Part shown: piece after piece, positions 1-64,000 of the stretch | How the letters are laid out: the number at the start of each line of letters is the position of its first letter | Position numbering within the stretch: position 1 is the stretch's first letter | Source of the DNA: Oceanobacillus oncorhynchi | Lineage (GTDB): Bacteria > Bacillota > Bacilli > Bacillales > Amphibacillaceae | NCBI RefSeq assembly: GCF_000821065.1 | Contig: NZ_CDGG01000001.1 | Span: forward strand, 3,844,001 to 3,908,000 | Direction: 5' to 3' | DNA: 64,000 nucleotides | Notes under the pieces: model-generated | Told to the model about the DNA's origin: nothing | The model's input: only the letters and a program-made list of their open reading frames with translations | Database searches by the model: none | Position numbers and translations under genes: made by a program

Positions 1-46
1 AATCAACAGCTTCTTTGTATGCATCTACTGATCTTGTGTTTACCAT
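1..46 (-). CDS. hemL: Glutamate-1-semialdehyde 2,1-aminomutase, N-terminal fragment
   Basis: Only the first 15 codons are in the window (MVNTRSVDAYKEAVD), preceded by a GGGAGG ribosome site; the rest lies beyond base 1. HemL converts glutamate-1-semialdehyde to 5-aminolevulinate. The assignment rests mainly on position: in Bacillaceae hemL directly follows hemB in the hemAXCDBL operon, and the short N-terminus fits HemL. Spacing from hemB is 12 bases, so co-transcription is likely. Confidence 0.75.
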   Translation of the reverse strand, partial: MVNTRSVDAYKEAVD

Positions 47-58
47 GCTCTTCCTCCC

Positions 59-1042
59 TTATTTATCTTCTTGCAACCATTTTGCCACATCTTTTGCAAA
101 ATAGGTAATAATTAAGTCTGCTCCTGCACGTTTCATCGATAGCAGGGTTTCTGTTACTAATTTTTTCTCATCAATCCAGCCATTTAAAGCAGCCGCTTTA
201 ATCATGGAATACTCCCCGCTCACGTTGTATGCAACGACGGGCACGTCAAAATTATCTTTCACTTCCCGCATAATATCCATATAAGACAGGCTCGGTTTGA
301 CAATTAAGAAATCAGCGCCTTCTTTAATATCCGATTTCGCTTCACGAATTGCCTCTAAACGGTTAGCCGGGTTCATCTGGTAGGTTTTCCTGTCTCCAAA
401 TTGAGGTGTGCTGTCTGCTGCATCACGGAAAGGACCGTAATAAGCGGAAGCATATTTCACCGCATAGGACATAATCGGAATATGGTGAAAACCGGCTTCA
501 TCCAAAGCATGGCGGATGACAGTTACAAATCCGTCCATCATATTGGAAGGAGCAATAATATCGGCACCTGCTTTTGCTTGAGATACAGCTGTTTTAGCTA
601 ACAGCTCCAGAGAAGCATCGTTGGCTACATCTCCGTTTTCAATCACGCCGCAATGTCCATGCGAGGTATACTCGCATAAACAGGTATCCGCAACAACAAG
701 CATTTCCGGATACGCCTGTTTCACGATTCTTGTTGCTTCCTGAATAATTCCATGATCATGAAAAGCCTCGGATCCGATTTCATCCTTTTCTTCTACCACG
801 CCAAATAAAATAAGCGAACGGATTCCTAATTGATACGCTTCCTCCACTTCTTTCAATAAATGATCAAAAGAAACCTGGAAAACTCCCGGCATTGACGAAA
901 CCTCATTACGGATGTCTTCTCCTTCAATAACAAATATCGGATAAATAAAATCCGTTGCCCGTAAGTGTGTTTCTTGAACGAGTGCGCGCATCGAAACGGA
1001 TGAACGCAAACGCCGATGTCTGTCAAATGTGAATTCACTCAT
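59..1042 (-). CDS. hemB: Delta-aminolevulinic acid dehydratase (porphobilinogen synthase)
   Basis: Condenses two 5-aminolevulinates into porphobilinogen in the cytoplasmic heme pathway. The 327-residue length is normal for the family. Visible hallmarks are the cysteine-rich zinc loop [12 protein letters not shown] near residue 120, the first active lysine in MSYAVKYAS near 195-200 and the Schiff-base lysine in ADFLIVKPS near 250. The ATG start overlaps the end of hemD by 8 bases, which points to translational coupling inside the hem operon. Confidence 0.97.
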
Positions 1043-1802
1043 GATTTATCTTCCTTTCGTTTGCAATCGTTGAAATTAAATCCAACATCGCATCTGTTGT
1101 ATATGGTATGGACGTATATACATCAGGAATCCCTAATTCCCTTGCCTTATCTTCCGTCGTATTACCGATACAAATATAGGTTGCATTATTCGGTATACAT
1201 TCCGCTAATTGTACAAACGCCTCTGCTGTTGATGGGCTTGTAAACGTTATATAATCAACAGTTGGAAGCTCTTGATTCAACTTCTGTTTTGATTCCACAC
1301 AATACGTTGTCTCATACACTTCCAATGCTTCATAAGCAATCTGGGCTTCTTTTAGCTTTTCTGGAAGCGTCGGCCTTGATAAATTACCCCGTATCAGCAG
1401 CACCGGCTTATCCGATGTGTAAAAAGAGATAAACGCTTCTGCCATCGCCTGCGCATCAAAGGTTTCCGGAACAAAGGAAGCAGCATAACCATATCGATGC
1501 AATACCTTTTCTGTTTTCTTGCCGACGATTCCTATCTTCAATCCTTCCGGAAACGTTATCTGCTGTTTACGGAGCAGCTGAAAAAAACCATCCACACCGT
1601 TAGCGCTTGTCATGAATACCCAGCTGAAATCCGAGAGGCGTTCCAGTATAGCAGTATCCTCAAGTTTTTCTGGAAAATTTATTTCAATCATTGGGACAAT
1701 AACTGGACTACCGCCCAGCTTCGTGACTTTGTCAGCCATTTCAGCAGCTTTTGTCTCTTCTCTCGTAATCAATATGCGCTCCCCGTGAAGCGGCTTTCCC
1801 AT
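1035..1802 (-). CDS. hemD: Uroporphyrinogen-III synthase
   Basis: Closes and inverts ring D of hydroxymethylbilane to give uroporphyrinogen III. HemD sequences diverge fast; this 255-residue protein keeps the two-lobed pattern, with [13 protein letters not shown] near residue 60-75 and [13 protein letters not shown] near 170-180 as the paired TS-N/TSPS motifs. It starts 2 bases after the hemC stop and overlaps hemB, as expected for the hem operon. Product supported by both motif and position. Confidence 0.93.
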
Positions 1803-1804
1803 GA

Positions 1805-2731
1805 TTATTCCATCTCCTCTTTGACACGGTCAACGATATCTTTAGCTCCCTGATTTATTAATATTTCAGCCGCCTGCTTACCAACTTGAACAGAGTCATT
1901 ACCGCGGACGACTTCTTTCAGGATTGTTTTTCCGTCAGGGGTTCCTACTAAAGCAGTTAAGACGATTTCTTCGCCATCTAAATAAGCATAGCCGCCGATT
2001 GGAACTTGACACCCTCCCTCTAATAAATGCAGGAAAGTACGTTCCGCTAATACTGTTTTGGCTGTATATTCATTATGGATCCTTTGAACGATTTCTTTTA
2101 ATTCTGTATCATCTTCACGGCTTTCAATGGCAAGCGAACCCTGTCCTACAGCAGGTACACAGATTTCCGGATCCAGGTATTCTGTAATCAGATTCTCACT
2201 TAAACCAACCCGCTTCAAACCGGATACAGCTAAGATAATGGCATCGTAGTCTTCCTCATTTAATTTTCGGATACGTGTTTCCACATTTCCACGAATCCAT
2301 TTAATCTCTAAATCTGGTCTGGCTGCAAGAATTTGTGCCCCTCTGCGTAAGCTGCTTGTGCCGATAATCGAGCCTTCTTTCAGGTCTGCTAATTTGATAT
2401 TATTTTTCGCAATATAAGCATCGCGGTGGTCTTCTCTGTCAGGAATAGAGGAAATCTCCAGCCCTTCTGGAAGAGAAGAAGGCATATCCTTCATACTGTG
2501 TACGGCAAAATCAATTTCTTTGTCAAACATCGCTTTTTCAATTTCTTTTACAAACAGACCTTTTCCACCAACTTTCGATAGGGTTACATCCAGGATTTGG
2601 TCTCCCTTTGTAACAATCTTTTTAATCTCAAATTCATTTTCTACACCAGCTTTTTTCAGCTGATCAATAACCCATTTCGTTTGTGTCATGGCTAAATTAC
2701 TTTTTCTCGAACCAACAATTATTTTTCGCAT
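1805..2731 (-). CDS. hemC: Porphobilinogen deaminase (hydroxymethylbilane synthase)
   Basis: Polymerises four porphobilinogens into hydroxymethylbilane. 308 residues from the chosen ATG ([11 protein letters not shown]), which has AGGAGGA 5-10 bases upstream; an upstream in-frame leucine codon would add an implausible 16-residue tail. Hallmarks: [28 protein letters not shown], and [11 protein letters not shown], whose cysteine (about residue 241) carries the dipyrromethane cofactor. In B. subtilis hemX lies between hemA and hemC; here the gap is only 115 bases. Confidence 0.97.
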
Positions 2732-2770
2732 GATGTGTCCTCCTCGACCTTTCCAGGTTTCTTCTACAAT

Positions 2771-2809
2771 AAAAAGCAACCAGAAAGTAAATGAAATGAC
2801 CTTCTGGTT
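2771..2809 (-). terminator. Hairpin plus U-run between hemA and hemC
   Basis: On the minus strand AACCAGAAGGT pairs with the downstream ACTTTCTGGTT (one G-U pair) and is followed by GCTTTTTATTG. This has the shape of an intrinsic terminator, inside the hem operon and exactly where hemX would be. It could attenuate hemC-D-B-L relative to hemA, or mark the site of hemX loss. Confidence 0.6.
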
Positions 2810-2846
2810 GGATGTGAATGATGTAAACAGAATGAATCCATCCTGC

Positions 2847-4220
2847 TTAGGCAGTGGTTACTCGTTCAATAACCTTGAATGAGGAGGCTTCCTCTTGCGT
2901 AAATTTGGTGAATGCATCATTCTTTTTCAGCTGTTTCGCAAATTCTTCTCTTACCTCATTCTCAATCCCAAAAATATCAATAAATAATTGCAACGCCTCA
3001 TCTGCCTGCTCAGCACCTGCCAATTCTTTCGCCTGCGTAATCGGCTCTTTCAGTAACTGATTTATAATACTTTTCGTATGCTTATTAAGCACTTTTTTCT
3101 CGCGATCCGTTAAGCTTGGAATTTTCCGTTCAATACTTTGCATTGTTTCGGATTGGATAGATAGCGCTTTTTGTCTTAGAGCAGATATAACCGGGATAAC
3201 ACCTAATGTTTTCATCCATTCCTTGAATTGGACAATTTCTTCCTCTAAGGATATTTCAATTTGTTCTGCTGCTGCTTTTCGAGACTCCAGATGTTCATCC
3301 ACAATATTCTGCAGGTGATCAATATCAAATAAAGCAACTTGATTAACTTCAGCAATTTCCGGATCAATATCCCGGGGAACCGCAATATCTACTAAGAATA
3401 GTTCTTTATCCTGCCGTTTACTTTGTACCTTTTCAATATCTTCTTTTGATAAAACAACAGACTCTGAACCGGTAGAACTAATCAGGATATCCGCTTCTTC
3501 TAATACAACAGATAGTTCATCCATCCCGGCAACCTTAGCTTCAAATTTCTCTGCCATCATTTTTGCTTTCTCCTGTGTGCGATTAATGACAGTGATATCC
3601 TTTACTCCAGCACCTTGAATGTTTTTCGCTGCTAATTCGCCCATTTTACCGGCGCCTAAAATAGCTACATGCTTATTACTCAAGTCTCCGAACTTTTCTT
3701 TTGCTAATTCCACAGCTGCATAGCTGATGGAGACAGCATGTTCACCGATACCTGTCTCTTTATGCATCCGCTTCCCGAATGTAATGGCCTGCTTAAACAG
3801 TTCATTAAAAATGGTACCCGTTGTATTTGCCAGTTGTCCTTTTGAAAAAGCCTGCTTCAGCTGGCCAAGAATCTGTGTTTCGCCAAGAACCATGGAATCG
3901 AGTCCAGTCGTCACGCGAAACAAATGCTCCATTGCACCATCATCCTCCGTAATGTGCAAGTAAGTTGAAAAGGTTTCTTTTTCTTCTCCAAACCAATCTG
4001 CTAAAAATTGTTTAATATAATATCTGCCAGTATGAAGCTGATCAACAACTGCGTATACTTCCGTCCGATTACATGTTGAAACAATTACATTTTCCAGAAT
4101 ACTCTTCTGTTCCTTCAATACAATCATTGCTTCTGACAATTTTTCTTCATTAAATGTAAACTTTTCCCTAATTTCTACAGGGGTTGTTTTGTAATTAAAA
4201 CCAACCTTTAAAATATGCAC
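2847..4220 (-). CDS. hemA: Glutamyl-tRNA reductase
   Basis: First committed step of C5-pathway tetrapyrrole synthesis: NADPH reduces glutamyl-tRNA(Glu) to glutamate-1-semialdehyde. 457 residues, normal length. The catalytic cysteine is C50 in [11 protein letters not shown]; substrate-binding stretch [10 protein letters not shown] follows near residue 105, the Rossmann loop [13 protein letters not shown] near 190, and a C-terminal dimerisation helix. It heads the hem operon and has a PerR-type box upstream, as B. subtilis hemA does. Confidence 0.97.
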
Positions 4221-4271
4221 CGTACTACCCCCATTATGATTAAATGATTCAAACTTTTTATGATTATTATC

Positions 4272-4286
4272 TAATAATCATTATAA
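4272..4286 (-). promoter_or_regulatory. Candidate PerR box upstream of hemA
   Basis: Minus strand reads TTATAATGATTATTA, matching 14 of 15 positions of the PerR consensus TTATAATNATTATAA. It sits about 52 bases upstream of the hemA start. B. subtilis hemA is a known PerR target, so peroxide-responsive control of heme synthesis is a reasonable inference. A 10-bp inverted repeat (4260-4281) overlaps it. Confidence 0.7.
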
Positions 4287-4556
4287 CATGTCATGAAGTG
4301 CTTTTCGTGCTAAAATGTGAACAGAATCTGAAACAATTCGTACGTAACATAAAGATATGTATGATAAAATGATTCATTCCAGCTAAATAAAAACGACCGC
4401 TGCAACAACTTATTCCGACTGTAATGTAACATAACTGACCCATTATAGCAAGGAACTCACTTTAAGAGACAATGTACTTGCTTTTTAAGGGGGTGTCTGT
4501 TACAACAGGTATCATCATTTGCAGCACAGAAACAGAGACATTTGGGAGGTTTTTCG

Positions 4557-5036
4557 ATGAAAAGAAAGCATTCACTGCTTGCTTATTTATGTATCGGAAT
4601 CGGTATTTTTCTTTTACTGCGGGAGCTTCGGGTTCCTTTTTTTGTTGACCTTTATTCATGGCAATCTTTCCTGATTGTAATTGGAATTGGTATCATCATT
4701 CATAGCTATACAACAAAAACATACCAGAATTTATTTATAGGTACATTACTTTTTGGAATCGGCATTCATCTTCATGGAGTCAAACATTACTCTTTTTGGA
4801 TCGATGACTGGTCTGTTTATTTCATTATTATAGGACTTGCCTTTATTATCCGTTATACCAAAACAAAAAAAGGATTTTTCTTAGGTCTTTTCTCTATTTT
4901 ATTAGGCCTGCTATTTCTTTTTTCGGAACAGCTTTCTATATACACCAGCTGGCTTGAACCGATTGTTTCGCTCTTAGAACGATTTTGGCCGATTCTGCTT
5001 ATTCTCTTAGGTATGTTTATGCTCAAACGCAAATAA
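4557..5036 (+). CDS. LiaF/LiaI-like multi-pass membrane protein
   Basis: About 159 residues, nearly all hydrophobic, forming roughly six to seven short membrane helices separated by basic turns (YTTKTYQ, RYTKTKKG), and ending in FWPILLILLGMFML-KRK. The repeated [F/W]-x-I-[I/L]-G pattern resembles the LiaI-LiaF-like transmembrane domain found in envelope-stress proteins. Start chosen at ATG 4557, seven bases after GGGAGG; a TTG at 4542 lies before the ribosome site. It lacks the soluble C-terminal half of true LiaF, so a direct LiaRS role is unproven. It is a single-gene unit, divergent from hemA. Confidence 0.75.
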   Translation: MKRKHSLLAYLCIGIGIFLLLRELRVPFFVDLYSWQSFLIVIGIGIIIHSYTTKTYQNLFIGTLLFGIGIHLHGVKHYSFWIDDWSVYFIIIGLAFIIRYTKTKKGFFLGLFSILLGLLFLFSEQLSIYTSWLEPIVSLLERFWPILLILLGMFMLKRK

Positions 5037-5078
5037 GGATACAGCCAGAAATTTTAATTTCTGGCTGTATCCTTATTT
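5031..5078. terminator. Bidirectional terminator between LiaF-like gene and ysxC
   Basis: A 17-bp perfect stem, GGATACAGCCAGAAATT (5037-5053) against 5056-5072, extended by AAATAA/TTATTT so that U-runs occur on both strands. It serves the two convergent genes. Confidence 0.9.
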
Positions 5079-5117
5079 TATCTTCTCTTATAAGAAAACT
5101 TCACTCAGGCGGAAGTT

Positions 5118-5714
5118 TTACGGACGCTCCTCCGCGATAAAAGATTTTATCGCTCCCCAAACCGCATCCTTGCCTTCGCCGGTTTCTGCGGAAAAAGGAA
5201 TAAAAATATCATCTGGATCTATTTCTAAAACCTTCTTAGATCGCTTAATATGCTTGTCCTTCTTTGTTTTTGGGATTTTATCCAGCTTTGTCCCGATTAC
5301 GATGACCGGAAGCTCAAAAAACTTCAAATAATCATACATCTGAACATCATCAGTCGTCGGTTCATGGCGTAAATCAGTAATTAAAATAACAGCCCGGAGC
5401 GGTTCTCTGTTTTTAAAATACTCTTCCATCATGCCGCCCCATTTTGCCCGTTCTTTCTTAGATACCTGTGCATATCCATAACCCGGAACATCGACAAAAT
5501 AAAGAGATTCATTTATCAGATAGAAATTTAACGTTTGTGTTTTTCCCGGCTTGGAAGAAGTCCTTGCCAAGTTTTTCCGGTTAATCAGCTTGTTGATTAA
5601 GGAAGATTTTCCGACATTTGAACGGCCAGCCAGCGCAAACTCAGGATATTGCTCCTGCGGATATTGCTTCTCACTGACAGCACTGATTACAATTTCTGCT
5701 TGATTAACTTTCAT
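5118..5714 (-). CDS. ysxC: Ribosome biogenesis GTPase YsxC/EngB
   Basis: TrmE-Era-EngA-EngB class GTPase needed for late 50S ribosomal subunit assembly. 198 residues from the ATG preceded by GGAGG at 9-base spacing (MKVNQAEIV); an ATG three codons earlier touches the ribosome site. G1 loop [14 protein letters not shown] near residue 30, G2 TSSKPGKTQ near 60, G3 DVPGYG near 75, G4 TKLDK near 145, G5 FSAETG near 175. It overlaps the lon stop by 11 bases, the lonA-ysxC order of B. subtilis. Confidence 0.96.
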
Positions 5715-8040
5715 TTGGTTCATCCTCCTTTACCAACGCGATTTCTAATACTTCATCTAAATGCTTCACCGGGATAAACTGAAGCCCCTCACGGACACTT
5801 TCTGGAATGTCTTCTATATCTTTTTCATTATCTTCCGGAAGAATAATCGTCGTCAATCCGGCGCGATGTGCACTTAATGCTTTTTCTTTTAATCCGCCAA
5901 TAGGCAAGACACGCCCGCGAAGTGTAATTTCACCGGTCATTCCTACTTCTCTTTTGATAGGACGCCCTGTCAAGGAAGATACGAGGGCTGTTGCAATGGT
6001 AATTCCGGCTGACGGACCATCTTTAGGTGTTGCACCGGCAGGAACATGGATATGAATATCGTATTTTTCATAAAAATCGGGTTCTATATTCAACTGTTCT
6101 GTACGAGAACGCACATAGCTAAACGCAGCTTGCGCCGATTCCTGCATAACGCCGCCAAGTTTACCAGTCAGCTTTAGGCTCCCTTTCCCCGGATAATGCG
6201 TTACCTCTATCGATAAAATATCTCCGCCAGCTGTTGTATATGCAAGCCCTGTTGCCGCTCCAACCTGATTTTCCTCTTCAATCAATCCATATCGGTATGC
6301 CGGCTTGCCCAGATATTCTTCTACAATGCGATCGGTTATAATAATCCTGTCCTTGCTTTCATCAGAGACAAGCTCTTTAGCCGCTTTCCGGCAAAGCGTC
6401 GCAATTTGTCTTTCTAAACCGCGGACGCCTGCCTCCCTCGTATATGTGCGGATTAATTTCATGATAGAAGACTCACGAATTTGTATTTTACTTTTAGTCA
6501 GTCCATTTTCTTTAATTTGTTTTGGTATAAGGTGACGTTTCGCGATATGCAGCTTTTCAACCTCTGTATACCCCGGGATAGAGATTAATTCCATCCGATC
6601 CAATAACGGCTCTGGAATACTGTTGATGTTATTTGCAGTAGCAATAAACAATACATTAGATAAATCATAGGTCTCTTCAATGTAATGATCACTAAAGTTA
6701 TGATTTTGTTCTGGATCCAGTACCTCCAGCATAGCTGAAGAAGGATCGCCCCGAAAATCATTGGACATTTTCTCAATTTCATCTAATAAAAATACCGGAT
6801 TAACCGTTTCAGCCCGCCGCATTCCTTGCATAATTCTTCCCGGCATGGCGCCGATATAAGTTCGGCGATGTCCGCGAATTTCCGCTTCATCCCGAATGCC
6901 GCCTAAAGAAATACGGACAAAATTCCGGTCGATTGCGTTGGCAATCGACTTCGCTAGAGAAGTCTTCCCGACTCCAGGCGGTCCGACCAGACATAAAATC
7001 GGCCCCTTTATCGTATTAGTAAGCTTTTGAACAGCTAAGTATTCTAAAATGCGTTCCTTCACCTTTTCTAATCCATAGTGATCTGCATTTAACACTTTTT
7101 CAGCTTTCTTCATTTGAATATTATCTTCTGTTTTGGTTTGCCATGGAAGCGCAACAAGCCACTCAATATAATTTCGGATGACAGAGCTTTCAGCAGATGA
7201 CTGCGGGACCTTTTCGTAACGTCCTAATTCCTTCATCGCAACGGTGGTAATTCTTTCAGGCATATCAGACTGTTCAATTTTTGTTCTGAGCTGTTCCAAT
7301 TCGCCAGTTCTGCCGTCACGGTCTCCCAATTCTTTTTGTATCACCTTTAATTGCTCTCTTAAATAATATTCTTTCTGAGTTTTTTCCATGGAAGTTTTAA
7401 TCTTTTGACCGATTTTCTTTTCAATGGATAAAATCTTCCGCTCATCCGCAATAATATCCAGAAGCTTATGTATTCTTTCCGTGACATCAAAGCATTCTAA
7501 TATCTCCTGCTTGTCATCCAGCTTTAAAGAAAGATGTGAGGTAATCATATCCGCTAAGCGGCCCGGATGATCAATATCGCCAACGGTTTCAAATGTTTCA
7601 TCCGTTAATTTACGTGAAACCTTTATGTACTGTTGGAATTGTTCAAGCAGCGTACGCATTAAAGCTTCAGTTTCATAGCTGTCTCCAACAATCTCCTCTT
7701 TTTCTTCTGCCTCTACAATAAAGTTTTCTTCTTCTTCCAGATAACGAATAACCTCCGCCCGATAGAACCCTTCTACAAGTACTCGTTGTGTTCCATTCGG
7801 CAGCTTCGTAATCTGTTTAATTTTTGCAACGGTTCCAATATTGTAGATGTCAGCAGAACTCGGATCATCTGAATTCATTTTTTTCTGTGAAGCTAAAAAT
7901 ATGTATTGATCAGCTAACATAGCTTGTTCCAAAGAAGCAATAGACTTATCCCTTCCTACATCAAGGTGTAATACCATCGACGGAAACACAATCAACCCCC
8001 GCAGAGGCAGCAGCGGCATTTTTAAATAGTTTGCTGTCAT
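5704..8040 (-). CDS. lon: ATP-dependent protease Lon (LonA type)
   Basis: Cytosolic AAA+ serine protease for misfolded and regulatory proteins. 778 residues from ATG 8040, preceded by GGGGGTGA; the longer reading adds MKIGGEC without its own ribosome site. Order: N-terminal substrate domain (about 1-200), coiled helix, Walker [14 protein letters not shown] near 350, Walker [10 protein letters not shown] near 415, and a C-terminal protease domain with catalytic serine in PKDGPSAGI (about 675) and lysine about 43 residues later. lonB, which sits between lonA and clpX in B. subtilis, is absent here. Confidence 0.97.
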
Positions 8041-8184
8041 ACATTCACCCCCTATTTTCATTTTTTATGTATTTTCTCTGTAAGGCTCTTTCTAAGTGTA
8101 AAAAAAAATCAACAAAATGTAAACACCATCATACCTTCTTTTATTATAAACAAGTATTCAGGTATCTATGATTATTATAGTCAT

Positions 8185-8250
8185 TTTATAAAACGAAACA
8201 TTTATTCATCAGGAGTTTCGCCAATCGGGCATCGTGATAAAAGAAGATTT
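8185..8250. repeat. Degenerate intergenic repeat (GAAAC...GGAGTTTCGCC type)
   Basis: Contains AAACGAAACATTTATTCATCAGGAGTTTCGCC followed by GGGCATCGTGATAAAA. Related wording recurs at 16545-16600 and 38685-38835. It lies in the 290-base lon-clpX gap, which holds no gene. Confidence 0.4.
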
Positions 8251-8275
8251 TACTGAAAGCACGTCCTATACCAGC

Positions 8276-8320
8276 AGAAAAGAGGAAGAATGCAGATTCT
8301 GACCAGAATCTGCATTCCTC
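8276..8320 (-). terminator. clpX terminator
   Basis: GAATGCAGATTCTG (8288-8301) pairs perfectly with 8304-8317, extended by GAGGAA/TTCCTC, then U-rich CCTCTTTTC on the minus strand, 13 bases after the clpX stop. Confidence 0.85.
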
Positions 8321-8332
8321 AACCGTTTATGC

Positions 8333-9610
8333 TTATGCACTTTCCTTTGGTAACTTCTCATTTCCTTCTTGAACGGTACCGTCCTGGAAAACAAGTTTTG
8401 GACTTCCATCTTCCTGGATAACAGTGTCCTTTGTAATGATGCATTTTTCTACGTCTTCTCTAGAAGGAAGGTCGAACATAACATCTACAATGATTCCTTC
8501 TATGATAGAACGAAGTCCGCGTGCACCAGTCTTCCGTTCAATAGCTTTCTTAGCAATTTCGATAAGCGCATCCTGTTCAAATTCAAGCTCGACATTATCA
8601 ATTTCAAACAGCTTTTGATACTGTTTAACAAGTGCATTCTTTGGTTTAGTCAAAATTTCAATCAGGGCATCTTCATCCAGCGGAGTAAGACTGCCAATTA
8701 CCGGAATACGTCCAATAAATTCTGGGATTAAACCATAGCGTAATAAATCTTCCGGAAGAACTTTAGACAGCAATTGTGCTGTATCCAATTCTTCCTGCTC
8801 TTCATTTGCACCAAAACCAATTACTTTTTTACCTATACGACGCTTGATTACTTGATCAATACCGTCAAATGCACCGCCGACAATAAATAAAATATTGGTT
8901 GTATCGATTTGGATAAATTCTTGATGCGGATGCTTCCTTCCACCTTGAGGAGGTACGCTTGCTACTGTTCCTTCTAAGATTTTTAGAAGCGCCTGCTGTA
9001 CGCCTTCTCCGGAAACATCTCTTGTAATCGATGGATTTTCAGATTTTCTTGCTACTTTGTCAATCTCATCAATATAAATGATTCCTTTTTCTGCTTTTTC
9101 TACATCATAATCAGCAGCTTGGATCAGTTTGAGAAGAATATTTTCTACATCCTCTCCTACATATCCTGCTTCTGTTAATGATGTTGCATCAGCCATTGCA
9201 AATGGTACATTAATAATTCTTGCTAATGTTTGAGCTAAGAGTGTTTTACCGCTTCCTGTAGGCCCAATCATGGCAATATTACTTTTAGAGATTTCTACAT
9301 CCCCATTATGCATGCCGGAATTAACACGTTTGTAATGGTTATATACTGCTACAGAAAGATTTCTTTTGGCTTTATCTTGACCAATTACGTAATCATCAAG
9401 TGTATCACAGATTTCTTTTGGCTTTGGAATCTCATTCATTTCCATGCCTTCCTCGGTGCCAAGCTCTTCCTCAACGATTTCTGTGCATAATTCAATACAT
9501 TCATCACATATATAAACACCGGGACCAGCTACCAGCTTTCGTACTTGTTCTTGGCCTTTGCCACAAAAAGAACATTTTAATTGTCCTTTTTCTTCATTAA
9601 ATTTAAACAT
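8333..9610 (-). CDS. clpX: ATP-dependent Clp protease ATP-binding subunit ClpX
   Basis: AAA+ unfoldase that feeds substrates to ClpP. 425 residues. N-terminal C4 zinc domain (CSFC at about 14-17, CDEC about 35-38), Walker [13 protein letters not shown] near 118, Walker [10 protein letters not shown] near 180, RKH pore motif in [10 protein letters not shown] near 225, ClpP-docking loop [10 protein letters not shown] near 265, sensor-2 GARGLRS near 365. Its ATG overlaps the stop of the small upstream zinc-finger gene by one base (TAATG), so the two are translationally coupled. Confidence 0.98.
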
Positions 9611-9768
9611 TACTTTTCGCCGCCTTCCTCAACAATCTCTGAGACTTTCCTAACACATTCGTTACATATATAAACGCCAGGGCCAGCTACTAATTTCTGA
9701 ACTTCTTTTTCGTTCTTCCCACAAAAAGAGCAATTTGATTGTCCCATCCCGGCTTCTAAATTCAACAT
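9610..9768 (-). CDS. Stand-alone ClpX-type C4 zinc-binding domain protein (52 aa)
   Basis: A 52-codon gene immediately upstream of clpX, sharing one base (TAATG). It begins [10 protein letters not shown] and carries CSFCGK at 13-18 and CNEC at 35-38 (all four zinc cysteines), with [11 protein letters not shown] in between identical to the ClpX N-terminal domain, and ends [10 protein letters not shown] with no AAA+ domain. ATG 9768 has AGGAG at 9-base spacing; an ATG at 9774 is too close to it. The ClpX zinc domain is known to dimerise and to bind substrates and adaptors. A free copy could compete for adaptors, form mixed dimers with ClpX, or act as an adaptor; this is inference. It looks like a tandem duplication of the 5' end of clpX. 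Confidence 0.88.
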
Positions 9769-9902
9769 ATTCATTCACTCCTACATGTGCCGTATCGGAT
9801 TAGCAGTCAGCTTTATAATTCATCATATCAGATACAAATAGAAATACAAAACAATATACTTTTTATATTTTCTAAAGATAATCCTATGATAAGTGTGTCT
9901 AT

Positions 9903-9932
9903 ACAGTATGAATCAATTCTTTTAAATGTCAA
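9903..9932 (-). promoter_or_regulatory. Candidate sigma-A promoter for the zinc-finger gene and clpX
   Basis: Minus strand TTGACA (9927-9932), 18-base spacer, TACTGT (9903-9908), about 135 bases upstream of the small zinc-finger gene. No CtsR or CIRCE operator is visible. Confidence 0.5.
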
Positions 9933-10031
9933 CTATTTGCAATTCCATCTGTATAGTATACTTTATATCCTGGAACAAATACCGCTTTTGACAAAATCTT
10001 CGTTTATTCGACACTGTCCTAATTAACAGGA

Positions 10032-10065
10032 AAGACAAGGCACGTCTCTCGGCGCACCTTGTCTT
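10032..10065 (-). terminator. Hairpin downstream of tig
   Basis: AAGACAAGG (10032-10040) pairs with CCTTGTCTT (10057-10065), with GC pairs inside. The following U-run on the minus strand is weak (TTTCCTG). Confidence 0.6.
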
Positions 10066-10097
10066 ATTTATCCTCTTTTTTCACTTGTTTATAAAAA

Positions 10098-11384
10098 TTA
10101 TTTTGTTTTGCTGTTTTCAGCTAAGAATTCAATTGCAGCACGCATTTTTAAATCATTTTCTAATGTTTCTGTGGAACCGCCAAGCATTTGTAGAAGCTGT
10201 TCTTTCTCAACTCCGTACATAGAGCCCATTTTTTCAAGCTCTGCATCGATATCCTCTTCTGTAGCTTCAAGATTTTCAGCTTCAGCAATTGCTTCTAACG
10301 TCAAGTTAGTTTTTACACGCTTTTCAGCATCTTCACGCATTTGTTCTTTCAAAGCATTCTCATCTTGTCCTGAGAATTGGCTGTACATTTCTAATGTCAT
10401 GCCTTGCATTTGAAGCTGTTGTTCAAATTCGCGAACCATCTGATTTACTTCTGTGTCTACCATTGCTTCTGGAATCTCTACCTCGATATTATCTGAAGCT
10501 TGTTGAAGTAATTCTTCACGCTGTTCATTTTCAGCTTGTTGTTTTTTGTTTGTTTCCAGTTCTTCACGTTTTTTTGCTTTCAATTCATCAAGTGTTTCTA
10601 CTTCTTCATCAACATCTTTTGCAAATTCATCATCCAGTTCTGGTAATTCTTTTGCTTTTACTTCATGAATTTTCACTTTAAAGACTGCGTCCTGACCAGC
10701 TAAATCTTCCGCATGGTACTCTTCAGGGAAAGTGATTTCTACTTCTGTTTCATCACCAGCTTTTTTACCAATCAATTGTTCTTCAAAGCCAGGGATAAAT
10801 TGTCCGGAACCAATTTCCAGTGAATGATTTTCACCTTGTCCGCCTTCAAAAGCAACGCCATCTTTGAATCCTTCAAAATCGATAACAGCAGTATCGCCGT
10901 CTTCGATTTCGCTATCTTCTTTTACAACTAATTCTGCTTGGCGTTCACGAAGATTTTCGATTTCCTGTTCTACATCTTCATCAGTTACTTCTACAGATTT
11001 TTCTTCCACTTCTAAACCTTTATATTCACCAAGTTTCACCTCTGGTTTCACTTCTACTTCCGCAGTGAAAACAAGCGGTTGTCCTTTTTCAATCTGATCA
11101 ATGTCGATAGAAGGCTGTGCAATTGGGAAAATCTCAGCTTCATCAACTGCTTTAGAATAAGCACTAGGAAGTACAATATCTACTGCGTCCTGATATAGAG
11201 ATTCTACGCCAAAGCGTTTTTCAAAAATACTGCGTGGAATTTTCCCTTTACGGAAACCAGGAATCTGAACATCCTTCGATACCTTTTTGAACGCTTGGTC
11301 TAACGCTTGATCAAAGTCTTCAACAGATACTTCAAACGTTAATACTCCTTTATTACCTTCTTGTTTTTCCCATTTTGTTGTCAT
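10098..11384 (-). CDS. tig: Trigger factor (ribosome-bound chaperone and prolyl isomerase)
   Basis: Binds near the ribosomal exit tunnel through L23 and holds nascent chains. 428 residues from ATG 11384 ([11 protein letters not shown]), with GGAGGGAA upstream; the longer reading adds [10 protein letters not shown] over the ribosome site. Ribosome-binding signature GFRKGKIPR near residue 45, FKBP-type domain about 150-245 ([13 protein letters not shown]), then the long acidic helical substrate cradle. It lies upstream of clpX as in B. subtilis. Confidence 0.97.
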
Positions 11385-11506
11385 TATTATTCCCTCCAAA
11401 ATCAAATCTATCATTGCATTTCATTATTCATTTGATCAATCATTTTTCCTGATTTACAACCACCTCATTATAACACATATCTTTTGTGTTTCAAGCATTT
11501 TACTAC

Positions 11507-12481
11507 CTACTCTTCAATGATACTTAAATAAAGCGAGTTACAAATTTTTATAGACTCTATCCATGATTGGGCAGTTTCATTCAATTCGTCCAGCTGCAAA
11601 TCCAGCTGTAAATAGTCATTTCCAAGAATATAGACGGCTTCTGCAAAAGAAAACATATCACTCTCTTTCGGTGTAAATGGATAAGTCACGTAAAAGTATC
11701 GATATACAAGCTGCTCAATCAAATTTAATAGAGATGGATTGGCTTCTGCCCTTTTTTCTAATTCTTCCGTTATAGCTATATAGCTTTTCTCTTCAGATAT
11801 CTGGATCAATTCCGTCGGCTGAGTAACCATCATTGCCTCAAATTTATGTATGTAGACAGATCTTTCTACGCCTGTTTCTTTGAACCATTCTAATAAAGCA
11901 GTTTTAATAACAGGATGCACTTGAGGATTTTCAAGCAGTCTGATATTTTCTTCCTCCGGATTTGCCTGTATCCGCCGAAGGTTATCAATGATATTCCATT
12001 GCTTCAGATAATCATCATCCCTTACAGCTTCCTTAAGTTCTTTCATAAAACTGACGGCATTATCTTCATCGATCCCAATCTTCATATTGCCGCTCATTTC
12101 ATATAACTGCTGAAAAGGCTCTTGAAGCATGTCAGGAATCATATTATGCTCAAATTCTATTTCTAACAAATCCATCAAATGCTGATACTGGCTTGTTTGA
12201 AAAAGAATGGTTAAATAAATATGGAAGTAATGATAATAATGTGCGTCTTTTCTGGCCAGCAGTTCTTCACTGAGCTGCTCTGCATCCTTATACTTTCCTA
12301 ATTCCATCAAACACATTAATTTACCAATGTATATTTCATGGCTTCCTTCATGATATGCAATCAGACTGTTTAATTTATCTAATGCCTCTTTGTACCTTTT
12401 TTCCTTTAATGCATGCAAACCTTCTTCTTCCAATTGTTTTTTCGTATTCGGAAATAATATCACTTTAGCACTATCTTTCAT
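11507..12481 (-). CDS. ysoA: TPR-repeat protein (YsoA-like)
   Basis: 324 residues from ATG 12481, which follows AGAGGTGAAC; a TTG nine codons earlier lacks a ribosome site. Residues about 15-110 show TPR-like helix pairs (YKEALDKLNSLIAYHEG, YKDAEQLSEELLARKD). The remainder is acidic and helical with no catalytic motif, so a scaffold or cochaperone role is all that can be inferred. Position next to tig matches YsoA of B. subtilis. No signal peptide or membrane segment. Confidence 0.75.
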   Translation of the reverse strand: MKDSAKVILFPNTKKQLEEEGLHALKEKRYKEALDKLNSLIAYHEGSHEIYIGKLMCLMELGKYKDAEQLSEELLARKDAHYYHYFHIYLTILFQTSQYQHLMDLLEIEFEHNMIPDMLQEPFQQLYEMSGNMKIGIDEDNAVSFMKELKEAVRDDDYLKQWNIIDNLRRIQANPEEENIRLLENPQVHPVIKTALLEWFKETGVERSVYIHKFEAMMVTQPTELIQISEEKSYIAITEELEKRAEANPSLLNLIEQLVYRYFYVTYPFTPKESDMFSFAEAVYILGNDYLQLDLQLDELNETAQSWIESIKICNSLYLSIIEE

Positions 12482-12829
12482 TTGTTCACCTCTATTCTGG
12501 GTTTCCAAAAATTTTCTTCAAATCTGTTATACCCTATCCTGCACTATTTAAACTATTTTTTTCAGATTATATCTGCAGCAGGTTTAACCTTCCTGTCTCA
12601 TTATCATGTTACCCTTAAAAAAGCAGCGGGTCTATATTAATTTGCAAAAGATAGTTAAATTCATTTTAGGCACTTCATCAAAATCTATGCATTATAAATC
12701 ATTCGTGATATAGATGTAAGCTGCTGCACCCGAAAAATAACGTCAGCTAGTTTCTTTCTTAACTGAATTTATTCATATCCCTGCAAGCCCAGTTTTTAAT
12801 ATAGAGCCAATTATCTTTTTCTAGAAACC

Positions 12830-12872
12830 AAAAAAGCTCAAAACCTTATTAATTGAGGTTTTGAGCTTTTTA
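12830..12872 (-). terminator. Terminator of the tRNA unit
   Basis: AAAAAGCTCAAAACCT pairs with GAGGTTTTGAGCTTTTT around an AT-rich loop, 10 bases downstream of tRNA-Arg on the minus strand, ending in a U-run. The rest of the 12482-12881 gap shows no gene. Confidence 0.85.
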
Positions 12873-12881
12873 AACTGTTTA

Positions 12882-12955
12882 CGTCCCAGGCAGGATTCGA
12901 ACCTGCGACCCACAGCTTAGAAGGCTGTTGCTCTATCCTGCTGAGCTACTGGGAC
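12882..12955 (-). tRNA. tRNA-Arg (anticodon TCT)
   Basis: Minus strand folds as a standard cloverleaf: acceptor GTCCCAG/CTGGGAC, D-arm AGCTCAGCAGGATAGAGC, anticodon loop CCTTCTAAG, T-loop GGTTCGAATCC. CCA is not encoded. Confidence 0.97.
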
Positions 12956-12959
12956 ATGA

Positions 12960-13033
12960 TGGAGCGGGTGAAGGGAATCGAACCCTCGTCATCAGCTTGG
13001 AAGGCTGAGGTTTTACCATTAAACTACACCCGC
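12960..13033 (-). tRNA. tRNA-Gly (anticodon TCC)
   Basis: Minus strand acceptor GCGGGTG/CACCCGC, anticodon loop CCTTCCAAG, T-loop GGTTCGATTCC, discriminator T, and an encoded CCA. It is separated from tRNA-Arg by 4 bases, so both come from one transcript. Confidence 0.97.
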
Positions 13034-13206
13034 AATTACCGTGTTTTATGTATGAAATGATGTGCACCGTTTTTAACGGACAAGTAATATTATATGTGGG
13101 ATAGAAGTTTTTGTCAACAGATTTTTAATTTTTATTTCTCGGCTTCATAAAAATGACGAAAACCCTCGGTACACAAGGGAAAAACAGCTTGAAAATTCTC
13201 TAGTGA

Positions 13207-13260
13207 AAGCAATAAAAGCAGTTCACATTCTCTTTTCAGAAAAATATGAACTGCTTTTAT
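13207..13260 (-). terminator. Terminator of the rph-rdgB-ysnB operon
   Basis: AATAAAAGCAGTTCA pairs with TGAACTGCTTTTAT across a loop, 50 bases after the ysnB stop, with a U-rich 3' side on the minus strand. The rest of the gap to tRNA-Gly (13034-13206) shows no gene. Confidence 0.8.
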
Positions 13261-13313
13261 CTTATTTATCACGGAGAGTCGTCCATAACATTATCAATGT
13301 ATGAAGTTTCGTT

Positions 13314-13823
13314 TTACAAAGAAGTACGATAGCTCATATCTTCTATTTTTCCATCTTTTAAAGTGTAGAAGTCTACCTGCACTTCATCTGTATTTTCCCA
13401 GCTTAAAACAGCGTATGTTTTTTCCACACGATTTCTAGGCATACGAATACTCCCTGGATTGATAAATAATTGATTCCCCATTTTTTGAGCACCGGCAATA
13501 TGGGTATGACCAAAGCATACGACATTTGCAGCATACTCTTCTGCTGCATAGGATAGGTTGGTCAAGCTTCCTTTCACTTGGTGAAGATGACCATGCGTTA
13601 CAAAGAAACGAAGACCATTTAAATCTAACATTTCTTGTTCTGGATAAAGCGAATCAAAATCACAATTTCCTCCAACTTTATAAAAAGCGCTCAACTCTGC
13701 CGCATCAAAATCCAGCTCCGAATCACCGCAATGGATGTATAAATCTGCAGCATGCTTTTCCGTCATTTCTTCCAGTTCTTTCGTCAACCCGTGACTGTCA
13801 CTTGTAATCAGTACGCTTGTCAT
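13314..13823 (-). CDS. ysnB: YfcE/YsnB-type metallophosphoesterase
   Basis: 169-residue calcineurin-like phosphodiesterase. Metal ligands appear in the family order: SDSHG near residue 8, HCGDSELD near 31, GGNCDFD near 53, THGHLHQ near 75 and FGHTHIAG near 105. The physiological substrate of the family is unclear; relatives hydrolyse phosphodiesters in vitro. AGGAGGAG precedes the ATG. It is the last gene of rph-rdgB-ysnB, the order seen in B. subtilis. Confidence 0.93.
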   Translation of the reverse strand: MTSVLITSDSHGLTKELEEMTEKHAADLYIHCGDSELDFDAAELSAFYKVGGNCDFDSLYPEQEMLDLNGLRFFVTHGHLHQVKGSLTNLSYAAEEYAANVVCFGHTHIAGAQKMGNQLFINPGSIRMPRNRVEKTYAVLSWENTDEVQVDFYTLKDGKIEDMSYRTSL

Positions 13824-13844
13824 TATACTCCTCCTCTTTATTCC

Positions 13845-14438
13845 TTAGAGCAAATGTATATTTTGTTCCAATTGATTCATCGCTATTTTCCGATGGCTGA
13901 TTTGATTTTTTTCAGCCGGATCCAGCTCTGCCATTGTTTTTTCATAACCCTCCGGTACAAAAATAGGATCGTAGCCGAAACCATTTTCTCCACTCTGTTC
14001 CGTTTGAATATGACCTTCACAATACCCAGTTACAAACAACGGCTCCTGACCAGGCTGAGCAATTGCTAAGACACAGACAAAGCGGGCTCCGCGTTCGCCT
14101 TCAGGAATTTCCTTCATTTCCTCCAGAACCTTATCAATATTCGCTTGATCATCTGTCGGTTCGCCGGCATAACGGGCGGAATACACTCCGGGTCTTCCTT
14201 CTAAACTGTCAATAACCAGCCCTGAATCATCAGCCAGCACTGTCTTTTGGAAACGATTAGAAATTTGCTCCGCTTTGATAGCTGCATTTTCTACAAAGCT
14301 CTCCCCTGTCTCCTCAATATCTGGAATGTCCTCGTCTAAATCAAGCAGGGAAACTACCTCAATATGATGAGGAGCAAAGAAATCTCTAAATTCTTTTACT
14401 TTTCCTTTATTTTTTGTTGCAATAATAATCTTCTTCAT
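13845..14438 (-). CDS. rdgB: XTP/dITP diphosphatase (RdgB/HAM1 family)
   Basis: Removes inosine and xanthosine triphosphates from the nucleotide pool. 197 residues from ATG 14438 (MKKIIIATKNKGK), preceded by GGGGGAG. Family marks: TKNKGKVKEF at the N-terminus, DDSGLVIDSL near 70, YSARYAGE near 85, GYDPIF near 150 and SHRKIA near the C-terminus. B. subtilis name ysnA. It starts 19 bases after the rph stop. Confidence 0.96.
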   Translation of the reverse strand: MKKIIIATKNKGKVKEFRDFFAPHHIEVVSLLDLDEDIPDIEETGESFVENAAIKAEQISNRFQKTVLADDSGLVIDSLEGRPGVYSARYAGEPTDDQANIDKVLEEMKEIPEGERGARFVCVLAIAQPGQEPLFVTGYCEGHIQTEQSGENGFGYDPIFVPEGYEKTMAELDPAEKNQISHRKIAMNQLEQNIHLL

Positions 14439-14457
14439 GGTATCTCCCCCAATGAAA

Positions 14458-15204
14458 TCAGTCTTGGTTAACCAAATCTGCAATAGAGCCAAGCGTTTCT
14501 TTCTGCTGGCTGATCAATTCCTGAATACCTTGCTCACCTAAACCGAGCATCGCTTGTAATTGCTTTGGACTAAATGTAGCTTCTTCTCCAGTTCCCTGCA
14601 GTTCTACAAATTCCCCTTTACCAGTCATCACAATATTCATATCGACATCCGCTGTACTGTCTTCCTGATAATTCAGATCAAGTACCTCACATCCCTCAGG
14701 CAATACACCAACTGAAATTGCCGCTAAGAAATCAGTTAAAGGAAGCTCCTTCAGCACTTTCTTTTCAACAAGCTGATGAAGTGCAATTGCCATAGCGACA
14801 TAAGCACCTGTAATGGAAGCTGTTCTAGTTCCGCCATCCGCTTGAATAACATCACAATCAATCCAGATGGTCCGTTCCCCGATTTTGGAAAGGTCAACAA
14901 CTGAACGTAGTGCTCGTCCAATCAAACGTTGAATCTCCATCGTTCTGCCGCTCACTTTTCCTTTAGAAGATTCACGAATATTACGCTGCTCTGTTGCACG
15001 CGGCAGCATTGCATATTCCGCTGTAATCCATCCTTTTCCCTGGCCTCTCATAAATGGCGGCACTCTATCTTCAATACTCGCATTACAAATAACCTTTGTC
15101 TGGCCCATTTCAATTAATACAGACCCCTCCGGATGTGTAATATAGCCCGGTGTTATTTTTATCGGCCGCAATTCATTTGGTTTTCGATTATCCTGTCTTT
15201 CCAT
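14458..15204 (-). CDS. rph: Ribonuclease PH
   Basis: Phosphorolytic 3' exoribonuclease that trims tRNA precursors. 248 residues, normal length. Hallmarks: [19 protein letters not shown] near residue 50-70, [13 protein letters not shown] near 92-105, and [19 protein letters not shown] near 110-130. AAGGAGGA precedes the ATG. First gene of the rph-rdgB-ysnB operon. Confidence 0.97.
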
Positions 15205-15310
15205 CTATTTTCCTCCTTATTTCACATTACATAGCTTATCATATTTTCGAAAAAAGAAACATGAGAATGCTGTTAAAAGAAGTATGTATCTTCAAATTAT
15301 CCGTTCAAAG

Positions 15311-15355
15311 AAAAAAGCACCTCAAGAACAGGTAAACTGCTCTCCAGATGCTTCA
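15311..15355 (-). terminator. gerM terminator
   Basis: Minus strand GAAGCATCTGGAGAGCAG pairs with CTGTTCTTGAGGTGCTTTT (with G-U pairs) and runs into a U-tract, about 20 bases after gerM. Confidence 0.7.
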
Positions 15356-15373
15356 TCGCACATTGCAATCCTT

Positions 15374-16447
15374 TTATAATTCTTCACTTGGTGTATATAT
15401 ATCTGCTGACACCGGTGCAGAATAAGGCTCTCCATTTTCATTAAATACTTCATCCACATTTTCAACCTGAACATTTACCGCATCGATGTTTGGCCGCTGC
15501 GTTAACGTTCTGACCATAGTCTCCATCACTTCATCTGAGATAATATTTTGCTCGGAATCCATCAGGATACCTTCATTAAATGTCAGATGGACAACTCCTT
15601 CCTCTATAACCGGATCTGCTGTCAAGGCTGCTTCCGGGCTAAAAACATTCACAACATGATTTTGATAGCCTGGACCGTCTACCAGTTCATTCACAACGCC
15701 TGTTAAATCATTTTCATCATCCATCTCGACATATTGTGTAACAGGAACATAATAACGGTTATTTTCCTGTTCTACCGGATAAAACATGGTAACTGGACTA
15801 CTGTTAAAATAGTCTAATGTATCATTATTGGTCAAATTGATTCCCTTTGCCCGTGTATAACCATTATTGATCGGTGTACCATTTACTGGCATTTCCTTTA
15901 AATCGACTCCATCCACCCGAAGCTTGACCTTATTAACATTCTCAAATTGTGTCAGCGTGTGTGTAACAGCTTCTAAAATAGGAAGCTCAGATGCTGCTTC
16001 ATAATCGGAAAATTCTCCGGATAAATCTACGACAATTGTACCGTCTTCTTGAAGATCAATGCCAAGGACCTCTGTATCCTCCGGAAGCACAGCTTGGAAG
16101 CCGTTTGGCAGCATTGGAGTGATTGGACCGCCTTTAACCATATATTCAATAACTTGCTGCGCCACTTGATTTGTTTCAGGAATTGGAAGCTCAATCATTT
16201 GTGAGGCAACCATCCCGTTTGAATCAATTAAATACAACTCTCTAGAAACCGTATCTTCTGCTTCCTCAGGAGGAGCTGCAGCATCTTCCTCGTTTGCTGC
16301 TTCATCATCTGCTGTTTCTTCCCCATTTACTGCTTCTGCATTTTGCGGAGGATCCACCTCTTTTGATGACTGTTCTCCTTTAAAACATCCTGCCAACAAG
16401 ACTAATATTCCAAAAGCCACGATTAATCGGATTATCATTTTACTCAT
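15374..16447 (-). CDS. gerM: GerM sporulation/germination lipoprotein
   Basis: 357 residues from ATG 16447, placed by GGGAGGTAG upstream. A lipoprotein signal (LIVAFGILVLLAGC, cysteine near residue 22) is followed by an acidic linker (about 25-70) and two tandem GerM domains (about 90-210 and 230-345; YMVKGGP and TQFENVNKVKL in the first, NELVDGPGYQ and TLTQRPNIDAV in the second). In B. subtilis GerM helps hold together the engulfed forespore envelope and is needed for sporulation and germination. It lies downstream of racE as in B. subtilis. Confidence 0.95.
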   Translation of the reverse strand: MSKMIIRLIVAFGILVLLAGCFKGEQSSKEVDPPQNAEAVNGEETADDEAANEEDAAAPPEEAEDTVSRELYLIDSNGMVASQMIELPIPETNQVAQQVIEYMVKGGPITPMLPNGFQAVLPEDTEVLGIDLQEDGTIVVDLSGEFSDYEAASELPILEAVTHTLTQFENVNKVKLRVDGVDLKEMPVNGTPINNGYTRAKGINLTNNDTLDYFNSSPVTMFYPVEQENNRYYVPVTQYVEMDDENDLTGVVNELVDGPGYQNHVVNVFSPEAALTADPVIEEGVVHLTFNEGILMDSEQNIISDEVMETMVRTLTQRPNIDAVNVQVENVDEVFNENGEPYSAPVSADIYTPSEEL

Positions 16448-16544
16448 GCAACTACCTCCCAAGATGGTTTGTACTATTAATCATACGAGCCCACCCCGAG
16501 AAATAGACCATGATTTAGATAGTTTATAAAGGAAGTTTCATTTT

Positions 16545-16646
16545 ATATCTGAAAAAAGACCACATAAACTGAAACTTTAATCAGTGGAGGTTTCGACGCA
16601 TGGCTCTTTACGATGGAGCGAATAATCGCAGCAATGTTGTCAGGTT
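16545..16646. repeat. Relic of dispersed intergenic repeat
   Basis: 16614-16631 resembles the 18-nt terminal repeat seen at 46835-46852, and CAATGTTGTCAGGTT (16632-16646) is an exact inverse copy of 47162-47176. Upstream lies GAAACTTTAATCAGTGGAGGTTTCG, shared in pattern with 8185-8250. Confidence 0.6.
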
Positions 16647-16666
16647 AATATGCAGCTGTGAGAAAA

Positions 16667-16706
16667 AACTCCTATGCAAAGATTCACTCTCATCTGCATA
16701 GGAGTT
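16667..16706 (-). terminator. racE terminator
   Basis: AACTCCTATGCA (16667-16678) pairs perfectly with TGCATAGGAGTT (16695-16706) and is followed by TTTTTTCTC on the minus strand, 14 bases past the racE stop. Confidence 0.9.
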
Positions 16707-16719
16707 AAAGCTACTGAGA

Positions 16720-17535
16720 TTAAACATGACGCAAATCTGCATGTTTAATTGTCAGCACACCAAAATTACTATCTTTAAAAATCTTCTGTGTGATTTCGAT
16801 AAAAATATTCAAATCTCCTGTCGCATAAAATTCATGGGGCGGCATCGGGTCATCGCCATTCGCAATTTGATGAATATCTAATGTTGTACTCGTCTCTCTT
16901 GCCGTTTCTTCACTGGAAGAAATAACAGTAATTTTCTCTCCTGCCACCGCTTGAATAGTATCCTTTAATAGTGGATAATGCGTACAGCCTAAAATCAATG
17001 TATCCATTTGATCATGCTCTAAAATAGGCACCAGGGTTGTTTCCACTACTTGTTTTGCTTCCGGCCCGTCCAGGATCCCTTTTTCCACCATCGGAACAAA
17101 AGCAGGGCAAGCTAAAGAAATAACCTCAATATCAGACTTGATTTGACGTAGTGCATAACTATATGCACCGCTCTGCACCGTTCCTTCTGTTCCAATTACA
17201 CCGATATAATTATTCTCCGTAGATTTGATTGCAGCCCTCGCGCCAGGCTTGATAACGCCAATAACCGGAATATCCAATTTTTCTTGTAACTCTTCTATTG
17301 TAAATGCGGTTGCCGTATTACAAGCAATCACAAGCATTTTTATATTTTTTTTAAGTAAAAAACGGACCATTTCCCATGTGAATTGTTTTACCTCTTCTTT
17401 CGTTCTCGGTCCGTATGGGCATCTTTCTGTATCTCCTAAGTAAATAAGCGGCTCTTTAGGCAGCTGTCTCATTAGTTCATGAACAACCGTTAACCCGCCC
17501 ACTCCTGAATCTATTACACCAATTGGCTGTTCCAA
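16720..17535 (-). CDS. racE: Glutamate racemase
   Basis: Supplies D-glutamate for peptidoglycan. 271 residues from TTG 17535 (MEQPIGVIDSG), with GGGAGAGAG upstream; the longer reading would overlap the MarR gene. The two catalytic cysteines are in VIACNTATA (about 74) and LGCTHYPLL (about 185), with DSGVGGLTV at the N-terminus. It follows the MarR-type gene by 25 bases, so the pair probably shares a transcript. Confidence 0.96.
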   Translation of the reverse strand: MEQPIGVIDSGVGGLTVVHELMRQLPKEPLIYLGDTERCPYGPRTKEEVKQFTWEMVRFLLKKNIKMLVIACNTATAFTIEELQEKLDIPVIGVIKPGARAAIKSTENNYIGVIGTEGTVQSGAYSYALRQIKSDIEVISLACPAFVPMVEKGILDGPEAKQVVETTLVPILEHDQMDTLILGCTHYPLLKDTIQAVAGEKITVISSSEETARETSTTLDIHQIANGDDPMPPHEFYATGDLNIFIEITQKIFKDSNFGVLTIKHADLRHV

Positions 17536-17560
17536 AGCGCTCTCTCCCTTTTTGCTATTG

Positions 17561-18031
17561 CTACTTCTCATTAACTTGCTTCATTTCATCATGCAAAAAG
17601 CCTAACAAATCATTCAACGTTTCTTTCTGCTCATCTGAAAATGAAGATAAAACATCCTGCAAATATTCCTGACGTTTTTGGATTACTTCTTCAATAATAT
17701 GCTTCCCTTTTTCCAGAAGATGGATGCGCACCACGCGCCGGTCATTTGTATCACGGACACGCTCTACTAATTCATTTTTCTCTAAACGGTCAACTAAGTC
17801 TGTCGTCGTACTAAATGCATGGCTAATACGGTTCGACAATTCGCCAACGGTCAAATCTCCTTCTTCCAGCAGCCACTGCAAGGCAATAAACTGCGGCGAA
17901 GTAATCGGATAATGATGTAATATTTTCCTGCCATTTTGTTTAATCATGCCAGAAATATACCTTAATTGTTTTTCCATTTTATTCACTGCTTCTACATCTT
18001 TATTCTTTTCCAATTCTTTATTTTTTTCCAC
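17561..18031 (-). CDS. ysmB: MarR-family transcriptional regulator (YsmB-like)
   Basis: 156 residues from GTG 18031, preceded by GGGGG at 7-base spacing. A winged helix-turn-helix spans about residues 40-120: LTVGELSNRISHAFSTTTDLVDRLEKNELVER, then the wing RDTNDRRVVRIHLLEKG. The N-terminus is lysine/glutamate rich. The effector and targets are unknown. Place between gerE and racE matches ysmB of B. subtilis. Confidence 0.88.
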   Translation of the reverse strand: MEKNKELEKNKDVEAVNKMEKQLRYISGMIKQNGRKILHHYPITSPQFIALQWLLEEGDLTVGELSNRISHAFSTTTDLVDRLEKNELVERVRDTNDRRVVRIHLLEKGKHIIEEVIQKRQEYLQDVLSSFSDEQKETLNDLLGFLHDEMKQVNEK

Positions 18032-18285
18032 ATTGATACCCCCTAAAAGTAAGAATTGCTCCTGGTATTTTAACACTAATTAAATAGCAATGGTTATGAA
18101 GTCATTTTCTTGCTGCTTGTATTACATAGTAAACTAAAAATCGCTTCTTGAAAACTTTTTTAAAGCCGTCCAAGGCAAATACCTTTAAAAATGTACGCAC
18201 TCTTTTGTTTCAGCCTTCATAAGCTATATCGACTAAATAATTTCCCTTCATGATGCAGTTCTATAAAGCAAGGAGGGGGTAACAT

Positions 18286-18510
18286 TTGAAGGATAATGGG
18301 TATAAACCGAAGCAGCTGCTGACCAAACGCGAGAAAGAAGTGTTTGAACTATTGGTACAAGATAAAACAACAAAAGAGATTGCCCAAGAGCTATTCATCT
18401 CAGAAAAAACTGTGAGGAACCACATTTCAAACGCGATGCAAAAACTGGGGGTAAAAGGCCGTTCACAGGCTGTTGTTGAATTGCTTCGCATGGGCGAATT
18501 AAAACTGTAA
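18286..18510 (+). CDS. gerE: GerE, late mother-cell sporulation regulator
   Basis: 74 residues, exactly the B. subtilis GerE length; a free-standing LuxR-type helix-turn-helix with LTKREKEVFELL, TTKEIAQELFISEKTVRNHISNA split across the recognition helices, and KLGVKGRSQAVVELL. It starts with TTG after GGAGGGGG. In B. subtilis GerE works with sigma-K RNA polymerase to switch coat-gene expression in the mother cell. It is transcribed opposite to its neighbours. Confidence 0.96.
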   Translation: MKDNGYKPKQLLTKREKEVFELLVQDKTTKEIAQELFISEKTVRNHISNAMQKLGVKGRSQAVVELLRMGELKL

Positions 18511-18714
18511 ACACACAAAAAAGAAAAAATGATACACCAGCATGTCGTTCGAGATCAAAATACATTTATTTTCTTTTTTATTCTATTTTTGTTTTGAACT
18601 CAAATCAATACATGCATTCAGTGGTGAGATGCTACGGCAGGACTCACCATACAATCGTATACTTTATCGTCATTCCTTACAGGTATAAACTAAGGCTATA
18701 TGAAGGTGCTTTTT
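18511..18714 (+). other. Non-coding stretch after gerE
   Basis: About 200 bases between the gerE stop and the next terminator. There is one short hairpin (GGTGAG...CTCACC near 18621-18648) and a 22-codon ATG frame without a good ribosome site. I see no supportable gene. Confidence 0.5.
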
Positions 18715-18754
18715 AGTCTGAGCTTTGAAAAAAGAGCTCAGACTTTTTATTTTT
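18715..18754 (+). terminator. Terminator 200 bases downstream of gerE
   Basis: AGTCTGAGCT (18715-18724) pairs perfectly with AGCTCAGACT (18735-18744), followed by TTTTATTTTT. It closes the gerE transcript or a short RNA starting in the gap. Confidence 0.85.
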
Positions 18755-18828
18755 AAAAGTAATGAAAGGTTTAACAATCAAATGCTCGCCGCATAATAAA
18801 TCTGCCCCTTCAGATTTTATATAAGAAA

Positions 18829-18858
18829 AAGCCACCCTATTTTCAGGGTGACTTTTAT
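18829..18858 (-). terminator. Terminator of the Ltp-type lipoprotein gene
   Basis: GTCACCCTGAAAATAGGGTGGC with a flanking A-tract and a minus-strand U-run, just past the stop at 18872. Confidence 0.8.
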
Positions 18859-18871
18859 ACTATTTATCTTT

Positions 18872-19696
18872 TTAAAAGCCTACTTGCTCTGCAGCATACG
18901 TAGCATGCTCATTGCTGAACCCTTCAAACACGAGCTGATCAATCAAGCCGCTTTTGGAAAAACTGGAATAAGACAAATAATCTTCTGCTGTTAATACTGC
19001 TTGCTCCTGCCAATTTACATCTAATTGACTGACTGCATTCACCGCATGTTCATTGCTGAATCCTTCAAATTCCAGCTGTTCTACCAAGCCGCTTTCTGAA
19101 AAGCTAGTAAATGCTATATAATCCTCTGCCGATAAAACTGCTTGTTCTTGCCAATCTGCATCCAATTGATTGACTGCATAAACAGCTTCTTCATTTGTAA
19201 ATCCTTCAAATTCCAGTTGTTCTATCAAACCGCTTTCTGAAAAAGCTGTAAAATTTAAATAATCGCCAGCTGCGCTCACTGCATTTTGTTGAGAGAAGCT
19301 TTCTCCAGATGCTTCCTCTTCAACAAGTTCTTCTTCAACTTCTTCCGGTTCTATCACTTCAGCCAGATCCTCTTCTGCCTCTTCGGATTCCTCCACTTCA
19401 GCCGGATTCTCCTCTGCTTCTTCAGGCTCCTCCGCTTCAACCGTTTCTTCCTCTATTTCTTCCGTTTCTTCAAGCTCCTCCGCTTCAGCAAGTTCTTCTG
19501 CTTCTTCAGACTCTTCCTCCTCGGCAGCTTCTTCCTCTGCTTCTTTAGTCTCCTCCTCATTATTCATTTCATCTTGATCCGGTTCTTCTGCTGCCTCTCC
19601 TTCATCCCCGCAACCGCTTAAAATTGCTGCGGCTGCGATTATCGCGATTAGAAAAAACTGCCATTTTTTCAAAACACGCTTTCTTTCTTTTGACAT
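18872..19696 (-). CDS. Ltp-family lipoprotein with acidic linker and three Ltp repeats
   Basis: 274 residues from ATG 19696, preceded by GGGGTGATC. Lipoprotein signal with IIAAAAILSGC (cysteine near residue 29), then about 100 residues of glutamate-rich linker built from EEAEE/EEPEE-type units, then three tandem 48-residue units (about 134-274), each containing A-x-DY, [F/Y]-S-[E/K]-SGL-[I/V]-[E/D]QL and EGF-[S/T]-NE-[H/E]-A. These are the repeats of the Ltp domain, first known from a Streptococcus phage lipoprotein that blocks superinfection by DNA injection; similar repeats are common in chromosomal Gram-positive proteins of unknown role. The linker probably spans the cell wall. It is divergent from the XRE regulator. 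Confidence 0.88.
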   Translation of the reverse strand: MSKERKRVLKKWQFFLIAIIAAAAILSGCGDEGEAAEEPDQDEMNNEEETKEAEEEAAEEEESEEAEELAEAEELEETEEIEEETVEAEEPEEAEENPAEVEESEEAEEDLAEVIEPEEVEEELVEEEASGESFSQQNAVSAAGDYLNFTAFSESGLIEQLEFEGFTNEEAVYAVNQLDADWQEQAVLSAEDYIAFTSFSESGLVEQLEFEGFSNEHAVNAVSQLDVNWQEQAVLTAEDYLSYSSFSKSGLIDQLVFEGFSNEHATYAAEQVGF

Positions 19697-20081
19697 ATTG
19701 ATCACCCCTGTATATGTAATAAGTAAATTTTACCATATATAATCAAATAGTAATAGATAGTATTTATCTTTTTTATAACTAAAAAATTTTCTTAAATTAA
19801 TTAAATTACATTACATATGAATAGGAATATCCTTTCCTTATTCTGCATTTCTTTTTCATTTTTCTTTAGCTCCAGAGAATATCTCACCTATTTATTAAAC
19901 CATTTCTTTTCTATTCCTATCCAACATCTAAATTTGCTGCTACAGGCTTTCAAGAAATGTATTTTGACTTTTTTAGTTTTTCACGTCTCCCTTATTAAGG
20001 TTACAATTGATTACAGTTTCATATTGTTACTTTTTTATAGATTTTTATATGAATAGTCGCTATTTGTTACATTCCATTTCA
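19697..20081. other. AT-rich divergent intergenic region
   Basis: Nearly 400 bases of very AT-rich sequence between the Ltp lipoprotein gene and the XRE operator. It contains additional TGTTAC words (20024-20030 and 20065-20070) like those of the operator. No gene is supported. Confidence 0.5.
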
Positions 20082-20098
20082 AGTAACACATTGTTACT
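20082..20098 (+). promoter_or_regulatory. Palindromic operator upstream of the XRE regulator
   Basis: AGTAACA-CAT-TGTTACT, 7-bp perfect arms with a 3-base spacer, followed by a TATAGT-like -10 (20105-20110). A half-site TGTTAC at 20065-20070 forms a second inverted pair with GTAACA. This layout is typical of an autoregulated XRE repressor. Confidence 0.7.
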
Positions 20099-20130
20099 GT
20101 AAAATATAGTTATAGGGAGGATAAAAATAA

Positions 20131-20520
20131 ATGCTTAATCAAAGATTAGCAGCATTAAGGAATGAAAAGAAAAATACCCAACAAGAAATATCAATTATTA
20201 TTGGTGTCACTCGCCCTGCATATACTGCTTATGAAAAAGGAACAAGAACACCAGATTATAATTTAGTAGTTAAATTAGCTGACTATTTCGAAGTAAGTGT
20301 GGACTACCTGCTAGGCAGGACAGATAATAGAAATTTAGAAAATGAATTCAATCCAATCTCGGAAATCAGTCGTTTGATTAAAGAATATAGGGTGGAGTGT
20401 TCGAGATTCCACGAAATTGATCGATGGGAGGCAATGGGCTCGGATGAAATGAAAGAATTAGAGAAATATTTTACATACATTACAGATATGGCTATGAAGA
20501 AACAAAAGTATAATAAATAA
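20131..20520 (+). CDS. XRE-family transcriptional regulator
   Basis: 129 residues. Residues 3-62 form a Cro/C1-type helix-turn-helix (LAALRNEKKNTQQEISIIIG, VTRPAYTAYEKGTRTPDYN, LADYFEVSVDYLLGR). The C-terminal 65 residues are charged and helical with no recognised domain; a short C-terminus lets such proteins dimerise. AGGGAGGA precedes the ATG. It lies between a divergent Ltp lipoprotein gene and a PH-domain gene, behind its own palindrome. Resembles phage or defence-island repressors; the targets are unknown. Confidence 0.9.
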   Translation: MLNQRLAALRNEKKNTQQEISIIIGVTRPAYTAYEKGTRTPDYNLVVKLADYFEVSVDYLLGRTDNRNLENEFNPISEISRLIKEYRVECSRFHEIDRWEAMGSDEMKELEKYFTYITDMAMKKQKYNK

Positions 20521-20544
20521 ACTATAAAACTGGGGGACGAAATG

Positions 20545-20922
20545 ATGGGAATTTTAGATGGTTTAATGGGAAATGCTTCAAACGTAGATGAAAAGGAAAT
20601 CATGAAAGAATACGAGCAATTATTTATTGAAGGGGAAGAAGTAAGCGCAGCTTTTAAAGTTATTCGTGATTTATTTATTTTCACCAATAAACGTCTGATT
20701 TTGGTTGACAAACAAGGTTTAACCGGCAAGAAAACAGAATATCATTCCATACTGTATAAAAGCATCTCCCATTTCAGCGTGGAGACTGCCGGACATTTTG
20801 ATATGGATGCGGAACTTAAAATATAGATTTCAGGCGGAGTCAATCCGCTTGTTTCTAAAACATTTAAGAAAGACACTAATATTTATGATATTCAAAAAGT
20901 TCTTGCTTCAGTAGTAGTTTAA
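20545..20922 (+). pseudogene. bPH-type pleckstrin-homology protein interrupted by an in-frame TAG
   Basis: Starts MGILDGLMGNAS at ATG 20545 (GGGGG at 8-base spacing; an ATG one codon earlier is too close). It reads through FIFTNKRLILVDKQGLTGKK and HFSVETAGHFDMDAELKI, then meets TAG at 20824-20826. The same frame continues ISGGVNPLVSKTFKKDTNIYDIQKVLASVVV to TAA at 20920-20922. From memory, Bacillus relatives (YvbH/YozO type) have WISG here, so TGG to TAG is the likely change. The full frame would be 125 codons, the normal length. Either a recent nonsense mutation or a truncated product. The function of the family is not established. Confidence 0.85.
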
Positions 20923-21028
20923 ATTCATTTAGAAAAAATTAGCTACTAACTAGAAGAAAGGAATTAAAAACTAAGAAAGCTCTTTGAAAGCAGCGAAAAC
21001 AGAAGAGCTAAATAATGCGCAAGCTGGA

Positions 21029-21066
21029 TGGACGATAAAAAACTATCATCCATCCAGCTTTTTCTA
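21029..21066 (+). terminator. Terminator after the PH-domain gene
   Basis: AGCTGGATGGA pairs with TCCATCCAGCT around a 16-base loop and is followed by TTTTCTATTT. Confidence 0.85.
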
Positions 21067-21132
21067 TTTAGACGTTCAGCCTGGCTATTCATTCTCTTCG
21101 TGTCCATCTAGTTTGAACGCGATTAATATAGA

Positions 21133-21573
21133 TCATGTCTCCAGCAGCTTCTGCTTTAATGCATCAGACAGCTTTTTTGGGGCTTTCTTTTCTGTATCAA
21201 TATAAACTAGCCTTCCTCGAGCTGTCAGGATGGCCTCCTCTTCTCTCATCACCTTATAGTGAATATCAAAAGAAGTATTGCCGACAGATGCTGTTTTTAC
21301 ATAAACACGAATATCATCGCCAAAATAGAGCTCCTTCAGATAATTACATTGCAAATCAGCAACAATAATTCCGTCTTTTTGACGCATATCCTTTGATAAA
21401 AAACCGATACTGTTTAAATAGGCAATACGCGCTTCTTCAAAATAAATAAATGGGGAAACATTATTCACATGACCATACATATCTGTTTCAGAAAATCGGA
21501 CAGATATAGGGATATAGAAAGAAAAATCTTTCTCCCATGCCGAAAAATCTTCAATATAAGGAATACGGGGCAT
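21133..21573 (-). CDS. ysmA: Acyl-CoA thioesterase, 4HBT hot-dog fold (YsmA-like)
   Basis: 146 residues. The family signature RFSETDMYGHVNNVSPFIYFEEAR near residue 28-50 (split here across RFSETDMYGHVNN and the following helix) carries the catalytic aspartate. A second conserved strand follows (CNYLKELYFGDDIRV). Likely hydrolyses acyl-CoA; the chain-length preference cannot be read from the sequence. Position between gerE and sdhB matches ysmA in B. subtilis. Confidence 0.9.
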   Translation of the reverse strand: MPRIPYIEDFSAWEKDFSFYIPISVRFSETDMYGHVNNVSPFIYFEEARIAYLNSIGFLSKDMRQKDGIIVADLQCNYLKELYFGDDIRVYVKTASVGNTSFDIHYKVMREEEAILTARGRLVYIDTEKKAPKKLSDALKQKLLET

Positions 21574-21651
21574 ACAACTTTTTCCTCTCTCTTGTACAAT
21601 TTTATATCAATCTCTATCTTTTAATTAAAACGTTTTCATTTTCAGTTGAAG

Positions 21652-21687
21652 AAAAACCCTGACCGGATTAGTGGTTAGGGTTTTTCG
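21652..21687 (-). terminator. sdh operon terminator
   Basis: AAAAACCCTGACC pairs with GGTTAGGGTTTTT, about 20 bases after the sdhB stop, with a U-run on the minus strand. It probably works in both directions. Confidence 0.85.
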
Positions 21688-21705
21688 CTTGTTATCCATC
21701 ACCTA

Positions 21706-22470
21706 TTAAAGTGCTGTGTCGCTTCCAAAGAAGTTTTTAAATGCTTGGATATTGGTCGCGCGGTTCATTGCTGCGATAGAAGTTGTCAGAGGAATTCCTT
21801 TTGGACAAACTTGTACACAGTTTTGAGAATTTCCGCAGCCGTCAATTCCGCCGTCTTCCATTAAACCGTTTAAACGGTCACTGGCATTCATTTCACCAGT
21901 TGGATGCGCGTTAAATAAACGTGCTTGGGAAATAGCAGCAGGACCAATGAAATTGGAACTGTCATTTACGTTCGGACAAGCTTCCAGACAAACACCGCAT
22001 GTCATACATTTAGACAGCTCATATGCCCATTGGCGTTTATTCTCCGGCATGCGCGGTCCAGGACCTAAATCATGCGTACCGTCGATTGGAATCCATGCTT
22101 TTACTTGTTTTAAAGCTTCAAACATGCGATCACGGTCGACGATAAGGTCACGGACAACATCGAATGTGGCCATCGGCTCTAAACGGATAGGCTGCTCCAG
22201 CTGATCAACCAATGCCGCACAGGACTGCCTTGCTGTTCCATTAATAACCATTGAACAAGCGCCGCAAACCTCCTCTAAGCAGTTCATGTCCCACATGACT
22301 GGTGTGGTTTGCTCTCCTTTGCTGTTTACAGGATTTTTTCGGATTTCCATTAAAGCAGAAATAACATTCATATTCTGTCTATAAGGTATCTCAAACGTTT
22401 CCTCATAAGGAGCAGCGTCCGGACCGTCTTGTCTAGTTATAATAAAGGTAACTTTACTTTGTTCAGCCAT
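21706..22470 (-). CDS. sdhB: Succinate dehydrogenase iron-sulfur subunit
   Basis: 254 residues. The [2Fe-2S] ligands are in the CLEEVCGACSM region near 65-75; the second domain has CMTCGVCLEACP near 155 and CVQVCPKGIP near 215 for the 4Fe and 3Fe clusters. It passes electrons from the flavin subunit to the membrane heme/menaquinone site. Last gene of sdhCAB, 15 bases after sdhA. Confidence 0.97.
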   Translation of the reverse strand: MAEQSKVTFIITRQDGPDAAPYEETFEIPYRQNMNVISALMEIRKNPVNSKGEQTTPVMWDMNCLEEVCGACSMVINGTARQSCAALVDQLEQPIRLEPMATFDVVRDLIVDRDRMFEALKQVKAWIPIDGTHDLGPGPRMPENKRQWAYELSKCMTCGVCLEACPNVNDSSNFIGPAAISQARLFNAHPTGEMNASDRLNGLMEDGGIDGCGNSQNCVQVCPKGIPLTTSIAAMNRATNIQAFKNFFGSDTAL

Positions 22471-22485
22471 TTCGTTTACTCCTTT

Positions 22486-24234
22486 CTAATGTTTTGTTGT
22501 ATAATCTCGTTTCCGAGGGGGAATCAAGGAAATATCTACATCTTCATAACTAAATACAGGCTCATTCTTTTCCGCATTGTATTCAGCAACAGTTGTTTTT
22601 AACCATTCCTCATCATTTCGTTCCGGAAACTCCGGTTTATAATGTGCTCCGCGGCTTTCGTTCCGGTTATATGCACCAATGGTAATCACTCGTGCTAATT
22701 GAAGCATATGCTTTAATTGACGGGTGAACATAACTCCTTGGTTGCTCCAGCGGGTCGTATCATTAATATTGATATTTTCCCAGCGCTCCATCAATTCGAC
22801 GATTTTCTCATCCGTTTTTAACAGCTTTTCATTTTCACGTACCACTGTTACGTTATCTGTCATCCAGTCTCCAAGCTCTTTATGGATTTGATATGCATTT
22901 TCTGTTCCCTGCATATTCATCAGCTTTTCAAAATCGCTTTGTTCTGCTTCTTCACGAGATTGATAGAGTTCATCCGGAAGCTCTTCCACATGCTCCTCCA
23001 GCCCATCAATATATTCAATAGCATTTGGACCTGCCACCATACCGCCATAGATTGCGGATAACAGGGAATTCGCACCCAGGCGATTTCCGCCATGCTGTGA
23101 ATAATCACATTCACCTGCAGCAAAAATTCCAGGAATGCTTGTCATTTGCTTCTCATCAACCCATAATCCACCCATGGAATAGTGAACTGCAGGGAAGATT
23201 TTCATCGGCACTTTACGAGGATCTTCACCGACAAATTTCTCATAAATCTCAATAATTCCGCCGAGTTTTACATCAAGCTCTTTTGGATCTTTATGCGATA
23301 AATCAAGGTAAACCATGTTTTCCCCATTGATACCAAGTTTTTGGTTTACGCAAACATCAAAAATTTCACGTGTTGCGATATCACGAGGAACAAGGTTACC
23401 ATATGCCGGATATTTTTCTTCAAGGAAGTACCAAGGTTCTCCATCTTTATACGTCCAAACTCGTCCGCCTTCCCCACGAGCTGATTCACTCATTAATCTT
23501 AGTTTATCATCTCCCGGAATAGCAGTCGGATGGATTTGGATAAATTCTCCATTTGCATATTTTGCACCTTGCAAATAAAGCTTACTTGCTGCAGAGCCTG
23601 TATTGATCATGGAATTTGTTGATTTCCCGAAAATGATACCAGGTCCTCCAGTTGCAAAGATGGTTGCATCTGAACGAAATGCTCTAATTTCATGTGTTTT
23701 CACATCTTGAGCCACAATTCCTTTTCCTACACCGTTTTCATCAATAACCGCTTCAAGGAATTCCCAGCCTTCAAATTTAGTGACCAGTCCTTCCACCTCA
23801 TAACGGCGAACCTGCTCATCTAATGCATATAATAATTGTTGTCCTGTCGTTGCCCCTGCATATGCTGTACGGTGCATCTGCGTACCGCCAAAACGTCGGA
23901 AATCTAATAGCCCTTCCGGCGTACGGTTAAACATGACTCCCATACGGTCAAACATATGTATAATACCTGGTGCAGCATCACACATTGCTTTTACCTGCGG
24001 CTGATTGGCGAGAAAGTCTCCGCCGTAAACTGTATCATCAAAATGCAAATCTGGAGAATCCCCTTCTCCCTTTGTATTAACAGCTCCATTGATACCGCCC
24101 TGTGCACATACAGAGTGAGAACGTTTTACAGGTACGATAGAAAATAAATCTACATTTACTCCTGCTTCAGCGGCTTTGATCGTAGCCATCAAACCGGCCA
24201 GACCGCCGCCGACTACAGCAACTTTTTTACTCAT
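22486..24234 (-). CDS. sdhA: Succinate dehydrogenase flavoprotein subunit
   Basis: 582 residues, oxidising succinate to fumarate at a covalently bound FAD. N-terminal dinucleotide fold VVGGGLAGLMA; the flavin-linking histidine is in RSHSVCAQGG near residue 40; active-site stretch SESARGEGGRVW near 248; and HGGNRLGANSLL near 375. The length and sequence fit the B. subtilis-type menaquinone-linked enzyme. Confidence 0.98.
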   Translation of the reverse strand: MSKKVAVVGGGLAGLMATIKAAEAGVNVDLFSIVPVKRSHSVCAQGGINGAVNTKGEGDSPDLHFDDTVYGGDFLANQPQVKAMCDAAPGIIHMFDRMGVMFNRTPEGLLDFRRFGGTQMHRTAYAGATTGQQLLYALDEQVRRYEVEGLVTKFEGWEFLEAVIDENGVGKGIVAQDVKTHEIRAFRSDATIFATGGPGIIFGKSTNSMINTGSAASKLYLQGAKYANGEFIQIHPTAIPGDDKLRLMSESARGEGGRVWTYKDGEPWYFLEEKYPAYGNLVPRDIATREIFDVCVNQKLGINGENMVYLDLSHKDPKELDVKLGGIIEIYEKFVGEDPRKVPMKIFPAVHYSMGGLWVDEKQMTSIPGIFAAGECDYSQHGGNRLGANSLLSAIYGGMVAGPNAIEYIDGLEEHVEELPDELYQSREEAEQSDFEKLMNMQGTENAYQIHKELGDWMTDNVTVVRENEKLLKTDEKIVELMERWENININDTTRWSNQGVMFTRQLKHMLQLARVITIGAYNRNESRGAHYKPEFPERNDEEWLKTTVAEYNAEKNEPVFSYEDVDISLIPPRKRDYTTKH

Positions 24235-24269
24235 TCGTTAGCTCACTCCTTCTTTCATTCCATTACTAT

Positions 24270-24890
24270 TTATACACCATATGCGAATGCAAGTAATGAT
24301 CTTATACCTAGATAGCCGACTGCTAAAAATACAATCAGACACACATACGTAGAAATGCGCTGTGATTTCGGTGTTTGTGTAATACCCCATGTTACCATGA
24401 AGCTCCACAATCCATTTGCGAAGTGGAATACAGCCGAAAGAACCCCTACCACATAGAACCAAAACATCGGCGTGCTGGAAAGGATGCCTTCCATCAAGCT
24501 ATAGTTGATATCCACATTTCCTAAAGCAAGCTGAACGCGTGTTTCAAATACGTGCCATGCAATGAAGATAACAAGGATAATTCCAGTAACCCGCTGTAGT
24601 GCGAACATCCAGTTACGGAAGAATCCATAACGTCGTGTACTGTATCTAGATGTAAAAACAATATAAACACCCAGAATCGCATGGAACAAAATTGGTAGAT
24701 AGATTACTAATGTCTCCAGCAGCAATACAAATGGTAATTCGTGCATAATACCAGCTGCTGTATTAAATACTTCTTCTCCATACACAGCAAGATGATTGAT
24801 AAATAAATGTTGTACTAGGAAAATACCAATCGGCACAACTCCCAGCAGCGAATGTAGTCTTCTAAAGAAGAACTCACGTTGTTCTGCCAT
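24270..24890 (-). CDS. sdhC: Succinate dehydrogenase cytochrome b558 subunit
   Basis: 206 residues with five predicted membrane helices, the single-anchor type that carries two b hemes in Bacillus. Candidate heme histidines lie in RLHSLLGV (about 13), LVQHLFINH (about 25), FHAILGVYI (about 70), IAWHVFETR (about 113) and AVFHFANGL (about 155). GGGGGG precedes the ATG. First gene of sdhCAB. Confidence 0.96.
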   Translation of the reverse strand: MAEQREFFFRRLHSLLGVVPIGIFLVQHLFINHLAVYGEEVFNTAAGIMHELPFVLLLETLVIYLPILFHAILGVYIVFTSRYSTRRYGFFRNWMFALQRVTGIILVIFIAWHVFETRVQLALGNVDINYSLMEGILSSTPMFWFYVVGVLSAVFHFANGLWSFMVTWGITQTPKSQRISTYVCLIVFLAVGYLGIRSLLAFAYGV

Positions 24891-24941
24891 GTTTACCCCC
24901 CTTTTGAAACGTAATCCCTATAATATGTATACTATAAAAAT

Positions 24942-24951
24942 AAAGCGCTTT
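24942..24951 (-). promoter_or_regulatory. Possible catabolite-responsive element upstream of sdhC
   Basis: AAAGCGCTTT is a perfect palindrome identical to the core of CcpA cre sites; the outer positions (GTA.../...TAT) do not match the full consensus. It lies 52 bases upstream of sdhC. Confidence 0.4.
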
Positions 24952-24959
24952 ACAAAATT

Positions 24960-25768
24960 GTAAATATTTATTTTTATAGTACAGCCAATAACATCTATTA
25001 TTGTACTTCTTACATTGTAAAGCGTCAAGAATTCCCGACCGGCTTCTTTAAGAAAATGAAAAGTATTTATTAAAATCTCTATTACTCAACTTTCGCACCT
25101 TAAAAAGAAACTTCATTTCCATAGAAACAGGAGTTGGCCGTTCCTTCGAAAACACCCTTGACAAAGAATAGAAGGTGGAGTGTAAAATACCGCTGCGGCG
25201 GACTGTTTTGTTTTCCATGGGGACGGAGCGGAGCTATGCACTATCATTAGTTCAAAAAAGCAGATTTAACTAAAAAGCAAGCACAATAAAGAAGAACTTG
25301 ATAATCCTGAAACAACAAGATATATATGCTTATTCTTAGGTGCTATAGTTGAGTCTATTACATGAGAAATTGAATTATATTATTGCATCATTCTATAAGA
25401 TAATCGCCGTTTTTACATCAAAATGAAACAAAACCATACGAAAACCAAGAAAAAGATTTAGAAAAGTCGCAGAGAATGTTATTATAATAGAGATATTTAA
25501 CTTCGTTTGCGGTTCCAGATGATGTTAATCTCTTGGATAATCTATTAATTTAATGGCAGTGTTCAAAAATCTCGAAATATAGCTGACAGGAAAAATAACC
25601 GAATGACCGGACGACAGGCGGTGAAGGAGTCCCCTTTTCCTGCTCAGGCTGAGACCTGTATGAACACGCAAGTAAAGTTAAATTATCTAGTTCCTATACT
25701 TGCTAATCAACAGACAACAATACATAATAACCATAGACATGTAACACGAGCGAGACGTGAAGGAAAGG
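24960..25768. other. 800-base gap between sdhC and yslB with repeat-like sequence
   Basis: No gene is supportable. 25100-25245 looks like a dispersed element (GAAACTTCATTTCC, then CCGCTGCGGCGG, CCATGGGGACGGAGCGGAGC) of the kind scattered in Bacillaceae intergenic DNA. In B. subtilis lysC with its lysine riboswitch lies next to yslB; I see neither here. The short frame at 25603-25818 is not convincing. Confidence 0.5.
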
Positions 25769-26221
25769 ATGAAAATAGTGTCAAAGTATGGCAGCAATCA
25801 AAAATTAGATGTAACTGAGTTAGAGCAATTATATAGTGACGGCGCGGGATATGATATTTTACGCTATATTGGTCTGCCGGAGCTTTTTGGGGAAGAAAAA
25901 GATACACTTCTTTATTTTTTAGGCAGAAATCTGGCACGGAAATTTGAGTTCAGCAGTCTGGAAGATTTAAGTTTATTTTTTGAAAAAATGGGTTTAGGGA
26001 CCCTGGATTTAGTAAAAGATAAAAAGAACGTAAAAACCTTTTACCTTCTATCCGATACAATTGTTGCGAAATTAAAATCAAATATGGAGACCGATTTCCG
26101 TTTAGAAGCCGGAATAATAGCAGAGGCGCTGCAGCAGCTGGAAGACGTAGATTGTGAATGCCTTGAATCTGTTCACCGTCGCCTGAAACAAGTTGAATTT
26201 ACGGTTTATATACAGGATTAA
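25769..26221 (+). CDS. yslB: YslB family protein (DUF2507)
   Basis: About 150 residues. The alignment from memory with B. subtilis YslB holds through YDILRYIGLPELFG, the GRNLARKFEF stretch, a GLGTLDLV turn and FRLEAGIIAEALQ. The protein is soluble with no known activity; the fold is reported to resemble ligand-binding V4R-like domains. The start is uncertain between ATG 25769 and GTG 25778, because the AAGGAAAGG ribosome site suits the GTG better. The neighbourhood (sdhC, uvrC) matches B. subtilis. Confidence 0.85.
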   Translation: MKIVSKYGSNQKLDVTELEQLYSDGAGYDILRYIGLPELFGEEKDTLLYFLGRNLARKFEFSSLEDLSLFFEKMGLGTLDLVKDKKNVKTFYLLSDTIVAKLKSNMETDFRLEAGIIAEALQQLEDVDCECLESVHRRLKQVEFTVYIQD

Positions 26222-26235
26222 TAATCTTTAAAACT

Positions 26236-26282
26236 GAACAAAACGATCGCGAAACTTATTCGATTTCACGATCGTTTTGTTC
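26236..26282. terminator. Bidirectional terminator overlapping the end of uvrC
   Basis: GAACAAAACGATCG-C-GAAA pairs with TTTC-A-CGATCGTTTTGTTC, with U-runs on both strands. The uvrC stop (26256-26258) lies in the loop, so the last uvrC codons form one arm. Confidence 0.88.
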
Positions 26283-28061
26283 TGCTTCCTGCTTCTTTAA
26301 ATGTCCGATAACCTCTGTAGCTATATTTTTGGGTATGCCAATTTTACGCATATCTTCTAAAGAGGCATTTTTAATTTCTTCTACTGATTTAAAATGCGTC
26401 AATAAAAGCTTGCGCCGCTTCGCTCCAACCCCCGGGATACGGTCAAGCTCGGATTGAAACAGTCCTTTTCCTCTTAATTGCCTGTGGAAGGTAATGGCAA
26501 AGCGGTGCACCTCATCCTGTATCCGCTGCACTAAATAAAAGGCCTGCGATTGGCGTTTTAACGGAATGACCTCTGGAGGTTCCCCATATAATAATTCGCT
26601 GGTTTTATGCCGGTCATCCTTAGCAAGTCCAGCAAGCGGAATACTTAAACCAAGTTCATTTTCCAGCACATCTGATGCTGATGTCATCTGGCCTTTTCCC
26701 CCGTCAACAATAATTAAATCAGGTAAAGGAAGCTCCTCGCGAAGTACTCTTGTATAACGTCTGCGTATTACTTCCCGCATGGTTTCATAATCATCTGGTC
26801 CCTTGACATCTTTGATTTTATATTTGCGATATTCTTTTTTATTCGGTTTTCCATCCTCAAAAACAATCATTGCCGATACAGGATCTGTTCCTTGAATATT
26901 CGAATTATCAAACGCTTCAATCCGGCGAGGTGTCTCTATATTTAAGTAATCTCCTAAATCCTCCATTGCTTGGTAGGTTCTTTCCTCATCCCGCTCAATT
27001 AATTGAAATTTCTCGTTCAAAGCGATTTTTGCATTTTTTTCAGCTAATTCTACCATTTCTTTTTTTCTGCCACGAAGCGGTGTATGGACATTGACTTCAA
27101 GTAATTTTTCCAATATCTCATCATCAATGCCTATCGGAACTAATACCTGCTTTGGCTTCAGATGGTTTTCCTGCAAATAAAATCGTGCAATAAAACTGAC
27201 GATTGCTTCTTCCGCATTATCATAAAATGGGAATATACTGACATCGCGTTCTATCAGCTTTCCTTGCCGGATAAAGAAAACCTGTACACACATCCAGCCT
27301 TTATCATAGCTGTAACCAAAAACATCCCTGTTCACTAAATCATTAGCAGCCATTTTTTGCTGTTCCATCGTTGCATCGATGTATTGGATAGTGTCTCGAA
27401 GTTCTTTTGCTCTTTCAAAATTCAGCACTTCACTTGCTTCTGTCATTTCTCTTGTCAAACGGTTGCGAATATCCTTAAACCCACCATGTAAAAAGGAGGT
27501 TATCTCTTGAACAATTTGCTGATACGTTTCTTTAGAAGGCGGATTTTTACCACAGGCTAAGCATTGCCCCATATGATAATAAAGACACGGTCTGCCGGGA
27601 GGATTATTACATTTCCTGAGCGGATAGATTCGGTCTAAAAGCTTTTTGGTTTCCCTTGCCGCAATCACGTTAGGATAAGGACCAAAATATTTTCCTTTAT
27701 CTTTTTTTAACTGTCTTGTGACAATTAACCTCGGGTGCCGCTCAGATGTAATCTTCAAATAAGGATACGATTTATCATCCTTCAGCATTACATTATATTT
27801 AGGATCATATTTTTTTATTAAATTCATTTCTAAAATAAGTGCTTCAATCTCTGATGACGTAACCATATATTCAAAATCTGCAATATCCTGGACTAAACGC
27901 TGCGTTTTCCTGTCATTCGCCCCGCGAAAATAAGAACGAACGCGATTTCTTAACTTTTTAGATTTTCCTACATAAATAATTGTCCCATGCTTATCCTTCA
28001 TTAAATAACAGCCAGGCTGCATTGGAAGAATAGCCAACTTTTTTTCAATTGCTTCTTTCAT
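26256..28061 (-). CDS. uvrC: Excinuclease ABC subunit C
   Basis: Makes both incisions in nucleotide excision repair. 601 residues. N-terminal GIY-YIG nuclease ([20 protein letters not shown] spans about 18-37), cysteine-rich [20 protein letters not shown] near 170, UVR helix near 205-240 ([14 protein letters not shown]), C-terminal RNase H-like nuclease ([28 protein letters not shown]) and terminal helix-hairpin-helix ([24 protein letters not shown]). Located between trxA and yslB as in B. subtilis apart from missing lysC. Confidence 0.98.
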
Positions 28062-28195
28062 CTATAACCAGCCCTTTATACATCAGAAAATCCCTTTTCA
28101 TCTGCTTGATGACAAAGGGATTCTCTTTTTTCTAATAGAAATCAAAGAATCCGTTCTGTGATAAGGTATCACCACAGAACGAAAACGTGACTTTA

Positions 28196-28510
28196 TCAGG
28201 CATGTTTATTAATTAAATCTGTTAATGCCTCTTTAGGTTGGAAACCAATAACCTGGTCTACCACTTCTCCATCTTTGAATAAAAGAAGTGTCGGTATACT
28301 CATTACACCAAATTTCCCAGCTGTTTCCTGGTTTTCATCCACATCTAATTTGACGATCTGTACTTTTTCTTCCATTTCTCCATCAATTTCTTCTAAAACA
28401 GGAGCAATCATTTTACAAGGTCCACACCATGGAGCCCAAAAGTCTGCAAGTACAAGACCTTTTGATGTCTCGTCTGTAAAGTTTTGATCCGTTACATGTT
28501 TAATTGCCAT
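28196..28510 (-). CDS. trxA: Thioredoxin
   Basis: 104 residues, a classic thioredoxin fold with the redox site [11 protein letters not shown] at about 26-36, the cis-proline in MSIPTLLLF near 72-80, and FKDGEVVDQ. Reduces cytosolic disulfides. GGAGG precedes the ATG. Order trxA-uvrC on the minus strand agrees with B. subtilis. Confidence 0.98.
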
Positions 28511-28617
28511 TATTTTTACCTCCTTAAAACATCATGCAGCTTATCATAAGCTTAGTATGAGTATATCATCGTATAAGTATACTTCCTAATAGTTTGCTTG
28601 AATTGATTAAAATTACT

Positions 28618-28659
28618 TTCAAAAGGCCTGTGTCTCAGCATTTCTCACAGACCTTTTAT
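28618..28659 (-). terminator. Terminator of the lcfA-fadR-fadB-etfBA operon
   Basis: AAAAGGTCTGTGAG pairs with CTGAGACACAGGCCTTTTG (minor bulge), directly after the etfA stop. Confidence 0.8.
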
Positions 28660-28664
28660 TTCCT

Positions 28665-29639
28665 TTATGCCTTTACTTTTTTAATTTCTTCAATAAGCAG
28701 CGGGATGACTTCAAATAAATCACCAACAATTCCATAGTCAGCAATATTAAAGATATTTGATTCAGCATCTTTATTTATAGCAACAATTACTTTGGAATTA
28801 GACATTCCGGCTAAATGCTGAATTGCACCGGAAATACCTACCGCAATATATAAATCAGGAGTTACCACTTTTCCGGTCTGCCCAATTTGCAGCGCATAAT
28901 CACAATAGTCAGCATCACAGGCACCTCTGGATGCACCTACAGCACCTCCCAGTACATCTGCAAGCTCGTAAAGCGGTTTAAATCCCTCTGCACTTTTCAC
29001 TCCTCTTCCGCCTGCTACAATAACATTTGCTTCTGAGAGGTCAACCCCCTCCGAGGTTTTTCGGACAACATCCTTCACAATGGTACGTAAATCTTTAATA
29101 TCTATATCCTTGGTATTTACTTCGCCAGATCTTGAAGCATCTTTTTCAAGAGCAGCTATATTATTCGGGCGAATCGTTACAAATATAAAATCATCTGCAA
29201 ATGTCTTCTTTTCAAATGCTTTTCCAGAATAGATAGGACGAATAAATACATTGTCATCGCCATTTTTTTCAATGTCTACTACGTCAGAGATAAGTCCTGC
29301 TGACAGCCTGCTTGCAACCTTTGGTGTCAGGTCTTTTCCAATAGAGGTATGCCCCATGACAATTCCTTTTGGAGATAATTCATCGATAATTTCTAAAACC
29401 GCCTGTCCATACCCTTCTGATGTATACGTTTTCAAATTGTCGTGCGTGACTGTAACAACACTATCCGCCCCATAAGCAATTAGTTCTTCACCTGCACTGG
29501 TTAAATCACTATCACTGAATAAAACACCCACAATTTCAGCATCCGCATCAATTTGCTTCGCCGCTGCAATTGCCTCAAAGGAAACATTTCTTATATCATT
29601 ATCTCTTACTTCACCAATCACTAGTAATTTATCGCTCAT
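28665..29639 (-). CDS. etfA: Electron transfer flavoprotein alpha subunit
   Basis: 324 residues. The C-terminal FAD domain shows VIVAGGRGVKSAEGF near 207-221, LGGAVGASRGACDA near 230-243, and GQTGKVVTPDLYIAVGISGAIQH split across about 255-280, with SNSKVIVAINKD near 285. Takes electrons from acyl-CoA dehydrogenases to the quinone pool in beta-oxidation. Follows etfB by 49 bases. Confidence 0.97.
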   Translation of the reverse strand: MSDKLLVIGEVRDNDIRNVSFEAIAAAKQIDADAEIVGVLFSDSDLTSAGEELIAYGADSVVTVTHDNLKTYTSEGYGQAVLEIIDELSPKGIVMGHTSIGKDLTPKVASRLSAGLISDVVDIEKNGDDNVFIRPIYSGKAFEKKTFADDFIFVTIRPNNIAALEKDASRSGEVNTKDIDIKDLRTIVKDVVRKTSEGVDLSEANVIVAGGRGVKSAEGFKPLYELADVLGGAVGASRGACDADYCDYALQIGQTGKVVTPDLYIAVGISGAIQHLAGMSNSKVIVAINKDAESNIFNIADYGIVGDLFEVIPLLIEEIKKVKA

Positions 29640-29688
29640 TATTATTATCCCCTTTCACTATCAGCTGCATTATCATACAAACTTTCTC

Positions 29689-30462
29689 TTAAAGTACCTT
29701 TTTGTCATTTTTCAATAAAGATACCAATTCCTTCACCTGATCCGCTACCTCTCCCTCTAACACTTTACCTGCTTCTTTTTCAGGCGGAAGATAAATATCG
29801 ATTGTTTTCGTTTTTGCTTCTACGTCATCCTCATCTAGGTCCAGATCATCGATTTCTAATTCTTCAAGCGGTTTTTTCTTCGCTTTCATAATTCCCGGCA
29901 GTGAAGGGTAACGCGGGTCATTTAAGCCTTGTTGACAAGTAACTAGTACAGGAAGGCTGGTTTCGATGATTTCAACATCTCCTTCAACGTCTTTTTCTAT
30001 CGAAGCAGTATCCCCATCGATAGACAGGCTCGTTATCGTTGTAACGCAGGATATTCCCAAAAGCTCGGCAAGTCTCGGACCGACCTGACCGCTTGCTTCA
30101 TCAATAGCAACATTCCCTGCCAAAATCAAATCAGCTTCCTTGTCTTCAAAAAATGCTTCTAAAATTTTGGCAGTTGTAAACTGGTCTCCTTCTTCCAAAT
30201 CTTCTTCTGTATTAATTAGAACTGCTTTGTCCGCTCCCATAGCAAGAGCTGTCCGAAGCTGCTTCTCAGAGTCTTCGTCACCAATGGTAACCACTGTGAC
30301 CTCTCCGCCATGCTTATCTCTTTGTACAATCGCTTCCTCTACTGCATATTCATCATAAGGATTAATGATGAATTCTGCACCATCATCTTCAATTTTCCCA
30401 TTTTGAACAGCAATTTTTTCCTCTGTATCAAACGTTTTTTTCAATAATACATAAATATTCAT
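29689..30462 (-). CDS. etfB: Electron transfer flavoprotein beta subunit
   Basis: 257 residues from ATG 30462, with AAGGAGGAA upstream; the longer frame would start six codons earlier over the ribosome site. Family marks: NPYDEYAVEEA near 38-48, ALAMGADKAVLI near 85, LAGNVAIDEASGQVGPRLAE near 120-140 and LPVLVTCQQGLNDPRYPSL near 175-195. The AMP-binding partner of EtfA. Confidence 0.97.
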   Translation of the reverse strand: MNIYVLLKKTFDTEEKIAVQNGKIEDDGAEFIINPYDEYAVEEAIVQRDKHGGEVTVVTIGDEDSEKQLRTALAMGADKAVLINTEEDLEEGDQFTTAKILEAFFEDKEADLILAGNVAIDEASGQVGPRLAELLGISCVTTITSLSIDGDTASIEKDVEGDVEIIETSLPVLVTCQQGLNDPRYPSLPGIMKAKKKPLEELEIDDLDLDEDDVEAKTKTIDIYLPPEKEAGKVLEGEVADQVKELVSLLKNDKKVL

Positions 30463-30564
30463 ATTCTTTTTCCTCCTTGTCACAAACTAGAATGTATGTT
30501 TAAAAAGCAGTCAATAATACTTCATCCTCTTATCATTCGAGTAATTTGGGAACCGCCAGAAAAT

Positions 30565-31338
30565 CTATTTATCCTGAAAGTTTGCTGCTCTTTTTTCTTT
30601 AAAAGCGCTTACACCTTCTTTCGCATCATATGACCCGAAAATTTCACCAAACAAGCCCGCTTCCCTGTCAGCTCCTTCTGCAAATTGGCTTGTATTTGCA
30701 TAAGGAATCAATTGCATAATCCGATTGATTCCAGGCTTGCTTTTAGCAGCAATTTTTCCGGCTAATTGACGAACTTCATTTTCCAGCTCATCTTCTTCCA
30801 CAATCCGGTTAACAAGCCCCCATTCTTCCGCCTGCCTTCCGGAAATCGGTTCTCCGGTTAAAATCATCTCATATGCTCTGGCATTACCTATATATCGCGG
30901 CAAACGCTGTGTACCGGCAAAACCAGGAATAATGCCTAAATTCATCTCTGGAAGCCCTATTCTGGCATCAGCCGTTGCATACCTTATATGACAAGCCATT
31001 GCGAGCTCTAATCCTCCGCCTAATGCAGCGCCATGTATGGATGCAATAACAGGAAGCGGAAAATGCTCTATCCTGTTAAAAATGTTCTGGCCGTCCTTAG
31101 CTAAAGTTTCATACTCTGATGCCTCTTGAAGAGCGGTAAATTCTTTAATATCTGCCCCAGCTGAGAAAAACTTGCCTTCTCCCTGCAGGACAACCACTTT
31201 GGCTTCCCCTTCTTGTTCAATCTGTGTTAACAGTTCATCTAATTTTGCGATCAGCTTAGAAGATAATGCATTAGCAGGAGGGCTTTTGATTGTTAAATAA
31301 GCAACCTTCTCCTCTACTTTTAATTCCAAAACGGACAA
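30565..31338 (-). CDS. fadB: Enoyl-CoA hydratase (FadB-like)
   Basis: 257-residue crotonase from TTG 31338, preceded by GAGGTGATTGAT. The oxyanion-hole stretches are FFSAGADIKEF near 60 and HGAALGGGLELAMACH near 103-118; the catalytic glutamates are in LPEMNLGIIPGFAGTQRL near 132-150. Hydrates trans-2-enoyl-CoA in fatty-acid degradation. In B. subtilis the same place holds fadB, under FadR control. Confidence 0.93.
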   Translation of the reverse strand: MSVLELKVEEKVAYLTIKSPPANALSSKLIAKLDELLTQIEQEGEAKVVVLQGEGKFFSAGADIKEFTALQEASEYETLAKDGQNIFNRIEHFPLPVIASIHGAALGGGLELAMACHIRYATADARIGLPEMNLGIIPGFAGTQRLPRYIGNARAYEMILTGEPISGRQAEEWGLVNRIVEEDELENEVRQLAGKIAAKSKPGINRIMQLIPYANTSQFAEGADREAGLFGEIFGSYDAKEGVSAFKEKRAANFQDK

Positions 31339-31372
31339 ATCAATCACCTCTTTTTTATATTTCATTATCTGT

Positions 31373-31957
31373 TTATTTTGAAGTTAAAGCACTAACGAGC
31401 ATTCTATGAATCTCAGGCGCCATGTCAACAAGATGATATTTCTGTTCCTTCATCACCCAATTCGTAACAATCTCATCAAGTGTACCGAAAATCATTTGCC
31501 TGACCAGAGGAATATTCAAATCCTCTCTAAAATGCTGCTGCTCCATTCCTTTTTGAATAATACCGTCAATCACGGTTAAGTAAGGCTTCAAAACTTGATT
31601 AATCTGCAGTCTTAAAGAAATATTTGATTGTCTTAACTCCAGCTGGGTCACAATAGCTAAATAATAATCTGAAGACAGCTGCGTGAAATGCATTTTTATT
31701 AAGGTATACAGCTGATTAGAAGCAGAATCATTTTCTTCGATTGCTTTTGCTATTTGATCGATAAATTCTCCCATTTTCACTTCGAATAAAGAAACAAGAA
31801 TATGTTCTTTGTTCTTAAAGTATAAATAAATGGTACCGTCAGCAACATTCGCTTCCTTTGCTATTTTGGAAACCTGTGACCCATGGTATCCATTTTCGGC
31901 AATCACTTTTACAGCAGCTTCAATAATTTGATGATATTTTGGTTTTTGATTATTCAT
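31373..31957 (-). CDS. fadR: Fatty-acid degradation regulator FadR (TetR family)
   Basis: 194 residues. N-terminal TetR helix-turn-helix (IAENGYHGSQVSKIAKEANV, DGTIYLYFKNKEHI) and a C-terminal ligand domain. B. subtilis FadR represses fatty-acid degradation genes and is released by long-chain acyl-CoA. The operon context lcfA-fadR-fadB-etfB-etfA is the same as in B. subtilis, and a matching operator lies just upstream. Confidence 0.95.
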   Translation of the reverse strand: MNNQKPKYHQIIEAAVKVIAENGYHGSQVSKIAKEANVADGTIYLYFKNKEHILVSLFEVKMGEFIDQIAKAIEENDSASNQLYTLIKMHFTQLSSDYYLAIVTQLELRQSNISLRLQINQVLKPYLTVIDGIIQKGMEQQHFREDLNIPLVRQMIFGTLDEIVTNWVMKEQKYHLVDMAPEIHRMLVSALTSK

Positions 31958-31990
31958 GATTTACTCCTTGATTACATAATTAAAAATGAG

Positions 31991-32040
31991 TGAATGGTCA
32001 TTCATATTTTTAATATACAATTCTTGAAGTTTAATGTCAA
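31991..32040 (-). promoter_or_regulatory. fadR promoter with FadR operator
   Basis: Minus strand TTGACA (32035-32040), 17-base spacer, TATATT (32012-32017), and right after it the palindrome TGAATGACCATTCA (31991-32004), which matches the FadR half-sites TGAATGA/TCATTCA. This is a self-controlled internal promoter for fadR-fadB-etfB-etfA. Confidence 0.85.
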
Positions 32041-32148
32041 TGAAAAGCTGTTTTATTTAAAACGTTTTCGATATAAATACATTCCGATTCTCTGCTTAAT
32101 TAAATTACCTGTCAAGCTGCTTTGGAAAAGAAAAAAAGAGCACGAGGC

Positions 32149-33852
32149 TCAAACAGATGCTGCTTCTTGTTTCTGTTTCTCTTCGTCAATCAGTTTTCTT
32201 CTTAAGATTTTCCCGACTGCTGTTTTTGGCAATTCATCACGGAATTCATAAATTCTCGGGACTTTGTAGCTTGCGAGATGTTTTCTTGCATATTCATTTA
32301 ACTCTTCTTCCGTAAGAGCCGCTCCCTCTTTCAACACAATATAAGCCTTTACTGTCTCTCCTCTGTATGGATCCGGTATACCTGCTGCTACCGCTTCCTG
32401 GATAGCTTCATGCTCATACAAAACCTCTTCGATTTCTCTTGGATAAATGTTAAAACCGCCTGCAATAATCATATCCTTCTTTCTGTCCACGACATAGAAA
32501 AACCCGGATTCATCAACATATCCTAAATCGCCGGTCAAAAGCCAGCCATCTTTCAGGGTACTCGCCGTCTCTTCTTCATTATTCCAATACCCTTTCATTA
32601 CTTGCGGTCCTTTTACAGCGATTTCGCCGATTTCTCCAACCGGAACTTCTTCTAATCCCGCTTCACCCATTTGAACAATTTTAGCATCTGTATCCGGCCA
32701 AGGGACGCCGATACTGCCGTTAATACGTTCAGCATATACAAAATTTGCATGTGTTACAGGGGAAGTTTCTGTTAATCCATATCCTTCAACCAGCTTTCCA
32801 CCGGTAATTCTTTCAAAGCGCTCCTGAATCTCAACTGGCAATGGGGCTGACCCGCTAATACACGCATCTATAGAGGATAAATCATATTTCTCTAATTCCG
32901 GGTGGTTTAACAGACCGATATAAATCGTTGGGGCGCCTGGAAAAAGATTAGGTTTCTGTTTATCTATTACTTTTAATAAGTCACCCGCATCAAATTTTGG
33001 TATCAGAATAATCTTGGAGGCTTTTTTTATCGCAAAGTTCATCACAGCTGTCATCCCGTATACATGGAAGAATGGAAGAATACCTAGAACTACATCCTGA
33101 CCTTTTTGTTCTTCGCTGCGCGAAAGCCATGTTTCGCACATTTGCACATTGGCACTTAAATTATAATGCGTCAGCATTACTCCTTTAGGACTGCCTGTTG
33201 TCCCGCCGGTATATTGTAAAAGTGCAAGGTCTTCTTCCGGATTAATAGGGGATTCTAAATAATCAGCAACCGAGTGCTCCATCATCTTTTTCCATACATG
33301 GGTATCATTGCTGGGCTCTACCTTCACCACCAAATTGTATTCTCGCTTCTGTATAAATGGATAAATCATATTTTTAGGGAAAGGAAGATAATCCTTGATG
33401 CCGGTTACAATAACATGCTCTAATGTCGTATGTGAACGGGCGCTGTTTACACGCGGAAGTAAAATATCTAAACAAATAATTGCTCTAGCCTGCGCATCAT
33501 TCATTTGAAAAATCAATTCTCTTTCCGTATAAAGCGGATTTGTTGGAACAGCTATTGCTCCTGCCATCAGGATACCATAGTAGCTAATCACCGTTTGAGG
33601 AGTATTTGGCAAAAAAATAGCAACCCTGTCTCCTTTTCTGATTCCAATAGATTGCAAATAATTCGCTGTTTTTTTCGCCTCTTTATACAGCTCTTTATAA
33701 GTCATCTCCTTACCCATGAAGTAAAGCGCTTTCTTTTCTCCGTGATGCTTCGCCGCATCAATTAAATATTGATACAGAGCGCACTTATCATATTCCAGTG
33801 TTTTAGGTAAATCCTCAGGGTAGCGATCATGCCAAGCCCTTTTTTCCAACAT
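32149..33852 (-). CDS. lcfA: Long-chain fatty-acid-CoA ligase
   Basis: 567 residues, activating fatty acids to acyl-CoA through acyl-adenylates. AMP-binding motif LLQYTGGTTGSPKGVMLTH near 213-231, YGLTETSPV near 360, TGDLGYVDESGFFYVVDRKK near 445-464 and a C-terminal lysine in PKTAVGKILRRKL near 550. First gene of the fatty-acid operon. Upstream a TATAAT at minus-strand 33883-33888 region is visible, but no FadR palindrome, unlike the promoter in front of fadR. Confidence 0.96.
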   Translation of the reverse strand: MLEKRAWHDRYPEDLPKTLEYDKCALYQYLIDAAKHHGEKKALYFMGKEMTYKELYKEAKKTANYLQSIGIRKGDRVAIFLPNTPQTVISYYGILMAGAIAVPTNPLYTERELIFQMNDAQARAIICLDILLPRVNSARSHTTLEHVIVTGIKDYLPFPKNMIYPFIQKREYNLVVKVEPSNDTHVWKKMMEHSVADYLESPINPEEDLALLQYTGGTTGSPKGVMLTHYNLSANVQMCETWLSRSEEQKGQDVVLGILPFFHVYGMTAVMNFAIKKASKIILIPKFDAGDLLKVIDKQKPNLFPGAPTIYIGLLNHPELEKYDLSSIDACISGSAPLPVEIQERFERITGGKLVEGYGLTETSPVTHANFVYAERINGSIGVPWPDTDAKIVQMGEAGLEEVPVGEIGEIAVKGPQVMKGYWNNEEETASTLKDGWLLTGDLGYVDESGFFYVVDRKKDMIIAGGFNIYPREIEEVLYEHEAIQEAVAAGIPDPYRGETVKAYIVLKEGAALTEEELNEYARKHLASYKVPRIYEFRDELPKTAVGKILRRKLIDEEKQKQEAASV

Positions 33853-33927
33853 AAATCATTCCTCCTTCAATTTAGTCTATACCTATTATAACGGTTAATT
33901 GCTAACTTTGAAAATATTATCTAATAT

Positions 33928-34011
33928 TTAGAGAAATAAATAAACCAATCCTACGATGAAAAAAATAATTCCAACTGCCATTAATATTTTTGCTAAACGT
34001 TCAAATATCAC
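33928..34011 (-). CDS. 27-residue single-helix membrane peptide (putative)
   Basis: GTG start at 34011 with GGAGGG six bases upstream; reads MIFERLAKILMAVGIIFFIVGLVYLFL, one basic amphipathic turn and one membrane helix of about 18 residues. It begins 12 bases past the yshE stop, so it would be the second gene of a yshE transcript. It resembles the N-terminus of DUF2905-type small membrane proteins but lacks the remainder. Real expression is unproven. Confidence 0.5.
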   Translation of the reverse strand: MIFERLAKILMAVGIIFFIVGLVYLFL

Positions 34012-34022
34012 TCATTGCCCTC

Positions 34023-34433
34023 CTAACCAACGATGCTTGCTCCGATAACATAGGCTAACCCGACAGAGATGACCATCGAGATAAAGCCGACAGCCTTATT
34101 GCCGTTGCCGATTTCTTCATCCACTTTCATAAATGGAGTTAAAAATTCAAAAAATAAATATCCTGCTATTAATAATACAAAACCAAAAATCCCCCAGCCC
34201 ATCGATACCATTAAACTATCGTTATGCTCAATGGAGAATCTGAAAATCATGGCTATGCCGAATAGCTTTCCTCCGGTAGCCATCGCAACGGCCAGATTCC
34301 CTTTTTTTATTTCCTCCCAGTTTTTATAGGAGGTTACCAGTTCAGCAATTGCTAAAAAGAGCAGAGTGGATAAAATAAATACACTATACCTCGCTGCAGT
34401 GATTACTAAAATATTTTCCCAAAAGCCTTCCAT
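34023..34433 (-). CDS. yshE: YshE, DUF350 membrane protein
   Basis: 136 residues from ATG 34433 (MEGFWENIL) with GGAGCGAG upstream. Four membrane helices in two repeats, the DUF350 layout: first helix ITAARYSVFILSTLLFLAIAE, then LAVAMATGGKLFGIAMIF, the short loop MGWGIFGFVLLIAGYLFFEF, and AVGFISMVISVGLAYVIGASI. The function is unknown. Position downstream of mutS2 matches yshE in B. subtilis. Confidence 0.85.
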   Translation of the reverse strand: MEGFWENILVITAARYSVFILSTLLFLAIAELVTSYKNWEEIKKGNLAVAMATGGKLFGIAMIFRFSIEHNDSLMVSMGWGIFGFVLLIAGYLFFEFLTPFMKVDEEIGNGNKAVGFISMVISVGLAYVIGASIVG

Positions 34434-34524
34434 TTTTCTCGCTCCTTCATTTGGAAAAAGGGATTTGTTGCCAATATTAAATCCATCCCTTTTTCCGATC
34501 TTACAAAACATTTAATTCGATTAC

Positions 34525-36870
34525 TTATTCAAAGCGAATAACTGTAACGCCGCTTCCGCCTTCTCCTGCTTCGCCTGACCTTGAGCCTTTAATATGCGGA
34601 TGCCGCTTCACAAATTCCTGAACACCCTTTCGCAAGGCGCCAGTCCCTTTCCCATGAATAATAGATGCTTGAGCGTAACCGGATAGCAATACATCATCCA
34701 CATACTTCTCCAGCTTGTGCATCGCGTCCTCATAACGTTCGCCGCGTAAATCCAATTCTGTTTTCACATGCTGATTATTGCCTCTAACCGTGGCCACTGG
34801 CTCAGCCTGCTTCTTTTTCTTCTTCTTGACAAGCTCTAAATCAGACCGTTTTACTTTTACTTTCATAATGCCGACCTGCACCATATATTCCCTGTCATTT
34901 ACCTTTTCAACAACCTCGCCGAGCTGATTTACGGTGAGCAGCTTAATCTCGTCTCCCGGCTTCAGCTCGCTCTGCTCTTGTTTCTTCTCAGGCTGGACAG
35001 CTGATTTATCCCTGCTTAGATTCGGCATTGCCTCGTCAAGCATCTTTCTGGCTTCAATCCACTCATGTTCCTTCATGCCAGACTGGTCTTTCATATTGCG
35101 CATCATCTGCACAATTTCTTCTGCTTCCTGACGCGCTTTCAGCAACGCTTTTTCAGCCTTCTCTTCCGTTTTTTCATAAATCTTTTGCTTCTTATCTTCC
35201 CATCGGTTCATTGCTTTTGTTAATTCTTGATGCAGTTTTTCACTCTCTTCCAGTACCTGATGCGCTTTTTCATAGTCTCGCTCTGCCTCTGTATGGGATT
35301 GTTCTAAGGAAGCAATCATATTTTCTACTTGGTGAGAATCCACACCAATCAGCTGCTTCGCTTGATTAATGATATTTCCGTCAAGCCCTAGCCGCTTCGA
35401 AATGTCAAATGCATTGCTTCGTCCTGGAACGCCAATTAGTAACCGGTAGGTCGGCCGCAATGTTTCTACATTAAATTCTACAGAAGCATTGACCACCTGC
35501 GTCCGGTTATATCCATAAGCTTTTAATTCCGGATAATGGGTCGTCGCAATAACACTTGCATTTTTAGAAAGCACCTCATCCAGGATCGACATTGCTAAAG
35601 CAGCTCCTTCTTGCGGATCTGTACCAGAGCCTAATTCATCAAATAAAACCAGCGACTGATCCGTGACATGCTTCATAATTTCCACAATGTTTGTCATATG
35701 AGAGGAAAAGGTACTCAGGTTTTGTTCAATCGACTGTTCATCACCTATATCAGCGAAAACCTCATCAAATATCGGCATTTCACAGCCATCGAGTGCGGGT
35801 ACCTGTAAACCCGATTGAGCCATCAATGTACAAAGCCCAACCATTTTCAAAGTAACCGTCTTTCCGCCTGTATTTGGTCCTGTAATAACAATTGCCTGAT
35901 AGTCCTGGCCCATTTCCACATCATTTGGAACAACGTGATCATCTGGAATATATGGGTGTCTTGCCTGCTGCATCTTTATATAACCATGTATATTCATTTT
36001 AGGTCTTACCGCATGCATTTTTTGAGCAAGTTTTCCCCGGGCGCTGATAAAATCAATTTCCGAAAGCCAATAGACATTATTTAAAAGCTCTTGTTCATAG
36101 GAAGCGATGTGCCTGCTGAGTTCCTTTAAAATCCGTTCTATTTCTTGTTTTTCTTTAGAAAATAAATCCTGTAATTTATTATTCATATCCACTACCGCTT
36201 TTGGCTCCATAAATAATGTCTGACCGGATGATGACTGATCATGGACAATTCCGCCAATGGCAGCACGGTATTCCTGTCTTACCGGCAAAACATAACGATC
36301 ATTCCGAATCGTGATAATCGAATCGGAAAGCATTTTACTGTTAGAGCGTGTATAGCTTTCTAACTTGCTGCGGACACTGCTTTCATATGTCCGTATAGAG
36401 CTGCGGATAGAACGTAAAGCTGATGAAGCACCATCCATTATCTGGCCATGATCATCGATGCAGCTGTTAATATGCTGTTCTAAATCCCGGATTGCGATAA
36501 TATTTGCTGCGGCAGATTGAAGAATTGGTATTTCTACATCCTCGACCTGTTCTAAAAAACTTTTGGCCTGTCTGCCTCCATATAACGTATCCCCAATGCG
36601 TAAAACCTCATCCGCCGAAAGAATGCTCCCTATTGCACTGCGTTTCACACTCGGTCGTATATCAGATATACCACCTAAAGGAATCACTTTATTCAGCCGG
36701 AAAATTTGAACGGCTTCGTCTGTCTGCGCTTGGAGTTCCTCCACTTCATCAAGCGTCGACTTGGGTTGTATCTTAGATGCTAAATCCTTTCCTATAGAGG
36801 TTTCTGCTTGATCACGAACCTTTTCAACAAGGCGGTGAAATTCAAGCGTTTTTAATACACGTTCGTTCAT
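34525..36870 (-). CDS. mutS2: MutS2 ATPase/nuclease
   Basis: 781 residues. Core helices, ATPase with Walker [14 protein letters not shown] near 330, Walker [19 protein letters not shown] near 405-422, long coiled coil about 515-630, a KOW-like segment, and the C-terminal Smr nuclease ([15 protein letters not shown] near 705, [13 protein letters not shown] near 738). It lacks the MutS mismatch-binding domain. In B. subtilis MutS2 splits collided ribosomes and affects recombination. Confidence 0.97.
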
Positions 36871-36908
36871 TTTAACCCCTCTTTTATTAAAAATTAAAAT
36901 CTATGCTT

Positions 36909-36940
36909 TGAGCCAGTTTCCGTATGAGAACACTGGCTCA
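36909..36940 (-). terminator. Hairpin between polX and mutS2
   Basis: GAGCCAGT pairs with ACTGGCTC across a 16-base loop, 2 bases past the polX stop on the minus strand. There is no strong U-run, so it may only modulate readthrough or stabilise ends. Confidence 0.5.
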
Positions 36941-36941
36941 C

Positions 36942-38654
36942 TTATTTCCCCTGGTTAAAGAATGCGGCTAATTCTTCTTTTGTCCATGTGTTGATTACCG
37001 TGGACGGTTTGATCCATCCTTTTCGGGCTGTAGCTACGCCATATTGCATATGCTCAAGCATCTGATAGTTGTGCGCATCAGTATCAATGACAAGATTTAC
37101 GCCTGCTTCCTGCGCTTTTTTAGCCCATTCGTGGGATAAATCTAAGCGATTGGGATTAGCATTAATTTCTAATGCGGTATTTGTTTCTTTTGCTTTTTCA
37201 ATCAATTTTTCCAGGTTCACTTTATATCCATCTCTTCTTCCGATTAGTCTTCCTGTCGGGTGAGCAATAATCGAAACATATGGATTTTCTAAGGCGTTAG
37301 TCAGCCTGTGCATGATTTCCTCTTCCGATTGTTGAAAACTGGAATGTATCGCACCAATAACAAAGTCCATTTCTTTAAGAAAGTCGTCCTCAAAATCTAA
37401 GCTGCCATCTGGCAGGATATCCATTTCCACACCCGAAAAGATATGGAAATCAGCGTACTTTTCATTTAATGCATTAATTTCCTGACGCTGCTTACGAAGG
37501 CGTTCTTCATTTAATCCATTTGCTACGCGCAAGTATTTAGAGTGGTCTGTAATCGCCATATAGGAATAGCCCATACTTTTTACCTTTTCAGCCATTTCGT
37601 CTAAAGACTGTGCTCCATCACTCCAGGTGGTATGCATATGCAAATCTCCGCGAATATCGGATAGCCGGATTAATTTCTGTTCCTCTGTAAACAGGTCTAC
37701 TTCTCCTGTATTTTCACGAACCTCCGGAGGAATAAAATGCAGATCAAAATGATTAAAAAAGGCTTCTTCCGTTTCAAACTGGAGCGTCTCTCCTGTTTCT
37801 TCCACCTCTACACCATATTCACTGATTTTTTCACCGCGCGACTTTGCCAATTGCCGCATAGCTACATTATGATCCTTTGAACCGGTAAAGTGATGTAAAG
37901 TAGAAGCAAATTCCCCGTCAGAAACCATACGAAAATCAACATTGATATCATAAGCTTCTTCTAAAGTGATAGAAACCTTTGTATCTCCGCTTGCAATAAC
38001 ATTTTTGACAGAAGGCAGTGCGATTAAAGCTTCTTTTACCTCGCCTGCATCATCCGTAGCAATGATAAAATCAAGATCCTTTACAGTTTCACGCATACGC
38101 CGGATGCTCCCTGCCTGAGAGTAACGGACAATACCCGGAATATCCTCCAGGTAAGCTTCTATCTTCTCAGCAATCGGAAGCATCATTGCTACCGGAAGCC
38201 GTTCCGGTCTCTTCCCCGCATCCTCGATTGCTGCAACGATTTTCTCTACAGATTTTTTTCCAAATCCAGGTAACTCTTCTACCTTTCCAGACAGACAAGC
38301 TTCTTTTAACGTTTCCGCATCTATGACGCCCAGCTCCTGATAGAGCTTGGATAATTTTTTCCCGCCTAAACCTGGCAAATCTAATAACGGTACAAGCCCG
38401 GCCGGTACTTCTTTCTCCAATTCCGCTAAGGTTTCTGAATGTCCAGCTTCGATAAACTCGGTAATTACTGCTGCAGTTCCTTTTCCAATCCCTTTCATCT
38501 TTGTAAAGTCATCTATCTCATTTAAGCTGCGGTCATCCGTTTCAATCGCTTGCGCAGCCTTTCGATAAGCGCTTATTTTAAATGGATTTTCTCCCTTCAG
38601 CTCCATATAAACAGCTATATTCTCCAGCAAACGAATGATATCTTTCTTATTCAT
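36942..38654 (-). CDS. polX: DNA polymerase/3'-5' exonuclease PolX
   Basis: 570 residues. N-terminal helix-hairpin-helix region (KMKGIGKGTAAVI, LPGLGGKKL, LPGFGKKSVEKI), polymerase X palm with catalytic aspartates in GSIRRMRETVKDLDFIIA near 183-200, and a C-terminal PHP exonuclease beginning DLHMHTTWSDG near 338, with metal ligands in GVEMDIL, IAHPTGR and DTDAHN. Gap filling in base excision repair. B. subtilis name yshC. Confidence 0.97.
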   Translation of the reverse strand: MNKKDIIRLLENIAVYMELKGENPFKISAYRKAAQAIETDDRSLNEIDDFTKMKGIGKGTAAVITEFIEAGHSETLAELEKEVPAGLVPLLDLPGLGGKKLSKLYQELGVIDAETLKEACLSGKVEELPGFGKKSVEKIVAAIEDAGKRPERLPVAMMLPIAEKIEAYLEDIPGIVRYSQAGSIRRMRETVKDLDFIIATDDAGEVKEALIALPSVKNVIASGDTKVSITLEEAYDINVDFRMVSDGEFASTLHHFTGSKDHNVAMRQLAKSRGEKISEYGVEVEETGETLQFETEEAFFNHFDLHFIPPEVRENTGEVDLFTEEQKLIRLSDIRGDLHMHTTWSDGAQSLDEMAEKVKSMGYSYMAITDHSKYLRVANGLNEERLRKQRQEINALNEKYADFHIFSGVEMDILPDGSLDFEDDFLKEMDFVIGAIHSSFQQSEEEIMHRLTNALENPYVSIIAHPTGRLIGRRDGYKVNLEKLIEKAKETNTALEINANPNRLDLSHEWAKKAQEAGVNLVIDTDAHNYQMLEHMQYGVATARKGWIKPSTVINTWTKEELAAFFNQGK

Positions 38655-38684
38655 TTTCTTTCACCCTATTCTGTCACTATTTAC

Positions 38685-38835
38685 ATAAAACGAAACTTCC
38701 TTCCGTGGAGATTTTTCCTTTTCCACGGAAGGTTAGTTAATCAGGAGATGAAGTGACCGTTTTCGCCCATACATATTAAAATAATTGTTCCATATATAGT
38801 TAGGGCGAATTACGGACACTCATGCCGTGATAAAA
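38685..38835. repeat. Degenerate intergenic repeat of the GAAAC/GTGATAAAA type
   Basis: Begins AAAACGAAACTTCCTTCCGTGG, contains an internal hairpin (CCTTCCGTGGA...TCCACGGAAGG) and ends GCCGTGATAAAAC, echoing both ends of the copy at 8185-8250. It occupies the polX-cvpA gap. Confidence 0.45.
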
Positions 38836-38873
38836 CTGACTCAAGCTATCCATGTTAGTTTGAGTCAGTTTTG
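38832..38873 (-). terminator. cvpA terminator
   Basis: AAAACTGACTCAA pairs with TTGAGTCAGTTTT around a 15-base loop, 30 bases after the cvpA stop. Confidence 0.85.
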
Positions 38874-38902
38874 CTTTCTATACTTGCTAATGACCTGTTA
38901 TA

Positions 38903-39454
38903 TTATTTGGTCAGAGATTCTGTCAAGTTAAACCATAATTCAAAAATACGATCTGAGAAATATGGTGTCTGTTCAATAATCCGCATTGCCAGAGAAGAAC
39001 CTTGGATTGCTTCCTGCACTCCGCCGACAGGCGTTAACGCCAGGATATATAAAATAATGAAGCTGATGAGATATATCTCAACAAACCCCAGCGCGGCTCC
39101 TAAAATTTTATTGATAAAGCTGATGATGGGTATTGCCGCCACAAAATCCAGCATAGAAGCAATAATCTGCAGAATAAATTTCACCGCAAAAAAGATAAGC
39201 GCAAAGGAAATCGCATTATAAAATGCCGATTCGACTGGCAGGTTTTCTAAAAACGCTGACCAGGCTCCATCACCTGAGAGGTCTGGATAAGGAATATATA
39301 AGGAAAGTCTTTCTGCAACCGGGTTATAGTACATTACTGCTACAATAAAAGCAACAATAAACCCTGTTAAATGAAATAGCTGAAGAACAAATCCTCTTTT
39401 TAATCCCATCATAATCCCAAATAATAGAAGAATAATTATAATTAAGTTAATCAT
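38903..39454 (-). CDS. yshB: CvpA family membrane protein (YshB)
   Basis: 183 residues with four membrane helices; starts MINLIIIILLLFGIMMGLKRGF, and the helix pair PIISFINKILGAALGFVEIYL near 108-128 is the family core. CvpA was named for colicin V production in E. coli; the role in Bacillus is unknown. It starts 5 bases after the zapA stop, as in B. subtilis, where the two form an operon. Confidence 0.9.
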   Translation of the reverse strand: MINLIIIILLLFGIMMGLKRGFVLQLFHLTGFIVAFIVAVMYYNPVAERLSLYIPYPDLSGDGAWSAFLENLPVESAFYNAISFALIFFAVKFILQIIASMLDFVAAIPIISFINKILGAALGFVEIYLISFIILYILALTPVGGVQEAIQGSSLAMRIIEQTPYFSDRIFELWFNLTESLTK

Positions 39455-39459
39455 GTTTG

Positions 39460-39720
39460 TTAGTCCTCTTTCTTTCGTAATGAACCTAAAAGTGTTGCAT
39501 AATCCTCTTTTAGTTTTAAATAATCGTTCATTGTATTCACAGCCGTTAATACTGCTAAGCTGGCTGTATCTAATTGTTTATTGGCATCATGAATTTCATT
39601 CATTTTTTGATCAACTAAATTAGCCACTAGCTGAACATGGCGTTCTGATTCCGTTCCGATAACATGGTATGTCCGATTGTATATTTCAACTGTTACGCGC
39701 TGTTTTTCATTGTCTGTCAT
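39460..39720 (-). CDS. zapA: Cell division protein ZapA
   Basis: 86 residues from ATG 39720 (MTDNEKQRVTVEI), preceded by AGGAGGAAG; the longer reading has no ribosome site. N-terminal strand-rich part with the YNRTYHVIG stretch, then a coiled-coil helix (HVQLVANLVDQKMNEI, TASLAVLTAVNTMNDYL). Binds FtsZ and favours bundling of protofilaments. Divergent from rnhC. Confidence 0.95.
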   Translation of the reverse strand: MTDNEKQRVTVEIYNRTYHVIGTESERHVQLVANLVDQKMNEIHDANKQLDTASLAVLTAVNTMNDYLKLKEDYATLLGSLRKKED

Positions 39721-39848
39721 TTTAACTTCCTCCTGTGTAACGTTGATTCTAGTATATATTAACATGAACTTTGCGGAAAAAGAAGTATTTCAAAATCCCG
39801 TTATATTTGCTATAGTCTTAGGTATCCGATGATTGGAGGAATGAAGCT

Positions 39849-40769
39849 TTGGGCCAAGAAGTATTAACAACATCTGCTGATAAAATCAAACAAATGAAAA
39901 AGCATTATCATACTTACTTACAAAAAACACCGCAGGGGGCTGTTTTCCGGGCAAAAACACCTTATGCTGTCATCACAGCATATCATTCTGGGAAGGTTCT
40001 CTTTCAGGGCAGCCAGCCAGAGAAGGAAAGCACCCAATGGAAGGATGCATCTGCTTCGACACAAGCAGCTAAAGCGAAGCCCTCTTCAAGTGTGGACACA
40101 GCTATTTTTCAAAAAAGTCATATAGGGTCCGATGAGTCAGGAACCGGCGACTATTTTGGACCGATAACCGTTGCGGCTGTTTTTGCAGACAAAGCGCAGC
40201 AAGTTCAATTAAAGCAGCTGGGTGTGGAAGACTCCAAACACTTAAAAGATGACGCCATCCACCGTATTGCACAAGAGATCATACAGCTTCCTATTTCATA
40301 TACCATCCTTAAACTGGAGAATGAGAAATATAATCGCCTGCAGCTTAAAGGCTGGTCGCAGGGGAAGATGAAAGCAATGCTGCATCATCATGCCATTGAC
40401 AAATTAATTAAAAAATTAGATGGTACAGATTATGATGGAATCGTCATTGATCAATTTTGTGAGCCTGCCGTTTACAAACGCTATCTGCAATCAGAAGCAT
40501 TAAAGCTTCATGAAAAAACTACTTTTATTACAAAAGCAGAAAGCCATTCAATTAATGTTGCTGCTGCTTCTATTTTAGCCAGAGCCCGGTTCGTAACAGC
40601 AATGGATAAATTATCCCAAGAAGCAGGCATTACCTTACCAAAAGGTGCGTCCGGTAAAGTGGATAAGGCAGCAGCCAATTATATAAAAGCTCATGGCGAA
40701 CAGCAGCTGGGACATGTTGCTAAGCTTCATTTTGCCAATACAAATAAAGCAAAGAAATATTTACACTAA
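39849..40769 (+). CDS. rnhC: Ribonuclease HIII
   Basis: 306 residues from TTG after GGAGGAATGAAGC. The N-terminal about 80 residues form the TBP-like RNA/DNA-binding domain typical of RNase HIII. The catalytic domain shows SDESGTGDYFGPI near 97-109 (D and E), VEDSKHLKD near 128 and YDGIVIDQFCEP near 195, plus E in FITKAESHSINVAAAS near 225-240. Removes RNA from hybrids. Confidence 0.96.
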   Translation: MGQEVLTTSADKIKQMKKHYHTYLQKTPQGAVFRAKTPYAVITAYHSGKVLFQGSQPEKESTQWKDASASTQAAKAKPSSSVDTAIFQKSHIGSDESGTGDYFGPITVAAVFADKAQQVQLKQLGVEDSKHLKDDAIHRIAQEIIQLPISYTILKLENEKYNRLQLKGWSQGKMKAMLHHHAIDKLIKKLDGTDYDGIVIDQFCEPAVYKRYLQSEALKLHEKTTFITKAESHSINVAAASILARARFVTAMDKLSQEAGITLPKGASGKVDKAAANYIKAHGEQQLGHVAKLHFANTNKAKKYLH

Positions 40770-40782
40770 ATGAGGTGCTACA

Positions 40783-41475
40783 ATGAATATACCTTTAAAA
40801 AACGATTGGGGACAAGTTTTAGAGCAAGAATTTGAAAAAGACTACTATAAACACTTGCGGGAATTTCTAAAAACAGAATACGGTTCTCACACGATATATC
40901 CGGATATGTACGATATTTTTAATGCTCTTCGCTTTACAGATTTCCAGGAAGTGAAGGTCGTCATTTTAGGTCAGGATCCTTATCACGGCCCTAATCAGGC
41001 ACATGGCCTGAGCTTTTCCGTACAGCCTGGTGTGCCAGTGCCTCCTTCCTTAAAAAATATGTATCAAGAGCTGGCAGCTGATGTTGATTTCAAGATTCCC
41101 TCCCATGGTTATCTGAAAGAATGGGCTGATCAAGGGGTGCTCTTGCTTAACAATGTTTTGACTGTCCGGGCACATCAAGCACATTCTCATAAAAATCAAG
41201 GCTGGGAGCGGTTCACGAATCAAGTAATTGATGCTTTAAATCAGAAGGATCACCCGGTTGTCTTCTTATTATGGGGCGCAGCAGCACAGAAGAAGATAGA
41301 GTTGATCGATACCGATAAGCATTATATTTTAAAAGCGCCACATCCAAGCCCTTTATCTGCACACCGGGGTTTCTTCGGGTGCCGTCACTTTTCAAAAACA
41401 AACGCTATTTTAAAGCAGGAAAATCTGACTCCTGTTAATTGGCAGCTTTCTTTGACGGTAAATCCTGATAAATAA
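40783..41475 (+). CDS. ung: Uracil-DNA glycosylase (family 1)
   Basis: 230 residues, exciting uracil from DNA in base excision repair. Water-activating motif [18 protein letters not shown] near 65-82 (catalytic D about 67), [20 protein letters not shown] near 122-140, and [11 protein letters not shown] near 187-197 (leucine loop). AATGAGGTGC precedes the ATG. It follows rnhC by 13 bases. In B. subtilis ung is at a different locus, so this is a rearranged or lineage-specific place. Confidence 0.97.
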
Positions 41476-41493
41476 ATCAAGTCTATTTACGCT

Positions 41494-41538
41494 AAAAGCC
41501 GCTGGCACAGCTTCAAAATCTGTGCCAGCGGCTTTTTA
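41494..41538. terminator. Bidirectional terminator between ung and pheT
   Basis: AAAAGCCGCTGGCACAG pairs perfectly with CTGTGCCAGCGGCTTTT, a 17-bp stem with U-runs on both strands between convergent genes. Confidence 0.93.
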
Positions 41539-41546
41539 TATCATGA

Positions 41547-43976
41547 TCAGGAACGGACATACGATCCAAATTGATTATTTACTTTTTCAACAACCGCCTG
41601 ATAAGATGTCTCCACTTCATCATCTTTCAACGTACGGCTTGGGTCCTGATACAGAAGACGATAAGCTACAGATTTTTTGCCCTCTTCCATATGCTCTCCC
41701 TGATATACATCAAATATAGAGACTTCTTTTACTAACGGAGCTCCTGTTTCCTTAATCACTGCCTGAACCTCTCCAGCAGGAACATCATTATCCAGGATAA
41801 AGGCGATATCTCTTGTTACAGATGGATAACGCGGAATATCCGTAAAGGAAGGTGTTGCTTGATGTACAGAAAATACAGATTCCAGATTTATTTCAAAAAC
41901 ATAGGTTTCCTTTACATCAAAATCTTTGGCAACAAGCGGATGAATTTGGCCGACATAGCCGATTCCTTTGCCATTTAATCTGATTTCTGCACAACGTCCC
42001 GGGTGCATATCTTCCATTTTAGTCTGTACAAAGGTAACATCTAATTCTAAATGTGCGAATAAGCCTTCCACGATTCCTTTTGCTACATAAAAATCAACCG
42101 GCTTCTTCTCTTGCTGCCATGGGTGATTATGCCATAAACCAGTTAACGCGCCGGCAACATGCAAATTCTCAATCGGCTGTTTGGTTATCTGCTCTTCTTC
42201 AGAAATGAATACTTTTCCAATTTCATAATACGCTAAATCTGTTTGTGTTCTCGCTACATTATGCTGGAGTACGCGAAGCATCTCTGGAATAAGACTTAGG
42301 CGGAGATGGCTGTGCTCCTCACTCATCGGCATTGCTAAACCGACTGTATTAGCAGTCCCTTCCTCCATATCAGGTGTCAGGAATCGCGATGCATCCTGTT
42401 TATTTGTTAAGGAGTAGGTTAATGTTTCCATCAATCCGGCGCTGGATAAGTAATTTTTGATTTCCCGCTGCAGCAATTGGACATCTGTTAATCCTCCTGC
42501 CTGTACCCAGCCTTGCGGAATCGTATATGGCAGATGATCATAACCATAAATACGAATAACTTCTTCTAAAATATCTTCAAAAATAGATATATCCAGACGG
42601 CGCGTTGGAACTTGAACAACAATTTCTTCTCCATTTTTACTGAATTCAAATTGCAGCCGTGCGAGGACAGAGGTCACGTCTTTTTCATCTAACTCCATTC
42701 CTAATCGCTGGTTCACTTTCGAAGTTGTAATGGTCACAGACTTCTCCGATTTATCCAATTCATCTACTTCTACAACACCAGCTGCTACTTTTCCGCCAGC
42801 ATATTTTTGAAGCAGACTGCATGCCCGGATACCGGCGCGTTTCACGCGATTTGGGTCAACCCCTTTTTCAAAACGCGTGCTGGATTCACTGCGCAGGCCG
42901 GTCTGTTTGACCGTATGGCGAACAGAAGCGGCATCAAAATAAGCAGCCTCCAGCAGGATATTCGTGGTTTCATCGGTCACCTCAGAATCTGCGCCACCCA
43001 TGACCCCGGCTAAAGCAACCGGCTCTTTGCCATTCGTAATAACAAGATTCTTCTCATTTAATTGACGTTCCTGATCATCTAAGGTAATCATTGTCTCGTT
43101 TTCTTTTCCTTGTCGGATAACGACCTCTTTGGAGCCAAACCGGTCATAGTCAAACGCGTGTAACGGCTGTCCGTACTCTAATAATACAAAGTTAGTAATA
43201 TCTACAACATTGTTGATCGGACGGATACCAGATGCCATTAAATAATTCCGCATCCATAGTGGCGCCGGCTTAATTTCCACATCTCTTATAACAAATGCTC
43301 CGTAATATGGGTTATTTTCAATGGAATCAATTTTCACATCAATATAATCCTCAGCCTGGATAGATTCATCTGCATTCAGGTTTTCATCTGGTAAATGGAT
43401 TGGCTGATCTAAAACAGCTGCTACATCATACGCTACACCAAGCATGCTTAATGCATCTGGACGGTTCGCTAAAACATCTAAATCTAACACCGCATCATCT
43501 AGATTTAACAGCTCCTGTACAGGTGTACCAACCTCTGCATCTTCTGGAAAAACAAAAATCCCTTCTGCGACGTCGGTAGGAATGTATTTTTCATCCAATC
43601 CGAGCTCCTGCAGGGAACAAATCATCCCATTTGATTCCACTCCGCGCAGCTTAACTTTTTTGATTTTCATCCCATTTGGAAGCTTAGTCCCAGGTTTTGC
43701 AACAGCAACCTTCTGACCCTCTCCAACATTCGGCGCCCCGCAGACGATTTGCAGGGATTCTTCCCCGACGTCTACTTGACAAAGATTTAATTTATCTGCA
43801 TCCGGATGCTTCTCACAGGATTTCACATATCCCACGACAATATTTTCTACAGCAGGGGCCAGATATTCCACTCCCTCTACTTCAATCCCGGATCGTGTTA
43901 TTTTTTCTGCTAATTCTTCTGGTGTTACATGATCTAAATTGACATAGTTTCGTAACCAATTATATGAAACAAGCAT
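41547..43976 (-). CDS. pheT: Phenylalanyl-tRNA synthetase beta subunit
   Basis: 809 residues, the long bacterial form. N-terminal EMAP-type tRNA-binding domain about 40-150 (VGYVKSCEKHPDADKLNLCQ), B3/B4 editing domain about 210-390, B5 domain about 400-475, synthetase-like core, and C-terminal anticodon-binding FDX-ACB domain (RYPSVTRDIAFIL near 720). Forms the alpha2-beta2 enzyme with PheS, 20 bases upstream, under the same T-box. Confidence 0.97.
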   Translation of the reverse strand: MLVSYNWLRNYVNLDHVTPEELAEKITRSGIEVEGVEYLAPAVENIVVGYVKSCEKHPDADKLNLCQVDVGEESLQIVCGAPNVGEGQKVAVAKPGTKLPNGMKIKKVKLRGVESNGMICSLQELGLDEKYIPTDVAEGIFVFPEDAEVGTPVQELLNLDDAVLDLDVLANRPDALSMLGVAYDVAAVLDQPIHLPDENLNADESIQAEDYIDVKIDSIENNPYYGAFVIRDVEIKPAPLWMRNYLMASGIRPINNVVDITNFVLLEYGQPLHAFDYDRFGSKEVVIRQGKENETMITLDDQERQLNEKNLVITNGKEPVALAGVMGGADSEVTDETTNILLEAAYFDAASVRHTVKQTGLRSESSTRFEKGVDPNRVKRAGIRACSLLQKYAGGKVAAGVVEVDELDKSEKSVTITTSKVNQRLGMELDEKDVTSVLARLQFEFSKNGEEIVVQVPTRRLDISIFEDILEEVIRIYGYDHLPYTIPQGWVQAGGLTDVQLLQREIKNYLSSAGLMETLTYSLTNKQDASRFLTPDMEEGTANTVGLAMPMSEEHSHLRLSLIPEMLRVLQHNVARTQTDLAYYEIGKVFISEEEQITKQPIENLHVAGALTGLWHNHPWQQEKKPVDFYVAKGIVEGLFAHLELDVTFVQTKMEDMHPGRCAEIRLNGKGIGYVGQIHPLVAKDFDVKETYVFEINLESVFSVHQATPSFTDIPRYPSVTRDIAFILDNDVPAGEVQAVIKETGAPLVKEVSIFDVYQGEHMEEGKKSVAYRLLYQDPSRTLKDDEVETSYQAVVEKVNNQFGSYVRS

Positions 43977-43996
43977 GTACTCTCCTCCTTCTTCTC

Positions 43997-45031
43997 TTAC
44001 GCTTGATGATATTGTGATAAGAAACGGACATCATTGGTGTAAAAATGACGAATATCGTTCACACCATATTTCAACATCGCAATGCGCTCCTGTCCCATTC
44101 CGAATGCAAACCCGCTGTAAACAGTGGAATCATAACCGCTCATTTCCAATACACGTGGATGGACCATTCCGCCGCCCAGGATTTCAATCCAGCCGGTATG
44201 CTTACAAACCGAGCACCCTTTTCCATTACAAACCTTACAGGATACATCCATTTCAACAGAGGGCTCTGTAAATGGGAAGAAAGATGGACGCAAACGGATT
44301 TCGCGGTCTTTCCCGAACATTTTTTTCGCAAACACATCTAATGTACCTTTTAAATCACTCAAGGTAATATTTTTATCTACTACTAACCCTTCGATTTGTC
44401 TGAATTGATGAGAATGTGTCGCATCATCCGTATCCCGGCGATACACCTTGCCCGGGCAAATCATCTTGATTGGGCGCTTTCCTTGATATGCTTCCATCGT
44501 ACGTGCCTGCACAGGTGAGGTCTGTGTACGCAAAAGCAATTCATTTGTAATAAAGAAGGTGTCCTGCATATCCCGCGCCGGATGGTTTTTCGGTAAATTT
44601 AATTTCTCAAAATTGTAATAATCTGTTTCTACCTCGGGCCCTTCTTTCACTTCATAGCCCATGCCGATAAACAAATCCTCAATTTCTTCCATAATGCTTG
44701 TTAATAAATGTCTGCCGCCGACATGAACCGGATTTCCAGGCAGTGTCACATCGATGGTTTCTGTTTCCAGCTGCTCATTTAAAGCTTCTCTTTCTAATTT
44801 TTCTGTTTTAGCTTCCAATGCCTCTGTAATGGATTCCCGAACATTATTAGCAAGCTCGCCGATAACCGGGCGTTCTTCCTTTGATAACTTTCCCATACCG
44901 CGAAGAACGGTCGTCAGAGAACCTTTTTTTCCTAAGTATTTCACTTTCATCTCCTGTACAGCCTGGCTGTTTTCTGCCTTTTCAATAGCTGCGAGAGCCT
45001 CCTGCTCTATCGCCTGCAATTCTTCTTTCAT
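43997..45031 (-). CDS. pheS: Phenylalanyl-tRNA synthetase alpha subunit
   Basis: 344 residues. N-terminal coiled coil (about 1-85), then the class II catalytic core: motif 1 region [15 protein letters not shown] near 150, motif 2 [18 protein letters not shown] near 205-222, a cysteine pair [16 protein letters not shown] near 265-280, and motif 3 [14 protein letters not shown] near 312-325. GGAGG precedes the ATG. Controlled by a phenylalanine T-box. Confidence 0.98.
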
Positions 45032-45084
45032 CGTCCGAAATACCTCCTTTTAATCATTTCCTGTGTTTGATGGACTTTTTTAAA

Positions 45085-45393
45085 CATAAAAAAGCCCCGT
45101 CTCCCAAAAAGGGACGAAGCTATATGGTCGCGGTACCACCCTTGTTGACTGGATAAACCTATCCAATCCAACTCTTGCCTCATAACGGATGGCGTCCGAA
45201 TCACCTTTACATTTTGATATGGTCCAAGTGTCCGCTCCAGAGTGAAACGTAATTGCCGACATGATAGAAATGCTTCCAGTCAAGGCATCTCCTCCCTAAA
45301 TCATTTATACAGGCAGTTACTTGCTCTTTCATTGCGTTTAGTTGTTTGTTCTTTTCATAACAAAAGAACGTATCATTTACTTTATGATGTATT
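45085..45393 (-). promoter_or_regulatory. Phe-specific T-box riboswitch of pheST
   Basis: Minus strand carries the conserved T-box GGGTGGTACCGCGACC (45126-45141), followed by a terminator (CGTCCCTTTTTGGGAGACG then GGGGCTTTTTT). Stem I holds the AGTAA loop-E motif (near 45314-45320) and the probable specifier codon TTC (45244-45246, in GTTTCACT). Uncharged tRNA-Phe should stabilise the antiterminator. Confidence 0.93.
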
Positions 45394-45399
45394 ACAGTT

Positions 45400-45428
45400 A
45401 TTATAGAAAAATTATCGCTGCATTGCAA
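45400..45428 (-). promoter_or_regulatory. Sigma-A promoter of the pheST T-box leader
   Basis: TTGCAA (45423-45428), 17-base spacer, TATAAT (45400-45405) on the minus strand, directly upstream of the T-box leader and just after the ysgA stop. Confidence 0.8.
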
Positions 45429-45430
45429 GG

Positions 45431-46177
45431 TTAATTCTTTAAATAATATAGCAACACGCCTGCTGCGATGCTGACATTTAATGATTCTGCCTTTCCGAGG
45501 ATGGGAATGGTTACCCGTTCATCCGCTTTTTCCAACAAGGATTCCTTTACGCCGGCTCCTTCATTCCCAAAAATAAGCGCTGTTTTTTGCGGGATTGGGA
45601 GATCTTTGTAATTCTCCGCTTTTTCTAATGCTGTAGCCCAAACACGGTAATCAGCTTCTTTCAGCCGCAACAGCTTCTCTTCCAGATCAGCATGTATAAT
45701 TGGTAAATGGAAAATGGACCCTTGTGTGGCACGAATCACTTTATCATTATACAAATCGACACAACCGCTGCCAAGGATAATTCCATCTGCACCCGCAGCG
45801 TCCGCAGTACGTATGATTGTCCCTGCATTCCCCGGGTCTTGGACTGCATCCAATAAAACAACTACCTCTCCGTTCACTGCTTCTTCTTTCTTTATTTCAA
45901 CGACAGCCATCATCCCTTGAGGCGAAGCAGTAAAAGAAAGTTCTTTAAACACCTGTTTGGTGACCTCAGTAACAGGAAGATGCTTTGCCATATCCGGCAC
46001 AGCAACCTCTTCGGAAACAATAAGCTCCTTTACTTCCCAATCGCTCGTCAGCGCTTCTTCTATTAAATGCTCCCCTTCAACCAAGAATGCATTCATTTGC
46101 TTTCTATATTTTCTTTGGTGCAGCTTTTTTAAACCCTTTATTTTCTCATTCTTCACAGATGTAATCACTTTATTCAT
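45431..46177 (-). CDS. ysgA: TrmH-family RNA methyltransferase (YsgA-like)
   Basis: 248 residues from ATG 46177 (MNKVITSVKNEKIK). N-terminal L7Ae-like substrate-binding part (about 1-95), then a SpoU/TrmH knotted methyltransferase: LDAVQDPGNAGTIIRTADAAG near 108-128 (motif 1), ALIFGNEGAGV near 195-205 (motif 2), and ILGKAESLNVSIAAGVLLY near 225-243 (motif 3). B. subtilis YsgA is reported to methylate 23S rRNA. Position between sspI and pheS is conserved. Confidence 0.93.
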   Translation of the reverse strand: MNKVITSVKNEKIKGLKKLHQRKYRKQMNAFLVEGEHLIEEALTSDWEVKELIVSEEVAVPDMAKHLPVTEVTKQVFKELSFTASPQGMMAVVEIKKEEAVNGEVVVLLDAVQDPGNAGTIIRTADAAGADGIILGSGCVDLYNDKVIRATQGSIFHLPIIHADLEEKLLRLKEADYRVWATALEKAENYKDLPIPQKTALIFGNEGAGVKESLLEKADERVTIPILGKAESLNVSIAAGVLLYYLKN

Positions 46178-46270
46178 CCTATCCAATTTTAAATTCTAAC
46201 TACATCATACATAAATTCACAACTTATGGTCAAACTACTTTTAATATCACAATTAAAGGAGTGAACAGGA

Positions 46271-46489
46271 ATGGATTTAAATATCCGTAAAGCAATTTAC
46301 GCTAACATATCAAATAATAATCAAGAACAATTAGAAGCAACCATTGTGGATGCCATTAATAATGGAGAAGAAAAAATGCTTCCTGGTCTCGGGGTTCTTT
46401 TTGAATTGATTTGGAATCATTCAGATGAAAGTAAAAAACAGGAAATGATATCTTCCTTAGAGGATGGAATTCAAAGCGATTTATCCTAA
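46271..46489 (+). CDS. sspI: Small acid-soluble spore protein I
   Basis: 72 residues, matching SspI in length and pattern: [20 protein letters not shown] at the start, then [19 protein letters not shown] and a charged C-terminus. A minor spore-core protein made in the forespore. AAAGGAGTG precedes the ATG. Divergent from ysgA, the arrangement seen in B. subtilis. Confidence 0.95.
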
Positions 46490-46517
46490 TTGACATCAGT
46501 TATATCTTTATTATGTC

Positions 46518-46570
46518 ATCCTAAAAAGCATGCCGCTCTCTGAATGAGAAGCCGGCATGCTTTTTAGGAT
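46518..46570. terminator. sspI terminator
   Basis: ATCCTAAAAAGCATGCCG (46518-46535) pairs perfectly over 18 bp with 46553-46570 around a 17-base loop. A and U tracts flank both sides. Confidence 0.9.
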
Positions 46571-46592
46571 GTTTCAAAAATTTTAATCCATT

Positions 46593-46657
46593 AAGAAAAA
46601 CCAATAATACCGCTTGGTCTTTAAAATATCGGTGTTCTTGCCAAAGAGATGTCCGCT
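46593..46657. repeat. Dispersed repeat, copy 1
   Basis: 65 bases aligned without gaps to 61118-61182 with eight differences. Core ACCAATAATACCGCTTGGT can form a small hairpin. It continues into GC-richer sequence (CCGCTGCGGGAAGTCG). Confidence 0.85.
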
Positions 46658-46834
46658 GCGGGAAGTCGATTTCCGCGGGCAACGTTCAGCCGCACGGTAA
46701 GAAAAACGCTTCCTGCTCAGGTCTACCTGTTGCTTTTCCCGCAGGAGTCGACAACATCCGCTCCCATCTAAGTGGAATTATATTTTATTTGCTATTTTAC
46801 AAGGAAATAACGCAAATTCTAGTGACGGTTTTGA

Positions 46835-47176
46835 TGGGGCGAGTAATCGCAATGGTTTTCGGTGGGACGAGTAATCGCAGTCCCAGTGGGAAGACCCCGC
46901 AGAAAAAAAGCGTACTTCTTTTTTTCTACCCGCAGGGCATAAGTGCGACTTTGCTTCTGTCTGCGCCTGTCGGCTTGCCAATCAGCAAGTCTTCTTTTCA
47001 CCCGCAGGGCATAAGTGCGACTTTGCTTCTGTCTGCGCCTGTCGGCTTGCCAATCAGCAAGTCTTCTTTAAAGGAGATGAGCTCGGGGCCTATGGAAAGC
47101 GTAGTGTTTTTCTGGGGTTGCGATTACTCACCCCACCATAACCCGTCGCAGCGGTCGTATGAACCTGACAACATTG
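46835..47176. mobile_element. MITE-like repeat island with terminal inverted repeats
   Basis: TGGGGCGAGTAATCGCAA (46835-46852) is repeated in inverse orientation at 47118-47135 with one mismatch, enclosing about 265 bases that include a 72-bp tandem duplication. A second partial copy of the terminus (GGGACGAGTAATCGCAG) lies at 46863-46880. An outer word AACCTGACAACATTG (47162-47176) recurs inverted at 16632-16646. No transposase frame exists; the long open frame at 46789-47280 runs through the repeats and is rejected. Confidence 0.6.
46928..47069. repeat. 72-bp tandem duplication
   Basis: The unit beginning ACCCGCAGGGCATAAGTGCG at 46928 repeats with period 72 at 47000; the copies are identical over at least 70 bases. 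Identity at this level in non-coding DNA suggests recent duplication. Confidence 0.93.
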
Positions 47177-47673
47177 AAGATTACTCCCTCAATGAAACCC
47201 ATTGGAGCGGATATATTCAGCATTTTTTATATACTTTCTTGTTTTTTCGAGAAAAAACAAGAACACCACTTGATTTTTAAAACATATAATTCGACAAATT
47301 TAGCAAACTTTGAAACCTTTTCCTGTTTCGTTCCGTAGAAAATAGTAGAATAAAAGACAGCATGTTTTGACAAAAACTGCTTCCAGCCTGTTTATTTTTA
47401 TCCTATTTAGGGAATAGGAAATCAAGCTCAGTCGATATTTAGTCTTAAGAACCAAGGCTTGAAACCGATTGACTACTTATTTCTTTAATGTTATAACAGG
47501 TTAGGGTCATTTTTCATCGTATAAATTTTTGATTCTAATTCTCAGCTGATGAATATAATTTATAGTATGAAAAAGATACAGTAGCCTGGCAAAACTACAT
47601 ACGCTGAGCTTTTATTGACCATTCTAAATTGTGCAAATTGCGCAAATATAGTTTCAAGAAAGGAGCATGAACT
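47177..47673. other. Gene-free leader region before the ABC cassette
   Basis: No supportable gene. Just upstream of the cassette lie two adjacent self-palindromic octamers, TTGTGCAA (47629-47636, one mismatch) and TTGCGCAA (47638-47645), with one base between them; a TTGACC lies at 47615-47620. Possible operator or promoter. Confidence 0.4.
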
Positions 47674-49272
47674 TTGGTAGAAAATAATGAGGAACAACCA
47701 AAGAAAAAAGGAATTTCAAAAGGAATTATTGCTATTATTATTGCTGTAATCGTCCTCGCCGGCGGTGGTGCAGCTGCATTTTTCCTAACAACATCTACAC
47801 CTAAAGCAACCTATTTCCAAGCTGAGAAAAATTCAATTGAACAACTGCAAGATTTTATGGAAACACGATATGAGGATGAATATAATTGGTATGAACAATC
47901 CATGGAAAATCCTGTTTCCCAAAACGTGAGCCTCGGTTTAAACCTGGAAGGACTTGAAAATCAAGGCTATATAGACCCGCAAATTGCAGCGATGCTTTCA
48001 AACGCTGAGCTTGCATTCCATTCAGAGACAGATATGGAAAACAATCAGGCTTCTACGGAATTATCCGTAAATGTTGCTGGCATGAACTTCGATGGGCTGG
48101 CAGGTTATGTAGAAGGCTCTGATGTGTATGCAGAACTTCCTTTCCTGGAAGAAGTACTTAAGATTTCTGATGAGGATATCGGCAGTGTATTGGCTGAAAT
48201 AGATCCTTACACATTCACAGGCAATGAGCAACTAGGAATTGAAGAGCTGATGTTTGAAAATGATGGTCAGCTATTAACAGATGAAGAGAAAGAATACCTT
48301 CAGGATGAATATGTCATGTTCATTTATGATGAGCTTCCAGACGATGCATTTGAAAGTGAAAATGAAGACGTAGAAGTAAATGGTGATTCAATCAGCGCTG
48401 AGAAAATCACGATGAATCTTTCTGAAGATCAATTTAAATCTCTAATCACTTCTGTTTTAGAAAAAATGAAAGGTGACGAACAGTTTCAGGAAATTTTAAG
48501 CAATCAGCTTGAAAGAGCTGGAAGCACTCCATTAGAAGACCCCGAAGTCTTCCAACAGCAGATTGATGAAGTATTAGGAGAATTTGACAGCGCCATGGAT
48601 CAAGGCATTGAAGCAGTAGAAAACTTCCAATTCCCTGATGGCGTCCAATCTACACTTTGGGTATCTGATGATAAAGTTGTCCAACGCGACTTCTCTATCA
48701 GTCTAGCACCTGAAAACGAAGATCCTGTTACTTTCAATTTATCCGGCGGCCAATTATTTAATGATGATCAGATTTATTTTGACCATACATTAACAATGGG
48801 CGATGGATCTGAAGATGTAACGATGGCGTTCGATGGAGATTTCCAAGGAACTGGAGACTCTGTAACAGATAATGCTAACTTTAGCTTTTCATTTGACGAT
48901 GGCTACATGCCAGTTGAATTCGCTGGTACGTATACTGGCGATGAATCGTTAGATGGGTCTACTCGTGATTTTGACCGTCAACTGCAATTCACAGTAGAAA
49001 ATGAAACAATAAATCTTGGCTGGACTGGTGACTCTACCTACGATGGCGACCAAATGAGCTCAAACAATAATATTGCATTAGATTTCCCTGGATATGTTGA
49101 AAATGTTTCCATGGACATTAATTCTGAAGGTGCAGTTATCGATGCGGTAGAAGGTGTTGATACATCAAATGTCGTTGACCTCGGCGCCATGTCTGCCGAA
49201 GAACTGCAGCAATACTTCGAAGGTGACTTCAGCAGTCAGCTTGAACAATGGTTAATGCAGTTTGGCCTCTAA
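47674..49272 (+). CDS. Membrane-anchored extracytoplasmic protein of unknown function
   Basis: 532 residues from TTG 47674, with AAAGGAG 12 bases upstream. Cytoplasmic lysine-rich tail (EEQPKKKGISKG), one membrane helix at about 17-39 (IIAIIIAVIVLAGGGAAAFFL), then a large acidic secreted part: a helical region about 50-130, a mixed region to about 310, and strand-rich repeats to the end (several F-S-x-x-x-D-D and F-D-G-D-F-x-G-T-G patterns). No catalytic motif or cysteine. I do not recognise the family with confidence. It lies 41 bases upstream of two ABC-2 permeases and an ATPase and could be their extracellular partner or a substrate-binding or shielding subunit. Confidence 0.8.
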   Translation: MVENNEEQPKKKGISKGIIAIIIAVIVLAGGGAAAFFLTTSTPKATYFQAEKNSIEQLQDFMETRYEDEYNWYEQSMENPVSQNVSLGLNLEGLENQGYIDPQIAAMLSNAELAFHSETDMENNQASTELSVNVAGMNFDGLAGYVEGSDVYAELPFLEEVLKISDEDIGSVLAEIDPYTFTGNEQLGIEELMFENDGQLLTDEEKEYLQDEYVMFIYDELPDDAFESENEDVEVNGDSISAEKITMNLSEDQFKSLITSVLEKMKGDEQFQEILSNQLERAGSTPLEDPEVFQQQIDEVLGEFDSAMDQGIEAVENFQFPDGVQSTLWVSDDKVVQRDFSISLAPENEDPVTFNLSGGQLFNDDQIYFDHTLTMGDGSEDVTMAFDGDFQGTGDSVTDNANFSFSFDDGYMPVEFAGTYTGDESLDGSTRDFDRQLQFTVENETINLGWTGDSTYDGDQMSSNNNIALDFPGYVENVSMDINSEGAVIDAVEGVDTSNVVDLGAMSAEELQQYFEGDFSSQLEQWLMQFGL

Positions 49273-49313
49273 GCCAGTATTTGAAAGACTGAATTAGAAA
49301 GAAAAGAGTGTGC

Positions 49314-50543
49314 ATGATCATGATTTTTCTAAAGCAAACTGGGCTTTTTATCAAAAATCATATACGGCAGCTTAAGAGGAAGTGGTATTCACTTCCTCTT
49401 CTTTTCATATTTCCGCTTGCGTTGGCGGGTCTTATGATGGTGATTGTTGTCAGTTTTTTTTCCCAGGATGAAAATGAAGCCATCCAATTAGGTTTAGTTG
49501 ATTTAGATAATTCAACAGAAACAGAAATGATGGTGCAATTATTAGAACAGTCCTCAGGCTTTATTGATTTTTTAGAAGTCAATCAATTATCCGAGGAAGA
49601 AGCTATTGAACAGATTGAATTAAACAATTTAAGTACATATATCGCTTTTCCGGAAGGCTTTATTCAGGATTTATATCAAGGATACTCTGTGGAAGTTCCC
49701 ATCGTCGGCAATAAAAAACAGCTGCTGGAAAGCTACATGATGAATGAAACGCTGCAGAGCGTTGTCCGTCACATTCGTTCCTCGCAAGCTAATATTCTGG
49801 CAATCAATTATTATGCAAAACAATTTGAAATGGACGATGAAGAAAGAAATGACTTTGTTTTCGAGCAGTTCCAAGAGTTTTTAATGTATACTGTCGGCAG
49901 AGACCAGGTCATAAGGGAACGAACCTTGTCCAATCAGGCAAGTTCCTCCCCTGTTGCTTATTTTAGCTTGGGAGGCTGGTTTATTATCAGCAGTCTCTGG
50001 CTCTTTTCGTTATATTATTTTTTCACAAAAGAAAATCCGGCATTGATTAGTCAGCGTATTCGTTTGTATGGAGCTACACAGCTCAGGCAAATGCTCGCTA
50101 AGATAATGGTTACGCTCGTACTCTCCCTTATGTTAGCCTGTCTGTCCTTTTGGGCATTACTTTCTTTTTTAAATATAGAGCTGAATCAAGAAAATATTGT
50201 TCGCTCTTTCATACTTATTATTTTGTATCAAGTTGGGTTTATTATCTGTTTGGCCATTTTTGAAGTGCTTATTTCTTCTTTAAAATTAAGACTGCTCACA
50301 CAGATATTATTTACATCCATTTTGATAATATTTAGCGGCGCACTGATTCCGACGCTATACTTTCCATTAGGAGTTCAGGATTATCTTCCCTACTCTTATG
50401 CTTATAACAGTCTTTACTGGCTTCAGGAAATTGTACTTAACGGGAGACATTATGCCGAATATACTTCCAGCCTTCTGCTAATTGGAGTTTTGTTATTTAT
50501 ACTGCTGGGACTTTTAAGCTGGAAGGAGCGCAGAAGCATATGA
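49314..50543 (+). CDS. ABC-2 type transporter permease (first)
   Basis: About 409 residues. One N-terminal membrane helix (PLLFIFPLALAGLMMVIVVSF), an extracellular domain of about 160 residues, then five C-terminal helices from about residue 220 (SLGGWFIISSLWLFSLYYFF to SSLLLIGVLLFILLGLL). This is the ABC2_membrane_3 layout of drug, lantibiotic or linearmycin exporters. Three starts are possible (GTG 49308, ATG 49314, ATG 49320), with only a weak AAAAGAG site. The stop overlaps the next gene by 4 bases (ATGA). Confidence 0.88.
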   Translation: MIMIFLKQTGLFIKNHIRQLKRKWYSLPLLFIFPLALAGLMMVIVVSFFSQDENEAIQLGLVDLDNSTETEMMVQLLEQSSGFIDFLEVNQLSEEEAIEQIELNNLSTYIAFPEGFIQDLYQGYSVEVPIVGNKKQLLESYMMNETLQSVVRHIRSSQANILAINYYAKQFEMDDEERNDFVFEQFQEFLMYTVGRDQVIRERTLSNQASSSPVAYFSLGGWFIISSLWLFSLYYFFTKENPALISQRIRLYGATQLRQMLAKIMVTLVLSLMLACLSFWALLSFLNIELNQENIVRSFILIILYQVGFIICLAIFEVLISSLKLRLLTQILFTSILIIFSGALIPTLYFPLGVQDYLPYSYAYNSLYWLQEIVLNGRHYAEYTSSLLLIGVLLFILLGLLSWKERRSI

Positions 50544-51685
50544 TGGATATTCTGACGACACGTTGGCTGCATTTGAAAAAGCAGCTTGTATCTATATTAT
50601 TTTGGGCAATCTCACCTATCCTTTTCACCTGGCTGCTTCTTTCTGGTACAGAGCTTATTCAAAACCAAAGCTCGATTCCAGTTGGAGTTATACTGGAGGA
50701 AGAAACAGAGATGGCAATGCAGTTAAGAGAAAAGCTCGATTCCTCCGATCTCATTCGTGTAGTAGACATAGAGAATGAAACAGAAGCAAGACAAATGGTA
50801 GCGACGCATGAGCTGGATAGTGCATTTATTATTGAAGAAGGATATGAAGATGCTATTCAGGCTGGTCAGCGCAACCGGCTGATTACAAGTTACCAGACAG
50901 ATTTATCTATGGGTTATACACCGGTTGTAGAAATGATTGCTTCCTTTGTTCAAGAGGATAGCGGAAAAGCCAAAACAGCATATACCATTATGGATTTAGG
51001 GGAGGCTTTAAACAGTTCATCCATTCTCTCTTTTGATGAAATAATGAATGAAATTTATTCTATTGAAGAAAGTGAGAATCTGATTTTCACTAATTTCACT
51101 TTGCTTGGAGAAGACACTGAAACCGATGAAGGGTTTTCTTTATTCCAAAACCCATGGGGCTTATGGTCCGTTTTTTCACTTTTATCTACCTTCTTTTTAT
51201 TTGATTGGCTGATAAAAGAAAAAAATGCAACAACCCGCATCCGTTTCATATTTAATCGTTTTTCTTTTCCAACCTATTTGCTGTCCAACCTCCTTCTTTA
51301 CAGTATGGGGTTATTTGTATTAGATATGCTGACATGGGGCATTTTCCATATTTTATATGACGAAGGCTTTAGTATATCGCAATTAGTTTATCTAGTCAGT
51401 TTTCGTGTAACGGTTTGTATGCTTGTTTTTTTGACAGGATTAGCTTTTAAAAAGCTGCTCCCCTATTATATAACTGCTGTTTTGATTATTTTAGTAACGA
51501 TAATCATCAGCGGAATTATATTACCCATGGATGGGGTTTATAAACATTTCCCTTGGGTTGCATATGCAAACCCGTTAAGACAGATTGTTTATGAAGAGAT
51601 ATGGAGCGGCTGGACATTTATAGCACCAATTTGTCTCATCGTCTGGTATGTGAAAGGAGTTTTTGGCAATGCAGCTGGAAATTGA
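50540..51685 (+). CDS. ABC-2 type transporter permease (second)
   Basis: 381 residues with the same plan as its neighbour: one N-terminal helix (LVSILFWAISPILFTWLLLSG), an extracellular domain about 45-205 including DSAFIIEEGYEDAI, then five helices (WSVFSLLSTFFLFDWLI to FIAPICLIVWYV). The start overlaps the first permease and its end overlaps the ATPase gene by 17 bases, so the three are translationally coupled. Two different permeases per ATPase is the layout of LnrLMN-type exporters; the substrate is unknown. Confidence 0.88.
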   Translation: MMDILTTRWLHLKKQLVSILFWAISPILFTWLLLSGTELIQNQSSIPVGVILEEETEMAMQLREKLDSSDLIRVVDIENETEARQMVATHELDSAFIIEEGYEDAIQAGQRNRLITSYQTDLSMGYTPVVEMIASFVQEDSGKAKTAYTIMDLGEALNSSSILSFDEIMNEIYSIEESENLIFTNFTLLGEDTETDEGFSLFQNPWGLWSVFSLLSTFFLFDWLIKEKNATTRIRFIFNRFSFPTYLLSNLLLYSMGLFVLDMLTWGIFHILYDEGFSISQLVYLVSFRVTVCMLVFLTGLAFKKLLPYYITAVLIILVTIIISGIILPMDGVYKHFPWVAYANPLRQIVYEEIWSGWTFIAPICLIVWYVKGVFGNAAGN

Positions 51686-52343
51686 AAAAGTATCTAAATC
51701 ATTCGGAAAAAAGAAGGTGCTTGAAAATGTATCCTTCCAGGTAGAATCCGGCGAAATCATCGGTTTGGTTGGAGAAAATGGCGCGGGAAAGTCCTCTCTG
51801 CTCCGTATTTTAGCAACAATTTCTAAAGCAAATTCAGGCAGTATACGTTTAGGTGAATGGACATACGGAAAAAATCGAAAACAGCTTCGCAGAATTGTAG
51901 GATTTGTCCCTCAAGATATTGCTTTGTGGGAAGACATGACTGTGAAGGAAAACATGATGTTTTTCGAAAAACTTTCATGGGTCCATCGCTCAAAAGAAGA
52001 ATTAAAAAAGCTTTGCGAGGATATGGAGCTATTTAAATGGAATGAACCTGTTCATACATTATCCGGCGGAATGAAACGTAAATTAAACATGGCTATCAGT
52101 CTGATCCATAATCCGGAATTGCTGCTGCTGGATGAGCCGACCGTGGGTATTGATTTACGGTCCAAAAAAGAAATAGCTGGTTATCTGAAACAAAGAGCGA
52201 AGGTTGACCATAAAATGATTATGTATACCTCTCATGATATGGATGAAATTCAAAGTATCTGTGACGCTGTCGTGTGTATTGGAAATGATCCATTCTACGA
52301 AAATTTATTGCGAGAAACAAACATGAAAATAATTTCTATATAA
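51669..52343 (+). CDS. ABC transporter ATP-binding protein
   Basis: 224 residues from ATG 51669, preceded by AAAGGAG at 9-base spacing. Walker A GENGAGKS at 35-42, Q-loop Q82 in GFVPQDIAL, signature LSGGM at 131-135, Walker B LLLLDEP at 151-157, switch histidine in YTSHDMDEI near 187. It lacks the long C-terminal extension of drug-exporter ATPases. Energises the two overlapping upstream permeases; the gene order permease-permease-ATPase is the reverse of the common one. Confidence 0.95.
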   Translation: MQLEIEKVSKSFGKKKVLENVSFQVESGEIIGLVGENGAGKSSLLRILATISKANSGSIRLGEWTYGKNRKQLRRIVGFVPQDIALWEDMTVKENMMFFEKLSWVHRSKEELKKLCEDMELFKWNEPVHTLSGGMKRKLNMAISLIHNPELLLLDEPTVGIDLRSKKEIAGYLKQRAKVDHKMIMYTSHDMDEIQSICDAVVCIGNDPFYENLLRETNMKIISI

Positions 52344-52489
52344 TATTGCTTAAAAATTGTAAAACAGATAAAATAGAATTAGTTAATGTGCGTGAAACTA
52401 AAAATTTTTAGTAATAATTATTCATTTTATATCGTGATTACGCAGGATAAAGAATCTATTTTTCAGTAAAATACGGACGGTGAATGCGA

Positions 52490-53125
52490 ATGGAAATCAA
52501 TACGAATCAACTTACAAACCCTTTAGGCATGCTAGGTTCTGCTCCAGAAGCAGGAAATGTGGAAGAAAATACAGGCTTCGGCGGAAAGTCTTTTCAGCAG
52601 CTGCTTTTAGAACGAATCCGGGAGGCAGAAGAACGAACAGCACAGGATTTTGGATCGAATATTCAAAATCCTGAAGTTGTTTCTTCTCCTATGGCACAAA
52701 TGGCTTCTTCTGCACAGCCAGCTGCAAGTCAGCCTGTCAGTGGGGAGGCATCAAATTATCAAGGTATCGTTCAGGAAATGGCAAACAAATATAATGTAAG
52801 TGAACGATTAATCAATGCTGTTATTCAGCAGGAATCTAATTTTAATCCGAACGCCAGAAGCCATGCCGGCGCGCAAGGTTTAATGCAATTAATGCCGGGA
52901 ACAGCTTCAGGTTTAGGTGTTACGAATTCGTATGATCCCCGCCAAAATATTGAAGGCGGCACAAAATACTTAAGTCAGATGCTTAACCGGTATAACGGAA
53001 ATATAGAATTAGCTTTGGCTGCGTATAACGCCGGACCGGGCAACGTAGATAAACATCAGGGTATTCCGCCGTTTAAGGAAACAACAGCTTATGTATCTAA
53101 AGTAATGGGTACATACCGTTCTTAA
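52490..53125 (+). CDS. Lytic transglycosylase, SLT domain
   Basis: 211 residues from ATG 52490 (GGTGA six bases upstream). A low-complexity N-terminal half is followed by a C-terminal Slt-type domain about 90-211: catalytic glutamate in [14 protein letters not shown] near 113-126, [10 protein letters not shown] near 133-142, and [13 protein letters not shown] near 175-187. Cleaves the peptidoglycan glycan strand. There is no signal peptide, similar to YjbJ-type proteins of B. subtilis, so the export route is unclear. Single-gene unit with its own terminator. Confidence 0.9.
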
Positions 53126-53168
53126 AAATAGATTTAACGTTAATTTAAGATATATTTCTTAAATTGTA

Positions 53169-53216
53169 CAAAAAAAGATTCGTTTATCAATGGACAGATA
53201 AACGAATCTTTTTATT
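53169..53216. terminator. Bidirectional terminator between transglycosylase and dioxygenase
   Basis: AAAAAAAGATTCGTTTATC pairs with GATAAACGAATCTTTTTATTTT, with U-runs on both strands between convergent genes. Confidence 0.9.
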
Positions 53217-54200
53217 TTATTCATATTCTTTTTCAATGGTTTTTGTACTGCGGACCGTATCGATTTCTCTTACCTGACTTTCAATCTGTTCACGCTGCGG
53301 CTCAAGAAATGGCGGCAAGGCTAATTTCTCTCCCACTGTTTCATACGGCTCATCCTCCATAAATCCAGGACCAGCGGTGGCTATTTCGAATAATACCTGT
53401 GGCGCAACTGGCGTATATAGGGAACCAAAATAGAAGCGTTCCACAAATCCAGAGGTGTTAAAACCAAATTGTTCTATTCTTTGCTGCCATGTATCTAAAT
53501 CTTCCCGTTCGTCCACACATAATGCGGCGTGATGCACGGTACCATAGCCCTGTCTTGCAGGAGGCAATTCTTCATTATGCTCTACAATGATTCGGGCGCC
53601 GTTTCCTCCTTCGTCCACTTCAAATAGATGGAATGCTCCCTCGTCTGCAATCTCCTTGTACATAAATACTTTTTCCAGCACTTGCTTGAAAAAGTTGAAA
53701 TCTGCCACACGTACCACAACAGGGCCAAGTCCAGTAATTCCAAATTCTATTGGTATTGGGCCATTTTTCCATGGTGTACCGGATGCTCTTCCATTATTAT
53801 TCTCATCTGAAACGAGCTGATATTGTTGATCATCAAAATCAGCGAAGGATAATGTTTTTACATCAAATTGCTGTTTGATTCCTGTATGTGCAATTCCCAG
53901 GCGATCAAAACGTTTCACCCAGTATTCGAGCGCCGCATCACTTGGAACACGTAAAGATGTTTTATAGATTTCATTTGTTCCATGAGAACCTTTCGGAATA
54001 CCTGGAAAGTCAAAAAATGTCATATCTGTTCCGGCGCTGCCTTCATCGTCCGCAAAGAATAAGTGATACGTTTGGATATCGTCTTGATTGACTGTTTTCT
54101 TTACTAATCGCATACCGAGTACATAAGTGAAAAACTCATAGTTTTTTTCTGCGCTGCTTGTAATTGCTGTAACGTGGTGCATTCCACGGATTGGATTCAT
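53217..54200 (-). CDS. Ring-cleaving dioxygenase, vicinal oxygen chelate family (MhqO-like)
   Basis: 327 residues. Two glyoxalase-like halves: N-terminal GMHHVTAITSSAEKNYEFF with the first metal histidine near residue 7-9, and C-terminal GTVHHAALCVDERED near 220-234, with a late glutamate in VLFEIATAGPGF near 272-283. Related MhqA, MhqE and MhqO of B. subtilis degrade hydroquinones and catechols and are repressed by MhqR. Monocistronic; a large palindrome lies just upstream. Confidence 0.92.
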   Translation of the reverse strand: MNPIRGMHHVTAITSSAEKNYEFFTYVLGMRLVKKTVNQDDIQTYHLFFADDEGSAGTDMTFFDFPGIPKGSHGTNEIYKTSLRVPSDAALEYWVKRFDRLGIAHTGIKQQFDVKTLSFADFDDQQYQLVSDENNNGRASGTPWKNGPIPIEFGITGLGPVVVRVADFNFFKQVLEKVFMYKEIADEGAFHLFEVDEGGNGARIIVEHNEELPPARQGYGTVHHAALCVDEREDLDTWQQRIEQFGFNTSGFVERFYFGSLYTPVAPQVLFEIATAGPGFMEDEPYETVGEKLALPPFLEPQREQIESQVREIDTVRSTKTIEKEYE

Positions 54201-54214
54201 TGTAAAAACTCCTT

Positions 54215-54249
54215 TTATATTTAATTAAATATTTTTTAATTAAATATAA
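54215..54249 (-). promoter_or_regulatory. 15-bp inverted repeat at the dioxygenase start region
   Basis: TTATATTTAATTAAA (54215-54229) and its exact inverse (54235-54249) with a 5-base spacer. Each arm contains ATTTAATTAAA, itself nearly palindromic. It lies directly before the ribosome site (AAAGGAG), so a bound repressor or an RNA hairpin would block expression. It does not resemble the MhqR box of B. subtilis. Confidence 0.65.
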
Positions 54250-54306
54250 TTTACCATAGCTTTTTCTATCTGTCAATAATGGGCATCTTATAGCACCCTC
54301 TTTGAT

Positions 54307-54350
54307 AAAAAATCGTACCTTTTAAATTGATTAAAGGCACGATTTTTTTA
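54307..54350 (-). terminator. ysdC terminator
   Basis: AAAAAAATCGTGCCTTTAATC pairs with the downstream AAAAGGTACGATTTTTT (small mismatch), immediately after the ysdC stop. Confidence 0.85.
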
Positions 54351-54356
54351 TCATTA

Positions 54357-55442
54357 TTAAGCTTTAATTAAAGCATCTACCGTTTCCCGGTCTAATTTCT
54401 TTATGACAGCTGTCAGCAATTTCACCGCATTTTCATAGTCATCCCGATGAAGAATCCCTGCATGGGAATGAATATAGCGGGTTGCTACTGTAACAGACAG
54501 AGATGGAACACCATTGCCCGTTAAGTCGATGGAGCCTGAATCTGTACCTCCGCCAGACATCGAGGTAAATTGGTAAGGAATATTATTCTCCTCTGCTGTA
54601 TCCACAACCAAATCACGAAGTCCTTTATGTGAAATCATGGAAGCATCATACAGCACAATTTGCGGTCCTTCGCCAAGCTTGCTGTCCGCTTCTTGTTTCG
54701 CAATCCCCGGTGTGTCTCCTGCAATGCCGACGTCGACACCGAAACCAATATCCGGCTGGATCAGATGGGCGGATGTTTTTGCCCCGCGCAGACCGACCTC
54801 TTCTTGAATCGTACCGACTCCATAGACGGTATTAGGATGTGCTTCATCTTTTAATGCCCTTAATACATCAATGGCAATTGCTAAACCGATACGGTTGTCC
54901 CAAGCTTTTGCCATCAATAATTTTTCATTTTTTAATTGGGTAAATTCAAAATAAGGAACAATCGAATCTCCAGGTTTTACACCGAACGATTCTGCTTCTT
55001 CTTTACTAGTAGCACCAATGTCGATAAACATATCTTTTATTTCATATGGTTTCTTTCTGGCTTCCGGACTAAGTACATGCGGAGGCTTGGAACCGATAAC
55101 CCCTGTCACATCTCCATCCGAACCCATAATCGTTACACGCTGTGCCAGCATAACCTGATTCCACCAGCCGCCAGCTGTCTGGAAATATAAAAAGCCATTT
55201 TCATCAATGCGTGTAACCATCAGGCCAATTTCGTCCAAATGCCCTGCAACCATAATTTTCGGTCCATTTTCATCTCCGGTTTTCACTGCGATGGCACTGC
55301 CTAAATTGTCTGTTGTCAGCTCATCCGCAAAGGGCTTGATATAGCTTTCAAATACGTCACGCACTTCTTTTTCATTTCCTGGTATTCCCTTTGCGTCCGT
55401 TAAATCTTTAAGCATTGTTAAGGTGTTGTCTAATTTTTCCAT
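54357..55442 (-). CDS. ysdC: M42 family metallopeptidase (YsdC)
   Basis: 361 residues from ATG 55442; a TTG two codons earlier is better spaced from GGAG but less conserved. Dinuclear zinc site: VAGHLDEIG near 67-75 (His, Asp), AKAWDNRIG near 175-183, [10 protein letters not shown] near 207-216 (catalytic Glu), [11 protein letters not shown] near 231, and HSHAGILH near 320. Glutamyl/general aminopeptidase of the TET type. B. subtilis has ysdC next to ysdB; here they are separated by four genes. Confidence 0.94.
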
Positions 55443-55599
55443 ATTCAAAATCTCTCCTTTAAAGAAAATTGGCTTGCCTGGTGTAATAAAGCTTCAAATT
55501 TCCTTTGTTTTGCATTCATCAACAACAAATACAACACGAGGACTCGCCGCTTTCAATCATTTGCTATAAGCTTACTCTTCCCCAACGTATGGAAAAGAT

Positions 55600-56091
55600 T
55601 TAATAACCTTGATCCTGACGCTCATAATTAATTTTATTTTTCTCCCAATAAGCCTGCTGGATATCCTCATCCGTAAACCCAAGCTGATTTCCTAATCGCA
55701 GACTCCAGCTGAACAGCTGCTGATAATTTTCATTTACCGGGTTTTCCCGGTAGGTAATCGCCTTCTCATATACGTGATAAAAACATTCTGATTCGGTAAT
55801 GTCCTCTTCCAATTGTGTTTTATCCGCTGGTTGATAAATAAGATCCTTTTCTATACCAATGGACATTAAAAAATGCAGAACATCTACGTATTCTTCTAAA
55901 ATAACCTGCCCGCTATTTCTTGGTTTGGTACTCCAAAATTTAAAGCATCTTGTCTCATTTGCAAGCTCTCCAAGCTCTACCAGCAAGGCAAGATGCTTTT
56001 CACGAAATAAATTTACATTTGACAAATCATGATTATTTTCAATATATGTATCTAGTTGCTTCTGCATATCAAATAGCTGATTCCAATCCAA
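55600..56091 (-). CDS. Dimeric dUTP diphosphatase (all-alpha NTP pyrophosphohydrolase)
   Basis: 163 residues. The MazG-like metal motif is present: ELGELANETRCFKFW near 39-53 (ExxE) and LEEYVDVLHFL near 65-75 (ExxD). The sequence fits the dimeric dUTPase family common in Gram-positives and their phages, rather than the trimeric type. Converts dUTP to dUMP, limiting uracil in DNA. Monocistronic by spacing. Absent from this place in B. subtilis. Confidence 0.9.
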   Translation of the reverse strand: MDWNQLFDMQKQLDTYIENNHDLSNVNLFREKHLALLVELGELANETRCFKFWSTKPRNSGQVILEEYVDVLHFLMSIGIEKDLIYQPADKTQLEEDITESECFYHVYEKAITYRENPVNENYQQLFSWSLRLGNQLGFTDEDIQQAYWEKNKINYERQDQGY

Positions 56092-56151
56092 CGTAACGCC
56101 TCCTCTTCCATGTTCTCTTCCATTTTATCACAGACCTTTTAGAAAATCTTT

Positions 56152-56733
56152 TTATTCCCATTGACCATCTTGATTTGAACGGCTTTCCAAATTTGTCAAA
56201 ACCAGTTCCAATCCGATTGTAAAGCTTTTTTCCAGCTCCTGCGGAAGCCCAAATCCTTCATTTATCTCTAACAGCGTAAACCCATGCAGATAGCTTCGTA
56301 ATACCCGAATAAAATGAATCGCTTCCTCTTCGGATAACGTATATTTTTGCAGTATTTTTAGAAAGATAGCTACAATCTGCTCAGATATTTGTTTCGTTTC
56401 CTCGCTATTCCAAACATTCACTTTTTGCGCTAATTCATATTGTCCCGGATTGTTTTTTGCAAAATTTCGATACTCCTGCGCAATCGCCCACAGCGCTTCT
56501 TTCTTTTCCAATCCAATACTGGCTGTGAGCAGTTTCTCATACAAATTCCGCATACTCCTATTAGCTGCTATATCTAATAGGTCTTCTAAATTTTCCACAT
56601 GATTATATAGGGATGGCGGCTTGATGCCTAATTGTATGGCTGTATTTTTTATGGTTACACCGGCTATTCCCTTCTCTTCCACAATTTCTAGCGTTGCATC
56701 AATGATTCTTTCCTGGGTTATCTTTTTTCTCAT
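56152..56733 (-). CDS. TetR/AcrR-family transcriptional regulator
   Basis: 193 residues. N-terminal helix-turn-helix (IVEEKGIAGVTIKNTAIQLG, KPPSLYNHVENLEDLLDIA) and a C-terminal domain with the WHG-type pattern YLHGFTLLEINEGFG near 152-166. It overlaps the metallo-hydrolase gene by 4 bases (ATGA) and is therefore co-expressed with it. Two palindromes at the shared promoter are probable operator sites, giving autoregulation. Confidence 0.93.
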   Translation of the reverse strand: MRKKITQERIIDATLEIVEEKGIAGVTIKNTAIQLGIKPPSLYNHVENLEDLLDIAANRSMRNLYEKLLTASIGLEKKEALWAIAQEYRNFAKNNPGQYELAQKVNVWNSEETKQISEQIVAIFLKILQKYTLSEEEAIHFIRVLRSYLHGFTLLEINEGFGLPQELEKSFTIGLELVLTNLESRSNQDGQWE

Positions 56734-57437
56734 TTTTCCATGCCTCTTTCTGCAACTTTTATCGCTTTTTTCATCTGCTCCTCTGGCTGGACGAGCATAT
56801 TACCATGTCCTACTGCAAGTAATTCGGGATTTAAATCCAGTAATTTTTTTGCACTCTCTACAGCCATTTTCCTGTCCCAAGTTGCTATTTTAGGAAAAGG
56901 AAACTGCCACTTTAAGACCCCGGAAACAGCAAGGCCTCCCCTTGTTTGGAATGCATCTCCGGCAATAAGCATTCGATGCTGCGGTTCAAAAAAAGATACA
57001 GCTCCCGGAGTGTGCCCCGGACTCGAAATTACCTCCAAAGAATCAATGAATTCTCCGCTTTCAAAAGTAAAATCAATCGGGATAATGTTTTTAGGAAAGC
57101 CTCCCTTTACAGGTTTATCCGGCTCGTCTTCCTGCAAGCGAAAATCTTTTTTTAATAAATAACTGTCTCTTTTTGAAATTCCCACCAGTACTTCAGGAAA
57201 GACTTTTTTAAAATAGGGTATCCCGTTTACATGATCTCCGTGTGCATGGGTCAAAATTAATGTATTCAATGGCTTTCCAGTTTGATGAACCATTTCTTTT
57301 ACCGTATCAGCAAACTTCCCCACTCCCATATCGATACAGATTAAATCTGCTTCCTGCTCTACAACAAAGCAGTTAATTGGAAAAAGATACGGCAGAAAAG
57401 TAATTTGATATAAATTATGATATCGTTTAATTATCAT
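56730..57437 (-). CDS. MBL-fold metallo-hydrolase
   Basis: 235 residues with the metallo-beta-lactamase signature TLILTHAHGDHVNGIPYF near 58-75 (HxHxDH), later ligands in SSPGHTPGAVSFF near 138-150 (His), LIAGDAFQTRGG near 160 (Asp) and AVGHGNML near 212 (His). The substrate is unknown; glyoxalase II-like, lactonase and quorum-quenching enzymes share this fold. Transcribed with the TetR regulator, which suggests a small-molecule inducer linked to its substrate. Confidence 0.92.
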   Translation of the reverse strand: MIIKRYHNLYQITFLPYLFPINCFVVEQEADLICIDMGVGKFADTVKEMVHQTGKPLNTLILTHAHGDHVNGIPYFKKVFPEVLVGISKRDSYLLKKDFRLQEDEPDKPVKGGFPKNIIPIDFTFESGEFIDSLEVISSPGHTPGAVSFFEPQHRMLIAGDAFQTRGGLAVSGVLKWQFPFPKIATWDRKMAVESAKKLLDLNPELLAVGHGNMLVQPEEQMKKAIKVAERGMEK

Positions 57438-57452
57438 TTAATCACCTCAACT

Positions 57453-57494
57453 AATGTTATTAACATTATAACTAATCGAATTAGTTTAAGTCAA
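57453..57494 (-). promoter_or_regulatory. TetR-controlled sigma-A promoter with two palindromes
   Basis: Minus strand TTGACT (57489-57494), 18-base spacer, TATAAT (57465-57470). The spacer is filled by AACTAAT-TCG-ATTAGTT (57470-57486, 7-bp perfect arms). A second palindrome, AATGTTA-A-TAACATT (57453-57467), covers the -10 and start site. Occupation of either would shut the promoter. Confidence 0.88.
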
Positions 57495-57598
57495 TAAAAT
57501 AATATAAGGATTTAAAATCAGAGAAGATCCCAGTATGACAATCAGGAAAGGCAGGAAATATTAAATTTCAACATTTTTTTAATAAAATAATATTTCTC

Positions 57599-57624
57599 TG
57601 AAACTTTTTTGAATCTCATCCGTA
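57599..57624 (+). promoter_or_regulatory. Sigma-W promoter of ysdB
   Basis: TGAAAC (57599-57604), 16-base spacer, CGTA (57621-57624): an exact match to the sigma-W consensus, 38 bases upstream of ysdB. Confidence 0.92.
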
Positions 57625-57661
57625 TGAAGGGGTAACAGGACGTTCTAAGGAGTAGATAATT

Positions 57662-58060
57662 ATGGCCATCATTCTCTTTCGAATATTATTAGTGATTGCA
57701 ATTGCACTATTAATTTATACATGGATTCAATACTTAAAAAATCCTGAGCGAAAGCTGCGTCTTTCTCAGGAAAATCAGGGTTTTTATTTATTAGATGAAC
57801 AAAATAACAATAAGAAAAATTTCCAATTAACTTATAAAGGCTGCCTTTTTATCGGTGAAAAATACTTAGGGACCACCGAAGATGCTTTTGAAGTCGTGGA
57901 TATTCATGTTACCGTTAAAAATCCATTAGAGCTTCGGGGATTGACGAGAGAGGATTTGTATTTTCTGGAGCAGGAAATATTAATTCACTATCCGCACGCT
58001 TCCATTACGTGGAAGCATCCGATTAATGAGTTGATTATAACGGAGATTACAAAAGACTAA
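57662..58060 (+). CDS. ysdB: Sigma-W regulon protein YsdB
   Basis: 132 residues with one N-terminal membrane helix (FRILLVIAIALLIYTWIQYL) and a cytosolic domain containing FYLLDEQNNNKKNFQLTYKG near 38-57 and GEKYLGTTEDAFEVVDI near 61-77, as in B. subtilis YsdB. The function is unknown; expression in B. subtilis belongs to the sigma-W envelope-stress response, and the promoter here agrees. AAGGAG precedes the ATG. Confidence 0.93.
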   Translation: MAIILFRILLVIAIALLIYTWIQYLKNPERKLRLSQENQGFYLLDEQNNNKKNFQLTYKGCLFIGEKYLGTTEDAFEVVDIHVTVKNPLELRGLTREDLYFLEQEILIHYPHASITWKHPINELIITEITKD

Positions 58061-58087
58061 CCAGCCCGGACAGGACTGGTTATTTTT

Positions 58088-58390
58088 CTATACAAAAGGA
58101 GCTTCTTTGTCGGTAAAACGGTAAAAATAAGGGATAATTAACATAAAAATAAGGAATAAACAAAAGCTTACTGGAATAATAATCACCCAAGAAAAGTTCC
58201 ATACATTCATGATGAAAATAACAATCATTAGAATCGGACTGAAAAGTAATGTATTAAACCGGCTTTCTTTTGTTAAAAATTGCTTCTTTTTACAGCTTGG
58301 ACAGCGCATTCTCCAGCTCCAGACAAGCTCACGAAGTTTAAATTCATGCTCACAATTCCAGCACGACGGGAGTTCTATATCATACATCAC
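58088..58390 (-). CDS. Putative zinc-finger membrane protein (paired CxxC)
   Basis: 100 residues. An N-terminal treble-clef-like zinc site is formed by CWNC (about 10-13) and CPSC (about 30-33), separated by 16 residues including WSWRMR; two membrane helices follow (LFSPILMIVIFIMNVW and WVIIIPVSFCLFLIFMLIIPYF). It resembles the CXXC-20-CXXC family of small Bacillaceae proteins with no known function. Convergent with ysdB. Confidence 0.8.
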   Translation of the reverse strand: MMYDIELPSCWNCEHEFKLRELVWSWRMRCPSCKKKQFLTKESRFNTLLFSPILMIVIFIMNVWNFSWVIIIPVSFCLFLIFMLIIPYFYRFTDKEAPFV

Positions 58391-58422
58391 CTCTTTTAAC
58401 CCCTTTTTCTTACTTTTATTTT

Positions 58423-58460
58423 AAAACAACCAGCTCTTATGCTCAAGAGCTGGTTGTTTT
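58423..58460 (-). terminator. Terminator overlapping the 3' end of the TVP38 gene
   Basis: AAAACAACCAGCTCTT (58423-58438) pairs perfectly over 16 bp with 58445-58460. The TVP38-gene stop codon (58443-58445) is in the loop and its last five codons form the stem. Confidence 0.9.
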
Positions 58461-59081
58461 ACTTGGTGTAAGAGGTTTTGATAATCCATGATGCCGATGC
58501 TCCGTACCCGACGTTGGCGAAGCAAAAAACTCCTGCCATTTAATAATAATCTCTTTTCTCCTTAACAGGTACAGGGATGGGAGTAAGGCGATGATAAATG
58601 CAGCGATATATACCGGAGAAAGCTGAGAGATCCAACCGCCGATGCTTGTGTAGACAATTGCCAGAGGTATGTTTGAGATAAAGGAAGATTTTATATATCC
58701 TTTAAAGGTTTGATTCGTTTCAATCAAGCATAAAGATAATAAGTGAAAATGAATAAATGGAACAAGGCGTAACAGCGTAATCTGAGCGGTTGTCATTTCT
58801 GTATGCTTGCCAAGTAACCGCTGCTTCAAAATAATGAGTTTATCAATAGATTTCGGCATCCAGCCTGCCATGATATAAAAAAGCAAACTCGCCATTGTTA
58901 TCCCGATAATAGAATAAACACTTCCTGCAATTGGACCAAATAAGATACCGCCAGAAATACAAATAAACACAACTGGTAAGAATAACATGGGCCGAATGAG
59001 ATGAAGAATAATAAACAGCAGCGGAGAAAGCACGCCTCCCATCTCAACAATCACCAGCAAATAATTCCCAACGTATTCCAT
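58443..59081 (-). CDS. TVP38/TMEM64 (SNARE-associated/VTT) family membrane protein
   Basis: 212 residues, about five to six membrane helices. The family core is MLFLPVVFICISGGILFGP near 32-50 with GSVYSIIGITMASLLFYIMAG after it, and TLLRLVPFIHFHLLSLCLIE near 103-122. Relatives of DedA are thought to move lipids or maintain membrane potential; the substrate is unknown. B. subtilis has members such as YtxB and YngC; which is the ortholog cannot be said from sequence alone. Confidence 0.85.
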   Translation of the reverse strand: MEYVGNYLLVIVEMGGVLSPLLFIILHLIRPMLFLPVVFICISGGILFGPIAGSVYSIIGITMASLLFYIMAGWMPKSIDKLIILKQRLLGKHTEMTTAQITLLRLVPFIHFHLLSLCLIETNQTFKGYIKSSFISNIPLAIVYTSIGGWISQLSPVYIAAFIIALLPSLYLLRRKEIIIKWQEFFASPTSGTEHRHHGLSKPLTPSKTTSS

Positions 59082-59215
59082 GGCTACCCCTCCTCTGAGG
59101 AAGCTGGTTTAATTTCTATTTATATATATGTTTCAAGACGAGCTGTGTATGATAAAAGAATTACGCTGGTTTTTCTATTAAAAAAATGCTCCATTAAAAT
59201 GAAGCACTCCCCCCC

Positions 59216-59491
59216 CTAGAAATAGACAGTCAGGCTAATAAAGCTGATTATATTAATCGCGATTAATACCGGAATACCAATAGTAAAGCTCTTATGCTTT
59301 GTTTTATGCCGGAAAGTCTGCATGCCAATATATACACCGGCACTTCCTCCTAAAATAGCCAGCAGCCAAAAGGTCCGTTCAGGAATTCGATATGCTCGCT
59401 GCTTTGCCTTTTGTTTATCTTTAAACATCAAATAAAACCCAATCGTATTCGCAATAAGTATATATAGAAGCCATGATGATATGTTTTCCAT
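59216..59491 (-). CDS. ysdA: YsdA, DUF1294 membrane protein
   Basis: 91 residues with three membrane helices and the conserved DUF1294 block FKDKQKAKQRAYRIPERTFW near 23-42, then LAILGGSAGVYIGMQTFRHK near 45-64. The function is unknown. In B. subtilis ysdA follows rplT directly, as here. Confidence 0.92.
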   Translation of the reverse strand: MENISSWLLYILIANTIGFYLMFKDKQKAKQRAYRIPERTFWLLAILGGSAGVYIGMQTFRHKTKHKSFTIGIPVLIAINIISFISLTVYF

Positions 59492-59581
59492 TTCTTCCTC
59501 CTGTTTTCATGAATGATACCTTTTCATCATAAAGAAAGTCTCTGTTTCCTGCAACACTGAGCGCCTTGGTTCGAAAGATAA

Positions 59582-59613
59582 AAAAAGATCGCTATCCAAT
59601 TTGGATGCGATCT
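59582..59613 (-). terminator. infC-rpmI-rplT terminator
   Basis: AGATCGC-ATCCAAATTGGAT-A-GCGATCT followed by TTTTTTTATC on the minus strand, 15 bases after rplT. Confidence 0.9.
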
Positions 59614-59626
59614 CTCATTCTTCCTA

Positions 59627-59983
59627 TTATTTTAAAGCTTCTTTTGCTTGAGATACTAATTGAGAAAATGCTTGTTCGTCATTAATAGCTAAATCAGATA
59701 GCATTTTACGATTAATATCGATACCAGCAAGCTTCAAACCGTGCATTAATTTGCTGTAGCTCATATCGTTTAAACGAGCAGCAGCGTTAATACGAGAAAT
59801 CCAAAGTTTACGGAAATCACGTTTTTTCTGTCTGCGGTCACGATAAGCATATTGACCTGATTTGATAACCTGTTGTTTTGCTGTTTTAAATAGAGTTCGT
59901 TTCGAACCGTAATAACCTTTTGCTAATTTTAAGACGCGTTTACGACGACGACGCGTAACTGTTCCACCTTTAACACGTGGCAT
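59627..59983 (-). CDS. rplT: 50S ribosomal protein L20
   Basis: 118 residues; basic N-terminal extension [21 protein letters not shown], then [20 protein letters not shown] and [13 protein letters not shown]. Early assembly protein of the 50S subunit; in Bacillus it also represses its own operon by binding the infC leader. Confidence 0.98.
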
Positions 59984-60022
59984 AAGAAATCCCTCCTGTA
60001 TTCAATTACATATCTAAATTTA

Positions 60023-60217
60023 TTATTTTGGCAGCATTTGTTTAATGCGTTGATAGTCCCCAGAAGAAACTAAAGTACTCTTACGTAATTTACGTTTTTG
60101 CTTCTGAGATTTGTGTGCAAACATATGGCTAGTGTATGCATGAGATCTTTTTACTTTTCCAGATCCAGTTTTTTTGAAACGTTTTGCTGAACCTTTATGA
60201 GTTTTCATTTTAGGCAT
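60023..60217 (-). CDS. rpmI: 50S ribosomal protein L35
   Basis: 64 residues, [20 protein letters not shown] at the start, [20 protein letters not shown] in the middle. Second gene of infC-rpmI-rplT, with GGAGG upstream. Confidence 0.98.
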
Positions 60218-60249
60218 GATTTTTTCCTCCAGTCATTGCAATAAAAAGC

Positions 60250-60768
60250 TTATTTTTTTTCATTCAATGGAGCGACCATCATAAACATATTACGGCCTTC
60301 CATTTTCGGTTTTGTTTCTACTGTTCCGAGATCCTTCACTTCTTCAGCGAAACGGTCCAGTACTTCTTTCCCTAGTTCTTTATGGGTAATCGCACGACCG
60401 CGGAAACGAACCGCAGCTTTAACTTTATCCCCTTTTTCCAAGAACTTACGTGCATTTTTAAGCTTCGTTTCAAAGTCATGGTCACCAATTCCAGGAGTAA
60501 AACGCACTTCCTTCACATTAATAACCTTTTGCTTCTTGCGAGCTTCCTTCTCTTTCTTCTGCTGCTCAAAACGATACTTCCCGAAATCCATAATACGACA
60601 TACCGGTGGTTTTGCGTTTGGAGCAACTAATACTAGATCAAGGTTTCGTTTCTGAGCAATATCTAATGCTTCGTTACGAGATTTTACTCCAAGCTGATCC
60701 CCATTTGAATCAATGAGACGAACTTCTCTTGCACGAATTTTTTCGTTAACATTCATATCCTTGCTAAT
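60250..60768 (-). CDS. infC: Translation initiation factor IF-3
   Basis: 172 residues using the unusual start codon ATT at 60766-60768 ([20 protein letters not shown]), with GGAGGTGG six bases upstream; ATT is the known infC start in Bacillus. An upstream open frame without ribosome site is leader sequence. N-domain about 1-75, linker [15 protein letters not shown] near 85, C-domain with GDHDFETKL and [13 protein letters not shown]. Prevents premature 70S formation and checks the initiator tRNA. A rare start codon permits self-control by IF-3 itself in E. coli. Confidence 0.96.
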
Positions 60769-60782
60769 AGCCAGCCACCTCC

Positions 60783-60965
60783 GAAATTTTGTTACTGATC
60801 TATCTGGACAAGTCATTTCAATACATAAAAAAAGTGTCGGTACATACTTGCACCCACACATCTCCTCATTCGTAAACATGAATCGTGATGAACCAGTCAA
60901 CTATCCTCCAGGGACGTCAAACAGGTGAGAAGCGGGTGCTTCTGCTTGTCGTTAGATCATATCAT
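60783..60965 (-). promoter_or_regulatory. L20 leader (autoregulatory attenuator of infC-rpmI-rplT)
   Basis: The long untranslated leader has hairpin AGAAGC-ACCC-GCTTCT and an intrinsic terminator GTGTGGGT (60852-60859) with ACCGACAC (60834-60841, one mismatch), followed by a seven-U run. This is the arrangement of the Bacillus L20 leader, where L20 binding favours termination. Confidence 0.75.
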
Positions 60966-61117
60966 TAACTTTTATAATATAGCATTTTATCGTTTTTTTG
61001 TCAAGGACTGTATCCTTTTGTTTTAAACAACTATTGAATCATAGCACGGTTATTTTGAAGTGTCAATGTTTTTAGCAAAATAGAAGTAAGACGGTTAACG
61101 TGGAAATGCTCTCTCAC

Positions 61118-61182
61118 AAGAAAAACCAAGAATACCGCTTGGTCTTTAAAACATCGTTGTCCTCGCCGAAGCGATCTCCGCT
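61118..61182. repeat. Dispersed repeat, copy 2
   Basis: Ungapped match to 46593-46657 with eight differences in 65 bases. It sits between thrS and infC, upstream of the infC leader on the minus strand. Confidence 0.85.
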
Positions 61183-61202
61183 TATACTTTCTTATTCCAC
61201 AA

Positions 61203-61242
61203 AAAAGCTATTTTCATATTAAATATGAAAATAGCTTTTCCC
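61203..61242 (-). terminator. thrS terminator
   Basis: AAAAGCTATTTTCATATTTAATATGAAAATAGCTTTTTT, a near-perfect stem with a U-run on the minus strand, 25 bases after thrS. Confidence 0.9.
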
Positions 61243-61264
61243 TTTTAAAAATCATGATTACTGC

Positions 61265-63205
61265 TTATTTCTTCTGATTAATTTCTTCCTTGATAAAATC
61301 AACAAATTGATCAAACGGAAGTGTTTCTGTATCTTGTTCACCGTAACGGCGATAGTTCACACTGTTTGCTTCCAATTCCTTATCTCCCAGAACAAGGGCA
61401 AATGGAACTTTTTGTGTCTGTGCTTCACGTATTTTATAGCCCAGCTTCTCATCACGGCTGTCTAATTCAACACGGACACCTTCCTGGCGTAATTTATCCT
61501 CCACCTCTTTAGCGAAATCAAGATGCGCCTGCAAAGATACCGGAATGATTTTTGCTTGTACGGGAGCAAGCCAAGTAGGAAAAGCCCCTTTGTACTCTTC
61601 AATAAGAAATGCAACAAAGCGTTCCATCGTAGAAACAACACCACGGTGAATAACAACGGGACGATGTTCTTTTCCGTCTTCTCCGATATACGTTAAGTCA
61701 AAACGTTCTGGCAAGTGAAAGTCCAATTGCACTGTAGATAATGTTTCATCTTTTCCTAATGCTGTTTTCACCTGCACATCCAGCTTCGGACCATAGAAAG
61801 CAGCTTCTCCTTCTGCTTCTACATATTCCAAGTTCATATCTTCCATGGTTTCCTTCAGCATTGCCTGCGCTTTATCCCACATGGCATCATTATCTACATA
61901 TTTTTCCTTATCTTCTGGGTCACGATAGGAAAGACGGAAATAATAGTCATCGATTCCAAAGTCTTTGTAAACACGCTGAACCAGTTCTACCACGCGGATA
62001 AATTCTTCTTTTAACTGATCCGGGCGAGCAAAAATATGCGCATCATTTAATGTCATTGCACGGACACGCTGCAGACCGGCAAGCGCCCCGCTCATCTCAT
62101 GACGATGCATGGTTCCTAACTCTGCTATACGGACAGGCAGGTTACGGTAGCTCCATAGTTGATTTTTGAAAACCATCATATGATGCGGACAGTTCATTGG
62201 ACGCAATACAAGCTCTTCATTATCCATTTCCATAGTCGGGAACATATCCTCCTGATAATGGTCCCAATGTCCGCTTGTTTTATACAACTCTACATTACCA
62301 AGAACAGGTGTATACACATGGTCATAACCTAAGCGTTCTTCTAAATCAACGATATAACGCTCCACGTTACGACGAATAGTTGCTCCTTTTGGCAGCCATA
62401 ATGGCAGACCCTGTCCTACTTTTTGCGACACGGTGAAAATACCAAGCTCTTTCCCAAGCTTCCGATGATCTCTTTCTTTACGCTCTTCCAAAATTTGCAG
62501 ATATTCCTCTAATTGTGATTTTTTCTCAAATTCGGTTCCATAAATACGTTGCAGCTGTTTATTATTACTGTCTCCACGCCAATAAGCGCCAGAAATACTT
62601 AATAATTTAAATGCTTTGATTTTACTGGTAGAAGGAACATGCACTCCTCTGCATAAATCAAAGAACTCCCCTTGTTCGTATATGGTTACTGTTTCATCTT
62701 CAGGGATTGCATCCAGCAATTCTAATTTTAAGTCATCACCAATTTCTGCAAAGCGGGCTTTTGCTTCATCACGAGATACTTCTACACGAGTTATTTCTAA
62801 GTTCTCGTCCACGATCCGTTTCATTTCTTTTTCTATTTTCGGAAGGTCTTCCGGAGTTAAGGTATGCTCCATATCAATATCATAGTAGAAGCCTTCCTCA
62901 ATCACTGGACCGACACCTAATTGCACATTAGGGTACAAGCGTTTTACAGCTTGCGCTAATAAATGAGCTGTAGAGTGACGTGCTATTTCCAAGCCTTCTT
63001 GGTCACGATACGTAATAATTTCAATTTTTCCGCCCTTTGGAAGAGGACGGCGTAAATCTACAGGCTCTCCATCCAATTTAACTGCAAGTGCCTGCTTTTT
63101 TAAACCTGAAGAAATAGAAGCAGCAATATCTTCTCCTGTTGTTCCCTCCGGAAAGGCTTTTTCAGCTCCATCTGGAAAAATAATTGTTAAATCAGCCATG
63201 TTCAT
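61265..63205 (-). CDS. thrS: Threonyl-tRNA synthetase
   Basis: 646 residues (or 644 from ATG 63199, better spaced from AGGAG). TGS domain about 1-65, editing domain with [16 protein letters not shown] near 78-93 and [10 protein letters not shown] near 180, class II core with [16 protein letters not shown] near 335-350, [13 protein letters not shown] near 380, and [16 protein letters not shown] near 510, then the anticodon domain. Controlled by a threonine T-box. Minor in-house variant thrZ is not seen. Confidence 0.98.
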
Positions 63206-63214
63206 CGAACTCCT

Positions 63215-63505
63215 TTATCAAATGTAAAAAAACGCTCTATCTCTTTGCGCTATGCAAAGGGACGAGCGTTTTATGCCGTGGTTCCACCCAAATTCCTGAA
63301 GATAAACGAATCCTCTTATCCTCAGCTTCATTGATCTTTAACGCAGATAGGACGTTACTGCCTACTTTCAATCGTTTCAGCAGCAATGCTCCGAGGCGGT
63401 AATTATTTCTTCACGAAAGGAAGCTTGCAGCCAAATGACTTCCCTCTCTGAGTACGTAATCAGGAAATAATGTTGTCCTCATCTCAGCAGCTTATTTTCA
63501 AACTC
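63215..63505 (-). promoter_or_regulatory. Thr-specific T-box riboswitch of thrS
   Basis: T-box sequence GGGTGGAACCACGGC on the minus strand (about 63274-63288), then a terminator AACGCTCGTCCCTTTGC...AGAGCGTTTTTTT up to the thrS start. The probable specifier codon is ACC (63398-63400, in AATTACCGCC). Confidence 0.93.
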
Positions 63506-63512
63506 TATTCGT

Positions 63513-63541
63513 ATTATATTCCTTTCAGGTTTGAAAAGCAA
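63513..63541 (-). promoter_or_regulatory. Sigma-A promoter of the thrS leader
   Basis: TTGCTT (63536-63541), 17-base spacer, TATAAT (63513-63518) on the minus strand, right after the ytxC stop. Confidence 0.75.
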
Positions 63542-63551
63542 GTCCAATGGA

Positions 63552-64000
63552 TTATTCTCCGCGAGACAGGATAGAAGTTCCTTCCGTTTCAAATTCCACC
63601 CTTTCTTGAAAGATATTTGTTATTGTCATGATTTTCGGATCGTCCGGATCATTTCCATACACTTTTATTTTTGCTGGCGACATGGCAATAAGCGGACTTA
63701 AATTAAATTCATTTTCATGCAGGCCCAATGCATATAACGGTGCTTGAAACATCCACATACGCAGCATATCTTTAGAAATTACTTCTCCTTTATCATTATA
63801 AAAAATAAAATTCTCTCCCTGTTCGATATAAACCAAATCAACACAGGGATCTTTTTTCTCGATATAATGACGGAGCATATCTATAAATGCCTGATGATCC
63901 TCTTCCCGTTTAAATTCTTCAATTGCTTTCCCGACACATTCGTGGACAAATTCTAAAAAGGAAGCAAGCCGAAAATGCAATATTGCACTAAAATGAATGC
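63552..64000 (-). CDS. ytxC: YtxC-like sporulation protein, C-terminal part
   Basis: The frame is open to the window edge, so the N-terminus lies outside. Visible: HFRLASFLEFVHECVGKAIEE, EEDHQAFIDMLRHYIEKKDP, a FIFYNDKGEVISKDML stretch, SPLIAMSPAKIKVYG and NIFQERVEFETEG. This agrees from memory with the C-terminal half of B. subtilis YtxC. The function is unknown. Position upstream of thrS and downstream of dnaB-dnaI (outside) matches B. subtilis. Confidence 0.88.
   Translation of the reverse strand, partial: IHFSAILHFRLASFLEFVHECVGKAIEEFKREEDHQAFIDMLRHYIEKKDPCVDLVYIEQGENFIFYNDKGEVISKDMLRMWMFQAPLYALGLHENEFNLSPLIAMSPAKIKVYGNDPDDPKIMTITNIFQERVEFETEGTSILSRGE

Follow-up and report, generated by a model that had tools for sequence, protein, structure and literature searches.

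A free-standing ClpX zinc-domain reading frame directly upstream of clpX in Oceanobacillus, probably held by selection after a partial tandem duplication and later lost in relatives

The window analysed here, a stretch of 64,000 nucleotides of an Oceanobacillus genome (G000), carries on its minus strand a small open reading frame directly upstream of clpX. The features of this locus are as follows.

8333..9610, minus strand: clpX, encoding 425 aa, intact and with its own zinc domain (TIGR00382, E 4.2e-207).
9610..9768, minus strand: free-standing ClpX zinc-domain ORF of 52 aa, with ATG at 9768 and TAA at 9612-9610; PF06689 with four cysteines and no other Pfam domain.
9620..9630, minus strand: clpX ribosome-binding region, inside the last codons of the small ORF and at the duplication junction.
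9611..9782, minus strand: duplicated unit (ribosome site, start and zinc domain), delimited by alignment and period, with approximate ends.
9778..9782, minus strand: AGGAG ribosome-binding site of the small ORF, read by eye.
9822..9830, minus strand: extended -10 (TGATATGAT) of the putative promoter preceding the small ORF and clpX, recognised by eye in the genus genomes.
10098..11384, minus strand: upstream gene, an ORF from sequence, which we take by recognition of its sequence to be tig (trigger factor).

A first-pass annotation had described a 52-codon gene with all four zinc cysteines of the ClpX N-domain and without an AAA+ module, which overlaps the clpX start by one base and has a ribosome site of its own. 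All of this was borne out on the minus strand. The stop codon (9612-9610) and the clpX ATG (9610-9608) share one base, forming TAATG. Two in-frame ATG codons follow the AGGAG (9782-9778, by eye), one at 9774 only 3 nt past it and one at 9768 at a distance of 9 nt; because of this spacing, the 52-aa product was preferred over the 54-aa ORF of the mechanical list. The sole Pfam match is PF06689 (zf-C4_ClpX) with an E value of 1.1e-18 and 67.3 bits, which passes the curated cut-off of 27, and the zinc site CxxC-x18-CxxC of this family is present as C13, C16, C35 and C38. Against TIGR00382, the model for full-length ClpX, the ORF reached 41.2 bits compared to the required 370.75 and covered only profile positions 8-46 of 414, with no AAA+ module. 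Four NCBIfam models matched below their cut-offs. The best two are ClpX models, both aligning only inside their first 46 positions, and the further weak matches are to ribosomal protein S14 and MbdU. Only the ORF and clpX itself matched at E<=1 in their own genome, and the identity of the ORF to the ClpX zinc domain of this genome is 64% over residues 7-48. An AlphaFold2 model of the product (monomer; alignment of 11 rows) had a mean pLDDT of 79.7, with residues 1-5 under 50, and its eight best PDB matches were a ClpX-ClpP model and ClpX zinc-domain structures, including 2ds5_A with a TM score of 0.86 (by target length). The ORF is a recognisable paralogue of the neighbouring clpX, far beyond chance, and its product, as modelled, most likely adopts the fold of the ClpX zinc domain and would be made in step with ClpX.

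The placement of the small gene under the operon promoter held in part. The ORF lies between the clpX promoter and clpX, and the extended -10 is nearly invariant across a clade of seven species, in a surrounding 61-nt block with 0-6 differences in 14 measured pairs. However, a consensus promoter scan did not report the -10 at 9822..9830 and found only chance-level sites, so that the label of operon promoter rests on conservation. The AGGAG of the small ORF is not retained in the six aligned relatives (alignment by eye). A 26-nt tail including the clpX ribosome site shows 0-1 difference in 14 measured pairs, although the ORF is broken in five of the seven genomes. In this clade, the clpX ribosome site (9620-9630) lies at the junction and replaces the AGGGGTGA-like site of the other leaders of the genus, as read by eye. 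RNA folding of the 221-nt transcript (9820 to 9600) yielded a z of +1.2, with 180 of 200 shuffles folding at least as well, which leaves leader RNA structure unsupported as an object of selection.

A second match directly upstream of clpX, either a copy or a relic, is present in 7 of 28 genus genomes: that of the window, G002, G008 (labelled O. sojae SK-2), G009 (O. sp. CFH 90083), G015 (O. jeddahense S5), G019 (O. neutriphilus) and G043 (O. sojae NBRC 105379). In the other 21 genomes, which have no second match there, clpX comes straight after the promoter, as read by eye. The five named Oceanobacillus genomes among these (G008, G009, G015, G019 and G043) were matched by a DNA pattern derived from the ribosome site of clpX. 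In a tree of concatenated ysxC, lon, clpX and tig from 16 of the 28 genomes, the seven copy-bearing genomes split from the 9 others with a support of 100, while two inner nodes have supports of 46 and 58. The seven-way alignment reads promoter, copy and then a junction bearing the present clpX ribosome site, and in the window 158 nt separate the first cysteine of the copy from that of clpX. The simplest reading is a tandem duplication reaching from the clpX ribosome site to about codon 48. The alignment identifies the ORF as the product of an old tandem duplication that took in only the 5' end of clpX, and the sequences place this event in the common ancestor of a single Oceanobacillus clade, the new ribosome site of clpX lying at the junction.

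Two other accounts of the copy were tried. Recent gene conversion from clpX as the cause of its intactness was rejected, given a dS of 1.37 over 38 codons between the window copy and clpX. Furthermore, a tblastn search with the ORF product matched 49 phage-labelled and 156 plasmid records, of which the best 20 and the best 15, respectively, were compared and three examined further. The best row is an unannotated Staphylococcus phage record that is 72% identical over residues 13-48; across this stretch, clpX of the window agrees at 25/36 positions. Identity is indecisive here, and a phage or plasmid origin was set aside on position, junction and shared DNA, from which, rather than from identity ranking, the origin from the adjoining clpX follows.

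Wide conservation of the gene was not supported among these relatives. Besides the full-length copy of the window (1/7), there is one shortened copy with four cysteines (1/7) and five of the seven are broken. In the shortened copy of O. jeddahense (G015), three bases have been lost in frame, and the four cysteines lie in a 41-codon ORF from ATG (43 codons from GTG) that ends after Cys4. In G002, a frameshift deletes the fourth cysteine, a convincing start is missing and the shifted frame runs 8 nt beyond the clpX start. Several frameshifts affect the copy of G009, in which Cys1 is lost; a frame of 39 codons there lacks three of the four cysteines and ends where the window ORF ends, at the clpX start. 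G043, G019 and G008 have a common stop in the core register and further damage. The start regions are eroded in the copies of the relatives, and of the seven copies only that of the window was seen by eye to have a good ribosome site where the ancestral start lay. These three separate sets of lesions imply probably at least three losses in addition to the shortening in G015, and the copy was probably dispensable.

A short frame in this position might also be a leader cistron, through which translation loads ribosomes on clpX by translational coupling, the peptide being incidental. The TAATG overlap and the clpX ribosome site within the last codons of the ORF fit such a role. However, all seven species retain the clpX site, whereas a full frame that begins at a good start and reaches the clpX start exists in the window only. 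Moreover, coupling leaves the conserved zinc residues unexplained, and folding of the 9820-9600 transcript is no better than that of shuffled sequences. We consider a leader cistron improbable.

Selection on the copies was assessed with a codon model over 26 codons, in which the zinc domains of ten clpX genes were set beside the three copies that are readable, those of G000, G015 and G002; G009, G043, G019 and G008 were left out as unreadable. Omega was 0.146 on the copy branches compared to 0.003 for clpX. Fixing the omega of the copies at 1 cost 14.9 in the likelihood ratio test (p=1.1e-4), and a single omega for all branches cost 20.7. Single terminal branches, over 34 codons, gave an omega of 0.08 for G015 (p=0.02), 0.21 for G002 (p=0.06) and 0.31 for the window copy by itself (p=0.26 against 1), these tests being weak because the gene is short. 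A per-branch fit for the window copy since the duplication was discarded, as it split one branch into two unidentifiable parts with omega 12 and 0.0003.

Parsimony assigns to the zinc core (codons 13-38) 5/9/21 changes at first, second and third codon positions over G000, G015, G002 and G009 compared to 7/5/2 in the trio with the common stop, counts that rest on one inner tree order with poor support (46 and 58); Fisher's test of the two distributions gave p=0.005 and a chi-square test of 5/9/21 gave p=0.003, with changes treated as independent. Jukes-Cantor (JC) distances, with gap columns left out, were 0.17-0.32 for the zinc core in the 11 measured between-lineage pairs, at a gene dS of 0.78-1.22, and 0.50-1.14 for the stretch before Cys1 in between-lineage pairs. 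Within the trio, the core (0.08-0.23) was about as diverged as the stretch before it (0.13-0.21), at a gene dS of 0.28-0.36. In a neutral simulation, in which the present ORF stands in for the ancestor and indel rates are assumed, the start, the open frame and the four cysteines were kept together in 5.0%-0.8% of runs at 0.5 neutral changes per codon, in 1.3%-0.07% at 0.75 and in 0.09% to none at 1.4. Of these settings, the branch lengths of 0.75 and 1.4 fit the G000 estimates best, with a retention of <=1.3%. The codon evidence supports that the copy was translated and held by protein-level selection for much of the history of the clade. The gene appears to have been constrained as a lineage; on the window's own branch, omega is by itself not distinguishable from 1. 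The earlier proposal of selection rather than decay stands for the pooled copies and not for the window branch taken alone. Absence in close relatives together with neutral rates, which had been named as the sign against it, was found by half: the copy is mostly lost in the relatives, and the rates are not neutral.

Much of this pattern could also be left by a decaying duplicate of passing use at most, a remnant that is still open by chance in the window while only the promoter and the clpX ribosome site matter. Five of the six other copies are broken, the sixth is shortened and start regions are eroded, whereas the flanking promoter and clpX ribosome site are near-invariant regardless of the state of the copy; the terminal branch of the window copy is compatible with neutrality, and clpX is far more constrained. 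Decay does not, however, account for the omega of the pooled readable copies, and the neutral retention of start, frame and cysteines was 0-5% over the settings tried. Moreover, the window copy alone of seven keeps a good ribosome site at the ancestral start (by eye). We regard plain decay as a possible but rather doubtful explanation, and prefer a copy that was for long selected as a protein.

Free zinc-domain ORFs upstream of clpX were also found in other Bacilli. An order-level sample of 397 genomes, which included four of this genus, contained 15 (that of the window among them) with at least two matches at E<=0.001. The other 14 and G034 were re-searched individually; in this sample and in the class sample below, re-searching was by at least two matches within the E limit, and weaker copies may have escaped it. 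In four of the 15 re-searched genomes (G062 and G261 of genus g42, G222 and G248 of genus g55), the second match lies directly upstream of clpX, and in the remaining 11 it lies elsewhere, mostly in longer proteins. A class sample of 299 genomes, which overlaps the order sample, contained 12 genomes with at least two matches at E<=1e-5; ten new ones were re-searched (the other two being that of the window and G062), and one of them, G576, has an ORF directly upstream of clpX.

In genus g42, the upstream ORF occurs in 4/4 species. It lies between the end of a gene that is presumably tig and clpX in the three species with the full interval, which in the fourth (G421) is interrupted by a contig end. 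A terminator-like hairpin separates the ORF from clpX at both loci scanned (G261 and G422), and a promoter scan of the g42 loci (L074 and L092; G261 and G422 scanned) reported none, though one was read by eye; only the hairpin is claimed here. Differences by codon position between G422 and the three others were 8/6/26, 9/6/23 and 9/5/25, and those of the near pairs 1/0/6, 2/1/6 and 1/1/1. In genus g55, three of five genomes carry the ORF, with differences of 7/2/26, 3/5/25 and 4/5/17, and G424 has no second match. In G576, the only genome of its genus here, the ORF follows a clpP-like ORF, and a repeated stretch of the ORF end precedes clpX. The ORFs of g42 and g55 end 81-223 nt before clpX and that of G576 121 nt before it, distances that speak further against a leader cistron. 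The periods of the Cys1-to-Cys1 type in the four cases are 158, 348-361, 243-275 and 289 nt. This differing spacing and the scattered genera suggest that the four cases arose separately, and the diverged pairs of the other genera are rich in third-position differences (e.g. 8/6/26 and 7/2/26), which we count in favour of recurrence.

The only clpX match of a further g55 genome, G076 (L096), opens with the N-terminal half of the copy's zinc core and switches to clpX near TGTGATGAATGT, representing a natural copy-clpX fusion. This suggests that a copy's zinc core is able to function as part of ClpX. It would also be expected if the copy were chiefly a sequence reservoir, from which recombination exchanges the zinc core of clpX. 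However, this is a single event, collapse of a tandem repeat gives the same product without a selected role, and the ClpX zinc domains of seven Oceanobacillus species are nearly identical. We therefore consider a reservoir function very improbable. Our tentative proposal for the Bacilli as a whole, which we hold to be possible, is that partial tandem duplication of clpX repeatedly yields a free zinc-domain protein in separate lineages, selected as a trans-acting regulator of adaptor and substrate access to ClpXP and gained and lost with need.

Related proteins were observed at other loci. One group (L080, L081, L082, L083, L084, L085, L086, L112, L113, L114 and L116) comprises proteins that are about 97-183 aa long and carry a ClpX-type zinc finger at the C terminus, most of them with a DFRKKTFRGAKIED-like start; the N-terminal part of the one member scanned had no Pfam match. 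Free ClpX zinc-domain proteins are also encoded far from clpX, namely L078 (G381) with 64 aa and L075 (G316) with 118 aa and an extra cysteine/histidine-rich part. L109 (G425) and L117 (G442) are second full-length clpX-like genes, diverged and located elsewhere in the genome. The PHROG families 6797, 12435 and 5259 match the window protein, and phages may carry free ClpX zinc domains. In phage P88, a ClpX-type zinc finger protein (L119, 809-1141) is annotated as a carboxylate-amine ligase.

According to passages of PMC9035409, the zinc domain of ClpX is able to fold in isolation and forms dimers. The hydrophobic region of this domain with Phe16/Ile46 is described, in passages of PMC7804408, as being used by SspB, RssB, trigger factor and lambda O, a substrate. 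By alignment, these pocket residues are retained in the window protein as F15/I45. The G015 ORF ends before the Ile46 equivalent and the g42 proteins have Gln or Glu at that place, so that not every free copy can use the pocket alike. The genome of the window contains a strong match to PF13743, which we take to be the YjbH family, and two weaker ones. Excerpts of PMC5506225 describe Spx of B. subtilis as controlled by YjbH together with the N-domain of ClpX, and this zinc-containing domain as oxidation-sensitive.

A free zinc domain would occupy adaptors, trigger factor or substrates that dock on the ClpX zinc domain; alternatively, it would pair with ClpX zinc domains to form mixed dimers. 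Either route would soften adaptor-dependent ClpXP proteolysis. Both the adaptor-access and the mixed-dimer idea are compatible with the literature on the domain. We favour a role in which the protein, produced with ClpX, titrates the ClpX zinc domain or joins it in mixed dimers. The ORF most likely encodes a real, dispensable small protein that would compete for or pair with this domain and thereby tune adaptor access. Taken jointly, duplication, past protein-level selection, dispensability, later losses and a role as zinc-domain competitor or partner form an explanation to which we give an even chance.

ClpX zinc domains help decide the access of adaptors and substrates to the ClpXP protease. 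If the proposed role is true, a naturally selected free copy would represent a protease regulated by separate production of its docking domain. Recurrence in other Bacilli and the one copy-clpX fusion would provide a matched natural set of intact, shortened, broken and fused forms for domain function in trans. The locus would be a clear example of a candidate small regulator derived from part of the gene that it acts on, and its decay can be seen in sister species.

Compared to the N-terminal zinc-binding domain of ClpX (PF06689; 1OVX, 2DS5-2DS8), the ORF product is alike in sequence, four cysteines, predicted fold and Phe16/Ile46 pocket residues, but it is encoded by a separate gene, is without the AAA+ module and is under much weaker constraint; compared to ClpX of the same genome, its helix after Cys4 is changed. 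Stand-alone "ClpX C4-type zinc finger" proteins (WP_327166968.1 of Streptomyces, AIZ95127.1 of phage P88 and the PHROG families) likewise have a ClpX-type zinc domain outside ClpX, with annotations that give no tested function. WP_327166968.1 and AIZ95127.1 are longer (123 and 110 aa by coordinates) and have no clpX annotated within a few kb, whereas the ORF is a tandem duplicate under the clpX promoter. Among the matches listed for the open-access literature (PMC, with subscription papers outside its scope), the text returned did not describe any gene for a free ClpX zinc domain located before clpX. Stand-alone ClpX zinc-domain proteins as such are known; a selected, recurrent one directly before clpX was not found in the portions of this literature that were searched. 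AcnSP of Synechocystis is, as reported in PMC7336809, likewise a small protein that arose by partial gene duplication, from the N-terminal part of an enzyme's gene, and it modulates the parent enzyme. As described there, it is plasmid-borne, concerns an unrelated enzyme and is experimentally supported, whereas the ORF is known from sequence alone. The zinc-domain adaptors SspB, RssB and CpdR (in passages of PMC7804408) and YjbH (in those of PMC5506225) share the proposed point of action. These adaptors bind the zinc domain, whereas the ORF product is a copy of this docking domain and would therefore compete or pair rather than deliver substrate.
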